This document shows, piece after piece, positions 1 to 43,726 of a stretch of 43,726 nucleotides of DNA. Source of the stretch: an uncultured Oscillospiraceae bacterium (GTDB lineage: Bacteria > Bacillota > Clostridia > Oscillospirales > Oscillospiraceae); assembly GCA_947625045.1 (NCBI GenBank), contig CANQMW010000024.1, positions 1-43,726 of the forward strand, read 5' to 3'. Numbering within the stretch: position 1 is the first letter of the stretch; every line of letters starts with the position of its first letter. Position numbers and translations under genes: made by a program. The notes under the pieces are model-generated. The model was not told the origin of the DNA, ran no database searches, and saw only the letters and a list, made by a program, of their open reading frames with translations.

Positions 1-90
1 CGGGGTCGTCGGTCGCCTCGGGGTCGTCGGTCGCCTCGGGGTCGTCGGTCGCCTCGGGGTCGTCGGTCGCCTCGGGGCTGTCAGTCGCCT
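1..90. repeat. Tandem 18-bp repeat encoding EATDDP
   Basis: Four perfect copies of an 18-bp unit (CGGGGTCGTCGGTCGCCT on the plus strand) occupy 1-72, followed by a copy with three changes (73-90) and a shortened copy. On the minus strand each unit encodes EATDDP in frame with the surface protein. The array may continue outside the window. A unit length divisible by three means copy-number change alters protein length without breaking the frame. Confidence 0.9.
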
Positions 91-559
91 CGGGGTCCGC
101 CTCGGGGTCGCCCTCGGCGGAGTCGCCGGGCGCGGGCTCCCCGTCGGGGCCGTCAGGCGCGGGGTCGCCCTCGGGGCCGTCAGGCGCGGGGTCGCCCTCG
201 GGGCCGTCAGGCGCGGGCTCCCCGTCGGGGACATCGGGCGCGGGCTCCGTGTCGGAGCCATCGGGCGTGGGGTCGCCCTCGGGGTCACTGGGCGCAGGTT
301 CCCCGTCGGGGCCGTCAGGCGCGGGCTCCCCGTCGGGGACATCGGGAGCGGGGTCCCCGTCGGGGACGCCGGGAACGGGCTCCGTGTCGGGAGCGCTGGG
401 AACAACGTCCCCGCCGAGGACGCTGTCAACGCTGTCCGGTGAAGCCGCGTAGGCCGGCAGAGCCAGCTCCACCGGCCCAAGCGCCATGACCAGGACCAGC
501 AGCGCGGCCATCAGCCGGCAGCCGTTACGCTTCCAGTTTACATTCTTTAAGTTTTTCAT
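1..559 (-). CDS. Secreted repeat-rich surface protein, N-terminal part (cut by window edge)
   Basis: The reading frame starts at an ATG (559-557) and stays open to base 1, so only about 186 N-terminal residues are seen. They begin with a signal peptide: a basic start (MKNLKNVNWKRNGCRLM), a hydrophobic stretch (AALLVLVMALG) and a likely cleavage after AYA. The rest is low-complexity Pro/Asp/Glu/Ala sequence, first in units of about ten residues of the form (E/D)PAPDGPDG, then in six-residue EATDDP units that are identical at DNA level. Such acidic, proline-rich stretches usually act as extended spacers or wall-spanning stalks, so the functional domain probably lies beyond the window. The start is chosen because the signal peptide begins there, but no normal Shine-Dalgarno is present; a run of ten G occupies its place. 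Function beyond secretion is unknown. Confidence 0.8.
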   Translation of the reverse strand, partial: MKNLKNVNWKRNGCRLMAALLVLVMALGPVELALPAYAASPDSVDSVLGGDVVPSAPDTEPVPGVPDGDPAPDVPDGEPAPDGPDGEPAPSDPEGDPTPDGSDTEPAPDVPDGEPAPDGPEGDPAPDGPEGDPAPDGPDGEPAPGDSAEGDPEADPEATDSPEATDDPEATDDPEATDDPEATDDP

Positions 560-566
560 GATGGTA

Positions 567-576
567 CCCCCCCCCC
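567..576 (-). promoter_or_regulatory. Ten-G homopolymer at the ribosome-binding position of the surface gene
   Basis: On the minus strand ten consecutive G end seven bases before the ATG at 559. No AGGAGG-like site is present elsewhere in the leader, so the G run itself is the only element that could pair with the anti-Shine-Dalgarno (using a G-U pair). Homopolymer runs of this length are prone to slipped-strand mispairing, so the spacing or strength of the translation start could vary between cells. This is inference from position. Confidence 0.5.
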
Positions 577-659
577 ATGTAACTTTTTTAATAAAATGTT
601 TCGTCTACGCCTCATTGATACGCCCTGCTTATAGAAGGCACCGGCCTTGACCCGGGAAC

Positions 660-735
660 CCGTCGGTTTTTCCTTTTCCGACGGAAACCATTTTCGGAAT
701 AAAACCGACCAAATTCGGTATTCTCACCGGTTTTG
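660..735. repeat. Cluster of short inverted repeats upstream of the surface gene
   Basis: CCGTCGG at 660-666 is inverted as CCGACGG at 678-684 with an 11-base loop. GTCGGTTTT at 662-670 is also inverted as AAAACCGAC at 700-708, and CCGGTTTT at 728-735 offers a third overlapping partner. The alternatives are mutually exclusive, so this AT-rich region can fold in several ways. It lies between the divergent surface gene and recombinase gene; it could be a recombinase binding area or a leader structure. Confidence 0.45.
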
Positions 736-769
736 CAGTGTTATCGTGTTATATTTGCCGGATATAAGC

Positions 770-794
770 GATATCACAGGTAACAGACTATTAA
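770..794 (+). repeat. 25-bp direct repeat, copy 1
   Basis: The sequence begins GATATCACAGG and ends TAACAGACTATTAA. A second copy at 826-850 differs at one base (24 of 25 identical); the starts are 56 bp apart. The pair lies just upstream of the tyrosine recombinase gene, as expected for accessory or arm-type binding sites of a recombinase, or operator sites for its regulation. Confidence 0.7.
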
Positions 795-825
795 AAAAGC
801 TGCATTGAAATGTGGATGGTTGTGT

Positions 826-850
826 GATATCATAGGTAACAGACTATTAA
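826..850 (+). repeat. 25-bp direct repeat, copy 2
   Basis: Second copy of the repeat at 770-794, with T in place of C in GATATCATAGG. It ends ten bases before the inverted repeat that precedes the recombinase gene. Confidence 0.7.
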
Positions 851-860
851 GAATGTCAAA

Positions 861-910
861 TCCCCCTCGTCTTGGCGCTGTACAATCAGTCAACACTAAG
901 ACAAGGGGGA
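861..910. repeat. 13-bp inverted repeat in the recombinase leader
   Basis: TCCCCCTCGTCTT (861-873) is repeated in inverted form as AAGACAAGGGGGA (898-910), 12 of 13 matching, around a 24-base centre that contains a TACAAT hexamer (881-886). The right arm ends ten bases before the recombinase ATG and its GGGGGA part may serve as the ribosome site, so folding of the arms would hide it. It could alternatively be a recombination site. Confidence 0.6.
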
Positions 911-920
911 AAACTATACC

Positions 921-1487
921 ATGGCAACGACTGAACCTATCCGAGACAAAGAGAAACTGCGGGAGATGGCCGACTATTTTTTGGAGCAGGGCCAGCTCCG
1001 CAACCACGCCATGCTGGTCATGGGCGTCTGCACCGCGCTCCGGATCAGCGATCTGCTGAAGCTCCGATGGCGCGATGTGTATGACCCCGTGCATGGGCGT
1101 TTCCGTTTCCACCTGTTCATCAGGGAGCAGAAGACCGGCAAGGTCAAAAGCGTGGCGCTGAACGGCCATGTGCTCCAGGCGCTGGAGCTCTACTATCCGC
1201 ACCGGACCTCAGAGTACATCTTCGCCAATGGCCAGGGCCATCCGCTCAGCCGGGTGCAGGCCTGGCGCATCATACATGACGCGGCCGCGGTGGTGGGAAT
1301 AGACGGGGTGATCTCCTGCCACAGCCTCAGAAAGACCTGGGGATACCACGCCTGGACCAGCAAGACGGTGTCCCCGGTCGTTATCACAGAGGTGTATAAT
1401 CACAGCAGCTATGAGGTGACCAAACGCTACCTCGGCGTGGCCCAGGACGACCTGGACCGGGCCTATCTGGAGATGGAATTGTTCTGA
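921..1487 (+). CDS. Short tyrosine recombinase (FimB/FimE-sized), catalytic domain only
   Basis: This 188-aa protein is a tyrosine recombinase that cuts and rejoins DNA at specific sites. The catalytic set is visible: Arg41 in TALRISDLL, a candidate Lys74 in QKTGKVKS, His134 and Arg137 in [13 protein letters not shown], His161 in YNHSSY, and nucleophile Tyr170 in KRYLGV. Ordinary phage or transposon integrases carry an extra N-terminal core-binding domain of about 100 residues, which is absent here. The size and layout match the fimbrial-switch recombinases FimB and FimE (about 200 aa). The gene is flanked on both sides by genes for secreted surface proteins, with direct and inverted repeats directly upstream. 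A role in switching surface-gene expression is therefore inferred; a decayed integrase with all catalytic residues kept is the alternative. Confidence 0.85.
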
Positions 1488-1495
1488 TATAGAAG

Positions 1496-1532
1496 ATCGC
1501 ACGGCTGGCTCAGCAGGGGCCAGCCGTGCGAT
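1496..1532 (+). terminator. Perfect 14-bp hairpin after the recombinase gene
   Basis: ATCGCACGGCTGGC (1496-1509) pairs perfectly with GCCAGCCGTGCGAT (1519-1532) around a nine-base loop, nine bases after the stop codon. The following sequence has only a weak T content, so termination efficiency is uncertain. Confidence 0.6.
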
Positions 1533-1670
1533 GCTATTGGCTTTGTGTGATATGGCTGAAGATACCGCGCAGGATCAGAAAAAACAATTTCTTTTAGCCC
1601 TTTTGCCCCGGTAAAACGTATAAAGAGACAGAAATCAAAATGATATATTTTCTATCATAAGGAGAAAGAA

Positions 1671-1865
1671 ATGAAACTTTGGGAAAAGATCCAGATGGCC
1701 GTCAGCATCATAGCGGCGGCCGGGGTGTTCGGCATCTGCTTTGTGGTGTATGAGAACGAGGCGCTGCCCTTGGGCATCCGCATCACTGTGGCGGTGCTGG
1801 GCCTGGTCAACCTGATCTGCGTGATCATGGCCATGCAGGAAAGGGTCAGGCAGAACAAGAAATAA
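1671..1865 (+). CDS. Small two-segment membrane protein, function unknown
   Basis: The 64-aa product has two hydrophobic stretches likely to cross the membrane (about residues 8-26 and 35-53) and a basic tail ending RVRQNKK. The start is well supported by AAGGAGAAAGAA directly before the ATG. It lies between the recombinase and the converging giant surface gene and is followed by a good terminator, so it appears to be a single-gene unit. I do not recognise the family. A short dyad (TGATA/TATCA, about 1641-1656) lies just before the ribosome site. Confidence 0.65.
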   Translation: MKLWEKIQMAVSIIAAAGVFGICFVVYENEALPLGIRITVAVLGLVNLICVIMAMQERVRQNKK

Positions 1866-1882
1866 CCCGCTCCGGCACAAAG

Positions 1883-1916
1883 AGAGCAGGCGCGTTAAAC
1901 GTGCCTGCTCTTCTTT
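1883..1916 (+). terminator. Rho-independent terminator after the small membrane protein
   Basis: AGAGCAGGCGCG (1883-1894) pairs with CGTGCCTGCTCT (1900-1911), one G-U pair, loop TTAAA, followed by TCTTTTG. It ends the 1671-1865 unit. Confidence 0.8.
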
Positions 1917-2003
1917 TGTCCACGTGGGGTCTCAGAGCTTCATCTTCACCCGGCCGGGGCCTCCGTCCCGCCGGTGACGCTCTCCCCGCATAATGGGGTA
2001 TTT

Positions 2004-5000
2004 TTATTTCTTATGGCTCAGGCCGTCGGCCCAGAGGCCCGTGGCGCTGTTCCAGCTGCCCAGCAGCTCGGACCAGGTGCACTTGCCCGCGGAGCCGGAC
2101 TTCGTCTCGAACCAGCACTCGCCGTACTCGCCGCCGACCCACTGGTAGCCGGTGAGCATCTTGCCGATCTCACCCTTGGCGTCGTTGGGCTGCAGGAAGT
2201 ACCAGCCATACCCGCCGTGCAGGTCATCCAGGTACTGCATGCCGGTCAGCATCTTCCCATCAGGACCCACATAGTACCAGTTCTTATCCCACTGAGAGGC
2301 GCCGTCGATCTTGCCCACCCAGTAGTTCGCCACCAGTTCTCCCTTCTTGAAGAAGTACCACTCGCCGGTGCCGTAGTCATAGCTCCAGCCGGTGCCGCCG
2401 TTTGTCTTGGGAGGCTCCACAGGCACCGTGGGCTCATCGCCGCCGGGGCCGGGGGTCGGGGTCGGGGTGGGCGTGGGCTCATCCCCGCCGGGGCCGGGCG
2501 CAGGCTCGCCGCCGGGGCCGGGCGTGGGCGTGGGGGACGGGCTGGGCGTGCTGGGCGTACTGGGTATGTAGCCGCCGTAGTCTTCAACATACTCCTCTAC
2601 CGGCTCATTGGACACGCCGAAGGCATAGACGGAGAACCTCTGCGCCCGGATGACGAGGTAATTGCCATCCAGGTAATAGCACTCATATCCCGCGTAGGCG
2701 CCCACGGCGGCGCTGACTCTCTTCATGCGCTCCGCCGCTTTGTCGTGGTAGCGGTACACGAACACGTGCTCCTGCTCACTTCCCGCGTATCCCGCCAGCT
2801 CTCCCCGCATCGCCGCGGAGATGGGGAAGCGCAGGGTGAGCAGGCCGGCGGTCTCCGGGACCTTTTCCGGCGGGGCCTTTGTTATGTCGCCGTTGGCGCT
2901 ATAGGTGGAGGTCGTCTTCGTGATGGTCACGTCCACGAGATCAGTGACCGTGTGTTTGACGGTCCCGTCAGCGCCGCTGAGCTCCTCATCGATCTGCTTC
3001 TGGATGGCGTTCACAGCGGTCAGCTGTTCCTTGCTCTCTTTGCCCTCCTCGATCTTATCCGACTTCAGCGTGATATCGATAGCCGTGAGGGGGCCGTCGC
3101 CGCCGCCGGCGGTCTGCTTCTCGTCCTCGGAGATGGCGTCGGCCAGATTGTCCACCGCGGGGAGGCGGTCGCCGTCCACGGCCGTGGACACCAGCACCTC
3201 GTCGAAGATGAATATCTGCTCATCGGTGACGTGGCTCACCGTCAGGCTGTCCGTCATAGTGAGCTTTATGCCGTTCAGCGTATATACGATCTGCACGGTA
3301 TAGACGCCGTAGGACAGGTCTTTGAACGCCGCCCTGCCGTCCTTCGTCGTCGCGGACACCGTCTTGGCGCCGTCTTCGGTCACGGCCGTAAGGGTCACAC
3401 GCGTGCCGTCGATGAGGGTGCCGCCGTTATCCATGACGGTGACGGTCATATCCCCCAGCTGGTTGGCCCTGCCGCCGTTCTCGGTCACGGCCACTTCGCC
3501 CCGCACGGTCACATTGCCCTTGGTGGCGGTGATGCTGCCGTCCGCGGCCACATCCAGGGTCGCGCCGATGTACCCGCCGGTGACGGTCACCTTCCCGCTG
3601 CCGGCCTCATAGGTCAGGCTCTCGCCGGGGGCCAGGCGCAGGCCATCGGCCGGGGGCTCCACGACCATGGTCACGGTGTCGGGCTTCTCCACCGAGCCGT
3701 CCTGATAGATCTTCACCTCGACAGGCTCGCTGCCGGTGTTCGTAAAGGTCTTGCCGTCGATGATCATCACATTGTTGGGGGCCGGTCCCAGCGGCACGAC
3801 GACGCAGCCGTCCGTGTCCACCGTGACGGTATCGCCCAGCTCGCCGCTGACGGTCGTATCGCCCACCCGCAGGCCGTTATATTCGCTGCCACCGAAGGTG
3901 ACGGTCACGCCGCCGCCGTCCGCCGGGGCGACCGTCACACTGCCGGTCATATCCATGGCCACGGCCACGCCGCCGGCGCTCACGCCGTACACGGTCACAT
4001 AGTCGTTCACCGTCAGGGAGCCGGTGACCTTGAACCCGGCGCCGATCACGTTGACGGGGCTGTCGCTGCGGAGGGTCACGCCGGCGGTGATCTCCACCGC
4101 CTCATCCAGCGTCACGTTCCGCCGCACGGTGATCTCCCCGCCGCTCTCGTTGGCCGCCTCGGCGGCCTCCTCGAACGTGAGGTAATACTTCTCGCCTATA
4201 TTCGCCTCGGCGTCCCGGATGACGATGGAGCCGGCCCTGGCGGGCTCCGTGCTCTTATAGTTCGCGCCGCCGTCCGCCTTGTACCAGACATAGTACGTCC
4301 CGGCGTCATGGCCGGTGATCTGGGCGGCGTCGTCCGTCCACGCGGCGCCGGCCGCGGGCACGGCGGCGGTATCCGTCACCGCGTACATCACCGTGCCGTG
4401 TTCGGCGCTGCCCGGCGTCACGATCAGCGCCTGGTCGATGTTTTGATAGTACAGGCCTTCCGCCAGCTCGGGCGCGGTCACCTCGCCCACATCGGCCTTT
4501 CCGATGGTGACGGCCAGGCACCAGGCGCCGTTCCCGTAGTTATCGTCGCCCACGACCCTGTACCAGACGTAGTACGTCCCGGCCTCATCTGCCTTGAATC
4601 CGGCGTAGTCATCCGTCCACCCGCCTGTGGGCGCGGTCACGCCGTCCGTGCCCAGGGCATACTGCACCGTGCCGTGTTTGGCGCTGCCGCCGCTGGTCAG
4701 GAGCTGGTGCTCGCTGCCGTCATAGGTATAATACGCCGCCGTGGGCGGGGTCACATCCGGGTCGCCCTCGGTGATGGTGACGGTGATACATCCCTCCGAT
4801 ATTTCGGAATCCCGCCAGTTGAAGTCGCCCTTCGCCATCCACCAGACGTAATAGGTCCCCGCGTCCTGCGCCGTGGGGACGTCGCCGCTGAAGGCGGAGG
4901 GGTCCGGCGGCGTCCCGGGGTCGGACTGCGTCACCGCGTAAGCCATCCAGCCGTGGTAGGCCGCGCCGGGGGTCACCAGGGCCTGGTTTTCGCCGGTATA

Positions 5001-7730
5001 GGTCAGGCCGGTCACGCCCGCGGGCGCCTGGGTCACGGAGGCGTCTCTGATCTCGTGTACCGTGACGTTAGCGATCCACACGTCGCTTATCACCCAATGA
5101 GGCCAATCATAATACCAATCCCTTTGCATAACATTCCAGCCCCACACATCTACGCCGGCGTTGGGGTCACCACTTTGGAAGTAGCCATAGCCATCCTGCA
5201 CCATACCCAGCAGGAGCGGTTCCAGCTCACCCGGGCCCTGATAATAATACGCGTACACCTTGAGCCCATCGAATGTACCGCCGGTGAGCTTCACATCAAA
5301 GTTTACATAACGTCCATGGCTGTAGCTGTTGTATAAGCAGCGGAAATGGCCGCCGGAGATATTCGCGAAGCAGGCGCCCTCGATCGTCACATCTCCGAGA
5401 TCGCCGCCGGAAACATTCAGCCAGCTTCTTCCGTTCCAAACCGTGCCGTTTTCCCTGAGGTGCACATTGCCGGTGATGTTCGCGCCGTCGCGGACGTTCA
5501 CTTCGGCGGCTACGATGTCCATGTTCGTGATCTCGCCGCCGGAGATATTCAGCGTGCTGTATTTATAATACCAGCGGTTGTCATTCCAGGTATGTACCTC
5601 TCCGACCTCGCCGCCGGTGATATCCACCGTACTGCCGTTGTCGATGTTCAGGGTCCCGATGCTGCCGCCGGCGACCGCCATATGGCCGCCGTCGTTGACC
5701 TGCAGGGTCCCGATATGGACGCCGTTGGTGATCGCCGCGTCGCCGGCGCCGCCGTCGATGTGCAGTCTTTCGATAGTGCCGCTCTGGACGGTCAGCCGGC
5801 CGCCCTGTACGTGCAGGTCGCCCTTGACGGTGCCTTCGCCGGTGATGGTGATATTGCCCCCGGTCATGATGACTTCGGCCGCCTTCGTCTCTTTCTGGAG
5901 GATCATTACTGTGGCGCTGGGCATGTTCTGGGCGGCCGCCATGGCGTTGGCAAAGGAGCCATAGTAGACGAGGCCTATCTGAGCCTCATAGCCCGTTTGT
6001 TTGACTACCACATTTTCCAGCGTTTTACCCGTCGAATTCAAATACGGGCTCGAGGGCTCCAGCAGCTCGCCGCCGGTGGAATAGGACATAAAATATCCGT
6101 ATCCGTGGTCATTATCCAGCAGGTCCAACAGGGTCATGTCCCCGCTCACCGTGATGGAGCCGTACGAGCCGCCGGAGAGCGTCACGCTGCCGCCGTTGAC
6201 GTTCAGGGCGCTGATGCCGCCGTCCGTGACGGTCACCGTGCCGCCGTCGGCGTTCAGGGTCCCGATATTGCCGTTCCGGACAGTCAGCGTGCCGCCGCTC
6301 TGGACGGTCACGTTATCCAGGAACATTTTCCCGTCCACCGTCAGCTCGCCGCCCTGGACAACGGTGAGCGTCCCGTTCACGATGCAGTATCCGCTATCGT
6401 TGTTCAGGGTCACGGATTTATCGATCTTCGTCTCCACGGCGCTGTCCGGGGAAGACAGCAGGTTGACGGTCCCGTTCCCATTTTCTATGGCCTCCTCCAG
6501 CGTGGTATAGTAGACGCCGCCGGACTCCGCCACGGCCACTTGGATGGTGACGGGTATGCATACCGCCGGAACGTCGGCGTAACCGTCGAAGCCCTTGACC
6601 TTGTACCAGACATAATAGGTCCTCACGCTGACCCCGGTGACCCAGGTATAGTCCTCCCTCCAGGCGCTTCCGTCCGCGGGCTCGACGTCGACGAGGCTCT
6701 GGGCGTACATCACCGTGCCGCCGTTGGACTCGCCCGCTGACTTCAGCAGCTGCTGGGAGCGGCCGCTCCAGATCAGGTTCGTCTCGGGCACGGGCTCAGT
6801 CACGATCCTCAGCACGTCCGTGGTGATCGTGACCTGGACGCTCTCAGGCTCGCTGGGCGTATAGTTATCTTTATTGGCTTCATTGCCCGCCGCCCGGTAC
6901 CAGACGGTATAGTTCCCCGCTTTCTTTCCGGTGGGGATCTCGGGGCTGTAGGAGCCCTCCTCATTGGTGAGGCTGTACTGCATCTCGCATCCCGGGGCTT
7001 TAACTTCAACGCCCGCCGTCACCAGCGGATGATCTTTGCCGTCATATTCCAGACCCTCTATCGCCACAGGCGCCGTCTTGACCTGGGCCTGCGCCGGGGA
7101 GACGAGGACCGGGAGGACCCCGCCCCTTACGCCCGCTATATTATTAGCTATGTCAGGCTTGACCCGCCACCAGACATAGTATTCCCCGGCGTCTTTCCCG
7201 GTGGGGACAACAGTCGTCCACGCGGCGTCATCCCCCGGGGCCGCATTCTTCTCCCCCAGGAAATAGAGTACGTCGGAACCGTTCTCGGCGAGCGGACGCG
7301 TCTGGTCGTCGAAAGTCCAGTCCTCGTGGGCTTTCGGCTCTGTATAGGTGGGGTGTATCATCACCCACACATTCTCTAATCCGTTGGGAGGCGTCCACCA
7401 ATCAAACCAATAGTTATCCTTGTCGGCATAGCAGCGGCCCTCACCAAGCGAACTCGTCAACCTGTTTAATTCCAGATTCGCAGAGACTTCATTATCGAGA
7501 TCATCATAATGACCGCCGTATAGCGTTACCTTCCCGTTAACTGGCAGCTCAAAATCTTCGGCCCGGACGTCGTAGCACGTAATTTCCGGACTCGCTCCCT
7601 CAGGGTTTACATCGACATAATAGCCGCTCTTCAGTTCCGCTTTACCGGATATATTCAGTCCTCGATCGAGTCTGACGTTCGCGCCTATCAGCGTCCCTTT
7701 ATCACCCACGCCCACGACACATGACTTCAA
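2004..7730 (-). CDS. Giant secreted surface protein, downstream (3') part after frameshift
   Basis: This open frame encodes 1,908 residues from a TTG at 7730 but is coding from about 7811, where it continues the protein begun at 8272 in another frame. The architecture is typical of large gut-Firmicute adhesin-like proteins. Several MBG/Ig-like modules each end in a Y-Y-V-W-Y or Y-Y-V-W-W signature (for example GTYYVWYKADGG). Between them are long right-handed beta-helix-like stretches rich in short Gly/Asn/Thr repeats (GGNITITGEGTV). A Pro/Thr/Gly linker follows, and the last about 120 residues contain aromatic cell-wall-binding repeats (WYYVGPDGKMLTG, GWYFLQPND, GKMLTGYQWV) of the choline/glucan-binding type. 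It would be held on the wall by these repeats; no sortase motif is seen. Natural product with the 5' part: about 2,090 residues. Confidence 0.8.
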   Translation of the reverse strand: MKSCVVGVGDKGTLIGANVRLDRGLNISGKAELKSGYYVDVNPEGASPEITCYDVRAEDFELPVNGKVTLYGGHYDDLDNEVSANLELNRLTSSLGEGRCYADKDNYWFDWWTPPNGLENVWVMIHPTYTEPKAHEDWTFDDQTRPLAENGSDVLYFLGEKNAAPGDDAAWTTVVPTGKDAGEYYVWWRVKPDIANNIAGVRGGVLPVLVSPAQAQVKTAPVAIEGLEYDGKDHPLVTAGVEVKAPGCEMQYSLTNEEGSYSPEIPTGKKAGNYTVWYRAAGNEANKDNYTPSEPESVQVTITTDVLRIVTEPVPETNLIWSGRSQQLLKSAGESNGGTVMYAQSLVDVEPADGSAWREDYTWVTGVSVRTYYVWYKVKGFDGYADVPAVCIPVTIQVAVAESGGVYYTTLEEAIENGNGTVNLLSSPDSAVETKIDKSVTLNNDSGYCIVNGTLTVVQGGELTVDGKMFLDNVTVQSGGTLTVRNGNIGTLNADGGTVTVTDGGISALNVNGGSVTLSGGSYGSITVSGDMTLLDLLDNDHGYGYFMSYSTGGELLEPSSPYLNSTGKTLENVVVKQTGYEAQIGLVYYGSFANAMAAAQNMPSATVMILQKETKAAEVIMTGGNITITGEGTVKGDLHVQGGRLTVQSGTIERLHIDGGAGDAAITNGVHIGTLQVNDGGHMAVAGGSIGTLNIDNGSTVDITGGEVGEVHTWNDNRWYYKYSTLNISGGEITNMDIVAAEVNVRDGANITGNVHLRENGTVWNGRSWLNVSGGDLGDVTIEGACFANISGGHFRCLYNSYSHGRYVNFDVKLTGGTFDGLKVYAYYYQGPGELEPLLLGMVQDGYGYFQSGDPNAGVDVWGWNVMQRDWYYDWPHWVISDVWIANVTVHEIRDASVTQAPAGVTGLTYTGENQALVTPGAAYHGWMAYAVTQSDPGTPPDPSAFSGDVPTAQDAGTYYVWWMAKGDFNWRDSEISEGCITVTITEGDPDVTPPTAAYYTYDGSEHQLLTSGGSAKHGTVQYALGTDGVTAPTGGWTDDYAGFKADEAGTYYVWYRVVGDDNYGNGAWCLAVTIGKADVGEVTAPELAEGLYYQNIDQALIVTPGSAEHGTVMYAVTDTAAVPAAGAAWTDDAAQITGHDAGTYYVWYKADGGANYKSTEPARAGSIVIRDAEANIGEKYYLTFEEAAEAANESGGEITVRRNVTLDEAVEITAGVTLRSDSPVNVIGAGFKVTGSLTVNDYVTVYGVSAGGVAVAMDMTGSVTVAPADGGGVTVTFGGSEYNGLRVGDTTVSGELGDTVTVDTDGCVVVPLGPAPNNVMIIDGKTFTNTGSEPVEVKIYQDGSVEKPDTVTMVVEPPADGLRLAPGESLTYEAGSGKVTVTGGYIGATLDVAADGSITATKGNVTVRGEVAVTENGGRANQLGDMTVTVMDNGGTLIDGTRVTLTAVTEDGAKTVSATTKDGRAAFKDLSYGVYTVQIVYTLNGIKLTMTDSLTVSHVTDEQIFIFDEVLVSTAVDGDRLPAVDNLADAISEDEKQTAGGGDGPLTAIDITLKSDKIEEGKESKEQLTAVNAIQKQIDEELSGADGTVKHTVTDLVDVTITKTTSTYSANGDITKAPPEKVPETAGLLTLRFPISAAMRGELAGYAGSEQEHVFVYRYHDKAAERMKRVSAAVGAYAGYECYYLDGNYLVIRAQRFSVYAFGVSNEPVEEYVEDYGGYIPSTPSTPSPSPTPTPGPGGEPAPGPGGDEPTPTPTPTPGPGGDEPTVPVEPPKTNGGTGWSYDYGTGEWYFFKKGELVANYWVGKIDGASQWDKNWYYVGPDGKMLTGMQYLDDLHGGYGWYFLQPNDAKGEIGKMLTGYQWVGGEYGECWFETKSGSAGKCTWSELLGSWNSATGLWADGLSHKK

Positions 7731-7762
7731 TTGGTAGTATACTTGATAGGTGTTTGTGAGCG

Positions 7763-8272
7763 TCAGACAGCCGCCTCCGTATTCGCCATCACTCTTCTCG
7801 CCGAGATGGACTGTGTGCCATTGTTGATCGAGATGCAGCCCCAGTCCCCGTTGAACGTGACAGTCACGCCGTCCGGAACATCCGTGTAGACGTACAGGTC
7901 CGTCGTGGGCTTATCCCACGTCAGTGATTCGCTCCAGCAGCTTTGCTCCACGTTGATGGACGCGGTGGACGTGGCCCCTTGTGCCTCTTTCCAGCCATCA
8001 GCCAAAGAATTAAACTGCTTTGCTGGCGCTTCATCCACGCTGACCGCTACCACACCCAAACTGGACTCTACCACATATGTGTTATCCACGGGCGCGGGAA
8101 GGTCCTCCGCCGCCGGGGCGGGCTCTTCCGCGGGCGGCGTCTCTTCCGCCGCGGGCGCCGCCTCCGCCGGGACAGGCTCCTCCGGCGCCATGGGCTCCGC
8201 CGCGAAGACAGGGACCGCCAGCCCCAGCACCATCACGAACGCCAATAACAGACTCAAAGCGCGCTTTTTCAT
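7763..8272 (-). CDS. Giant secreted surface protein, upstream (5') part with signal peptide
   Basis: The frame starts at ATG 8272 with AGGAGGG nine bases upstream and encodes a clear signal peptide (MKKRALSLLLAFVMVLGL, cleavage near VFA). A Pro/Glu/Ala-rich stalk follows, then a beta-rich start of the adhesin region (DVPDGVTVTFNGDWGCISI). After about residue 153 the frame changes to an unrelated tail and stops at 7763, while the adhesin sequence goes on in another frame. If translated alone it gives a short secreted 169-residue fragment without the wall-binding end. Transcription would come from the promoter at 8336-8365, whose spacer contains ten G. Confidence 0.8.
   Translation of the reverse strand: MKKRALSLLLAFVMVLGLAVPVFAAEPMAPEEPVPAEAAPAAEETPPAEEPAPAAEDLPAPVDNTYVVESSLGVVAVSVDEAPAKQFNSLADGWKEAQGATSTASINVEQSCWSESLTWDKPTTDLYVYTDVPDGVTVTFNGDWGCISINNGTQSISARRVMANTEAAV
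7812..7817 (-). other. (CA)3 run at the frameshift point of the giant surface gene
   Basis: On the minus strand the frame before the break reads N-N-G-T and then hits CACACA. Removing one CA gives N-N-G-T-V-H-L-G-E-K-S and joins the two frames without any other change, restoring a protein of about 2,090 residues. A single missing base nearby would also restore it. The cause may be a real slippage event, a fixed mutation or an assembly error. Confidence 0.65.
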
Positions 8273-8335
8273 TATGTATCCCTCCTGTGACGCTTTTATG
8301 GGTATAAAACGCGATGATATATTATGTTATCTTAT

Positions 8336-8365
8336 ATTGTACCCCCCCCCCGGTGGGGTTCGCAA
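8336..8365 (-). promoter_or_regulatory. Promoter of the giant surface gene with ten G in its spacer
   Basis: Read on the minus strand: TTGCGA (8365-8360), an 18-base spacer that ends in ten consecutive G (8351-8342), then TACAAT (8341-8336). The expected transcription start near 8329 leaves a leader of about 57 bases before the AGGAGGG site and ATG. Spacer length strongly affects sigma-A promoters (17 is best), so gain or loss of one G should change output. The same arrangement is known from phase-variable promoters such as Neisseria porA. Confidence 0.6.
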
Positions 8366-8410
8366 CAGCAATTCAGGTTCGATTTCCCGCAATTCGCGTC
8401 AAACGAGCAT

Positions 8411-8438
8411 AAAAAACGCCTCCCCGAGGGGAGGCGTT
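8411..8438 (-). terminator. Terminator of the dipeptidase gene
   Basis: AACGCCTCCCC (8415-8425) pairs with GGGGAGGCGTT (8428-8438). On the minus strand the stem is followed by six T (from A 8411-8416). It lies about 90 bases beyond the dipeptidase stop at 8525 and is the first hairpin of the interspersed repeat. Confidence 0.75.
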
Positions 8439-8443
8439 ACATC

Positions 8444-8510
8444 TTGGAGGCTCCCTTGTGCAAAGGGAGCTGTCGCCGCCGTCAGGCGGTGACTGAGGGA
8501 TCGTCGCGTT
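8444..8510 (+). repeat. Interspersed palindromic repeat, copy 1
   Basis: The segment contains GGAGGCTCCCTTGTGCAAAG and GGGAGCTG (8446-8472), a variable inner hairpin (CGCCGCCGTCAGGCGG) and the conserved end TGACTGAGGGAT (8490-8501) followed by CGTCGCGTT. The same blocks occur at 29480-29543. Elements of this kind are common between genes of Oscillospirales (from memory, not searched). It sits after the dipeptidase gene, next to its terminator hairpin. Confidence 0.75.
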
Positions 8511-8524
8511 ACGGAGGCGGGCAT

Positions 8525-10267
8525 TCATTCTATGCCCAGCGCGGCCTTGTCGGCGAGGCTGGTCTGGCCGTAGCCCACCGCTTCCATCCAATCGGCGGGA
8601 TAGCCGGGGGTCTCGTAATCGTCGCCGGAGGCGTCGGCCGCGGCCACCTGATTGCGGCCCACCTCCTCCATCCATTCGGTGGGATAGCCGGAGGCGTCGC
8701 CGCCGCCGGGGCCGTCGCCCACGACCATGCCGTCCTGATAGCGGCCCACCAGCGTCCAGGCAAAGTCCCACCAGCCCTCGTTGACCGCGTTCATGCTGTC
8801 GTTGACATACGCTGTCAGCACGGCCCTGGCGCCGTCCACGTCGCCGGCGTTCCAGAGCGCGAGGGCCTCGGCCTCCACGCCGGCGTGGCCGGCGAAGAAC
8901 CCGTCCTCATACTTGGCCTTCTCGGCCCGGATGTCGGCGTACATGGCGTCCCAGCGGAGGTTGGCCCAGTTGTTCACGAAGTTGAAGGCCCACCAGGCGC
9001 AGCTGGGGTCGAAATGATAGCGGTCGCCGGTGGACCACGCCTCGGGCACTTCGGTGGTCCCGGCGTACAGGGGCACGTAAACAGTGGTGTCGGGGGCGTC
9101 CTCGCCGAACCACATCAGGCTGCCTATCTCCCCCGGCATGCCGGGCCGGAGCTCGGCCACGAAGCTGTAGCTGCAGCGGTACTGGGCTATCCCGCGCTCC
9201 CAGTCCTCCTCCGCCGCGGCCGCGGGCTTTTCGCCGCCCTGCCAGCGGGTGGGGTCATGGAAGGGGCCGGCGGCCAGACCCTGGGTCAGGTCGTATTCGG
9301 TGCCCTCCAGGTGGTCGCTGTAGATGTCCATGATGTTTTGGACGGTCACAGGCTCGTCGGGCGTGACGGCGAAGTCATAGTGCTCCTGGCGGCCCAGGAC
9401 CTCAAAGTCCCGGGAGGGGGCCAGCAGGCTGAACGCCCGCCACTCCCGGCAGCTGGCGTAGAACTCGTATCCATAGGGCTCGGGGTCAAAGAGCTTGGTG
9501 AAGTTGAAATCCTCCCCCTCCTTCCACCAGCCCAGCTTCTCCGGCAGGGCGGTGATGCCGGTGGACCACATGAACTCGTCGGGGTCGTCAAAGTCGATGA
9601 CGCCGATGCGGGAGCGGTTGGCGCCGACGAAGACCCCGTCGTCGGGCACCCGGCGGGCCGCCCAGTGGGCGCCGGGCGCGCCGCTGCCGGCCGTCCACTG
9701 GGGGCCGCCGCCGCAGATCTCGAATATCCACACCTCGCTGTTGTCGGCCACCAGCAGGCACTCGCCGCCGTCACAGTAGCCGTACTTCTCGGCGAACTCG
9801 CCCATGACACGCACGCACTCCCTGGCGGTGGCGGCGCGGGCCAGGCCGATCTGCTCCAGGTTCGCGATGACCATCATGCCGTTGGGACAGAAGACCTCGT
9901 CGGTGCCGCCCCAGGTGAACTCACTGATGACGACGCCTTTCTCGTTCATGAAGGGATAGGCGATATTGAAGTAGGTGTAGGTCTCGGGGGCCTGGGGGAT
10001 CCGGCCGGCCAGCTTAGGGACCGTCCTGGTGTCGCCGCAGGGGTCGTTGTAGATGTCGACCATCTCGCCGTCGGCGTGGGCGCCGCCCTCCACGATCTGG
10101 ATGCGGTGGTCGTACCAGCCGTCGCAGGTATGGGCGACCAGAACGGAGCCGTCGGCGGAGGCGTCCCTGCCCACCGCGACGGTGGTGCAGGCCAGGGCGC
10201 TGCCGCCCAGGGAGACCGTCAGCGCCGCCGCGAGGACCGCGGACACGAGCTTCTTCAGGTGTTTCAT
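8525..10267 (-). CDS. Secreted C69-family dipeptidase
   Basis: The 580-aa protein begins with a signal peptide (MKHLKKLVSAVLAAALTVSL) that ends directly before CTTVAVGRDAS. In family C69 (PepD/U34) the cysteine at the start of the mature protein is the nucleophile, followed by a D-G-S motif, here ADGSVLVAH. This fits an exported N-terminal-nucleophile dipeptidase that releases amino acids from small peptides. The middle carries family-like stretches (EFTWGGTDEVFCPNG, ARAATARECVRVMGE). The C-terminal 65 residues hold two copies of a Y-P-x-(E/D)-W-M-E-x-V-G unit separated by acidic linkers, which I do not know from the family. The start is supported by GAGGAGGAACCG before the ATG. It is transcribed alone. 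Confidence 0.85.
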   Translation of the reverse strand: MKHLKKLVSAVLAAALTVSLGGSALACTTVAVGRDASADGSVLVAHTCDGWYDHRIQIVEGGAHADGEMVDIYNDPCGDTRTVPKLAGRIPQAPETYTYFNIAYPFMNEKGVVISEFTWGGTDEVFCPNGMMVIANLEQIGLARAATARECVRVMGEFAEKYGYCDGGECLLVADNSEVWIFEICGGGPQWTAGSGAPGAHWAARRVPDDGVFVGANRSRIGVIDFDDPDEFMWSTGITALPEKLGWWKEGEDFNFTKLFDPEPYGYEFYASCREWRAFSLLAPSRDFEVLGRQEHYDFAVTPDEPVTVQNIMDIYSDHLEGTEYDLTQGLAAGPFHDPTRWQGGEKPAAAAEEDWERGIAQYRCSYSFVAELRPGMPGEIGSLMWFGEDAPDTTVYVPLYAGTTEVPEAWSTGDRYHFDPSCAWWAFNFVNNWANLRWDAMYADIRAEKAKYEDGFFAGHAGVEAEALALWNAGDVDGARAVLTAYVNDSMNAVNEGWWDFAWTLVGRYQDGMVVGDGPGGGDASGYPTEWMEEVGRNQVAAADASGDDYETPGYPADWMEAVGYGQTSLADKAALGIE

Positions 10268-10311
10268 TCGGTTCCTCCTCTTATATCTTCTGTCTTCGCC
10301 TTTGTGACGCT

Positions 10312-10341
10312 ATTATAGCATCTTTTCCTTTTTTGTGACAC
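10312..10341 (-). promoter_or_regulatory. Promoter of the dipeptidase gene
   Basis: On the minus strand GTGTCA (10341-10336), an 18-base spacer and TATAAT (10317-10312) precede the gene by about 45 bases. The -10 is perfect and the -35 matches four of six positions. Confidence 0.55.
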
Positions 10342-10353
10342 CCATTATTGCGC

Positions 10354-10382
10354 TTGTGCAGCTCGCTTCCGCATGATATACT
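10354..10382 (+). promoter_or_regulatory. Promoter of the flavin-reductase-like gene pair
   Basis: TTGTGC (10354-10359), a 17-base spacer and TATACT (10377-10382) precede the ATG at 10443 by about 60 bases, with AAAGGAG as ribosome site. Confidence 0.6.
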
Positions 10383-10442
10383 GAACACCGTGGAACACGC
10401 GCGCCCGCAAAACGGGGCGCAAATAGTAAAGGAGTGCTTGCA

Positions 10443-11015
10443 ATGATGAAGGATTTTGGCGTAAAACCCTATCTCTATCCCATGCCCACCTATATGATCG
10501 CCACCTACAACGAGGACGGCACCGTGGACGCCATGATGATGGCCTGGGGCGGCATATGCGCCGAGGACATGGTGGCCCTGAACCTGGAGGCCAGCCACAA
10601 GACCGTGGCCAACCTCCGCGCCCGGGGCGCCTTCACCCTGTCCGTGCCCGGCACCGACACCCTGGCGGCCAGCGACTACATGGGCATCGCCTCCGCCAAC
10701 GATACCCCGGATAAGTTTGAGCGCACCGGCCTCACCGCCGTGAAGAGCACCCGGGTGGACGCGCCCGTCATCCAGGAATATCCCCTGACGCTGGAGTGCA
10801 CCGTGGAAAAGTTCGAGGACGAGCCCTACGGCCTGCGGGTGCTGGGCCGCATAGTGAACGTGATGGCGGACGAGAAGGTGCTGGACGAGCTGGGCCGCAT
10901 CGACGCGGCGAAGCTGAACGCCTTCTGCTTCGACCAGATGCGAAACGGCTACTACGCCGCCGATCAAAAAGTGGGCCAGGCCTGGAACTCCGGCGCCGGG
11001 CTCATGAAGAAGTAA
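10443..11015 (+). CDS. Flavin reductase-like (FMN-binding split barrel) protein
   Basis: The 190-aa product resembles the flavin reductase / FMN-binding split-barrel family: an N-terminal strand set with MMMAWGGICAEDMVALNLEASHKT, where a ligand-binding loop and the H-K-T segment lie near the isoalloxazine site, followed by GAFTLSVP and the D-Y-M-G segment. Such proteins bind FMN and move electrons between NAD(P)H, flavin and small acceptors in the cytoplasm. The start at 10443 is preferred over an upstream TTG because AAAGGAG lies eight bases before it. The next gene, also a split-barrel protein, starts 12 bases after its stop, so the two form an operon, probably for flavin-linked redox or detoxification work. 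The exact substrate is unknown. Confidence 0.85.
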   Translation: MMKDFGVKPYLYPMPTYMIATYNEDGTVDAMMMAWGGICAEDMVALNLEASHKTVANLRARGAFTLSVPGTDTLAASDYMGIASANDTPDKFERTGLTAVKSTRVDAPVIQEYPLTLECTVEKFEDEPYGLRVLGRIVNVMADEKVLDELGRIDAAKLNAFCFDQMRNGYYAADQKVGQAWNSGAGLMKK

Positions 11016-11027
11016 AGGAGACATCTC

Positions 11028-11420
11028 ATGGAGAAGGTATATGAATTTCTGAAAGCCGCCGGGACCTATTACCTGGCCACCGTGGACGGTGACCAGCCCC
11101 GGGTGCGCCCCTTCGGCACCGTCCACATCTTCGAGGGAAAGCTCTACATCCAGACCGGCAAGAGCAAGGATGTGGCCCGTCAGCTGGCCGCCAATCCCAA
11201 GGCGGAGATATGCGCCTTCAAGGACGGTACATGGCTGCGCGTGGCCGGAAAGCTCATAGAGGACGACCGGGTGGAGGCCCGCAAGAGCATGCTGGACGCC
11301 TACCCCGACCTGCGGGGCATGTATGACGAGAACGACGGCAACACCGAGGTGCTGTACTTCCAGGACGCCGCCGCCACCTTCAGCTCCTTCACCGCCCCCT
11401 CCAAGACGGTCCGGTTCTGA
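11028..11420 (+). CDS. Pyridoxamine 5'-phosphate oxidase-like FMN-binding protein
   Basis: The 130-aa protein has the small split-barrel fold of PNPOx-like proteins: YYLATVDGDQPRVRPFG (strand pair with the R-V-R-P-F motif that contacts FMN), LYIQTGKSKDVARQLAANPKAEIC and a C-terminal strand. Members act as FMN-dependent reductases, nitroimidazole-resistance-type proteins or small-molecule binders rather than as true vitamin B6 oxidases, and its short length agrees with that. The GGAGA site lies nine bases before the ATG. It is the second gene of a two-gene operon and is followed by a strong terminator. Confidence 0.85.
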   Translation: MEKVYEFLKAAGTYYLATVDGDQPRVRPFGTVHIFEGKLYIQTGKSKDVARQLAANPKAEICAFKDGTWLRVAGKLIEDDRVEARKSMLDAYPDLRGMYDENDGNTEVLYFQDAAATFSSFTAPSKTVRF

Positions 11421-11432
11421 ATATACGCACAT

Positions 11433-11462
11433 ACCGCCCGGGCGATGCCCCGGGCGGTTTTT
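11433..11462 (+). terminator. Strong rho-independent terminator
   Basis: ACCGCCCGGG (11433-11442) pairs with CCCGGGCGGT (11449-11458), loop CGATGC, followed by a T run to 11462. It ends the flavin-protein operon. Confidence 0.9.
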
Positions 11463-11544
11463 GCCGCGGAGAAACAACTGTCCGTTTTATGTCCCAGCCG
11501 GTATTTTATAATACAGGCAAAAGAACGACAAGGAGGACAGTATC

Positions 11545-12360
11545 ATGAAGTTCAAGATCGGTTTCTCCGCCGAGCCGGAGGCCCCTGCCGTCCCCGCGCC
11601 GAAGCATGGCGGCGGCCGCAGCGCCGACCCTCTCAAGAGCCTGGTGCGCGTGTATTTTCCCCAGCGGAACACCACCCTCAGCTACTATAACGACGCCTTC
11701 GACCTGCGCCGGGGCGACCTGGTGTTCGTGGAGGGCAAGCTGGCCGGCGTCCAGGGCCGGGTGGTGGACATCAGCTACAATTTCAAAATCAAGCTCTCGG
11801 ACTACAAGCGGGTCATCAGCTTTGCGGACACGGACGTATACGGCGTCTTCCATGCCGCTGGCTCGCACATGGTCACCTTCGACCGGGAGGCTATTCCCTT
11901 TGAAAAGGTCCGCACCTGGTTCCTTCCCCCGGAGACCGAGGAGGAGACCTATGTTTCGAGCCGGGACGGCAGCGCCATTTCCCTGAGCGACCTGTCCGGC
12001 CTGAACGCCAGCCCGGAGGTGTTTCACCGGGGCCAGGACTACTACCGCGAAAACCGGGTCAGCTACCTCTCTCTGGAGGGTTATCATGGCCATGCCATCG
12101 TGGAGGGAACCAGGCCCTACGACGTGGAGTTCGAGTACGCCGACGGGGAGATACTGAACATGGTGTGCCCCTGCTTCTGCGCCTTCCCCTGCAAGCACGA
12201 GGTGGCGGTGCTGCTCCAGCTGAAGGAGACCCTGGAGCTCATCGAAAAGCGCTATGCCGACGCCTTTGCCCAAACGGGCTGTTTCGCGGCGGTGAGCCGG
12301 GAGACCTTCTTCTCCTACGCCATGGGCGCACGGGAGGACCTGACGCTGAAATTGAGTTAA
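11545..12360 (+). CDS. SWIM zinc-finger protein
   Basis: The 271-aa product carries a SWIM-type zinc motif near its C-terminus: Cys210 and Cys212 (CFC) followed by Cys216-Lys-His218, inside VCPCFCAFPCKHEVAVLLQL. SWIM domains bind zinc and take part in DNA or protein contacts, often beside SNF2 helicases. The segment before it (ASPEVFHRGQDYYRENRVSYLSLEG) is the usual lead-in of SWIM proteins. The N-terminal half (LVRVYFPQRNTTLSYYND, RRGDLVFVEGKLAGVQGRVVDI) looks like a small beta-barrel domain I cannot name with confidence. No helicase gene lies nearby. The ATG has AAGGAGGACAG upstream, and TATAAT at 11507-11512 is a possible -10 with no clear -35. Confidence 0.8.
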   Translation: MKFKIGFSAEPEAPAVPAPKHGGGRSADPLKSLVRVYFPQRNTTLSYYNDAFDLRRGDLVFVEGKLAGVQGRVVDISYNFKIKLSDYKRVISFADTDVYGVFHAAGSHMVTFDREAIPFEKVRTWFLPPETEEETYVSSRDGSAISLSDLSGLNASPEVFHRGQDYYRENRVSYLSLEGYHGHAIVEGTRPYDVEFEYADGEILNMVCPCFCAFPCKHEVAVLLQLKETLELIEKRYADAFAQTGCFAAVSRETFFSYAMGAREDLTLKLS

Positions 12361-12419
12361 AAGTTATGTAAACTATATTATGTTAATAATCACCCCTGCC
12401 ATATCGGCCGGGGCGATGC

Positions 12420-12572
12420 TTATGCCTCTGTGTCTTTCTCCTTTTGCTCCTCGGGCGGGTCCGTCTGGGCCAGGTAATCCTCCTCGCACTCCCGCTGGGC
12501 CGCGACGAGGATGTTGATGGCCTTCTCCATGGCCCGGTTCATCTTATAGTACATTTCCTGATAGTCCGCCAT
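12420..12572 (-). CDS. Small acidic helical protein divergent from an XRE regulator
   Basis: Starting at ATG 12572, which has AAGGAGGT eight bases upstream, the product is 50 aa (MADYQEMYYKMNRAMEKAIN...). A longer reading from 12629 would cross the operator and lacks a ribosome site. It is predicted as one or two helices with a charged tail (PPEEQKEKDTEA); I do not recognise the family. It is transcribed away from the XRE regulator at 12653 from a shared, symmetric control region, so it is probably that regulator's target or partner. Confidence 0.6.
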   Translation of the reverse strand: MADYQEMYYKMNRAMEKAINILVAAQRECEEDYLAQTDPPEEQKEKDTEA

Positions 12573-12595
12573 ATTGCCACCTCCTTGCGTATATC

Positions 12596-12639
12596 TTAGA
12601 ACAAAATGTTCATAATTGCAATAGAACATTTCGTTCTAA
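12596..12639. promoter_or_regulatory. Symmetric double operator and divergent promoters for the XRE pair
   Basis: TTAGAACAAAATGTTC (12596-12611) and GAACATTTCGTTCTAA (12624-12639) are inverted copies matching at 15 of 16 positions, and each arm is itself a dyad (GAAC-N5-GTTC). The palindrome TTGCAA at 12616-12621 lies between them and can serve as -35 for both directions: TTGCAA-N17-TAAGAT toward the small gene, and TTGCAA-N19-TATACT (12641-12646) toward the regulator. Each arm lies in a promoter spacer, so binding would repress. The five-base gap argues against the LexA box (GAAC-N4-GTTC). Confidence 0.7.
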
Positions 12640-12652
12640 CTATACTGAGATC

Positions 12653-12868
12653 ATGGCAGTTGTGGAAAAATACAAGCGTATACGGGATCTGCGGGAGGAC
12701 GCGGACCTCACCCAGCGGGAAGTGGGCGAGGCCATCAACGTCCCCCAGCGGACGTACGCCTACTATGAGAGCGGGGAGCGGATGATACCGCCCCAGGTGC
12801 TCTGCGCCCTGGCGGACTTCTACAATGTCTCCGTGGACTACATCCTCGGCCGGACGGATAGGCGCTGA
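12653..12868 (+). CDS. XRE-family (Cro/C1-type) transcriptional regulator
   Basis: The 71-aa protein is a lone helix-turn-helix domain: RDLREDADLTQREVGEAINV (helices 1-3), PQRTYAYYESGERMIPPQVLC (recognition helix and turn), then LADFYNVSVDYILGRTD, the usual end of XRE regulators. It binds DNA as a dimer and is most likely the repressor acting on the inverted operators directly upstream. The -10 TATACT ends only six bases before the ATG, so transcription should start at or next to the start codon and give a leaderless message. No proper Shine-Dalgarno is visible. A terminator follows. Confidence 0.85.
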   Translation: MAVVEKYKRIRDLREDADLTQREVGEAINVPQRTYAYYESGERMIPPQVLCALADFYNVSVDYILGRTDRR

Positions 12869-12880
12869 CAAGACAAAATG

Positions 12881-12912
12881 TGACCCGGGACATGCGTCCC
12901 GGGTCATTTTTT
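12881..12912. terminator. Bidirectional terminator between the XRE gene and mutT
   Basis: TGACCCGGGA (12881-12890) pairs perfectly with TCCCGGGTCA (12897-12906). T runs follow on both strands (TTTTTT on plus; CATTTTGT on minus), so it can end both converging genes. Confidence 0.85.
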
Positions 12913-13297
12913 ATCCCTTTTCCGCCATGAGACGCTTTAAGATCTCCGCGTCCGCGGGGCAGAAGTCGTACTTCGGTATCTCCTCCGGCCGTATCCAGGC
13001 CATGGCGCTGTGCTCCAGGAGCTTCGGCTCTCCTTCGGCGATGGAGGCGTTGAAGAGCGTCAGCCGGACGGTCAGGTCCGGGTACTCATGGACAAGCTCC
13101 ATGTATACGTCCCCCACGTCCACCGTGATATCCAGTTCCTCCCGGCACTCCCGGACAAGGGCCTGGGCCTTCGTCTCCCCCGGCTCCACCTTTCCGCCCA
13201 CGAACTCCCACAAAAGCCCCCGGGCCTTATGGGCAGGCCGCCGGCAGATGAGGAACTTATCCCCATCCCATATGAGCGCCGCCGCTACATCCGTCAT
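12911..13297 (-). CDS. mutT: NUDIX hydrolase, MutT (8-oxo-dGTPase) type
   Basis: The 128-aa protein contains a full NUDIX box: Gly35, Glu41, then R-E-C-R-E-E-L-D-I at 49-57, matching GX5EX7REUXEEXGU except Asp56 for the last Gly. The size and the W-E-F-V-G-G-K-V-E-P-G-E context are those of MutT, which hydrolyses oxidised 8-oxo-dGTP and prevents mutation. It starts 24 bases after the stop of the upstream secreted-protein gene and is likely co-transcribed with it. Assignment as MutT rather than another small NUDIX pyrophosphatase rests on sequence resemblance. Confidence 0.85.
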   Translation of the reverse strand: MTDVAAALIWDGDKFLICRRPAHKARGLLWEFVGGKVEPGETKAQALVRECREELDITVDVGDVYMELVHEYPDLTVRLTLFNASIAEGEPKLLEHSAMAWIRPEEIPKYDFCPADAEILKRLMAEKG

Positions 13298-13321
13298 ACG
13301 CGCACCTTCCTCTCTGTGCCG

Positions 13322-15682
13322 TCACATGTACAGCATGTAGAAGGGGAGCACGGTGCCGGTGTCGTCCCCGCCGGCCAGCAGGTCGATGGTGTAGACGGTC
13401 TCAAAGCTCGCCAGCATGTTCTCGTACTCGCTGCGGGTCACCGGGCCGCCGTCAATGATATACGTCCCGTTGTCCTCCCCGCCGTAGACGCCGGTGCGGC
13501 TCATGGAGATATGCTCGTCCCCCAGGGCGGCTTCGCCCTCCTTCAGGGAGAGGATATCTACCGTGTCATGGAAGCTGTCGCCCTCCGGCTGCTTGGAGAG
13601 GATGACCGCGTACAGCTTCCCGTCCTTTTGCGCCATAGAGAGGGTGCCGCCGTTGCCGCCCACCTCCCGGAACAGGACGCCGGAGCTGACGCAGCTGGAG
13701 CCGTTCTCATCTATGAGCCAGACGTTCTCCTCAGCGTAGACGCCCTGGCCGTCCTGGCAGGGGAAGACCATGAAGACCTCCCAAATTCCGTCCCCGTTCC
13801 GGTCGGACTGGCTGACCAGCGGCTGCTGGTCCAGGTCCACATAGAGATCGCTCCTGTCCATGGTGTCGCCCACGATCGCCAGGATCGCGTCCCAGGGGGG
13901 ATCGACGTAAGGCGTGGCGGCGGGTGCGGCCGTGTCTGTGGCAGCCGCCGCGGGCGCGGCGCCGCCGGGATAGGCCTCCCGGAGACCGTCAAAGCTCATC
14001 ACCCTGTCCCGCGGGCCCCACCGGAGGTCCATGGGCAGGCCCTCGTCCACGTCGTCGAATTCCCGGAGGGCGGCGTTGTAGTCCGCCATCGAACAGGAGA
14101 CGCCGCCGACCATGGCGCTGTCGAACACATAGCCGTTGCCGTCCAGGACGTTGTGGAGCTCCATAAAGACGCCCTCGCCGAAGGCGCCCGCCTGCTCATC
14201 CACGGGCAGATAGGCGCAGTACTCGTCCGTCCCGGTCTCATACATCATGCTGCTCTTGAGCCCCACATAGGTGACGCCGTCCTTTTCCGCCACGGTCACG
14301 GAGCCCATGCCGTCCGGCTGTTTATAGACCTGGTTACGGCCCAGGAGCACGGCGCTGCCGGCGCCGATGAGCCAGGCGTCGGTGGCCGCGATGTGATCGT
14401 CGCAGCCGTCCGCCGTGGTCCCCCTCGTCTCGTACTCCGTCACCAGAAGCAGGCTGCCGCCGGGGAGATCGTACACAAAGCCCAGAGGCTCATGCTCCGC
14501 GGTGTAAAATCCCTCCTGGGCCTCGATCACGTCCAGCACCGCGCCCACGCCAGCGCTGTTGTCAGCGGCCGGCTGGGCCTCCTGCGCCTGGGCGGGCGCG
14601 GGCGTGCCCACCCGCAGGGAGAACAGCACGTCGCTGAACGCGTCGTTCACCGCGTCGGCATACTCCGCCGTATATTTCTCGCTCACCTGCCAATAGCAGC
14701 CGCCGACGAGGAAAAACGCCGCTCTGTATGTATACGTCTTGCCCTCATCCTCATATTCCACCTCCGCCATGCCGTAGCTGTAGCGGCCCAGGAGGAAGGA
14801 GGAGTTCTGGGCGGCATAGTGCCCGCCGTAGTCCTCTATATACATTCTGCCCGCGCCCGCGAGGGCCTTCTCCATCCCGTCTCCGGCCTCCCAGGACGTC
14901 CGGTAGATATGTATGTTCGCGTCAGTGAAAACGCCGTTCACCGGGTAGATGTCGGGGCCGTCATCGCTCACGTCTACCCCGTCTTTGGCGAAAAACGTCA
15001 CAGGGACATCCTCGTCCTCCCGCTCATACAGGGCGTAGCCCTCCATCTGGTAGGGGCCGGTGACGGTAAAGGTCTCGATCATGTGCTGCAGCTGCCCGCC
15101 GTAGAGGGCGGCCTTTTCCGACTTCTCGTTGATGACCGCCGTCACGCAGTAGCAGCCGAAGTCCCCCTGGCCGTCAAAAACGTAGAGGGCCCCGGAGCTG
15201 TCGCCGCCGTTCATGGTGAACGCGCACACATAGCACTGCTTTCCCGCAACATCGCCCCAGCCGGAGCCCAGCACCTCTATGTCCTCCGTGCCCACCCAGT
15301 CAGTGAGCTGCTTTTTGTCCAGCCGGATGAACTCGGCGAAGTCCTGGGCATCATAGAGAAAGTGGCTGTTGTCCACGGTGGCGAAGGCGTACTCGGCATG
15401 GACCTGGAAATCCGTGGGATCCTCGGCCGTCACAACCATGGTGTTCTCATAGGGCTCCAGGACCTCATACGCCGCCGGCACCTCCATGGAGAACAGGACA
15501 TGATCGTTCTCGTAGAGCACATAGCCCTCCGCAGCCGCGGCCGTATCCGGGGCGGTGAGCTCTATGCCCTCCGGCAGAAAGACGCTCCGCTCTCCTCCGT
15601 CCGCCGCGCCGGCGGTCAGGATAATAGCCGCCAGCATCAGCGCCGCCAGCACCAGGGCCGTCAGTCTCCTGCGCGTTTTCAT
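13322..15682 (-). CDS. Large secreted protein, function unknown
   Basis: The ATG at 15682 has GGAGGGG eight bases upstream and begins a signal peptide (MKTRRRLTALVLAALMLAAI, cleavage near AGA), giving a 786-aa precursor; an upstream in-frame start would put 21 basic residues before it. No lipobox, wall anchor or membrane segment is seen. Two related halves are suggested by EGYVLYENDHVLFSMEVP and EGYALYEREDEDVPVTFF near the N-terminus. A Pro/Ala/Gln linker (PAPAQAQEAQPAADN) divides the protein in the middle. Near residue 650 the stretch SQSDRNGDGIWEVFMVF resembles a calcium-binding EF-hand/FG-GAP-like loop (D-x-N-x-D-G). Composition is strongly acidic, as in exported proteins. I do not recognise the family; mutT follows in the same unit. 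Confidence 0.7.
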   Translation of the reverse strand: MKTRRRLTALVLAALMLAAIILTAGAADGGERSVFLPEGIELTAPDTAAAAEGYVLYENDHVLFSMEVPAAYEVLEPYENTMVVTAEDPTDFQVHAEYAFATVDNSHFLYDAQDFAEFIRLDKKQLTDWVGTEDIEVLGSGWGDVAGKQCYVCAFTMNGGDSSGALYVFDGQGDFGCYCVTAVINEKSEKAALYGGQLQHMIETFTVTGPYQMEGYALYEREDEDVPVTFFAKDGVDVSDDGPDIYPVNGVFTDANIHIYRTSWEAGDGMEKALAGAGRMYIEDYGGHYAAQNSSFLLGRYSYGMAEVEYEDEGKTYTYRAAFFLVGGCYWQVSEKYTAEYADAVNDAFSDVLFSLRVGTPAPAQAQEAQPAADNSAGVGAVLDVIEAQEGFYTAEHEPLGFVYDLPGGSLLLVTEYETRGTTADGCDDHIAATDAWLIGAGSAVLLGRNQVYKQPDGMGSVTVAEKDGVTYVGLKSSMMYETGTDEYCAYLPVDEQAGAFGEGVFMELHNVLDGNGYVFDSAMVGGVSCSMADYNAALREFDDVDEGLPMDLRWGPRDRVMSFDGLREAYPGGAAPAAAATDTAAPAATPYVDPPWDAILAIVGDTMDRSDLYVDLDQQPLVSQSDRNGDGIWEVFMVFPCQDGQGVYAEENVWLIDENGSSCVSSGVLFREVGGNGGTLSMAQKDGKLYAVILSKQPEGDSFHDTVDILSLKEGEAALGDEHISMSRTGVYGGEDNGTYIIDGGPVTRSEYENMLASFETVYTIDLLAGGDDTGTVLPFYMLYM

Positions 15683-15793
15683 CTTCGGTCCCCTCCGTTT
15701 TCTTTTGCTTGATTTAAGAATACCACGTACTTTTTTCCGCCGCAACCGATAGGACGGCTCTTTGGTAAAAAAGTTCCTCCACCGGGCACGGGA

Positions 15794-15819
15794 AAAGGCC
15801 GGGCATGCGCCCGGCCTTT
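15794..15819 (-). terminator. Terminator after the sulfatase-operon regulator
   Basis: AAAGGCCGGGC (15794-15804) pairs with GCCCGGCCTTT (15809-15819), loop ATGC. It lies nine bases beyond the regulator stop (15828) and has a short T run on the minus strand. Confidence 0.8.
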
Positions 15820-15827
15820 CTTTGCTT

Positions 15828-16931
15828 TTACAGTGTTTTCACTGTCCGGCCCACGTGTATTTTGGGGCTCATGACGTAGGAATAGTCCTTGTCCTCGCAG
15901 TCCCGCCTGTCGATCATCCAGAGGAGCCTCTGGGCCACCAGGGCGCCCATCTCGAACCCCTGGTGGACGGAGCAGGTGACCCCCTCCGCCTCCCAGTCGT
16001 CCCCGGAATAGTCGAAGCACACGATGGACATATCCTCCGGCACTCTCCTGCCCATCCGCTCCAGCGCCTGGCATACCAGCATGAAAATAAGATAGTTGCA
16101 GCAGACGACAGCGGTGCACCGGGGCAGGCCCTTCAAAAACCTCTCGATGGAGCGGATGAAGCTGTCGTCATGGGCCTCGTTGGACACGCACCACTTGATG
16201 TAGTCGTCCTGGAACTCCACGCCGTGGTTTTTCAGCGCCGCGCACATGCCCTGGAACTTCTCGATGCTCTGGTAGTTGTCGTAGACGAATATGCCGGCGA
16301 TATGCCGGTGGCCGGCAGCGATGAGCAGTTCCATCAGCTCCCCGGCGCACTGGGTGTCGTTCACGATCACCCGGGGATAGCGCAGGTCCTTGTAGTAGTT
16401 GTTATAAAACACCACGGGGATGCGCCGGCGGTACAGGTCCTGATAGCAGTCCAGATTGGGGTTCAAAAGGCTGGCCTTCACCCCGTCCACGATGAAGCCG
16501 CTGAAGTTCTGATGGGCCACGGTCTGAAGGCACCGGCGCTCGTTGGCGAACTTGTTGTCCGTCAAGAACACGCTCAGGTCCACCTCCCCCGCGGGCAGGA
16601 CGCTGCGCACGCCGTCTATCAGCCGGGAATTGGCGCTCTGGTCCTGGCCCTGGAGGATGAGCCCGATATGCCGGGGCGCGCCGCCGGTATTGAGCTCCCG
16701 GGTCAGGGCCAGGTCCTTGTTGAAATAGGTGCCGCTGCCCTTGATCTTATAGACCACGCCCTCCCGGGCCAGGCGGTCAAAGGCCGCCCGCACCGTCTCC
16801 CGGCTCACGGAAAGGCGGCGGCTCACGGCGTTCTCCGAGGGGACCCGCTGGCTGCCGGAGAACTTGTTTTCGTCGATATAGGCCAGCAGCCAGCGGTAGA
16901 CTCTGTCCGTTTTTGACTCTAAAATGGCCAC
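15828..16931 (-). CDS. GntR/LacI hybrid transcriptional regulator of the Tct-sulfatase operon
   Basis: The 367-aa protein has an N-terminal GntR winged helix (about residues 9-72: VYRWLLAYIDENKFSGSQRVPSE, VSRETVRAAFDRLAREGVVY, KGSGTYF). A LacI-type periplasmic-binding-like effector domain follows (RHIGLILQGQDQSANSRLIDGV ... AGHRHIAGIFVYDNYQSIEKF ... VCFDYSGDDWEAEGVTCSVHQ). This is the AraR arrangement, so a sugar or sugar-like inducer is expected. The start is a GTG four bases after the sulfatase stop. It is the last gene of the operon and presumably controls it in response to the imported compound or its desulfated product. A second protein of the same architecture is encoded at 35605-36672. 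Confidence 0.85.
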   Translation of the reverse strand: MAILESKTDRVYRWLLAYIDENKFSGSQRVPSENAVSRRLSVSRETVRAAFDRLAREGVVYKIKGSGTYFNKDLALTRELNTGGAPRHIGLILQGQDQSANSRLIDGVRSVLPAGEVDLSVFLTDNKFANERRCLQTVAHQNFSGFIVDGVKASLLNPNLDCYQDLYRRRIPVVFYNNYYKDLRYPRVIVNDTQCAGELMELLIAAGHRHIAGIFVYDNYQSIEKFQGMCAALKNHGVEFQDDYIKWCVSNEAHDDSFIRSIERFLKGLPRCTAVVCCNYLIFMLVCQALERMGRRVPEDMSIVCFDYSGDDWEAEGVTCSVHQGFEMGALVAQRLLWMIDRRDCEDKDYSYVMSPKIHVGRTVKTL

Positions 16932-16935
16932 GCCC

Positions 16936-18288
16936 TCAGTCGGTGATAGCCGGGCGCACGCCCTCGGCCCACTCGATCCAGTCCAGCAGCTTCTGCCGCA
17001 GCTCCGCCTTGACCTCGGCGTATGCCGGGTCGGCCACTACGTTTTCAAGCTGCCAGGGGTCCTTCTTCATGTCGTAGAGGAAGTCGTCGGCGTATACATC
17101 CGCCGCCGCGGCCTCGCCGCCGTTGACACCGGGGGCGTACACGGCGTAGAGCCATTCCGGCGTGCGCACGCACCGGCCCACACGGCTCTCGGATATCTGG
17201 GCAAACACCTCGTTGGGCCGGGCGGGGTCTTTATGCTCCACCACGTCCAGGAGGTTTTCGCCTATCATCTTGTCCCCCACGTCCACCCCGGCGATGGCCA
17301 GGATGGTCTTGGGCAGGCTCTCGGTGCTCACCAGGTCCTTTATGGCGACGCCGCCCTTGTAGGGCCCGCCGGCGATGACCAGGGGCACATGCAGGCACCC
17401 GTCGTGGCAGGAGCGCTTATAGTCGTCGTAGCCGTTCAGGTGCTCGTCCCGGTTGCGGGTCATGAAATGGCTGCCGTGATCGGAGGCGAAGATGATGACC
17501 GTGTTGTCGTAGAGGCCCTCTTTCTTCAGGCGCTCTACGAGCCGGCCCAGGTTCTCGTCCAGGGCGGCGCACTGGCCCAGGTAGTCGGGGTACTCCTCCG
17601 CCGCGTTGCCCTTTAAGACCTCCAGGTCGTGGGGCAGAACGAAATTGGCGAACTTCTCCTTTGACCCCTCCGGCCCCTCATAGTGCCTGTGGTCGTTCTG
17701 GTGGTGGGGTTCGATCTGGGACACGGTCATGAAGAAGGGCTTTTTCTTATCGTAGGTATCGAAGAACTGCAGCGCCAGATCGTTGATGCAGTCGGCCCGG
17801 TAGCCCTTGAACTCGATCTTGTTGTCGTTCTCGTCAAAGACGAAGCCGTCATAGCCGTGGGAGGTGAACTCCAGCACGTCGGCGGTGCGCCAGTAGCCGG
17901 TGTAGCCGCCCCGCAGCTCCCTGGGGATGGCGGTGACGGTGTGGTCTATCACCGGGGGCTTTTCCAGCTCCCCGTCGCTGGCCAGGTGCCACTTGCCGAT
18001 GTAGGCAGTCTCATAGCCCGCCTCCTCTATGTACTGGCCCAGGGTCTTCACGTCGGGCGGCAGCATTATATTGTTGCGGAAGCAGCCCGTCTCCGTGGGG
18101 TAGCGGCCGGTCTGGAACAGGGCCCGGCAGGGGCCGCACACCGGCTGGGGGGAGAAGGCGTTGTCAAACTTCACGCCCTCCGCGGCCAGCTTATCCAGGT
18201 TGGGGGTGATGTCCAAAGGCTGGCCGAAGCAGCCGCAGGTGTCCCAGCGCTGCTGGTCGGTAAAGTAGAATACGATATTATATGGCAT
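16936..18288 (-). CDS. Cytoplasmic type I sulfatase
   Basis: The 450-aa enzyme belongs to the sulfatase/alkaline phosphatase superfamily, which removes sulfate from sulfated sugars and other organosulfates. The key motif is Cys51-Gly-Pro-Cys-Arg55 in QPVCGPCRALFQTGRYP; Cys51 is the residue turned into formylglycine, in anaerobes by the radical SAM enzyme anSME (not seen in this window). Metal-ligand regions include FTDQQRWD at the N-terminus and FASDHGSHF in the middle. There is no signal peptide (MPYNIVFYFTDQQ), so it works in the cytoplasm and its substrate must be imported whole. It starts one base after the tctA stop, with AGGAGG inside the end of tctA, so it is tightly coupled to the transporter. 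Confidence 0.9.
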   Translation of the reverse strand: MPYNIVFYFTDQQRWDTCGCFGQPLDITPNLDKLAAEGVKFDNAFSPQPVCGPCRALFQTGRYPTETGCFRNNIMLPPDVKTLGQYIEEAGYETAYIGKWHLASDGELEKPPVIDHTVTAIPRELRGGYTGYWRTADVLEFTSHGYDGFVFDENDNKIEFKGYRADCINDLALQFFDTYDKKKPFFMTVSQIEPHHQNDHRHYEGPEGSKEKFANFVLPHDLEVLKGNAAEEYPDYLGQCAALDENLGRLVERLKKEGLYDNTVIIFASDHGSHFMTRNRDEHLNGYDDYKRSCHDGCLHVPLVIAGGPYKGGVAIKDLVSTESLPKTILAIAGVDVGDKMIGENLLDVVEHKDPARPNEVFAQISESRVGRCVRTPEWLYAVYAPGVNGGEAAAADVYADDFLYDMKKDPWQLENVVADPAYAEVKAELRQKLLDWIEWAEGVRPAITD

Positions 18289-18289
18289 G

Positions 18290-19798
18290 TCATTCCTCCT
18301 TGGGTGGGTCGGCTTTGGCTTTCCTATCCTTGATCTTGCCCCGCAGGATGGTCCCCACGGCCAGCACGATGAGGCCGATGAATATCCAGCAGTAGACGCT
18401 GCTGACGAAGATCTTGGGGCTGCCGTTGGAGATGAGCAGCGCCCGGCGGAAGTTGGTCTCGGTCATCTTCCCCAGCACCAGGCCCAGCAGGATGGGCACC
18501 GGGGGCATATCCAGCTTCCTGAGGATCCAGGCCAGCACACAGAACACCAGCGCCACGCAAACGTCGAAATAGTTCTTGTTCACCGAGTAGGCCCCGGCGA
18601 AGCAGAAGATGACGATGATGGGGGTCAGGATCTCCTGGGGGATGGATACGACCTTGGCGAAGATGGGGGTCAGGATCTTGCCCTGCAGGAGCATGAAGAT
18701 GTTCACCAGGATGAGGCCCAGCATGATGGCGTACATGATGTCGCCCTGGGTGGTGAAGAGGGAAAGGCCGGGATTCAGGCCGTTTATCATCAGCGCCGAG
18801 AGCATGATGGCCACCGTGCCGTCCCCGGGGATGCCCAGGGTCAGCAGGGGGATGAGCGTGGCGCCGGTGACGGCGTTGTTGGCGGACTCCGCCGCCGCGA
18901 CGCCCTCCACGGAGCCGTGGCCGAACTCCTCCGGGTGCTTGGACATGCTCTTGGCCTGGCTGTAGCTGAACCAGGAGGCCTCGGAAGCGCCCGTGCCGGG
19001 GATGATGCCCACCAGCACGCCGATGAGGGAGCCCATGATGGTGGGCCGGGCCAGGCGCTTATATTCCTCTTTGGTGATGGCGCCGTTGTCGTGCATCTTT
19101 TTGGTGTCCATGTGCAGTTCATTGGGCTTCTGCTCCGCCCGGGAGACGATTTCCACCAGGGCGAACAGGCCGATGAGGCACACCGCCAGATCCAGGCCCA
19201 GGTACAGCCGGTTGACGCCGAAGGTGAACCTGTCGTAGCTGGTCATGGGGTCCGAGCCGATGCAGGAGATGAGAAGGCCGAGACACGCGGCGATGATGCC
19301 CCGGACCATGCTCTTGCCGGAGACGCCCGCGATGATGGTCAGACCGAACACGCACACCATGAAGCACTCCGGCGTGCCCAGCTGGGCGGCCAGCTTCGCC
19401 ACCTGGGGGCCCAAGAAGAGCAGCGCCAGGGCGGAGAAGATACCGCCGAAGGTGGAGGCGTACAGGGCTATCTTCAGCGCCGCCTTGGTGCGCCCCGCCT
19501 TGGACAGAGGGTGTCCGTCCAGCATGGTGGCGGCGGCGTGGGGCGTGCCCGGGGTGTTGATGAGAATGGCCGAGACGCTGCCTCCGTAGCCGCCGGCGCA
19601 GTAGATGCCCAAAAGGAACATCATGCCAGGGATGGCGGACATGGAGTATGTCACGGGCAGAAACAGGATGACGCACAGGATGACGGTCAGGCCGGGGATG
19701 GCGGCGAAGACCGCGCCGATGAACACGCCTATGTTGATCCACAGGATGTTCTGCAAGGTAAATAACAGGCCGCTGGCCGGGATGATATGTTGCAGCAT
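18290..19798 (-). CDS. tctA: Tripartite tricarboxylate transporter large membrane subunit TctA
   Basis: The 502-aa protein has about 11-12 hydrophobic segments and the TctA hallmarks: IPGLTVILCVILFLPVTY, GGYGGSVSAILINTPGTPHA and, later, IIPGTGASEASWFSYSQAK with LGIPGDGTVAIMLSALMING. TctA forms the channel of the TTT family, which imports carboxylates and related organic acids using an ion gradient, fed by the binding protein TctC. AGGAGG lies before the ATG. It follows tctB by 15 bases and precedes the sulfatase by one base. The substrate is unknown; the neighbour suggests a sulfated organic acid or sugar acid. Confidence 0.92.
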   Translation of the reverse strand: MLQHIIPASGLLFTLQNILWINIGVFIGAVFAAIPGLTVILCVILFLPVTYSMSAIPGMMFLLGIYCAGGYGGSVSAILINTPGTPHAAATMLDGHPLSKAGRTKAALKIALYASTFGGIFSALALLFLGPQVAKLAAQLGTPECFMVCVFGLTIIAGVSGKSMVRGIIAACLGLLISCIGSDPMTSYDRFTFGVNRLYLGLDLAVCLIGLFALVEIVSRAEQKPNELHMDTKKMHDNGAITKEEYKRLARPTIMGSLIGVLVGIIPGTGASEASWFSYSQAKSMSKHPEEFGHGSVEGVAAAESANNAVTGATLIPLLTLGIPGDGTVAIMLSALMINGLNPGLSLFTTQGDIMYAIMLGLILVNIFMLLQGKILTPIFAKVVSIPQEILTPIIVIFCFAGAYSVNKNYFDVCVALVFCVLAWILRKLDMPPVPILLGLVLGKMTETNFRRALLISNGSPKIFVSSVYCWIFIGLIVLAVGTILRGKIKDRKAKADPPKEE

Positions 19799-19813
19799 TT
19801 TCCGACCCCTCCT

Positions 19814-20308
19814 TTAAAAGCGCACGTTCAGCAAAAAGCGGAACGCGGCCCAGATGCCCACGGCCAGCCCCACGGTGATGACGTAATAGAGGGGCTTTTT
19901 GCACCGGAAATAGATAAGGAACGCCAGCGAGCAGAATACCGCGCCCACTACGAACAGGTCCGTCACCCGGCACAGCACGTAGGTGATGATGAGGATGGCG
20001 ATGATGATGAGGGCCTTGAGCTCAACCAGCAGGTTGATGGTCTTATACTCCAGGGGCTGTTTGCGGACGATCTTCACGATCTCCTTGATGACGAGCCCGG
20101 CGCAGCAGGCCATCATCAGCCACATTAAAAGCTCCGGGAAGGCCCGGCCGTTGACCACGTCCCGCTCGGACACGGCCACCTGGCTGGGCATGAGCAGCAT
20201 CACCACTACGGCGAACAGGAAGAAGACGACACCCACCGTCAGGTCCACGGGGATGCGTATCTCTTTGTCCTTCAGCTTCTCGCCCAGCTTATCCATTTTC
20301 CCCTTCAC
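19814..20308 (-). CDS. tctB: Tripartite tricarboxylate transporter small membrane subunit TctB
   Basis: The 164-aa protein has four hydrophobic segments (LTVGVVFFLFAVVVMLLM, LLMWLMMACCAGLVIKEI, ALIIIAILIITYVLCRVT, PLYYVITVGLAVGIWAAF), the pattern of TctB, which pairs with TctA. The marked start is a GTG with GGAGG about ten bases upstream; an internal ATG four codons later is possible. It lies between tctC and tctA. Confidence 0.88.
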   Translation of the reverse strand: MKGKMDKLGEKLKDKEIRIPVDLTVGVVFFLFAVVVMLLMPSQVAVSERDVVNGRAFPELLMWLMMACCAGLVIKEIVKIVRKQPLEYKTINLLVELKALIIIAILIITYVLCRVTDLFVVGAVFCSLAFLIYFRCKKPLYYVITVGLAVGIWAAFRFLLNVRF

Positions 20309-20330
20309 AGGAAATATTCCTCCCTTCCAG

Positions 20331-20366
20331 AAAAAAGAAGGGGGAATGGGCTTAGCCCATTCCCCC
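20331..20366 (-). terminator. Intra-operon terminator between tctC and tctB
   Basis: GGGGGAATGGGCT (20340-20352) pairs with AGCCCATTCCCCC (20354-20366), a 13-bp stem with a tight loop. On the minus strand it is followed by TTCTTTTTT. It lies 13 bases after the tctC stop, so most transcripts should end here, giving more binding protein than membrane subunits. Confidence 0.85.
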
Positions 20367-20378
20367 GATGATATCCGC

Positions 20379-21353
20379 TCAGGCGGGCTGAACGATGTCG
20401 ATGTACTCGTTGACGATGTTGGTCACGTTCTCCACGTGGGCCTCCACGTCCTCCACGGTCATGGTGTCCACCTCCAGGAGCATGGTGTCGTGCAGCCACT
20501 CCACCACTTCCTCGTCGGCCAGGATGTCGTCATAGAGCTCCTTGAGGGCCGCGACGGTCTCCTCATCGGTGCCGGCACGGGCCATGATGAAGCAGCGGTT
20601 GCGGAAGTAGGGATAGCCATACTGGCCCACGCCCTCGATGCCGGCGAAGGGGCCGTTCTCGATGGCGCCCTCATCGAACGCGCACACAACGGTCACGCCG
20701 CCCTGGTTGTAGGTCTCCAGGATCTGGGACTGGTGGGAGACGGCGAAGTCGGTCTCGCCGCGGGACACGGCCTGAGCGGCCTCGGCAGCGGACTGGTAGG
20801 GGACCAGCTTCAGCGCGTCGCCCGCGCCCATGGAGCCGAACAGGGCCGCGGCCAGGAAGGCCTCGGAGCCGGTGGCGCCGTTGGTGGCCACGGTGATCTC
20901 CTCAGCGTCGGCCACATAGGCCTGCAGGTCCTCGATATTGTTGATCTCCAGCTTGGCGTCCGCGCTCAGCACGAACACGGAGGAGTAGAGGTTCTCCACG
21001 AACACGAAGTCCTCATAGCCGAACTGCAGCTTGGCCGGGTCCATGGTGGCGGTGATGGACAGCAGTCCCTCGCCCACAAAGACCAGGCTGGGGTCGTTGG
21101 CCTCGTTGTCCAGGACCCAGGTGTTGACGGTGGCGGCGTCGCCCTTGATGGCTTCGGCCACCAGGGTGATGTCCTTGGAATACTCGGTGCTCAGGGAGGC
21201 GGCCTTCTGGCTGACCAGAGAGGCAACGCCATCGGGAGCCCAGGGGCAGGTGACGGTCCAGGTGTCGGCGGCAAAGGCGGAGGTGGCGGTGGCAAAGCTC
21301 ATCACCATGACCAGCGCCAGGACCAGGCACAGACGGCGGATACTCTTCTTCAT
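20379..21353 (-). CDS. tctC: Tripartite tricarboxylate transporter substrate-binding protein TctC
   Basis: The 324-aa protein starts with a signal peptide (MKKSIRRLCLVLALVMVMSF, cleavage near AFA) followed by the TctC-type mature start DTWTVTCPWAPDGVASLVSQ, where the first loop binds the substrate carboxylate. Other typical parts are ITVATNGATGSEAFLAAALF and the VPYQSAAEAAQAVSRGETDF region. It captures the substrate outside the membrane and hands it to TctAB. No lipobox cysteine is present at the cleavage region, although Gram-positive binding proteins are normally lipid-anchored. It is first in its operon, with GGAGACACC before the ATG and a consensus-like promoter about 65 bases upstream. 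Confidence 0.9.
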   Translation of the reverse strand: MKKSIRRLCLVLALVMVMSFATATSAFAADTWTVTCPWAPDGVASLVSQKAASLSTEYSKDITLVAEAIKGDAATVNTWVLDNEANDPSLVFVGEGLLSITATMDPAKLQFGYEDFVFVENLYSSVFVLSADAKLEINNIEDLQAYVADAEEITVATNGATGSEAFLAAALFGSMGAGDALKLVPYQSAAEAAQAVSRGETDFAVSHQSQILETYNQGGVTVVCAFDEGAIENGPFAGIEGVGQYGYPYFRNRCFIMARAGTDEETVAALKELYDDILADEEVVEWLHDTMLLEVDTMTVEDVEAHVENVTNIVNEYIDIVQPA

Positions 21354-21416
21354 GTTGGTGTCTCCTTTTCAAATTTTTTGGGTAGGGTGTGAGTTACTTG
21401 TGGCTTCTTTGGTCAC

Positions 21417-21446
21417 ACTATACCATTTCCAGGAGACAACTTTCAA
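21417..21446 (-). promoter_or_regulatory. Promoter of the tctCBA-sulfatase operon
   Basis: On the minus strand TTGAAA (21446-21441), an 18-base spacer and TATAGT (21422-21417) lie about 65 bases before the tctC start. A small dyad (ATCAA/TTGAT, 21446-21458) overlaps the -35 and is a candidate regulator site. Confidence 0.7.
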
Positions 21447-21560
21447 TCAATTTTTGATGATTTTTCATAAAGTTGTACGGTCTTTGTGCATTTTTCAATA
21501 ATCTGTATTGTAGTGCGAGATGTTTTTGTGTATTTCACAATAAATGTCACATACAACTTT
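21436..21560. promoter_or_regulatory. AT-rich control region with inverted AAAGTTGTA motifs
   Basis: The sequence ACAACTTT occurs at 21436-21443, inverted AAAGTTGTA at 21469-21477, and TACAACTTT again at 21552-21560, with a CAATA/TATTG dyad at 21496-21510. The repeats surround and lie upstream of the tctC promoter, as expected for operators of the GntR/LacI regulator encoded at the end of the operon. The rest of the 270-base gap between tctC and the PrdX gene shows no gene. Confidence 0.4.
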
Positions 21561-21570
21561 TTATTTACAT

Positions 21571-21601
21571 AAAAAGACAGGGCCGACGTATGCCGGCCCT
21601 G
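21571..21601 (-). terminator. Terminator of the ligase-PrdX operon
   Basis: CAGGGCCG (21578-21585) pairs with CGGCCCTG (21594-21601); on the minus strand a TCTTTTT tail follows. It lies 24 bases beyond the stop at 21625. Confidence 0.8.
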
Positions 21602-21624
21602 ATTTCCAGGGATTATTTACCAGT

Positions 21625-22176
21625 TCAGTCCTCGCCTGTGAGGCGCACTACCGTGGGCGTGTGGCCCATGGCGGGCAGCAGCTTTTCCGTGAGCTCCGCC
21701 GTGCGGAACTTCACGGAGCTGGTGTTCATGCAGGGGTGGCAGCCGAACCACTCCTCTTTGAGTACATCCTCGTCGATGATGAGCCGCACCCGGTTTTCGG
21801 TGTCGTTCATCAGCCCCAGCACCGTGACGCTCCCCGGGGACACGCCCAGATACCGCTCCATGTGTTCCCCGTCGGCGAAGGAGAGACGGCTCACGCCCAG
21901 CTGATGGGAAAGCTCCTTGGTCTTGAAATGCTTGTCCCCGGGCATGATGAGCAGATAAAAGTCCGTCTGCTGCCGGTTGCAGAGAAACAGGTTCTTGCAG
22001 ATATGTACGTTCAGCACCGCGTCCACCTGGGCGCAGACCTCCATGGTGGTGGAGGGGGCGTCGGGGTGGTCCGTGCGGTAAAAGTCCACGCCCACTTGAT
22101 CCAGCAGGGCGTAGGCCCGCACCTCCCTGTCCAGCCGGCCGGTCATGTCCGCCGGGGACCCGTGGAAAAGCTCCAT
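21625..22176 (-). CDS. PrdX/ProX-type aminoacyl-tRNA editing deacylase
   Basis: The 183-aa protein belongs to the YbaK/ProRS-associated editing family, PrdX subgroup. Recognisable stretches are VCAQVDAVLNVHICKNLFLC, TDFYLLIMPGDKHFKTKELS, GVSRLSFADGEHMERYLGV, SPGSVTVLGLMNDTENRVRL and WFGCHPCMNTSSVKF. These enzymes hydrolyse tRNA-Pro wrongly charged with alanine or other small amino acids, acting free in the cytoplasm in place of the ProRS editing domain. The conserved lysine and G-x-x-P segments of the family are present. It starts 15 bases after the stop of an adenylating enzyme and is last in that operon. No proline reductase genes, with which PrdX is associated in Stickland clostridia, are seen here. 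Confidence 0.88.
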   Translation of the reverse strand: MELFHGSPADMTGRLDREVRAYALLDQVGVDFYRTDHPDAPSTTMEVCAQVDAVLNVHICKNLFLCNRQQTDFYLLIMPGDKHFKTKELSHQLGVSRLSFADGEHMERYLGVSPGSVTVLGLMNDTENRVRLIIDEDVLKEEWFGCHPCMNTSSVKFRTAELTEKLLPAMGHTPTVVRLTGED

Positions 22177-22191
22177 TTTTCTCCTCCCGCC

Positions 22192-23703
22192 CTATCCGAT
22201 GTGTTCCCTCTTGAGGGTCACCCGGTCTATCTTGTCGTTGATGGTCATAGGGAGGCGGTCCAGGTGCACGTACCGGTTGGGCATCATGTAGCTGGGAAGC
22301 TTCACCGCGAGGGCTTTTCCCAGCTCTCCCGGCTCCGCCGGGCCCATGTACACGCACACGATCTCGTCCTTCTCGCTGTCAAAGAGGCAGCAGCCGTTGG
22401 ACACGCCCGGATCCGCCAGCAGCGCCGTCTCGATCTCCCCCAGCTCGATGCGGTAGCAGCCCTGATGCTTGATCTGAAAGTCCTTCCGGCCCTGGAACAT
22501 GATCTCGCCCCGCTCGTTATACCGGGCCAGGTCCCCGGTGCGGTACATCCGCTCGTGGAAGAGGGTGTTCAGGGGGTTCTGCACGAAGGCCTTCTCCGTC
22601 TGGGCGGGGTTATTGTAGTAGCCCAGGGACAGGCATGTGCCCAGCACGCACAGCTCCCCGGTCTCGCCGGGCCCGGCCAGCTTATTTTCGTCGTTCAAAA
22701 GAATGATGCGGGAATTCTCGCATGCCTTGCCGATGGGCAGGGGGCCGTCGTCGTCAAAATCCCGGTCCACCACGTAATAGGCGCAGACATCGGTGATCTC
22801 CGTGGGGCCGTACATGTTGCAGTACACCGCATCCGGCACCGCCCGCCGCCACATGTTGAGCTGGCGGTTGGGCATGACCTCGCCGCAGAAGTACACGCGC
22901 TTGAGCCGCGCGGGCGGGTCCACGTCCAGGATGCCGGAGTTGGCGATGCTGATGAGAGCCGAGGGCACGAAGAAGATGGTGTCTATCTCATGCTCCCGGA
23001 GAAACTGCATCATGGTCTTGGGGAAGGTGAAGCACTTCTTGGGGATGATCCAGGTGGTGCAGCCGTTCTTGAGGGTGGAGTAGATGTCCAGGGTGGAGTT
23101 GTCGAACACGAAGGGCGCCTGGTTGCCGATGACGCAGCTCTCGTTCATGTCCAGCGCGTCGTGGAGCCAGTCGGCGTAGTCCACCATGGATCGGTGGCTG
23201 ATGGTGACGCCCTTGGGCACGCCGGTGGAGCCGCTGGTGAAGAGGACGTAGAGAAGGTCCGTGTCCACATGCTCCGCCCGGATGGCGGCGAGCTTGCCTT
23301 CATCCGGTTCGGTCTTGATGGCCTCGCTGAAGAGGGCGCAGCCCGCGTCCCCGGCCACGGCCTTGGCCGCTTCGGCGTTCTTCTCGTCATAGAAGACGAA
23401 CGCCGGGTGGAGGGTGTCAAAGATGAGCTTTATCCGCTCGGCAGGCATCTTGGTGTCCAGGGGCACATAGAAGCACCCGGCGCTCACCGCCGCGAAGAAG
23501 GCGGCCAGGCACTCCGGCGTCTTCTCCATGAAAACCGCCACAGGCTCCCGGGGGCCGATGCGCCCGGCGAGGTACGTCCCGCCCCGGCGGGCCAGATCCC
23601 GCAGCTGGGCGAAGGTCAGCGTGCTCTTGTCCCCGCCGAAGGCGATCTTGTCCGGCAGCCGCGCCGCGGAGGCGTCCAAATAGTCCAGTACGTTCGTGAT
23701 CAT
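22192..23703 (-). CDS. DltA-like amino-acid adenylating enzyme (AMP-dependent ligase)
   Basis: The 503-aa protein is an ANL-superfamily adenylating enzyme close in length and motifs to D-alanine:carrier ligase DltA. It has the P-loop-like LFTSGSTGVPKGVTIS, NQAPFVFDNSTLDIYSTL (as in DltA NQAPFSFD), the aspartate-binding CNMYGPTEITD, the ATP motif YRTGDLARYNERGEIMFQGR, and the C-terminal catalytic lysine in NDKIDR. It should activate a small amino acid with ATP. The usual partners dltB, dltC and dltD are not adjacent and no carrier protein is seen, so it is either an orphan DltA or activates an amino acid for another purpose. It lies between a CvpA-like gene and the PrdX gene in one unit. Confidence 0.82.
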   Translation of the reverse strand: MITNVLDYLDASAARLPDKIAFGGDKSTLTFAQLRDLARRGGTYLAGRIGPREPVAVFMEKTPECLAAFFAAVSAGCFYVPLDTKMPAERIKLIFDTLHPAFVFYDEKNAEAAKAVAGDAGCALFSEAIKTEPDEGKLAAIRAEHVDTDLLYVLFTSGSTGVPKGVTISHRSMVDYADWLHDALDMNESCVIGNQAPFVFDNSTLDIYSTLKNGCTTWIIPKKCFTFPKTMMQFLREHEIDTIFFVPSALISIANSGILDVDPPARLKRVYFCGEVMPNRQLNMWRRAVPDAVYCNMYGPTEITDVCAYYVVDRDFDDDGPLPIGKACENSRIILLNDENKLAGPGETGELCVLGTCLSLGYYNNPAQTEKAFVQNPLNTLFHERMYRTGDLARYNERGEIMFQGRKDFQIKHQGCYRIELGEIETALLADPGVSNGCCLFDSEKDEIVCVYMGPAEPGELGKALAVKLPSYMMPNRYVHLDRLPMTINDKIDRVTLKREHIG

Positions 23704-23712
23704 GCTTATCCC

Positions 23713-24402
23713 TCACAAAAACAGTCTCACCAGATAGGTGTCGTGCAAAAGCTGCTGATTGAGCCAGGAGGTGTTGACGAACAGCGTCACCACGTCCAGC
23801 AGGAATACGAAGGCCCAGCCCGTCACCAGGCCCTCCCCGAAGCCCAGGGCCAGGCCCAATAGCCGGTTGGTCATGGAGAGGATGGAGTCCCGCCTCTTCC
23901 CGGAGGCGAAGAGCCGGGCGAAGAACCGTGCCACGATGAGGCAGCCGATCAGGATAAGCGCGCTCAGCACCATCTGTACCAGACTCACCAGCACCGGCTG
24001 GAGCACCGTGGCGCATATAGCCCGGGCCAGGCCCGCCGCGTCCTGTCCCGCCATGTTCAATATGGCGCCGGCGGTCTCGGGGGTGATGATCTGCCCGCCC
24101 AGCACGCCGCCCATGGAGTTGAGGACGTTCTGGATGGTCTGCATGGCCGCGGCCACGTTCCCCATGGCCGCCCCCGCTCCCGCGGGGATGGCCGCCGCCA
24201 CCTTCGCCACCGTCCGGGGCTCCAGGACCGTGTGGTATATCTTCTCGGCCCAGACGCCCGCGTACCGGGTCACCAGCACCGCCGCCGCCACCCAGCCCGC
24301 CAGGCGCAGTATCTCCGACAGCAGGCCCTGCCGCCAGCCCCGAAAGGCGATGAGCAAAATGATCGCCGCCAGGATAAGGTCATATACCGTTCTGGCCTCC
24401 AC
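23713..24402 (-). CDS. CvpA-family membrane protein
   Basis: The 229-aa product resembles the CvpA (colicin V production) family: an N-terminal segment TVYDLILAAIILLIAFRGWRQGLLSEILRLAGWVAA typical of the family, several membrane spans, and a C-terminal LSMTNRLLGLALGFGEGLVTGW segment with the L-G-x-x-x-G pattern. CvpA proteins are inner-membrane proteins of unclear role, linked to envelope stress tolerance and secretion. A GTG at 24402, with AGAGGGGG upstream, is preferred over the TTG at 24420. It is first of three genes and ends nine bases before the ligase gene. Confidence 0.75.
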   Translation of the reverse strand: MEARTVYDLILAAIILLIAFRGWRQGLLSEILRLAGWVAAAVLVTRYAGVWAEKIYHTVLEPRTVAKVAAAIPAGAGAAMGNVAAAMQTIQNVLNSMGGVLGGQIITPETAGAILNMAGQDAAGLARAICATVLQPVLVSLVQMVLSALILIGCLIVARFFARLFASGKRRDSILSMTNRLLGLALGFGEGLVTGWAFVFLLDVVTLFVNTSWLNQQLLHDTYLVRLFL

Positions 24403-24472
24403 GGGCCCGCCCCCTCTCAAAATGACATAATATCCTTGTTATTATAACCGCAAATGGCAATAAACGCAAGAG

Positions 24473-24497
24473 CAGCGGCGGCCAAAGGCCGCCGCTG
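24473..24497. terminator. Hairpin after the anti-sigma gene
   Basis: CAGCGGCGGCC (24473-24483) pairs perfectly with GGCCGCCGCTG (24487-24497), loop AAA. It lies 19 bases past the stop at 24516. The T run on the minus strand is poor, so it may be a weak terminator. Confidence 0.6.
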
Positions 24498-24515
24498 TCT
24501 GCATTATGGTTTTGT

Positions 24516-25727
24516 TTACTTCGTGAACGTCAGGTCCAGGTCCACCCGCATCGGGGTCAGGCCGTCCTGCAGGGTGTCGCCGTCGAGCCATGCCTCCTCG
24601 TAGGGCACGGGCTCGCCGTTTTCGTCCTGGTAGCCGGAGGCGTCGCCCACGGCGGTGATGCTCTGGACCTGGTCCGGGTCGATGAGCCGGTTGAAGACGT
24701 AGCGGCTCACCCCCTCGCCGATGCAGGAGACGCGGAAGTTCATGGTGCCGGGCTCGGACAGCTTCACCCCGTAGTCGCTGCCGCCGGCCATATGGATGAC
24801 GATGTCGCCGAAGACATAGTTATTGCCGTAGGGATTCCCCTCCGGGGCCGTGATCTCCAGGCCCATGGGGGACACCTTGGCTATCCAGCCGTCCGCCGCC
24901 ATCTTCACGGTCTCCGCCGACTCCGCGAGCTTCACCGTGACCTTGTACTCGTCGGAGAAATCTCCCTTGTCCCCGAAGAAGAAGTACACGTCCAGCGTTT
25001 CCGGCAGCTCCGCCTTATCGAACAGGGCCATATAGGCCGCCACCGTCAGCTTCGTGTCCTCCCGGGCCACCAGGGCGCAGTCCACATCCAGCCCAAAGCT
25101 TTCCATGCTGCCCTCGCCCTCGGGGTAGGCCATGGGCGTGTCCCGCACGTAGCTCTCCCCGTCGCCGGCCGCCAGCCAGGGATCGCCGCCCAAGGAGAAT
25201 GTGCCCTCTCCCTCGTCGGTCACCTGAAGGTCAGGGAAGCCCTTTTCGCTCTCGATGGTATAGGTCATCACGCCCACGCCGTTGTCCGCCATGGTGATGT
25301 CCTCCACCGTACAGGTGTAGTCCCCCACGGTGAGGGACGCGCCGGAGCTGGCGACCCTGCCGTCCAGCACCCGCTGGGCCATCTCCTGGTCCACGGGCAC
25401 CCGCTCCTGGCCGGCGGTATCGTACTCCTTCACCACATTGCCCTCGTTATCCGTGAGTTCCACGTGTTGGGGCTCATAGCTCTTGAGGGCCCCGTCGCCG
25501 AACACCGTGTCGAAAAATCCCGTATACTCCCCCACGGCGTAGGCCGTGACGGTGAGCGCTGCCGCCAGCACCGCCGCGATCAGCGCGCCCCGCAGGGTAT
25601 TGCGGCCCGTCTTTTTCATGTGCTTTACCGCTTTTTCCTTATCGATCATATCCAATACCTCCTCCAAGGTATCCGGGGAGGCGTGCAGGGGCTCCAGGGC
25701 CCTTTTTATCGGTGTACGTTCATTCAT
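24516..25727 (-). CDS. Membrane-anchored anti-sigma factor, DUF4179-like
   Basis: The 403-aa protein has a cytoplasmic N-terminus of about 45 residues with a sigma-binding-like start (LHASPDTLEEVLDMIDKEK), one membrane span (TLRGALIAAVLAAALTVTAYAV) and a large extracellular region of about 335 residues built of beta-rich segments. This is the layout of DUF4179/RsgI-like partners of clostridial ECF sigma factors. It overlaps the sigma gene by eight bases, which implies coupled translation and a controlled ratio. The extracellular part probably senses an envelope signal and holds the sigma factor until released. The signal is unknown. Confidence 0.75.
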   Translation of the reverse strand: MNERTPIKRALEPLHASPDTLEEVLDMIDKEKAVKHMKKTGRNTLRGALIAAVLAAALTVTAYAVGEYTGFFDTVFGDGALKSYEPQHVELTDNEGNVVKEYDTAGQERVPVDQEMAQRVLDGRVASSGASLTVGDYTCTVEDITMADNGVGVMTYTIESEKGFPDLQVTDEGEGTFSLGGDPWLAAGDGESYVRDTPMAYPEGEGSMESFGLDVDCALVAREDTKLTVAAYMALFDKAELPETLDVYFFFGDKGDFSDEYKVTVKLAESAETVKMAADGWIAKVSPMGLEITAPEGNPYGNNYVFGDIVIHMAGGSDYGVKLSEPGTMNFRVSCIGEGVSRYVFNRLIDPDQVQSITAVGDASGYQDENGEPVPYEEAWLDGDTLQDGLTPMRVDLDLTFTK

Positions 25728-26202
25728 CGCTTTCCGCCTCCGTCAGCATGTTTTTCAGTCTCTCCCTGGCCCGGGCAAGCCTGGTCCCCGCCGTGGGGGC
25801 GGGGATGCCCAACAGCTTCGCCGTCTCGGCAATGGAATAGCCCTCGTAGTAGTAGAGGACGATGACGGCCCGGTATTTGGCGTCCAGGGCCATGACGGCG
25901 TCATAGAGCGCCCGGTCCTTGTCGCTCTCGAATGCCAGGCTGTTTTCGTAAGCCGTCAGGTCCTCCCGCTTCCGCCATGGTGAGCGCAGGACCTTTTTGC
26001 ACTCGTTCACCGTCACCCGGATGAGCCAGGCCTTCACGTGCTCAGCGCTCTCAAAGGCCTTATCCGTCCGCCAAAGGGCCAGCAGCACGTTCTGGGTCAC
26101 GTCGTCCGCCTCCTCCCGGCTGCGCAGATAGCTGAATGCCAGCCGGAAGACCATATCCATATGCTTTTTTGCCAGGGATGTGAACTGCTCTTTTGTGAAC
26201 AT
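25720..26202 (-). CDS. ECF-type RNA polymerase sigma factor
   Basis: The 160-aa protein has sigma region 2 (HMDMVFRLAFSYLRSREEADDVTQNVLLALWRTDKAF, with the D-D-V-T-Q core-binding motif) and sigma region 4 (ALDAKYRAVIVLYYYEGYSIAETAKLLGIPAPTAGTRLARARERLK, the DNA-binding helix pair), and nothing else, as in extracytoplasmic-function sigma factors. The start at 26202 is chosen because GAGAGGAAACGG precedes it; the longer reading from 26265 has no such site. It is translated with the membrane anti-sigma protein that follows, so it likely responds to an envelope or external signal and may control its own operon. Confidence 0.9.
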   Translation of the reverse strand: MFTKEQFTSLAKKHMDMVFRLAFSYLRSREEADDVTQNVLLALWRTDKAFESAEHVKAWLIRVTVNECKKVLRSPWRKREDLTAYENSLAFESDKDRALYDAVMALDAKYRAVIVLYYYEGYSIAETAKLLGIPAPTAGTRLARARERLKNMLTEAESDE

Positions 26203-26248
26203 GTTCCGTTTCCTCTCGAAAAGCTTTTCACTCATAATATCCAGCAAA

Positions 26249-26273
26249 GCCCCCGGATTTTTCATCCGGGGGC
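26249..26273 (-). terminator. Terminator of the TauE/SafE gene
   Basis: GCCCCCGGAT (26249-26258) pairs with ATCCGGGGGC (26264-26273), with TTTGC following on the minus strand, 18 bases beyond the stop at 26291. Confidence 0.75.
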
Positions 26274-26290
26274 AGAAAATTTAAAATTTG

Positions 26291-27010
26291 TCAGAATACC
26301 AGCATGGCGAGACCGGAGACGGCCATCATAACGTATATGGCCCTGCGGATGAAGTTCACATCCACCCGCTTGAAGACGTACAGGCCCAGGATATTGCCCA
26401 GCGCCAGGCCCGCCAGGGCCACGGGGAACGCCCGCAGGACCGTGCCGTCGATGACGCCTGAATAAAACCGCACCGCCGTCACATAGAAGTTGGAGATGCT
26501 GAAAAAGGCCTGGATGGTGGCGAGGTACTCCTCCTTGGTCTCCGTGGTCGCGGAGAAATAGAGGCTGGCGGGGGGCCCGCCGGTGGCGAACAGCCCGCTC
26601 ATCACCCCACCTATGCCCCCGGCAATGAGGCCGTTGCGGGCGTTGGCTTTGAGCTTTATATGCTTGGCGGCAAAGATGAAGTAGGCGCTCAATATGATCA
26701 AAAACGCCCCCAGCACCCGCTTCATGAGCTTGTTGTCCATCCCCACCGCCACCCGCACGGCGATAAAGCTGGCGACCAGGTACGCCGCCATGGGCACGGC
26801 CAGGAGCTTCCAGCGGATATGCTTCCGGTAGCGTACGGCCAGGAACGTGGCCTGGACGAAGGTGGCCATGTTGATGACCGACGCGGCGTGGACGGCGGAG
26901 CCCATGGCGTAGGGCATGACGATCATGCCCATCACCCCGAAGCCGAAACCGCATACCGTATTGAGCACGCATCCCACGGCGCTGGCCAGCAGCACGATGG
27001 CGTACATCAT
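26291..27010 (-). CDS. TauE/SafE-family membrane permease
   Basis: The 239-aa protein has seven to eight hydrophobic segments and the family's paired repeat signatures: VLNTVCGFGFGVMGMIVMPYAM in the first half and GLIAGGIGGVMSGLFATGGPPASLYF in the second (the G-x-x-S-G-x-x-x-x-G-G-P-P motif). Members export sulfite, sulfoacetate and related anions or act as broad anion permeases. The ATG at 27010 follows AAAGGGGGGAGCGCC; longer readings lack a ribosome site. It is transcribed alone and divergently from a MATE exporter. The substrate cannot be told from sequence. Confidence 0.85.
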   Translation of the reverse strand: MMYAIVLLASAVGCVLNTVCGFGFGVMGMIVMPYAMGSAVHAASVINMATFVQATFLAVRYRKHIRWKLLAVPMAAYLVASFIAVRVAVGMDNKLMKRVLGAFLIILSAYFIFAAKHIKLKANARNGLIAGGIGGVMSGLFATGGPPASLYFSATTETKEEYLATIQAFFSISNFYVTAVRFYSGVIDGTVLRAFPVALAGLALGNILGLYVFKRVDVNFIRRAIYVMMAVSGLAMLVF

Positions 27011-27035
27011 GGCGCTCCCCCCTTTTTGCCTGTAC

Positions 27036-27064
27036 GGTATACCACATCCCGCCCGGGAAAGCAA
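27036..27064 (-). promoter_or_regulatory. Promoter of the TauE/SafE gene
   Basis: On the minus strand TTGCTT (27064-27059), 17 bases, TATACC (27041-27036), about 26 bases before the ATG. Confidence 0.6.
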
Positions 27065-27082
27065 GAGCCGGGGCGGCATTTG

Positions 27083-27111
27083 TTGCTTTTCCGGGACAAA
27101 TGATTCATAAT
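27083..27111 (+). promoter_or_regulatory. Promoter of the MATE exporter gene
   Basis: TTGCTT (27083-27088), 17 bases, CATAAT (27106-27111), about 30 bases before the GTG start. It uses the same TTGCTT -35 as the divergent TauE promoter. Confidence 0.6.
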
Positions 27112-27140
27112 GTAGAAAAGCCTGAAAGGGGGTAGACGGA

Positions 27141-28463
27141 GTGCGGGATATGGTCAGGGGCGGTATCGCCAAAAGCCTCGTCGCCTTCGCCGTCCCCCTG
27201 GTGCTGGGGAACCTCTTTCAGCTGGCCTACAACGCCGTGGACGGCATGGTGGTGGGCCGCTTCGCCGGGGACGGGGCCCTGGCCGCCGTGGGCACGGCGG
27301 ACCCGGTGATGAACCTGCTGATCTTAGGCGTGACGGGCCTTTGCATCGGCGCGGGGGTGCTGATGAGCAATTTCTTCGGGGCGGGAGACTATGCCCAATT
27401 GAAAAAAGAGCTGGCCGCCATGCTGGCCCTGGGCATGGGCCTGGCCGCGCTCATCCTGGTGCTGGGGCTCAGCCTCTCCCGGCCCATATTCCTGCTCATG
27501 CAGGTGCCGGCGGAGGTCATGCCGGAGGCGCTGCTATACATGCGCATCATCTTTCTCGGCATGCCCTTCACCTGCCTCTATAACATCTATGCCGCGGCCC
27601 TGCGGAGCATCGGGGACGCCAAGACGCCCACGGTGTTCCTCGCCGCCTCCTGCGTCATGAACACTCTGCTGGACCTGCTCTTCGTGGCCGTGTTCCGCTG
27701 GGGCGTGGCGGGCGCCGCCGTGGCCACGGACCTAGCCGCCCTGGCCTCGGCGCTGGCCTGCGTGGCCTATACATATAGAAAAATAGACCTTCTCCGGCTG
27801 GGCCGGGCGGACCTGCGGCCCGACAGGGCCCTGGTGGGCCGGACGGTGCGCTATGGCGCGACCACGGCCTTGCAGCAGTGCAGCCAGCCGGTGGGCAAGC
27901 TCTTCATCCAGGGCATGGTCAACGCCCTCGGCGTCAGCACCATGGCCGCCTTCAACGCCGTGGGGAAGATAGAGGACTTCGCCCTGGTGCCGGAGCGGAG
28001 CCTTTCAAACGCCATGACCACCTTCACCGCCCAGAACGACGGCGCGGGGCGGAAAGACCGAGTCCGGCAGGGGCTCATCAAGGGGCTCCTGCTGGAGCTT
28101 GCCTATTTCGTGTTCATCTGCATGCTGATACTCTGGCTCCACCGGCCCATGCTGGGGCTGTTCTCCGGGGAGGCGGCCACATTGGACGAGGGCTCCCGCT
28201 ATTTCCGTGTCATGGCCTTTTTCTACTGGCTGCCTGCCCTCACCAACGGCATACAGGGCTTTTTCCGGGGCATGAAGCACATGAAGGTGACCCTCTTCCT
28301 CACCCTCACCCAGATATCCGTCCGGGTGCTGGTGACCTGGCTCGTCATCGGCCGCCTCGGCATCACGGGCATCGCATATGCCTGCGCCGCCGGGTGGACC
28401 GCCATGCTCATCGCGGCGGCCCTGTACTTCCGCCGGGCGGTATATCCCGGGCTGCGGGAATAG
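27141..28463 (+). CDS. MATE-family multidrug/sodium antiporter
   Basis: The 440-aa protein has about 12 membrane segments in two homologous halves. The N-terminal signature SLVAFAVPLVLGNLFQLAYNAVDGMVVGRFAGDGALAAVG is typical of MATE exporters (NorM/DinF relatives), and the matching part of the second half reads GKLFIQGMVNALGVSTMAAFNAVGKIEDF. MATE proteins expel drugs and metabolites in exchange for sodium ions or protons. A GTG start is used, with AAAGGGGG eight bases before it; ATG 27150 is an alternative. It is a single-gene unit. Confidence 0.92.
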   Translation: MRDMVRGGIAKSLVAFAVPLVLGNLFQLAYNAVDGMVVGRFAGDGALAAVGTADPVMNLLILGVTGLCIGAGVLMSNFFGAGDYAQLKKELAAMLALGMGLAALILVLGLSLSRPIFLLMQVPAEVMPEALLYMRIIFLGMPFTCLYNIYAAALRSIGDAKTPTVFLAASCVMNTLLDLLFVAVFRWGVAGAAVATDLAALASALACVAYTYRKIDLLRLGRADLRPDRALVGRTVRYGATTALQQCSQPVGKLFIQGMVNALGVSTMAAFNAVGKIEDFALVPERSLSNAMTTFTAQNDGAGRKDRVRQGLIKGLLLELAYFVFICMLILWLHRPMLGLFSGEAATLDEGSRYFRVMAFFYWLPALTNGIQGFFRGMKHMKVTLFLTLTQISVRVLVTWLVIGRLGITGIAYACAAGWTAMLIAAALYFRRAVYPGLRE

Positions 28464-28491
28464 GGCCAAAGCCCCTGAAATCGGCGGTTTG

Positions 28492-28520
28492 TTGACGGAC
28501 AGGGCGTTTTGCGGTATAAT
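28492..28520 (+). promoter_or_regulatory. Near-consensus sigma-A promoter of the E2-like gene
   Basis: TTGACG (28492-28497), 17 bases and a perfect TATAAT (28515-28520), the best promoter match in the window. It lies 35 bases before the ATG at 28556, which has AGGAGG upstream. Strong constitutive expression is expected. Confidence 0.85.
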
Positions 28521-28555
28521 TGAAGTAACAATGAATCAACCCCAGGAGGTCACCC

Positions 28556-29440
28556 ATGGCTGAACGATATGTCCGGCGGCGCATGACCGACAGAAAGGAC
28601 GGGCGGCGGCTTCGCACCATCTCCCCCCTGTTCCAGCTGTCCCCCTTCACTATGCTCAATGCCGCTGACGCCGCCAGCAGCTTCACCGACAGCGTGGACG
28701 CCGCCCCCATCGAGGCGTGGCTGAAGGAGAAGCGCCGGGCCGGCGACGAGAATATGGCGGTGCTGCACGTGGTGCTGGCCGCCTATGTGCGCATGCTCGC
28801 CCTGCGGCCGGCCATGAACCGGTTCGTGGCCGGCCGGTTCATCTACGCCCGGAACAACATCGACATCATCCTCTCCCCCGGCGGCTCCGGCGGGGCGGAT
28901 ACCGGCAGCCTGGACTTCACCGTCCGCTTCCAGCCGGGAGACACCGTGGCGGACGTGTACCGGAAGATCGGCGCGAGGTCCGAGAACCTGAAGGCGGACC
29001 AGTCCGCCGACAAGCTGGAGCGGGTGGCCGCCACGCTGGTGAAGACCCCCCGGTTCGTCCTGCGGGCCGCCATCGGCGTGCTGCGCTGGCTGGACAGCCA
29101 CGGGTGGCTTCCCACCTCCCTCACCGACAAGAGCCCCTGGCATGGCTCCGCCTTCATCTCCGACGAAGGGGCCTTCCATCTGCCCCCGGTGCGCCGCAGC
29201 CTCAACGAGCTGGGCGCCCTGCCGGTGACCATCTCCCTGGGCCGGGTACGGACGGGCCTGGAGCTGGACAAGACCGGCCAGGTCACAGAGCACAAGTACC
29301 TGGACTACACCGTCACCTACGACTGCCGGGTGGCCGACAGCGCCTACATAGGCTCCGCCTTCCGCTACTTCCGCTATTTCCTGGTGAACCCCGACGCCCT
29401 GGAATTCCCGCCGGACCGGATAAACGAGGATTCATTATAA
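28556..29440 (+). CDS. Stand-alone E2-like acyltransferase-fold protein lacking the catalytic His
   Basis: The 294-aa protein resembles the catalytic domain of 2-oxoacid dehydrogenase E2 (chloramphenicol acetyltransferase fold): GRRLRTISPLFQLSPF, MAVLHVVLAAYVRMLALRPAMNRFVAGRFIYARNNIDI, and the C-terminal DYTVTYDCRVADSAYIGSAF. There are no lipoyl or peripheral-subunit-binding domains. In active E2 the last segment reads D-H-R-x-x-D-G, whose His is essential; here it is Asp-Cys257-Arg-Val-Ala-Asp261-Ser, so both His and Gly are changed. A subgroup of clostridial stand-alone E2-like proteins has a similarly altered motif (from memory). A non-classical or non-catalytic function is likely. No dehydrogenase E1 or E3 genes are near. 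Confidence 0.75.
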   Translation: MAERYVRRRMTDRKDGRRLRTISPLFQLSPFTMLNAADAASSFTDSVDAAPIEAWLKEKRRAGDENMAVLHVVLAAYVRMLALRPAMNRFVAGRFIYARNNIDIILSPGGSGGADTGSLDFTVRFQPGDTVADVYRKIGARSENLKADQSADKLERVAATLVKTPRFVLRAAIGVLRWLDSHGWLPTSLTDKSPWHGSAFISDEGAFHLPPVRRSLNELGALPVTISLGRVRTGLELDKTGQVTEHKYLDYTVTYDCRVADSAYIGSAFRYFRYFLVNPDALEFPPDRINEDSL

Positions 29441-29445
29441 TTACA

Positions 29446-29611
29446 GAAAAGGACTCCCCATCAGGGGAGTCCTTGCACTTTGGAGGCTCCCTTGTGCAAA
29501 GGGAGCTGGCAGCGCGAAGCGCTGACTGAGGGATTGTCGCGTTGCGGACGGTTACAACCCCTCCACCGCACTTCGTGCGGTCCCCCTCCCCTTGCACAGG
29601 GGAGGCTTTTA
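29446..29611 (+). repeat. Interspersed palindromic repeat, copy 2 (full length)
   Basis: The element opens with hairpin AAGGACTCCCC/GGGGAGTCCTT (29449-29474), then GGAGGCTCCCTTGTGCAAAG and GGGAGCTG (29482-29508), inner hairpin GCGCGAAGCGC, the conserved TGACTGAGGGAT (29523-29534), a CCGCAC/GTGCGG hairpin, and a closing hairpin CCTCCCC/GGGGAGG (29585-29605). The core matches copy 1 at 8444-8510; copy 1 lacks the last third. It fills the gap between two converging genes and no gene is visible in it. Confidence 0.8.
29585..29611 (+). terminator. Terminator-like closing hairpin of the repeat
   Basis: CCTCCCC (29585-29591) pairs with GGGGAGG (29599-29605) and is followed by CTTTTATTAT on the plus strand, so the repeat supplies a terminator for the E2-like gene. 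Confidence 0.7.
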
Positions 29612-29618
29612 TTATACT

Positions 29619-31010
29619 CTATTCCTCAGTCGTCTTAAAAAACGCTTGGGCATTACTTGCTACCGCGTCGGCGGCCACCCGGGAGACGAGGTAATATTCC
29701 TCCCCGTTCACCGTGCACAGCCTGTGGACGCTGTCGTAGCCGCTGAACACCGCGGTCACCTCGGGGTACAGCGCATTGTCCTGCCGGAAAGTGATGCGGA
29801 ATAGTTCCTCCCGCCCCTCGGTGGGCCCCGTGCGGCTGTCCGCGGGCAGGGCCGCCGCCTGGTCCAGCCAGGAGCTCACCTTCTCCGGATCCAGGCTCCG
29901 GCCGCCCTCGGTATAGATGCTCTCCGGCTCCTCCCCCTCCTGGGCGGACATGGTCTTCGTCACATCATATGCCGCCTCCGGCAGGGTCAGGGTCACGCCG
30001 GTGAGGGCGTCCCAGTCAAGGGCCAGGGGGTTCAGCGGCCGCATAGCCTCCGTGTCCGGGTACAGGAACCCGTCCAGCACCGTGCCGGAGACCTTGTACA
30101 CCAGCGCGGAACCTTTAAGGCGCGCATACACGTCCCCGTCGTCATAGGCCCCGAACTGCACCGTCACGGCGGGGACATTTTCGCCGCAGTACAGTTCCGC
30201 CTCCGCCTGAGGCTTGTCCAGGCCGTAGTCCGCCTCGTCGGCCGCGTCCCAGCTGACGCACTCCGTGAGGGCCAGGTCCGTGAGGGCCCCGGCAAAAGTC
30301 TGTACCTTGGCGGTATCCAGGGGATAGAGTGCATTACCCTCCCCGTCACGGAAAAACCAGGGGAAGGCATTTGTGTACCATATGCTCTCCGGGTCGTCCT
30401 CCTTCGTCATAGAGTAGTCTCCCGCCTGGGAGCGGACGGCGAGAGCCGTCACATCCTCCGGCTTGATATCGATGCTCTCCAAAGCCAGCACGTCGTCCAG
30501 CCCCACCTGGAACCGGCCCGCCAGGGTGCCGTCCTCCAGATATACCTTATCCTCCCCCTCCAGGCGCACATACCACACGCCCGCGGGGTTGGAGTCGCCG
30601 ATATAATACGTCATGACCTTGTCCGCCGTGGCGGCCATGACGGCGAAGGCCGGGTCGGCCAGGCCGTACTGGTCAAAGTCCGTCACGTCCTCGATGACCC
30701 CCGCGGCGGAGGTGGTGGCCACCGCCTCCACAAGGGGCGCCACGGCGTCGCCGTCGATGGGGCAGGCTCCGTCCTCGGCGTTGACCCAGGCGTCCCCGTC
30801 TTTTTTCAGATTCACCGCGTCGCCGAAGTAGTTCCAGGACAGGGCGTTCACTTCCTCCGCCGGGCCCACCGCGAGGGACATGGGCTCTTCATGGGCGTGC
30901 TCGGCCAGGGCCGTCTCCCGGCGGCCGGACAGGGTCTGGGCCAGGACCCAGGCCCCTATGAGCACCGCCAGCGCCGCCAGCAGCACCGCCAGACGCGCAC
31001 CGCGCTTCAT
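29619..31010 (-). CDS. DUF4340-type membrane-anchored protein of the Gld-like exporter
   Basis: The 463-aa protein has one N-terminal membrane anchor (ARLAVLLAALAVLIGAWVLA) and a large extracytoplasmic region of repeated beta-rich units: SWNYFGDAVNLKKDGDAWVN, FDQYGLADPAFAVMA, and DEADYGLDKPQAEAELYCGE, each with the Y-G-L-(A/D)-x-P motif of DUF4340. DUF4340 genes regularly follow GldF/GldG-like ABC genes and probably form part of the same export or envelope complex. The ATG overlaps the stop of the GldG-like gene by one base, with AAGGAGGCGG upstream. It is the last of four genes. Confidence 0.82.
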   Translation of the reverse strand: MKRGARLAVLLAALAVLIGAWVLAQTLSGRRETALAEHAHEEPMSLAVGPAEEVNALSWNYFGDAVNLKKDGDAWVNAEDGACPIDGDAVAPLVEAVATTSAAGVIEDVTDFDQYGLADPAFAVMAATADKVMTYYIGDSNPAGVWYVRLEGEDKVYLEDGTLAGRFQVGLDDVLALESIDIKPEDVTALAVRSQAGDYSMTKEDDPESIWYTNAFPWFFRDGEGNALYPLDTAKVQTFAGALTDLALTECVSWDAADEADYGLDKPQAEAELYCGENVPAVTVQFGAYDDGDVYARLKGSALVYKVSGTVLDGFLYPDTEAMRPLNPLALDWDALTGVTLTLPEAAYDVTKTMSAQEGEEPESIYTEGGRSLDPEKVSSWLDQAAALPADSRTGPTEGREELFRITFRQDNALYPEVTAVFSGYDSVHRLCTVNGEEYYLVSRVAADAVASNAQAFFKTTEE

Positions 31011-32461
31011 CAGCGCCGCCTCCTTCGTATGAATATGACCAGCCCCGCCGCCAGGAAGGCCACGGGCACCGCGATGGTCAGGACCACCTTCACGGCCCCC
31101 GCCGCGCTGCCGTCAAAGGTCAGGTAGTCGGCGGTGAGCTGCTTGGGGTGGATGGAGATGCTGTCCTCCAGCCGGCACAGCCAGTCGGCCGCGTTCAGGA
31201 AGAGGTCCCGGTTGGCCCCGGAGACCATGTCGCTGAAGTCCGATTCCATGAACCGGGTAGAGCCGAAGACCACCAGCCTTGCTCCCGTGCGGCTGTTCTC
31301 CGCCGCCGCCGCCAGCACGAAGGGCCCCTCCGGGTCGCCGGCCACCTTGTCGTAGCTGGACAGCCCCTCCACGCTCAGCTTCACGAAGCTGCCCGCGGAG
31401 CTTTCAAGCAGCGGCGTCACCGTCAGCTCCGGGTCCGGGAGCGGGTCCGATACCGTCATGGCCTGGCTGTCGGGCATGACGATGGAATAGCTCTCCGCTC
31501 CGGTCAGCGGCGCGGTGATCTCGTGGTCCCGGATGGCGGGCAGCACCAGGTCCGTATAGCCGTAGCTATAGTACCGGCTGTCCCCCTCCATCACATAGCC
31601 GCCCACCAAGTCCAGGCCGAAGCTATGGATAAGGGCGGTGAAGTTGGGCATATCCTCCGCCGTATAGGCAGTGGTGACGAGAAGCTGTCCGCCCTCTTCG
31701 GCGTATTCCGTTATGAGCGCCGCCTCCCTGTCGGTCAGGTCCCGCACCGGGCCAAAGATGGCCAGCAGCCCGCAGTCCGCGGGCACCGCCTTCTCGGTCA
31801 GCAGGTCCAGCTCCTTCGTCTCGATATTGTTGAGGGCCACGGCGTCCAGCACGCTGTCGGACACCCCCGTCTCCCCGTGGCCGGTGAGGTAATACATTAC
31901 CGGCAGGGCCTCGCTGGTCACATAGCCCACGGCGGAGGTGATCTTCCCTTCCCCGGCGAACACGTCCAGATACTCCGTTTCCATATAGGTCATGTAATAG
32001 GCGTAGGTATCGTAGTCCGAGTAGGTCCACATATCCCCGTAGGGGATGAACATGCTCCTTTCGCCACATACAACCAGCACGCTGTTGGAGGTGACTTCTT
32101 CGTCGGTATACTCCCCGGCGAAGCCGGGATAGCGCACCGGGTCCACCTTCGTCACCGATACCCGGTCAAATTCCGCGTACTTTTGCAGCACCTGCTCCAT
32201 GGTTGGGTTCTCATACCCCTCCTGGACCATCCAGTAGATGTCCACGTCCTTGTCCAGGGCCGCCAATATCTGCTCCGTGCCCTCTGTGAGGGAGTAAAGG
32301 CCGTTGTCGGTCATGTCCAGTTGGGTGGCGGAGGCAGGCAGGGCGTTCACCGCCAGATTCACCACCACCGCCATGGCGATGACGATGGCCGCGGCGAAGA
32401 GGCTGTAGGCCCCCGCCCGCCAGGCCCGGGTGCGGAAAGCCGCTCTGAGCTTCGCTCTCAT
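31010..32461 (-). CDS. GldG-like ABC transporter auxiliary protein
   Basis: The 483-aa protein has an N-terminal membrane span (GAYSLFAAAIVIAMAVVVNLAVNALP), a large extracytoplasmic domain and a C-terminal span (VVLTIAVPVAFLAAGLVIFI) with a basic tail. The start of the domain (LDMTDNGLYSLTEGTEQILAAL) and later VDIYWMVQEGYENPTMEQVL and LLVTTAYTAEDMPN fit the GldG/ABC_transp_aux family. In Bacteroidota GldAFG supports gliding; in Firmicutes such sets act in unknown export. The ATG at 32461, overlapping the permease stop and preceded by AGGAGG, is chosen over a GTG three codons earlier. Confidence 0.85.
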   Translation of the reverse strand: MRAKLRAAFRTRAWRAGAYSLFAAAIVIAMAVVVNLAVNALPASATQLDMTDNGLYSLTEGTEQILAALDKDVDIYWMVQEGYENPTMEQVLQKYAEFDRVSVTKVDPVRYPGFAGEYTDEEVTSNSVLVVCGERSMFIPYGDMWTYSDYDTYAYYMTYMETEYLDVFAGEGKITSAVGYVTSEALPVMYYLTGHGETGVSDSVLDAVALNNIETKELDLLTEKAVPADCGLLAIFGPVRDLTDREAALITEYAEEGGQLLVTTAYTAEDMPNFTALIHSFGLDLVGGYVMEGDSRYYSYGYTDLVLPAIRDHEITAPLTGAESYSIVMPDSQAMTVSDPLPDPELTVTPLLESSAGSFVKLSVEGLSSYDKVAGDPEGPFVLAAAAENSRTGARLVVFGSTRFMESDFSDMVSGANRDLFLNAADWLCRLEDSISIHPKQLTADYLTFDGSAAGAVKVVLTIAVPVAFLAAGLVIFIRRRRR

Positions 32462-33330
32462 GAGGCCCACCTCCTGCGCTCCATGACCTGCACGGTCAGG
32501 AAGAGGAACACCCCGGTCACGGAGAGAAAATACACGATGGCCCGCAGGTCGAATATATCATAGGTGAAGTTGTCGAATCTGTCGAAAACGGCAAGCTGCT
32601 CCACTACCTGGCCGAAAAGGCCGGAAAACCCGTCCGGCCAAAGGGCGTAGCAGGCCCCCAGGCCCCCTTCCAGAACCAGGGAGAGGACCAGGGCGAACAT
32701 CCCATTTTTCGTCACCCGCCAGAACAAAAGGCCCACGATGAGCACGATCACCGTAAAGGCGATGAGGGACACCAGCCCTGACGAGGAGATGAACCTTGCC
32801 AGGGGGGCGAGAAAGTGCAGCACCAGCATCACAAGAAAGCAGGCCCCCGCCGCCAGGCCCACGTTCTCCATGAGGCTGGATATAAATAACCCAATGGCCG
32901 TCAGGGCCATACCCAAAAAGAAGTAGCCGATGAGGGCGCCGTATGCGCTCCTGAGGGCCACATGCCCCGCCGTTGCCGCGGCGTTCAGCGCCAGAGGATA
33001 GAGGGCCATCACCGCGAGAGGCATGGCCATCACCGTGACCAGCGCCAGGTACTTGCCCAGCACGATCTTCGTCATGCCCAGCGGCAGGCTGTATAAAAGC
33101 TGGTCCGTCTTCTGGTGCCGCTCCTCGGCGACGGAGCGCATGGTGAGAAGGGGTATGGTGATGAGGGCGATCCACTTCATGCTGTAGAGGACGCTTGTAA
33201 AGTCCGGGGACCCCTCCAGATTGAAGGCCATCACGTATATGCCCGCGAACAGGAGCATGATGGCCCCGTATACGTAGCCGGTCAGGCCGTTCAGCTGGCT
33301 GTCCAGCTCCCGCTCATAGACCGCGGTCAT
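32458..33330 (-). CDS. ABC-2 type permease (GldF-like)
   Basis: The 290-aa protein has six hydrophobic segments, with the typical ABC-2 pattern: YVYGAIMLLFAGIYVMAF, the MRSVAEERHQKTDQLLYSLPLGMTKIVLGKYLALV loop that couples to the ATPase, and later spans. It would form the membrane channel driven by the ATPase encoded just upstream, whose stop overlaps its start by four bases. Size and neighbours are those of GldF. Confidence 0.87.
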   Translation of the reverse strand: MTAVYERELDSQLNGLTGYVYGAIMLLFAGIYVMAFNLEGSPDFTSVLYSMKWIALITIPLLTMRSVAEERHQKTDQLLYSLPLGMTKIVLGKYLALVTVMAMPLAVMALYPLALNAAATAGHVALRSAYGALIGYFFLGMALTAIGLFISSLMENVGLAAGACFLVMLVLHFLAPLARFISSSGLVSLIAFTVIVLIVGLLFWRVTKNGMFALVLSLVLEGGLGACYALWPDGFSGLFGQVVEQLAVFDRFDNFTYDIFDLRAIVYFLSVTGVFLFLTVQVMERRRWAS

Positions 33331-34310
33331 GCCTTATCCCCCTTTCCACCCCGCTTCCGGGGTTTCTCTTCTGCCGGTTCATCCTGTGCCAGGGCCAGGA
33401 ACACGTCCTCCAGACTGGTCTGCTCCCGCTCCAGCCGCAGCACCGGGATGCGCCGGTCGCTCAGCGCGAAGCTCAGCTTTTCGTCCATGTCCGCCCCGGT
33501 GTCCGCGGTCTCCACCACGGCCTCCGTCCGGCCATCGGCCCCGGCCTCTGCCGTGACCGCGGTCACCCCGGGCAGGTATTCCAGCGCCTGGCGCACCTCC
33601 GTGGGGGCAGCCTTGGCGGTTATCTTAAATATCACCTGGCCGGAGAGCTGCCGCTCCAGCTCCTCCGGGGTGCCGCTGGCCACCAGACGCCCCCGGTGGA
33701 TCATCAGCACCCTGTCGCACACCGCCTGCACCTCGCTGAGGATATGGCTGGAGAGGATGACGGTGTGGTCCTTGCCCAGCTTGCGGATGAGCGCGCGTAT
33801 CTCCACGATCTGCAGGGGGTCCAGCCCCACGGTGGGCTCGTCCAGGATGACCACGGCCGGGTCCCCCAGGATAGCCTGGGCCACCCCCACCCGCTGGCGG
33901 AAGCCCTTGGACAGGTTTCGGATGAGCCGGTCGGCCACCTCCGTGACCCCGGTGACGGCCATGGCCCGGTCCAGCTGCTCATCCAACTCCCGGGTAGGCA
34001 CGCCCTTGGCCCGGGCCACGAAGGAGAGATATTCCCGGGGCGTCATGCCCATGTAGAGCGGCGGCTGCTCCGGCAGGTAGCCCACCTGCCGCCGGGCGGC
34101 GATGGGCTCGTCGAATATGTCATGGCCGCCGATGGTGACCGTGCCCTCCGTGGCGGCCAGGCACCCGGCCAGGATGTTCATGGTGGTGCTCTTGCCCGCC
34201 CCGTTGGGGCCCAAAAAACCGTAAACCGCGCCTTTTTCCACGGTGAAGGTCAGGTCCTCCACCGCCGTATGGGTGCCGTATCGCTTTGTCAGGTGGCTCA
34301 CTTCGATCAT
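33327..34310 (-). CDS. ABC transporter ATP-binding protein (GldA-like)
   Basis: The 327-aa protein has Walker A GPNGAGKST, a signature reading LSKGFRQRVGVAQAI, Walker B VVILDEPTVGLDP and the switch-like SSHILSEVQAVCDRV, all in the first 230 residues. A C-terminal extension of about 90 residues ends in a basic stretch (EEKPRKRGGKGDKA), as in many ABC-2 exporter ATPases. It powers the GldF-like permease encoded next. A TAGAAT hexamer about 50 bases upstream could be the -10 of the operon, without a good -35. AAAGGAGGCGGCG precedes the ATG. Confidence 0.9.
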   Translation of the reverse strand: MIEVSHLTKRYGTHTAVEDLTFTVEKGAVYGFLGPNGAGKSTTMNILAGCLAATEGTVTIGGHDIFDEPIAARRQVGYLPEQPPLYMGMTPREYLSFVARAKGVPTRELDEQLDRAMAVTGVTEVADRLIRNLSKGFRQRVGVAQAILGDPAVVILDEPTVGLDPLQIVEIRALIRKLGKDHTVILSSHILSEVQAVCDRVLMIHRGRLVASGTPEELERQLSGQVIFKITAKAAPTEVRQALEYLPGVTAVTAEAGADGRTEAVVETADTGADMDEKLSFALSDRRIPVLRLEREQTSLEDVFLALAQDEPAEEKPRKRGGKGDKA

Positions 34311-34385
34311 ATCGCCGCCTCCTTTTGTTCCCGCCGGCTATTCTACCGCGTTCCGGCTTGCCGTTTGTGACAGAATGATGAAATT

Positions 34386-35591
34386 TTATGGATTTTTTCC
34401 CGCCCGGAACTGGGTAGGGGTGCAGCCCTGGGTGCGCTTGAAGAGGGTGCTGAAATACCGGGCGTCGGAAAAGCCCGACCGCCAGGCCGTCTGCTCCACG
34501 GTGAGGCCCCCGTCCCGGAGAAGGGTCTTGGCAAGCTCCATCCGCCGGGCGGTGACGTATTCTGTGAAGGTCACGCCCAGCTTTTTGCGGAACAGCGCCG
34601 ACAGGTGCCCCGGCGTCACCCCGGCCTGGGCCGCCGCCCCAGCCAGGGACAGGTCCCTGTCCGCCCGATGCTCCCGCACATAGGCCGCCGCCCTGCCCAG
34701 CGCACCCTCGTATACGGCGCCCTTGGCCTCGTCCCGCAGGGCCATGGCCGCAGCGAGCACGCCCTCCATATATCTGGCCAGACCTTGGGGGTCCTCCTCC
34801 CAGGGGGGCAGGCGCCGGTGGAGCGCCTCCCGTGAAAGGTCCATGTCCAGCACGGCCCTCGCCGCGGCGGACCGGGCACAGAGCATGAGGTAGTGCCGGT
34901 AGGGCTCAAAGCCCAGGGCCGCCTCCCGCCGGGCCAGGAACTGCTCCACAAAATGGCGCACCTGCTCCCGGCGGCCGGTCCTCAGGAAGGCCTCCAGCCG
35001 CCCGCTCTCGTCCCCCGCCGGGTCCAGAAGCCCCAGCGCCCCGTCGTCCGCCGGGGGGGCATGGGTCTCTGCCCCGGGCCGGAACACATGCTCGTCTGGC
35101 CGCAAGCACCCCAGGCCCCACAGGCCCTCCGCCTGCCGCCAGCATGCGGGCAGCTCCTCCAGCGAGCCCACCGGGCCGCTGACGGCCATATGCCACCCCG
35201 CCGGGCCGCCGGAGGCGTATCCGTTCTGCACCGTATCCACGCACCGGCGGATGAGGTCCGGCATCTGGTCCGCGGCGCCCAGGATGAGCACCACGCACCG
35301 GTCCGTCCCCCAGGGGATGGGGATATATTCGGAATATTTATAAAAGTACGCCAGAAGGCGGCTCCGCGTCTCCGCCGCCGGGTCGGTGAGATACCCCGCC
35401 GCCTCCCGGGGCGCGGGGGGCAGGGTGAACACCGCAATGGCGTAGCGCTCCGCCGTCAGGTCCAGGTCCAGCCGCCGGGCGGCGGACATGGCCTCCTCCC
35501 CTGTGAGCATCCCCCCGGTCAGGTCCTCGAAAAACGCCCGCCGCACATAGGGCGCCAGCTCCGGCTCCCGCAGAAGGTCCTCTCTCGTCAT
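34386..35591 (-). CDS. AraC-family transcriptional regulator
   Basis: The 401-aa protein ends in an AraC/XylS DNA-binding domain of two helix-turn-helix motifs (AGAAAQAGVTPGHLSALFRKKLGVTFTEYVTARRMELAKTLL, then VEQTAWRSGFSDARYFSTLFKRTQGCTPTQFR). The first 290 residues form a domain without an obvious receiver or cupin fold; its start (LDLDLTAERYAIAVF ... RCVVLILG) resembles the middle domain of YesN-type regulators, but the phospho-acceptor domain is missing. It starts 13 bases after the stop of the AraR-like repressor, so the two are co-transcribed, and it probably activates sugar genes nearby. The effector is unknown. Confidence 0.85.
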   Translation of the reverse strand: MTREDLLREPELAPYVRRAFFEDLTGGMLTGEEAMSAARRLDLDLTAERYAIAVFTLPPAPREAAGYLTDPAAETRSRLLAYFYKYSEYIPIPWGTDRCVVLILGAADQMPDLIRRCVDTVQNGYASGGPAGWHMAVSGPVGSLEELPACWRQAEGLWGLGCLRPDEHVFRPGAETHAPPADDGALGLLDPAGDESGRLEAFLRTGRREQVRHFVEQFLARREAALGFEPYRHYLMLCARSAAARAVLDMDLSREALHRRLPPWEEDPQGLARYMEGVLAAAMALRDEAKGAVYEGALGRAAAYVREHRADRDLSLAGAAAQAGVTPGHLSALFRKKLGVTFTEYVTARRMELAKTLLRDGGLTVEQTAWRSGFSDARYFSTLFKRTQGCTPTQFRAGKNP

Positions 35592-35604
35592 GGGCTTATC
35601 CCCC

Positions 35605-36672
35605 TCACCGGCTGCTGCCCCGCTCCACCAGCTCCCAGTCCAAAGACCGGCTGGTGCCGGGCTGGCCCTGGAGGATGTGCAGCAGCTCCTCCGCCGCCAC
35701 CTGGCCCATGCGGCTGTGGCGGTGCCAGAGGGAGGTGATGTGCACGGGGCCGATCTGGCTGTAGTAGCTGTTGTCGAAGCTGACCACCGCCACGTCCTCC
35801 GGCACCCGCTTTCCCATGGCCAGCAGCTCCCGGATGAGGTGGAAGGCCACCTCGTCGTTATAGCATATCACCGCCGTTACGTCCTCCAGCCGCTCGGTGA
35901 GGAACCGGCGCAGGAGCATGCCCCGCTGCTCCACCATCTCCTGCCGGTCCTGGGTATCGTACCAGCAGAACCGCCGGTCGGAAAGGGGCAGGCCCTGGTC
36001 CCGGATGGCGGACACGCTGCCGTGGTAGCGCTGGGGCCCCTGGACGTCGTCGGACTTGAAGATGCCGCCGATGCGCCGGTGGCCTTTGTCTATAAGGTAT
36101 TGGGCCAGCTTGTAGCCGCCGCCGTAGTTGTCGTCGGACACGCAGGGGATGCCAGGCAGCTCCGCGTAGGCCCCGTGGAGGAATACCATGGGCACCCCCG
36201 TCTGCCGCAGCCGGCGGTAGAGGTCGGAGTTGGGGTTGGGCAGGGCCGTCTTGGACCCCTCCACCAGTATGCCCCCCACGGGCCGCTCCAAAAGCCCCTG
36301 CAGTATCTCCCGCTCCCGGCTGACCTGGTTCTCCGTGGCGAACACCAGCGTGGAATAGCCCTGGCCGGTGAAGACGCTCTGGGCGTCATGGAGGACGGTG
36401 GGAAAGATGTAGTCGTCCAGGAAGGAGGACACCACCGCCACCTGCCGGGACCCGCCGCCCATATTGCCGGTGGTATAGGTGCCGCTGCCCTGGCGGGACT
36501 GGACCACGCCCTCCTCCGCCAGCACCTGCAGGGCCTTTCGCACCGTCTGGCGGCTGACGCCGAAGCGCGCCGTCAGCTCCGTCTCCGTGGGCAGCCGCCG
36601 GCCCGCCTTCCAGTCCTGCAGGCGCATCTCCTCCCGCAGCTGGTCGACCAGCATCCTGTATTTCAGCGCCAT
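35605..36672 (-). CDS. araR: AraR-like GntR/LacI arabinose repressor
   Basis: The 355-aa protein has an N-terminal GntR winged helix (LVDQLREEMRLQDWKAGRRLPTETEL, FGVSRQTVRKALQVLAEEGVVQSRQGSGTY) and a C-terminal LacI-like sugar-binding domain (VAVVSSFLDDYIFPTVLHDAQ, GGILVEGSKTALPNPN, DKGHRRIGGIFKSDDVQGPQR, VVSFDNSYYSQIGPVHIT). This matches AraR of Bacillus, which represses arabinose genes until L-arabinose binds. The start at 36672 follows GGGGAGGATGGGG; longer readings cross a hairpin and lack a site. It diverges from an operon containing an arabinose transporter and isomerase, with AraR-like dyads between, so the role is well supported by context. Confidence 0.87.
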   Translation of the reverse strand: MALKYRMLVDQLREEMRLQDWKAGRRLPTETELTARFGVSRQTVRKALQVLAEEGVVQSRQGSGTYTTGNMGGGSRQVAVVSSFLDDYIFPTVLHDAQSVFTGQGYSTLVFATENQVSREREILQGLLERPVGGILVEGSKTALPNPNSDLYRRLRQTGVPMVFLHGAYAELPGIPCVSDDNYGGGYKLAQYLIDKGHRRIGGIFKSDDVQGPQRYHGSVSAIRDQGLPLSDRRFCWYDTQDRQEMVEQRGMLLRRFLTERLEDVTAVICYNDEVAFHLIRELLAMGKRVPEDVAVVSFDNSYYSQIGPVHITSLWHRHSRMGQVAAEELLHILQGQPGTSRSLDWELVERGSSR

Positions 36673-36694
36673 ATGAGCCCCATCCTCCCCCTGT

Positions 36695-36755
36695 TTTTGG
36701 CATTTCGCCCTGTTCACAGGCCCCGCAGGGGGCCGAACATGGCAAAATGCCAAAA
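36695..36755 (-). other. Long hairpin in the leader of the araR-like gene
   Basis: TTTTGGCATTTCGCC (36695-36709) pairs with GGCAAAATGCCAAAA (36741-36755) at 14 of 15 positions; inside, TGTTC/GAACA (36711-36715, 36735-36739) and GGCCCC/GGGGCC (36719-36724, 36729-36734) extend it to about 25 base pairs. It lies in the 5' untranslated region between the repressor promoter and its ribosome site. No T run follows, so it is not a simple terminator. Each outer arm is itself a small dyad (TGGCA-N3-TGCCA), so it may instead be a pair of operators. Confidence 0.6.
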
Positions 36756-36801
36756 GGCTTTTCCATTTTTTTACATTTCTCTGCCTGAAAATCGCACACA
36801 T

Positions 36802-36829
36802 ATTTTACCACAAAATCGTAAAATTGCAA
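36802..36829 (-). promoter_or_regulatory. Promoter of the araR-like gene
   Basis: On the minus strand TTGCAA (36829-36824), 16 bases, TAAAAT (36807-36802), giving a leader of about 120 bases. Confidence 0.6.
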
Positions 36830-36866
36830 ACATAATCCAAATGCAACCAGCCTACATTTCACAAAC

Positions 36867-36884
36867 TTGTATTTAAAAATACAA
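36867..36884. promoter_or_regulatory. AraR-like operator dyad 1
   Basis: TTGTATTT and AAATACAA face each other around two bases. The half-site resembles the (A)TTTGTA-type half-site of GntR/LacI arabinose repressors. It lies between the two divergent promoters. Confidence 0.55.
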
Positions 36885-36893
36885 ATTACAGGC

Positions 36894-36922
36894 AAATTTG
36901 TATTATTAATTGGTACGAATTT
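36894..36922. promoter_or_regulatory. AraR-like operator dyad 2
   Basis: AAATTTGTA (36894-36902) and TACGAATTT (36914-36922) are inverted with one mismatch and an 11-base gap. It ends 22 bases before the -35 of the arabinose operon. Confidence 0.5.
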
Positions 36923-36944
36923 GGCGGAACCGACAAAAAACGGA

Positions 36945-36973
36945 TTGACTTCCAATTGTTTTTTTGGTTTAAT
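36945..36973 (+). promoter_or_regulatory. Promoter of the arabinose transport and use operon
   Basis: TTGACT (36945-36950), 17 bases, TTTAAT (36968-36973), giving a leader of about 48 bases with AGGAAGGAGAT before the ATG at 37028. Confidence 0.75.
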
Positions 36974-37027
36974 ACATATATCAAAGCTCGGCATTTCCGA
37001 GTCAAATTTAGGAAGGAGATACCCCCC

Positions 37028-38038
37028 ATGAAGAAGATCCTCGCTATTGCTCTGGCGCTGGCCATGGTCCTGAGCCTGGGCGCCATCGCTTTCGCCGCTG
37101 AGGAGCCCATCTATGTCGGTTTCGCTCAGGTCGGCCACGAGTCCGACTGGCGCACCGCCTCCACCCAGTCCGCCCAGGACGTGTTCTCCGCTGAGAACGG
37201 CTACGAGCTGTCCTTCGTGGACGCCGACAACGACTCCGCCGTCCAGCTGGACGCCATCCGCAACTTCATCCAGCAGGGCATGGACTACATCATCGTTGAC
37301 CCCATCGTCGAGACCGGCTGGGACGCTGTCCTGACTGAGTGCGAGGACGCGGGCATCCCCGTCATCGTCATCGACCGTACCATCACCGACTCCGACAAGT
37401 TCGACGCCTGGGTCGGCTCCGACTTCATGGTCGAGGGTCTTGCCTGCGGCGAGTGGCTGAAGGCCTACGCCGAGGCGAAGGGCATCGAGGAGATCAACGC
37501 TCTCGTGATCGAGGGCAGCACCGGCGCCGGCGCCACCATCGGCCGTACCGATGGCTTCAAGGAGATCGCCGACCGCGAGGGCTGGACCATCCTCGACTCC
37601 CAGTGCGGCGACTTCACCGAGGCCGGCGGCCAGGAAGTCATGGAGTCCTACTGCCAGAGCTATGCCGGCCAGTTCAATGTCGTTATCTGCCAGAACGATA
37701 ACGAGGCTGCCGGCGCCATGACCGCTATGGACCAGGCCGGTATCACCTACGGCGTGGGCGGCGACGTCATCCTGGTGAGCTTCGACGCCAACCGCTGGGC
37801 TCTGCAGAACGTCCTGGACGGCAAGTGGAACGCCGACTTCGAGTGCAACCCCATGGCTGCCCCCACTGTCGACGAGATCATCAAGGCCATGGAGGCCGGT
37901 GAGGACTATGAGGCTGAGGTCTATGTCCCCGAGTCCTGGTTCGTGGCTGAGGATGACGTGACCTCCATCGAGGTCAACGGCGAGGAGCAGGAAGTCGTCG
38001 TTCTGACCCAGGAGATCGTGGACGCCCGTCCTTACTAA
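37028..38038 (+). CDS. YtfQ-like sugar ABC transporter substrate-binding protein
   Basis: The 336-aa protein starts with a signal peptide (MKKILAIALALAMVLSLGAI, cleavage after AFA). The mature start IYVGFAQVGHESDWRTASTQ closely resembles the VGFSQVGSESGWR start of E. coli YtfQ, the furanose-sugar binding protein. Further YtfQ-like parts are DYIIVDPIVETGWDAVLTEC, IPVIVIDRTI, and TEAGGQEVMESYCQSY. In this arabinose operon it most likely binds arabinose, possibly its furanose form. There is no lipobox cysteine. Codon choice (many GCT, GTC) suggests high expression. A hairpin follows the gene before the ATPase gene. Confidence 0.88.
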   Translation: MKKILAIALALAMVLSLGAIAFAAEEPIYVGFAQVGHESDWRTASTQSAQDVFSAENGYELSFVDADNDSAVQLDAIRNFIQQGMDYIIVDPIVETGWDAVLTECEDAGIPVIVIDRTITDSDKFDAWVGSDFMVEGLACGEWLKAYAEAKGIEEINALVIEGSTGAGATIGRTDGFKEIADREGWTILDSQCGDFTEAGGQEVMESYCQSYAGQFNVVICQNDNEAAGAMTAMDQAGITYGVGGDVILVSFDANRWALQNVLDGKWNADFECNPMAAPTVDEIIKAMEAGEDYEAEVYVPESWFVAEDDVTSIEVNGEEQEVVVLTQEIVDARPY

Positions 38039-38086
38039 TAGAAATATCAGCAGCTGCGAACGCTTGACTTGAATTAGTCCCTACGG

Positions 38087-38116
38087 GAGGGCCCCGGGTT
38101 TCCCGGGGCCCTCTTT
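38087..38116 (+). terminator. Intra-operon hairpin after the sugar-binding protein gene
   Basis: GAGGGCCCCGGG (38087-38098) pairs perfectly with CCCGGGGCCCTC (38102-38113), loop TTT, followed by TTTG. A partial terminator that lowers transporter gene expression relative to the binding protein. Confidence 0.8.
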
Positions 38117-38149
38117 GTCATATATATCCTGAATGAGAGGTGAGACATT

Positions 38150-39670
38150 ATGGAAGACGGCGTCGTTTTGACGATGCGGGGCATATCCATGACCTTCCCC
38201 GGCGTCAAGGCCCTGGACAACGTGGACTTCACCCTGCGCAAGGGGGAGATACACGCGCTCATGGGCGAGAACGGCGCGGGCAAATCCACCCTGATCAAAT
38301 GCCTCACCGGCATCAACGATTTTGAGGCCGGCGAGATCCATGTGGACGGCGTGGAGGGGCCCGTCAAAAACCATTCGACTTCGGACGCCCAGAAGGTGGG
38401 CGTCTCCACGGTGTATCAGGAGGTCAACCTCTGCCCCAACCTGAGCGTGGCGGAGAACCTGTACATAGGCCGTGAACCTTTGACTCCCATGCACACCATC
38501 GACCGCCGGGCCATGAACAGGAAGGCCAAAGAGCTTACCGAGCGGCTGAAGATCAATGTGGATGTGACCCAGAACCTGGAGAACTACTCCCTGGCCATCC
38601 AGCAGATGATCGCCATCGCCCGGGCGGTGGATATGGAGTGCAAGGTGCTGATCCTCGACGAGCCCACCTCCTCCCTGGACGACAGCGAGGTGGAAAAGCT
38701 CTTCGGCATGATGCGGGACCTGAAAGCCCAGGGCGTGGGCATCATCTTTGTCACCCACTTCCTGGAGCAGGTCTACGCCGTCTGCGACCGCATCACGGTG
38801 CTCCGTAACGGCCAGCTGGTGGGCGAGTATCCCATCGCGGAGCTGCCCCGGGTGAAACTGGTGGCGGCCATGATGGGCAAGGACTTCGACGACCTGGCGG
38901 AGATAAAGCCCGAGGGTTTCGAGGCCCACGCGGACGCGCCCGTGGTCATCGACGCCAAGGGCCTGAGCCACAAGGGCACCATCAAGCCCTTCGACCTGGT
39001 GCTCCATAAGGGCGAAGTCATCGGCCTGACCGGCCTTCTGGGCTCCGGGCGCAGCGAGCTTGCCCGGACCATCTACGGCGCCGACAAGGCCCAGACCGGC
39101 ACCTTGAAGGTCAAGGGCGAAGAGGTCAAGATATCTCACCCCATCGGCGCCATCCATCTGGGCATGGGCCTGCTGCCCGACGACCGCAAGGCCGAGGGCA
39201 TCATCGGCGACCTGTCCGTCCGGGAGAACATCATCCTGGCGCTCCAGGCCCGGCAGGGCATGTTCAAGCAGATGAGCCGGGCCAAGCAGGAGGAGCTGGC
39301 CGACAAGTACATCGACATCCTCCAGATCAAGACCGCCAGCAAGGAGACCCCCGTATCTCAGCTCTCCGGCGGCAACCAGCAGAAGGTCATCCTGGCCCGG
39401 TGGCTTGCCACCGACCCGGACTTTCTCATCCTGGATGAGCCCACCCGCGGCATCGACGTGGGCACCAAGACCGAGATACAAAAGCTCATCATCCAGCTGG
39501 CCGGCGAGGGCAAGAGCATCATGTTCATCTCCTCCGAGATCGAGGAGATGCTCCGCACCTGCAACCGCATGGCGGTGCTCCGGGACGGAGCCAAGGTGGG
39601 CGAGCTGGACGGCGACCTGACCCAGGAGCGGGTCATGGCAGCCATCGCAGGAGGTGCTGACAATGGATAA
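38150..39670 (+). CDS. Sugar ABC transporter ATPase with two ATP-binding domains
   Basis: The 506-aa protein contains two ABC domains, as in XylG, MglA, AraG and YtfR. The first has Walker A GENGAGKST and Walker B VLILDEPTSSLDD. The second has the degenerate GLLGSGRSELARTIYG Walker region, signature LSGGNQQKVILARWL and Walker B FLILDEPTRGID. It drives sugar import together with the two permeases that follow. Its stop overlaps the next start by eight bases. GAGAGGTGAG precedes the ATG. Confidence 0.93.
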   Translation: MEDGVVLTMRGISMTFPGVKALDNVDFTLRKGEIHALMGENGAGKSTLIKCLTGINDFEAGEIHVDGVEGPVKNHSTSDAQKVGVSTVYQEVNLCPNLSVAENLYIGREPLTPMHTIDRRAMNRKAKELTERLKINVDVTQNLENYSLAIQQMIAIARAVDMECKVLILDEPTSSLDDSEVEKLFGMMRDLKAQGVGIIFVTHFLEQVYAVCDRITVLRNGQLVGEYPIAELPRVKLVAAMMGKDFDDLAEIKPEGFEAHADAPVVIDAKGLSHKGTIKPFDLVLHKGEVIGLTGLLGSGRSELARTIYGADKAQTGTLKVKGEEVKISHPIGAIHLGMGLLPDDRKAEGIIGDLSVRENIILALQARQGMFKQMSRAKQEELADKYIDILQIKTASKETPVSQLSGGNQQKVILARWLATDPDFLILDEPTRGIDVGTKTEIQKLIIQLAGEGKSIMFISSEIEEMLRTCNRMAVLRDGAKVGELDGDLTQERVMAAIAGGADNG

Positions 39671-40739
39671 ACTGAAAAAGCTGACCAAAATGAAACTGTT
39701 CCTGCCGGTGTTCTGCATGTTTTTGGTGCTGTGCGTCAACATGATCTACGACGCCTCCACCGGCAAGCCCTTCTACAGTTTCTTCCAGGTGGGCATCACC
39801 AACGGGCTGCTGTCCGGGCGTCTCGTGAACATCCTGAACCGTGGCAGCGAGGTGGCCATCCTGGCTATCGGCATGACGCTGGTGGTCTCCGCCTCCGCCG
39901 GTACCGACATCTCCGTGGGCTCCGTCATGGCCCTGTGCGCGGCGGTGTGCTGCCGGCTGCTGGCCGGCGCGGCGGCCCCCAAGGCCACGGAGCTGGCCGT
40001 GCCCCTGATCGTGGGCGTGCTGGCCGCCATCGGCATGGGCTGCATATGCGGCGCGTTCAACGGAGGACTGGTGGCGTACCTGGGCATACAGCCCATGGTG
40101 GCGACGCTGATCCTCTGGACCGCCGCCCGGGCCATCGGCCTGCTGGTCTGCGACAACCTGATCGTGTACGTGCGCAACGACACCTTCGGCATGATCGGCG
40201 GTTTCGTGGGGTTCTTCCCCACCCCCATCATCATCGCCGCGGTGTGTATACTAGTAGTTTCGATCGTATTGAAAAAGTCCGCCATGGGCATGTATGTCCA
40301 GTCGGTGGGCATCAATAAATCCGCCAGCCGCATCGCGGGCCTGAACTCCAAGCGGATGATCTTCATCTGCTACCTGCTGTGCGGCGTGTGCGCCGCCATC
40401 GCCGGCGTGGTGGCCGCCTCCCGTATCACCAGCGCCGACTCCAACAACATCGGCCTGAACCTGGAGCTGGACGCCATCCTGGCCGTGGCCATTGGCGGCA
40501 ACAGCTTGGGCGGCGGCAAGTTCAACCTGGCCGGCTCCATCATCGGCGCCTACACCATCCAGGCCATCACCACCACCATGTACAACATGGGCGTGTCCTC
40601 GGCCGTGGCCCCGGTGTTCAAGGCCGTGGTGGTCATCATCATCGTGGCCATCCAGGCGCCTCCCGTGAAGGCGTTCTTCCGCAAGCGCAGCGCCAAGCGG
40701 GCCTCACTCAAGTCCGGGAAGGAGGCGGCAGCGGCATGA
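39663..40739 (+). CDS. Sugar ABC transporter permease 1 (YtfT-like)
   Basis: The 358-aa membrane protein is of the BPD_transp_2 (RbsC/XylH/YtfT) type, with about ten spans and the signatures LAIGMTLVVSASAGTDISVGSVMALCAA and AVAIGGNSLGGGKFNLAGSIIGAY. The ATG at 39663 is preceded by AGGAGG inside the ATPase gene. It overlaps the next permease gene by four bases (ATGA). The two permease genes in a row match the YtfT-YjfF pair, so the channel is a heterodimer. Confidence 0.92.
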   Translation: MDKLKKLTKMKLFLPVFCMFLVLCVNMIYDASTGKPFYSFFQVGITNGLLSGRLVNILNRGSEVAILAIGMTLVVSASAGTDISVGSVMALCAAVCCRLLAGAAAPKATELAVPLIVGVLAAIGMGCICGAFNGGLVAYLGIQPMVATLILWTAARAIGLLVCDNLIVYVRNDTFGMIGGFVGFFPTPIIIAAVCILVVSIVLKKSAMGMYVQSVGINKSASRIAGLNSKRMIFICYLLCGVCAAIAGVVAASRITSADSNNIGLNLELDAILAVAIGGNSLGGGKFNLAGSIIGAYTIQAITTTMYNMGVSSAVAPVFKAVVVIIIVAIQAPPVKAFFRKRSAKRASLKSGKEAAAA

Positions 40740-41794
40740 CTTCCACTACCGAAAAGCCGGCGGGCGCCCTGAAAGAGCGCCGCCAGATGAACGGCAACAC
40801 CGTTTTGCTGCTCATCACCATCATCCTGTTCTTCGTGCTGTACGCGGCGGGCTGCGCGGTCTACGCCGGCAAGGGTTTCGCCACCGTGCAGACCTTCCTC
40901 AACATCCTGCGCAGCAAGGCGGGCCTTCTGTGCGTCACCTGCGGCATGACGTGCGTCATGCTCACCGGCGGCATCGACATCTCCGTGGGCTCTCTGGTGG
41001 CTATGGACTGCATGCTCCTGTCCTACGGCATGGCCAACTGGGGCCTGAGCGCGCCGGTGATGTGCCTGATGGTGCTGGGCATCGGCGTCCTGTTCGGCCT
41101 GTTCCAGGGCTACTGCGTGGGCTATCTCAACATCCAGCCCTTCATCGTCACCATGGCGGGCATGTTCTTCGCCCGGGGCATGACGGCGGTCATCTCCACC
41201 GACCAGCTCTCCATCACCGCCGACATCAACCAGACCTTCTATAACTGGGCCAACTACCGCATTTACCTGCCCTTCGGCGGCACGCTGAACCGCAAGGGCG
41301 TCATGATCATGCCCTACTTCGGCATCGGCGTGGTCATCTCCCTGGTGGTGCTGGTGGTCATCTTCCTGATGCTCCGCTATACCAAGTTCGGCCGGAGCCT
41401 CTATGCCGTGGGCGGCAGCGAGCAGTCCGCGGCCATGATGGGCCTGAACGTGAAGAAGACAAAGCTGAAGGCCTACCTCCTCAGCTCCTTCCTGTGCTCC
41501 ATCGGCGGCATCTGCTACTGCATGAACACCATGAGCGCTTCCGTCAGCCAGGCCACGGGCCTGGAGATGGATGCCATCGCCTCCTCCGTCATCGGCGGCA
41601 CGCTGCTGACCGGCGGCGTGGGCAACGTGATAGGCTCCTTCTTCGGCGTGCTCATCAACGGCACCATCTCCACCATCGTGCAGACCAACGGCAAGCTGGC
41701 CTCCTCCTGGCCCAACATCCTGACCGCCGCCCTGCTGTGTTTCTTCATCGTGCTGCAGAGCATCTTCGCTCTCATCCGCGAGCGGAAAAAGTAA
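40736..41794 (+). CDS. Sugar ABC transporter permease 2 (YjfF-like)
   Basis: The 352-aa permease is related to the first: CVTCGMTCVMLTGGIDISVGSLVAMDC, GYCVGYLNIQPFIVTMAGMFFARGMTAVIS, and IASSVIGGTLLTGGVGNVIGSFFGVLING. The start at 40736 overlaps the stop of permease 1, with GGAGGCGG upstream; the long upstream extension of the frame is not coding. It forms the second half of the sugar channel. Confidence 0.92.
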   Translation: MTSTTEKPAGALKERRQMNGNTVLLLITIILFFVLYAAGCAVYAGKGFATVQTFLNILRSKAGLLCVTCGMTCVMLTGGIDISVGSLVAMDCMLLSYGMANWGLSAPVMCLMVLGIGVLFGLFQGYCVGYLNIQPFIVTMAGMFFARGMTAVISTDQLSITADINQTFYNWANYRIYLPFGGTLNRKGVMIMPYFGIGVVISLVVLVVIFLMLRYTKFGRSLYAVGGSEQSAAMMGLNVKKTKLKAYLLSSFLCSIGGICYCMNTMSASVSQATGLEMDAIASSVIGGTLLTGGVGNVIGSFFGVLINGTISTIVQTNGKLASSWPNILTAALLCFFIVLQSIFALIRERKK

Positions 41795-41803
41795 GGAGGG
41801 GCC

Positions 41804-43333
41804 ATGAGCGAGAAATTGTGTCTCGGCGTGGAGTTCGGCTCCACCCGTATCAAGGCCGTGACCGTAGACGGGGCGTTCCGCCCCGTCTCCTCCGGCGACT
41901 ACACCTGGGCCAGCTCCTACGAAAACGGCGTGTGGACCTACTCCCTGGACGAGGTCTGGGCAGGACTCAAAAAGGCCCTCTCCGGCGTGCAGGACCGGGA
42001 GAGCATCGCCGCCATGGGCGTGTCCGCCATGATGCACGGCTATCTGGCCTTTGACGAGAACTGGGAACTGCTGGTGCCCTTCCGCACCTGGCAGAACACC
42101 ATCACCGGCCCCGCCGCGGCGGAGCTGACGGCCCTGTTCGGTTTCAACATCCCCCAGCGGTGGAGCATCGCCCACCTCTATCAGGCGGTGCTGAACGGCG
42201 AGGAGCACGTCTTCCGCATCCGCCACATCACCACCCTGGCCGGGTATGTCCACTACATGCTCACCGGCGTGAACGCCGTGGGCGTGGGCGAGGCCAGCGG
42301 CATGTTCCCCATCGCCGCGGACGGCAAGGCCTATGACGCCGGGATGATGGCAAAGTTCGACGCCCTGGTGGCGCCCCGGGCTCTGCCCTGGAAACTTTCC
42401 GACGTGCTGCCCGGGGTGATGCAGGCGGGCGAGAACGCGGGCTCCCTCACGGAAAAGGGCGCCGCCCTGCTGGACGGCCTTCTGCCGGCGGGCATCCCCT
42501 TCGCGCCCCCCGAGGGCGACGCAGGCACGGGCATGACCGCCACCAACGCCGTGGCGCCCCGCACCGGCAATGTGTCCGCGGGCACAAGCATTTTCTCCAT
42601 GGTGGTTCTGGAAAAGCCTCTGGCCCATGTCCACGAGGAGATCGACGTTGTGACCACCCCCACGGGCAAGCCCGTGGCCATGGTCCACTGCAACAACTGC
42701 ACCAACGACACCAACGCCTGGGTGGGCGTATTGAAGGAGACGGCGGAGCTCTTCGGCGCTTCTCCCGACACCGGCGCGCTGTACACAAAACTCTATGAAA
42801 AGAGCCTGGAGGGCGAGCCCGACTGCGGCGGGGTGCTGGTGTGCAATTATCTCGCCGGCGAGGGCGTCACCCATATGGACGCAGGCCGCCCCCTGGTGGT
42901 CCGCACCCCCGACGCCAAATTCACCCTGGCGAACTTCTTCCGGGCCCAGCTCTACGCCACCATGTCCACGCTGAAGATCGGCATGGATATCCTGGCTTCG
43001 GAGCACGTGGCCATCGACTCCCTCACCGGCCACGGCGGCCTTTTCAAGACCCCCGTGGTTGGCCAGAAGTACATGGCCGCCGCCTGTAACGCCCCGGTGA
43101 CCTGCATGGAGACCGCCGGCGAGGGCGGGCCCTACGGCATGGCCCTGCTGGCCGCCTTTATGCTGAACGGCAGCGGCGAGAGTCTGGAGCAGTTCCTCTC
43201 TGCCCGCGTCTTCGCCGGCGCGAAGGGCACTACCCTGGCCCCGGACAAGGCAGACGTGGACGGCTTCAACGCCTATATCGGGCGATACAAGGCCCTGCTG
43301 GCCGTGGAAAAGACCGCCGTGGAAACACTGTAA
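41804..43333 (+). CDS. FGGY-family sugar kinase, probable ribulokinase
   Basis: The 509-aa kinase has the FGGY N-terminal motif CLGVEFGSTRIKAVTVDG (phosphate-binding loop), the substrate region MGVSAMMHGYLAFDENWELLVPFRTWQNT and the C-terminal DSLTGHGGLFKTPVVGQKYMAAACNAPV, where the adenine pocket lies. Placed between an arabinose-type transporter and L-arabinose isomerase, it most likely phosphorylates L-ribulose. It is shorter than classical AraB (about 560 aa) and may belong to the alternative clostridial ribulokinase group (AraK, as described for Clostridium acetobutylicum); a xylulokinase role is the main alternative. AAGGAGGGGCC precedes the ATG, and it is ten bases from the permease. 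Confidence 0.85.
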   Translation: MSEKLCLGVEFGSTRIKAVTVDGAFRPVSSGDYTWASSYENGVWTYSLDEVWAGLKKALSGVQDRESIAAMGVSAMMHGYLAFDENWELLVPFRTWQNTITGPAAAELTALFGFNIPQRWSIAHLYQAVLNGEEHVFRIRHITTLAGYVHYMLTGVNAVGVGEASGMFPIAADGKAYDAGMMAKFDALVAPRALPWKLSDVLPGVMQAGENAGSLTEKGAALLDGLLPAGIPFAPPEGDAGTGMTATNAVAPRTGNVSAGTSIFSMVVLEKPLAHVHEEIDVVTTPTGKPVAMVHCNNCTNDTNAWVGVLKETAELFGASPDTGALYTKLYEKSLEGEPDCGGVLVCNYLAGEGVTHMDAGRPLVVRTPDAKFTLANFFRAQLYATMSTLKIGMDILASEHVAIDSLTGHGGLFKTPVVGQKYMAAACNAPVTCMETAGEGGPYGMALLAAFMLNGSGESLEQFLSARVFAGAKGTTLAPDKADVDGFNAYIGRYKALLAVEKTAVETL

Positions 43334-43346
43334 GGAGCGCTTTTAT

Positions 43347-43726
43347 ATGAGCAAATATGAATTTTGGTTCGTGGTGGGCTCCCAGTTCCTGTACGGCCCC
43401 GAGGTCCTGGAAACTGTGGAGGCCCGGGCGAAGGAGATGGCCGCCGAGATGAGCAGGAGCCTGCCCTATCCCCTGGTCTACAAGGTCACCGCCAAGACCA
43501 ACAAGGAGATCGCCGACGTGGTCAAGGAGGCCAACTACGACGACGCATGCGCCGGTATCGTCGCCTGGTGCCACACCTTCTCCCCCAGCAAGATGTGGAT
43601 CAACGGCCTGGCGGCCCTGCAGAAGCCCTACTGCCACTTCGCCACCCAATACAACAAGGAGATCCCCAACGAGGAGATCGACATGGACTTCATGAACCTG
43701 AACCAGGCCGCCCACGGCGACCGGGA
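43347..43726 (+). CDS. araA: L-arabinose isomerase, N-terminal part (cut by window edge)
   Basis: The first 126 residues are present. The start EFWFVVGSQFLYGPEVLETV matches the F-W-F-V-x-G-S-Q-x-L-Y-G start of AraA. CAGIVAWCHTFSPSKMWINGL and PYCHFATQYNKEIP are further conserved segments, the latter in the substrate-site region. AraA converts L-arabinose to L-ribulose, the substrate for the kinase encoded just before it. It follows the kinase stop by 13 bases with AAGGAG upstream. The catalytic metal-binding part lies beyond the window. Confidence 0.95.
   Translation, partial: MSKYEFWFVVGSQFLYGPEVLETVEARAKEMAAEMSRSLPYPLVYKVTAKTNKEIADVVKEANYDDACAGIVAWCHTFSPSKMWINGLAALQKPYCHFATQYNKEIPNEEIDMDFMNLNQAAHGDR

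Follow-up and report, generated by a model that had tools for sequence, protein, structure and literature searches.

Most of the known promoter switches that work by strand slippage come from pathogens. Campylobacter jejuni carries dozens of poly-G tracts per genome, many of them at surface or glycan genes and mostly in coding sequence, and the genome analysed here resembles it in holding a genome-wide poly-G set. In the porA promoter of Neisseria meningitidis, tracts of 11, 10 and 9 Gs give high, medium and low expression, respectively (PMC3639595). For Treponema pallidum, 17 bases is reported as the best distance between the boxes of the tp0126 promoter, and further poly-G promoters are reported at tprL and tprE/G/J (PMC7864442). 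The pilus G-tracts of Bifidobacterium breve undergo slippage and occur at mixed lengths in culture (PMC9187656). The promoter described here occupies positions 8336-8365 of a window of 43,726 nucleotides (the whole stretch of DNA analysed, from an uncultured Oscillospiraceae bacterium). It shares with porA the poly-G between the -35 and -10 boxes and the surface-protein gene (PMC3639595), with Treponema pallidum the presence of promoter poly-G at several surface genes in one genome (PMC7864442), and with Bifidobacterium breve the G tracts at surface genes of a Gram-positive gut commensal (PMC9187656). It differs from porA in belonging to a Gram-positive-type genome, probably of gut Clostridia, with several paralogous promoters and a conserved upstream box, and from tp0126, tprL and tprE/G/J in phylum and genes, while the Bifidobacterium breve pilus tract lies in coding sequence (PMC9187656). 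We infer a gut origin for the window bacterium. The promoter tract is most likely a further case of a known type of switch, and the flanks that such tracts share might be new. The original prediction knew of no described example in gut Clostridia, and the open-licence literature searched likewise contained no account of promoters switched by poly-G in Clostridia.

The promoter lies on the minus strand, where the -35 box TTGCGA (8360-8365), a poor match, is separated from the -10 box TACAAT (8336-8341) by an 18-base spacer (8342-8359) composed of ACCCCACC and ten Gs, the G10 run forming the 3' ten bases of the spacer (8342-8351). Boxes, spacer, terminal run and downstream signal-peptide gene are exactly as originally read, and a homopolymer stands between the two boxes as in promoter-spacer switches of the porA/tp0126 type. 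TTGCGA/TACAAT is the one sigma-70-like promoter found within 8200-8530 (shuffle mean 0.2), and a ribosome-binding site, AGGAGGG, recognised by eye, follows at 8280-8286 (minus). On its upstream side the -35 box is abutted by a 36-base box conserved in the alignment (8366-8401, minus). Between the promoter and the upstream C69 peptidase gene lies an intrinsic-terminator-like hairpin of that gene (8415-8438, read from 8438 to 8415 on the minus strand; shuffle mean 0.4), which insulates the poly-G promoter from it. An inverted dispersed repeat of the GGCTCCCTT...AAGGGAGC type, matched dozens of times elsewhere in the genome, occupies positions 8448-8504. The promoter is flanked by one imperfect inverted repeat of 11 bases (8308-8318 / 8500-8510, 91%), as would be expected of an inverton switched by recombination, and this is the only such pair found around it. 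Its inner arm is unconserved in the alignment of the orthologue and paralogues, and its outer arm sits at the edge of a repeat found in dozens of places, which makes this explanation extremely improbable.

The gene behind the promoter had been described as a giant surface gene, and its signal peptide and its likeness to a large repeat protein of a sister species (genome G023) bear this out, but in the assembly it is broken into two frames. The first, of 169 codons, carries the signal peptide and begins with an ATG at 8272 (7763-8272, minus), and the gene continues in a longer second frame, displaced in the assembly and open for 1932 codons (2004-7802, minus). Both align with consecutive parts of a single open frame in G023, the first with roughly residues 1-188 (52% identity) and the second with roughly 193-833 (62%); the frame split lies near 7800, apart from the G10 run. 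The promoter thus drives a gene with the marks of a surface or secreted protein, as in the porA/tp0126 type, and the product is probably secreted and wall-associated. Pfam searches gave only sub-threshold matches, SpaA-like for the long window frame and Flg_new_2 for the protein of another poly-G promoter locus, L050. At two poly-G promoter loci from elsewhere, L192 and L094 (genome G040, same family), the proteins encoded after the promoter have their first 35 residues in common. Signal peptides were called throughout by a crude hydropathy rule.

The window promoter is not alone in its genome, which contains 28 G runs of at least nine bases, all of 9-11. Seven of them fill the promoter spacers of signal-peptide genes, with G10-11 in 17-18 bases: ten Gs in 18 bases at the window promoter, L048 and L059, ten in 17 at L046 and L050, and eleven in 18 at L058 and L066. 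Alignment of their differing leaders divides these promoters into three families. Seven window-family promoters conserve the 36-base box: the window promoter and three paralogues in this genome, together with three promoters of G023. A related box precedes the family-B genes of both species (contigs C49 and, in the sister, C29). Family C has two copies, L050 (near 2479, plus strand) and L059 (minus strand), in which an inverted repeat, CAACAC-A6-GTGTTG or AACGC-A6-GCGTT, overlaps the -35 box; because the symmetry is kept in both, a further regulator is suggested, and the repeat can be read as a possible repressor site. In G023, a G10 promoter cassette (L135, C16:31949) precedes a serine-recombinase-like fragment and not a surface gene. 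The window also holds a second G10 run at 567-576 (minus), seven bases before an ATG at 559 and thus in the position of a ribosome-binding site; the gene that starts there, another one with a signal peptide, runs past the window start. Judged by position, a length change in this run would affect translation and not transcription.

Orthologous tracts differ in G number: the window promoter has G10, and its orthologue in G023 has G9 in a 16-base spacer. A sister family-B promoter has G7 in 14 bases. Of 25 reciprocal tract pairs from three species, 10 have equal G numbers and the other 15 are one or two Gs apart. Between the window genome and G023, seven of 14 shared tracts differ in G number and seven agree; the flanks show 23 gap events in 3361 columns (0.068 per 10 columns), so that G number changes at about seven times the density of indels in the flanks, and tract length varies more than the flanks between close relatives, with the reservation that the assembly may err by one G. 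Such miscounts by one are stressed in PMC9187656, and single-G differences are therefore weak on their own. The closest pair has a single mismatch in 240 flank columns, yet G9 against G11. The compared loci had been selected for runs of G9 or more; orthologous tracts below that length are therefore under-represented, and the minimum of nine partly reflects this threshold. In one coding pair the G number sets the reading frame, as in coding-tract phase variation: L051, with G9, reads 31 codons and then a stop, and L124, with G10, reads 312. Loss of mismatch repair was considered as a cause and rejected, since 32 of the 35 genomes of the genus, the window genome, G023 and G032 among them, have a MutS1 match above cut-off; its lack in G012, G029 and G034 means little because these genomes are 79-87% complete. 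With MutS1 present in the window genome, no special feature for high slippage was found there.

These differences also bear on the proposal that the G-rich spacer is no length switch but an element of fixed length with a regulatory or structural role, such as one half of a CCCCTCC/GGAGGGG-like dyad operator. Spacers of the window family do start C-rich ahead of the Gs, the run-less paralogue L047 carries CCTCTCGGGAGG in its spacer, and MutS1 is present. Against a fixed element, families B and C carry the run without the dyad, orthologues differ in G number, and run-less promoters retain working-looking boxes; two such promoters of the window family, L047 and C6b of the sister, keep 16-base spacers. 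We regard a fixed element as unlikely, and a length switch of the porA/tp0126 type, set within a larger collection of poly-G tracts, as highly probable.

Could the tract be a functionless product of chance or assembly? G8 words are not rare relative to shuffles, the GC-rich window containing 6 matches against a shuffle mean of 12. Runs of G or C of 4, 5, 6 and 7 bases number 352, 105, 13 and 1 in the window, and extrapolation of this spectrum predicts 0.02 runs of at least ten bases, where 2 are found. For 2.93 Mb a like extrapolation predicts some 8-12 runs, which makes the genome-wide count of 28 a weaker argument; placement is stronger evidence than run counts. G7-TANAAT occurs four times in the window genome and its reversed control not at all. 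Across 35 genus genomes there are 23 matches in 12 genomes, some of them coding and not promoters (e.g., L073, L074), against one genome of 35 each for the reversed word and for C7-TANAAT, and in 300 family genomes the enrichment is mild (26 versus 11 genomes, controls counted by hand). Assembly does produce long runs in some relatives: in G001 and G002 most of those fetched (17 regions) border a contig end or an N gap or fall within a G-rich stretch and resemble artefacts of sequencing, and the G9-word counts of these two genomes were set aside as a measure of switching. The window run, in contrast, is contig-internal, has counterparts at the equivalent position in paralogues and in the sister species, and belongs to a strand-specific enrichment, which leaves chance or misassembly highly improbable.

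The promoter-spacer poly-G architecture extends beyond the window species. A named scan for TTGA...G8-TAYAAT, whose hits are not a random sample, returned at least 117 stretches; the loci among the matches listed belong mainly to gut Clostridia and Bacilli and also include Streptobacillus, Streptococcus, Treponema, Helicobacter and non-gut bacteria. Eighty loci among the matches listed carry 83 poly-G promoters, for 73 of which a downstream start was found, and by the hydropathy rule 58 of these 73 precede a signal-peptide or membrane-like gene. In the same listed loci, such genes follow 8 of 30 run-less control promoters (those with a start among 50 detected) and make up 89 of 281 background genes. 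A class-wide scan for the design gave 15 matches in 10 of 391 genomes, compared with 1 of 391 for the reversed control. Viral contigs gave five hits. The spacers of the 83 poly-G promoters among the matches listed measure 16 (n=14), 17 (n=10), 18 (n=28) and 19 bases (n=31). The excess of 18-19 bases may mean either that the sequenced states are mostly low ones or that promoters with G-rich spacers work best with their boxes farther apart. That one G fewer would bring the window promoter to its ideal 17-base spacing, as the original prediction proposed, is therefore a conjecture.

The tracts also share flanks. Of 100 usable G9+ runs from three species, 71 are non-redundant; their flanks are A-rich at -11 to -7 and have a pyrimidine at -1 (C 68%, T 30%), and T occupies +1 in 96% of runs versus 24% of G5-6 control runs. 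With promoters and leader-peptide-like sites left out, T stands at +1 in 54 of 56 runs against 190 of 793 controls and an upstream AAA in 33 of 56 against 46 of 793. Five more genus genomes (54 of 75 listed runs fetched) gave T at +1 in all 47 non-redundant runs and AAA in 21 of the 47 (controls 9/152). By hand count over 15 genus genomes, T follows 113 of 133 runs, with G005 (5/11) and G029 (5/10) as exceptions, and the mostly artefactual runs of G001 and G002 lack the bias (T in 7/21). An A-to-G change beside the run could remove a flanking A; it explains neither T over C nor the A-rich stretch. Inverted repeats just 3' of the tracts were examined as a general feature and discarded (score of at least 6 in 6 of 106 non-redundant tracts and in 9 of 318 control windows). 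Because promoters, genes for small leader peptides and genes of glycan operons all show these flanks, the tracts of the genus may constitute a defined element (A-rich stretch, 5-7 bases, pyrimidine, G9-12, T) that a dedicated factor creates, seeds or maintains, an idea we put forward tentatively and with considerable doubt.

Several other gene contexts carry such tracts. G9-12 tracts lie near the starts of small-peptide genes in the window genome (L045, L052, L056, L062, L064, L065) and in relatives (L127, L139, L142, L145, L155, L158, L175), many of them ending a leader with VAGG/VTGG-like motifs. L045 matches Nif11, just above the cut-off in Pfam and just below it in NCBIfam, and L065 and L145 gave no family match. 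RiPP-precursor-like genes may be frame-switched by the tracts. In G032, one gene after another (L151, L154, L162, L163, L172) carries a G9-11 tract internally or at its 3' end, and such tracts occur in a similar operon setting in other genus members (L368, L392); from the look of the sequence we take these to be glycan-biosynthesis operons. At a response-regulator-like gene (L049 in the window genome, G10; L136 in G023, G9), the tract directly follows an upstream ATG that reads a short out-of-frame peptide at both lengths, of 28 codons in L049 and 9 in L136.

In the porA-type switch that we favour, replication slippage would add or remove Gs in the spacer tract, the changed number would shift the -35 and -10 boxes relative to each other in both spacing and helical twist, and the secreted protein would then be transcribed at differing levels among the cells of one population. 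The window promoter would be one of several that carry a partly shared cassette on large signal-peptide proteins, and the promoter tracts would belong to a wider poly-G set also present in coding sequences; the benefit would presumably be surface diversity. The original prediction of such a switch is supported in part: the design recurs in the genome, is specific in strand and position, goes with signal-peptide genes, and has G numbers that vary among orthologues and paralogues. Mixed lengths within one population and an effect on transcription we infer.

In all, the same promoter design marks surface genes in an anaerobic, gut-type lineage and occurs across gut Clostridia and Bacilli. The shared flanks raise the separate question of tract origin, and if a dedicated factor exists, the bacterium would have a tract-making system, beyond merely slippery sequences. 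For the gut community, the prediction is that single-species populations would be mixtures of surface states, which deep sequencing could read from G counts.
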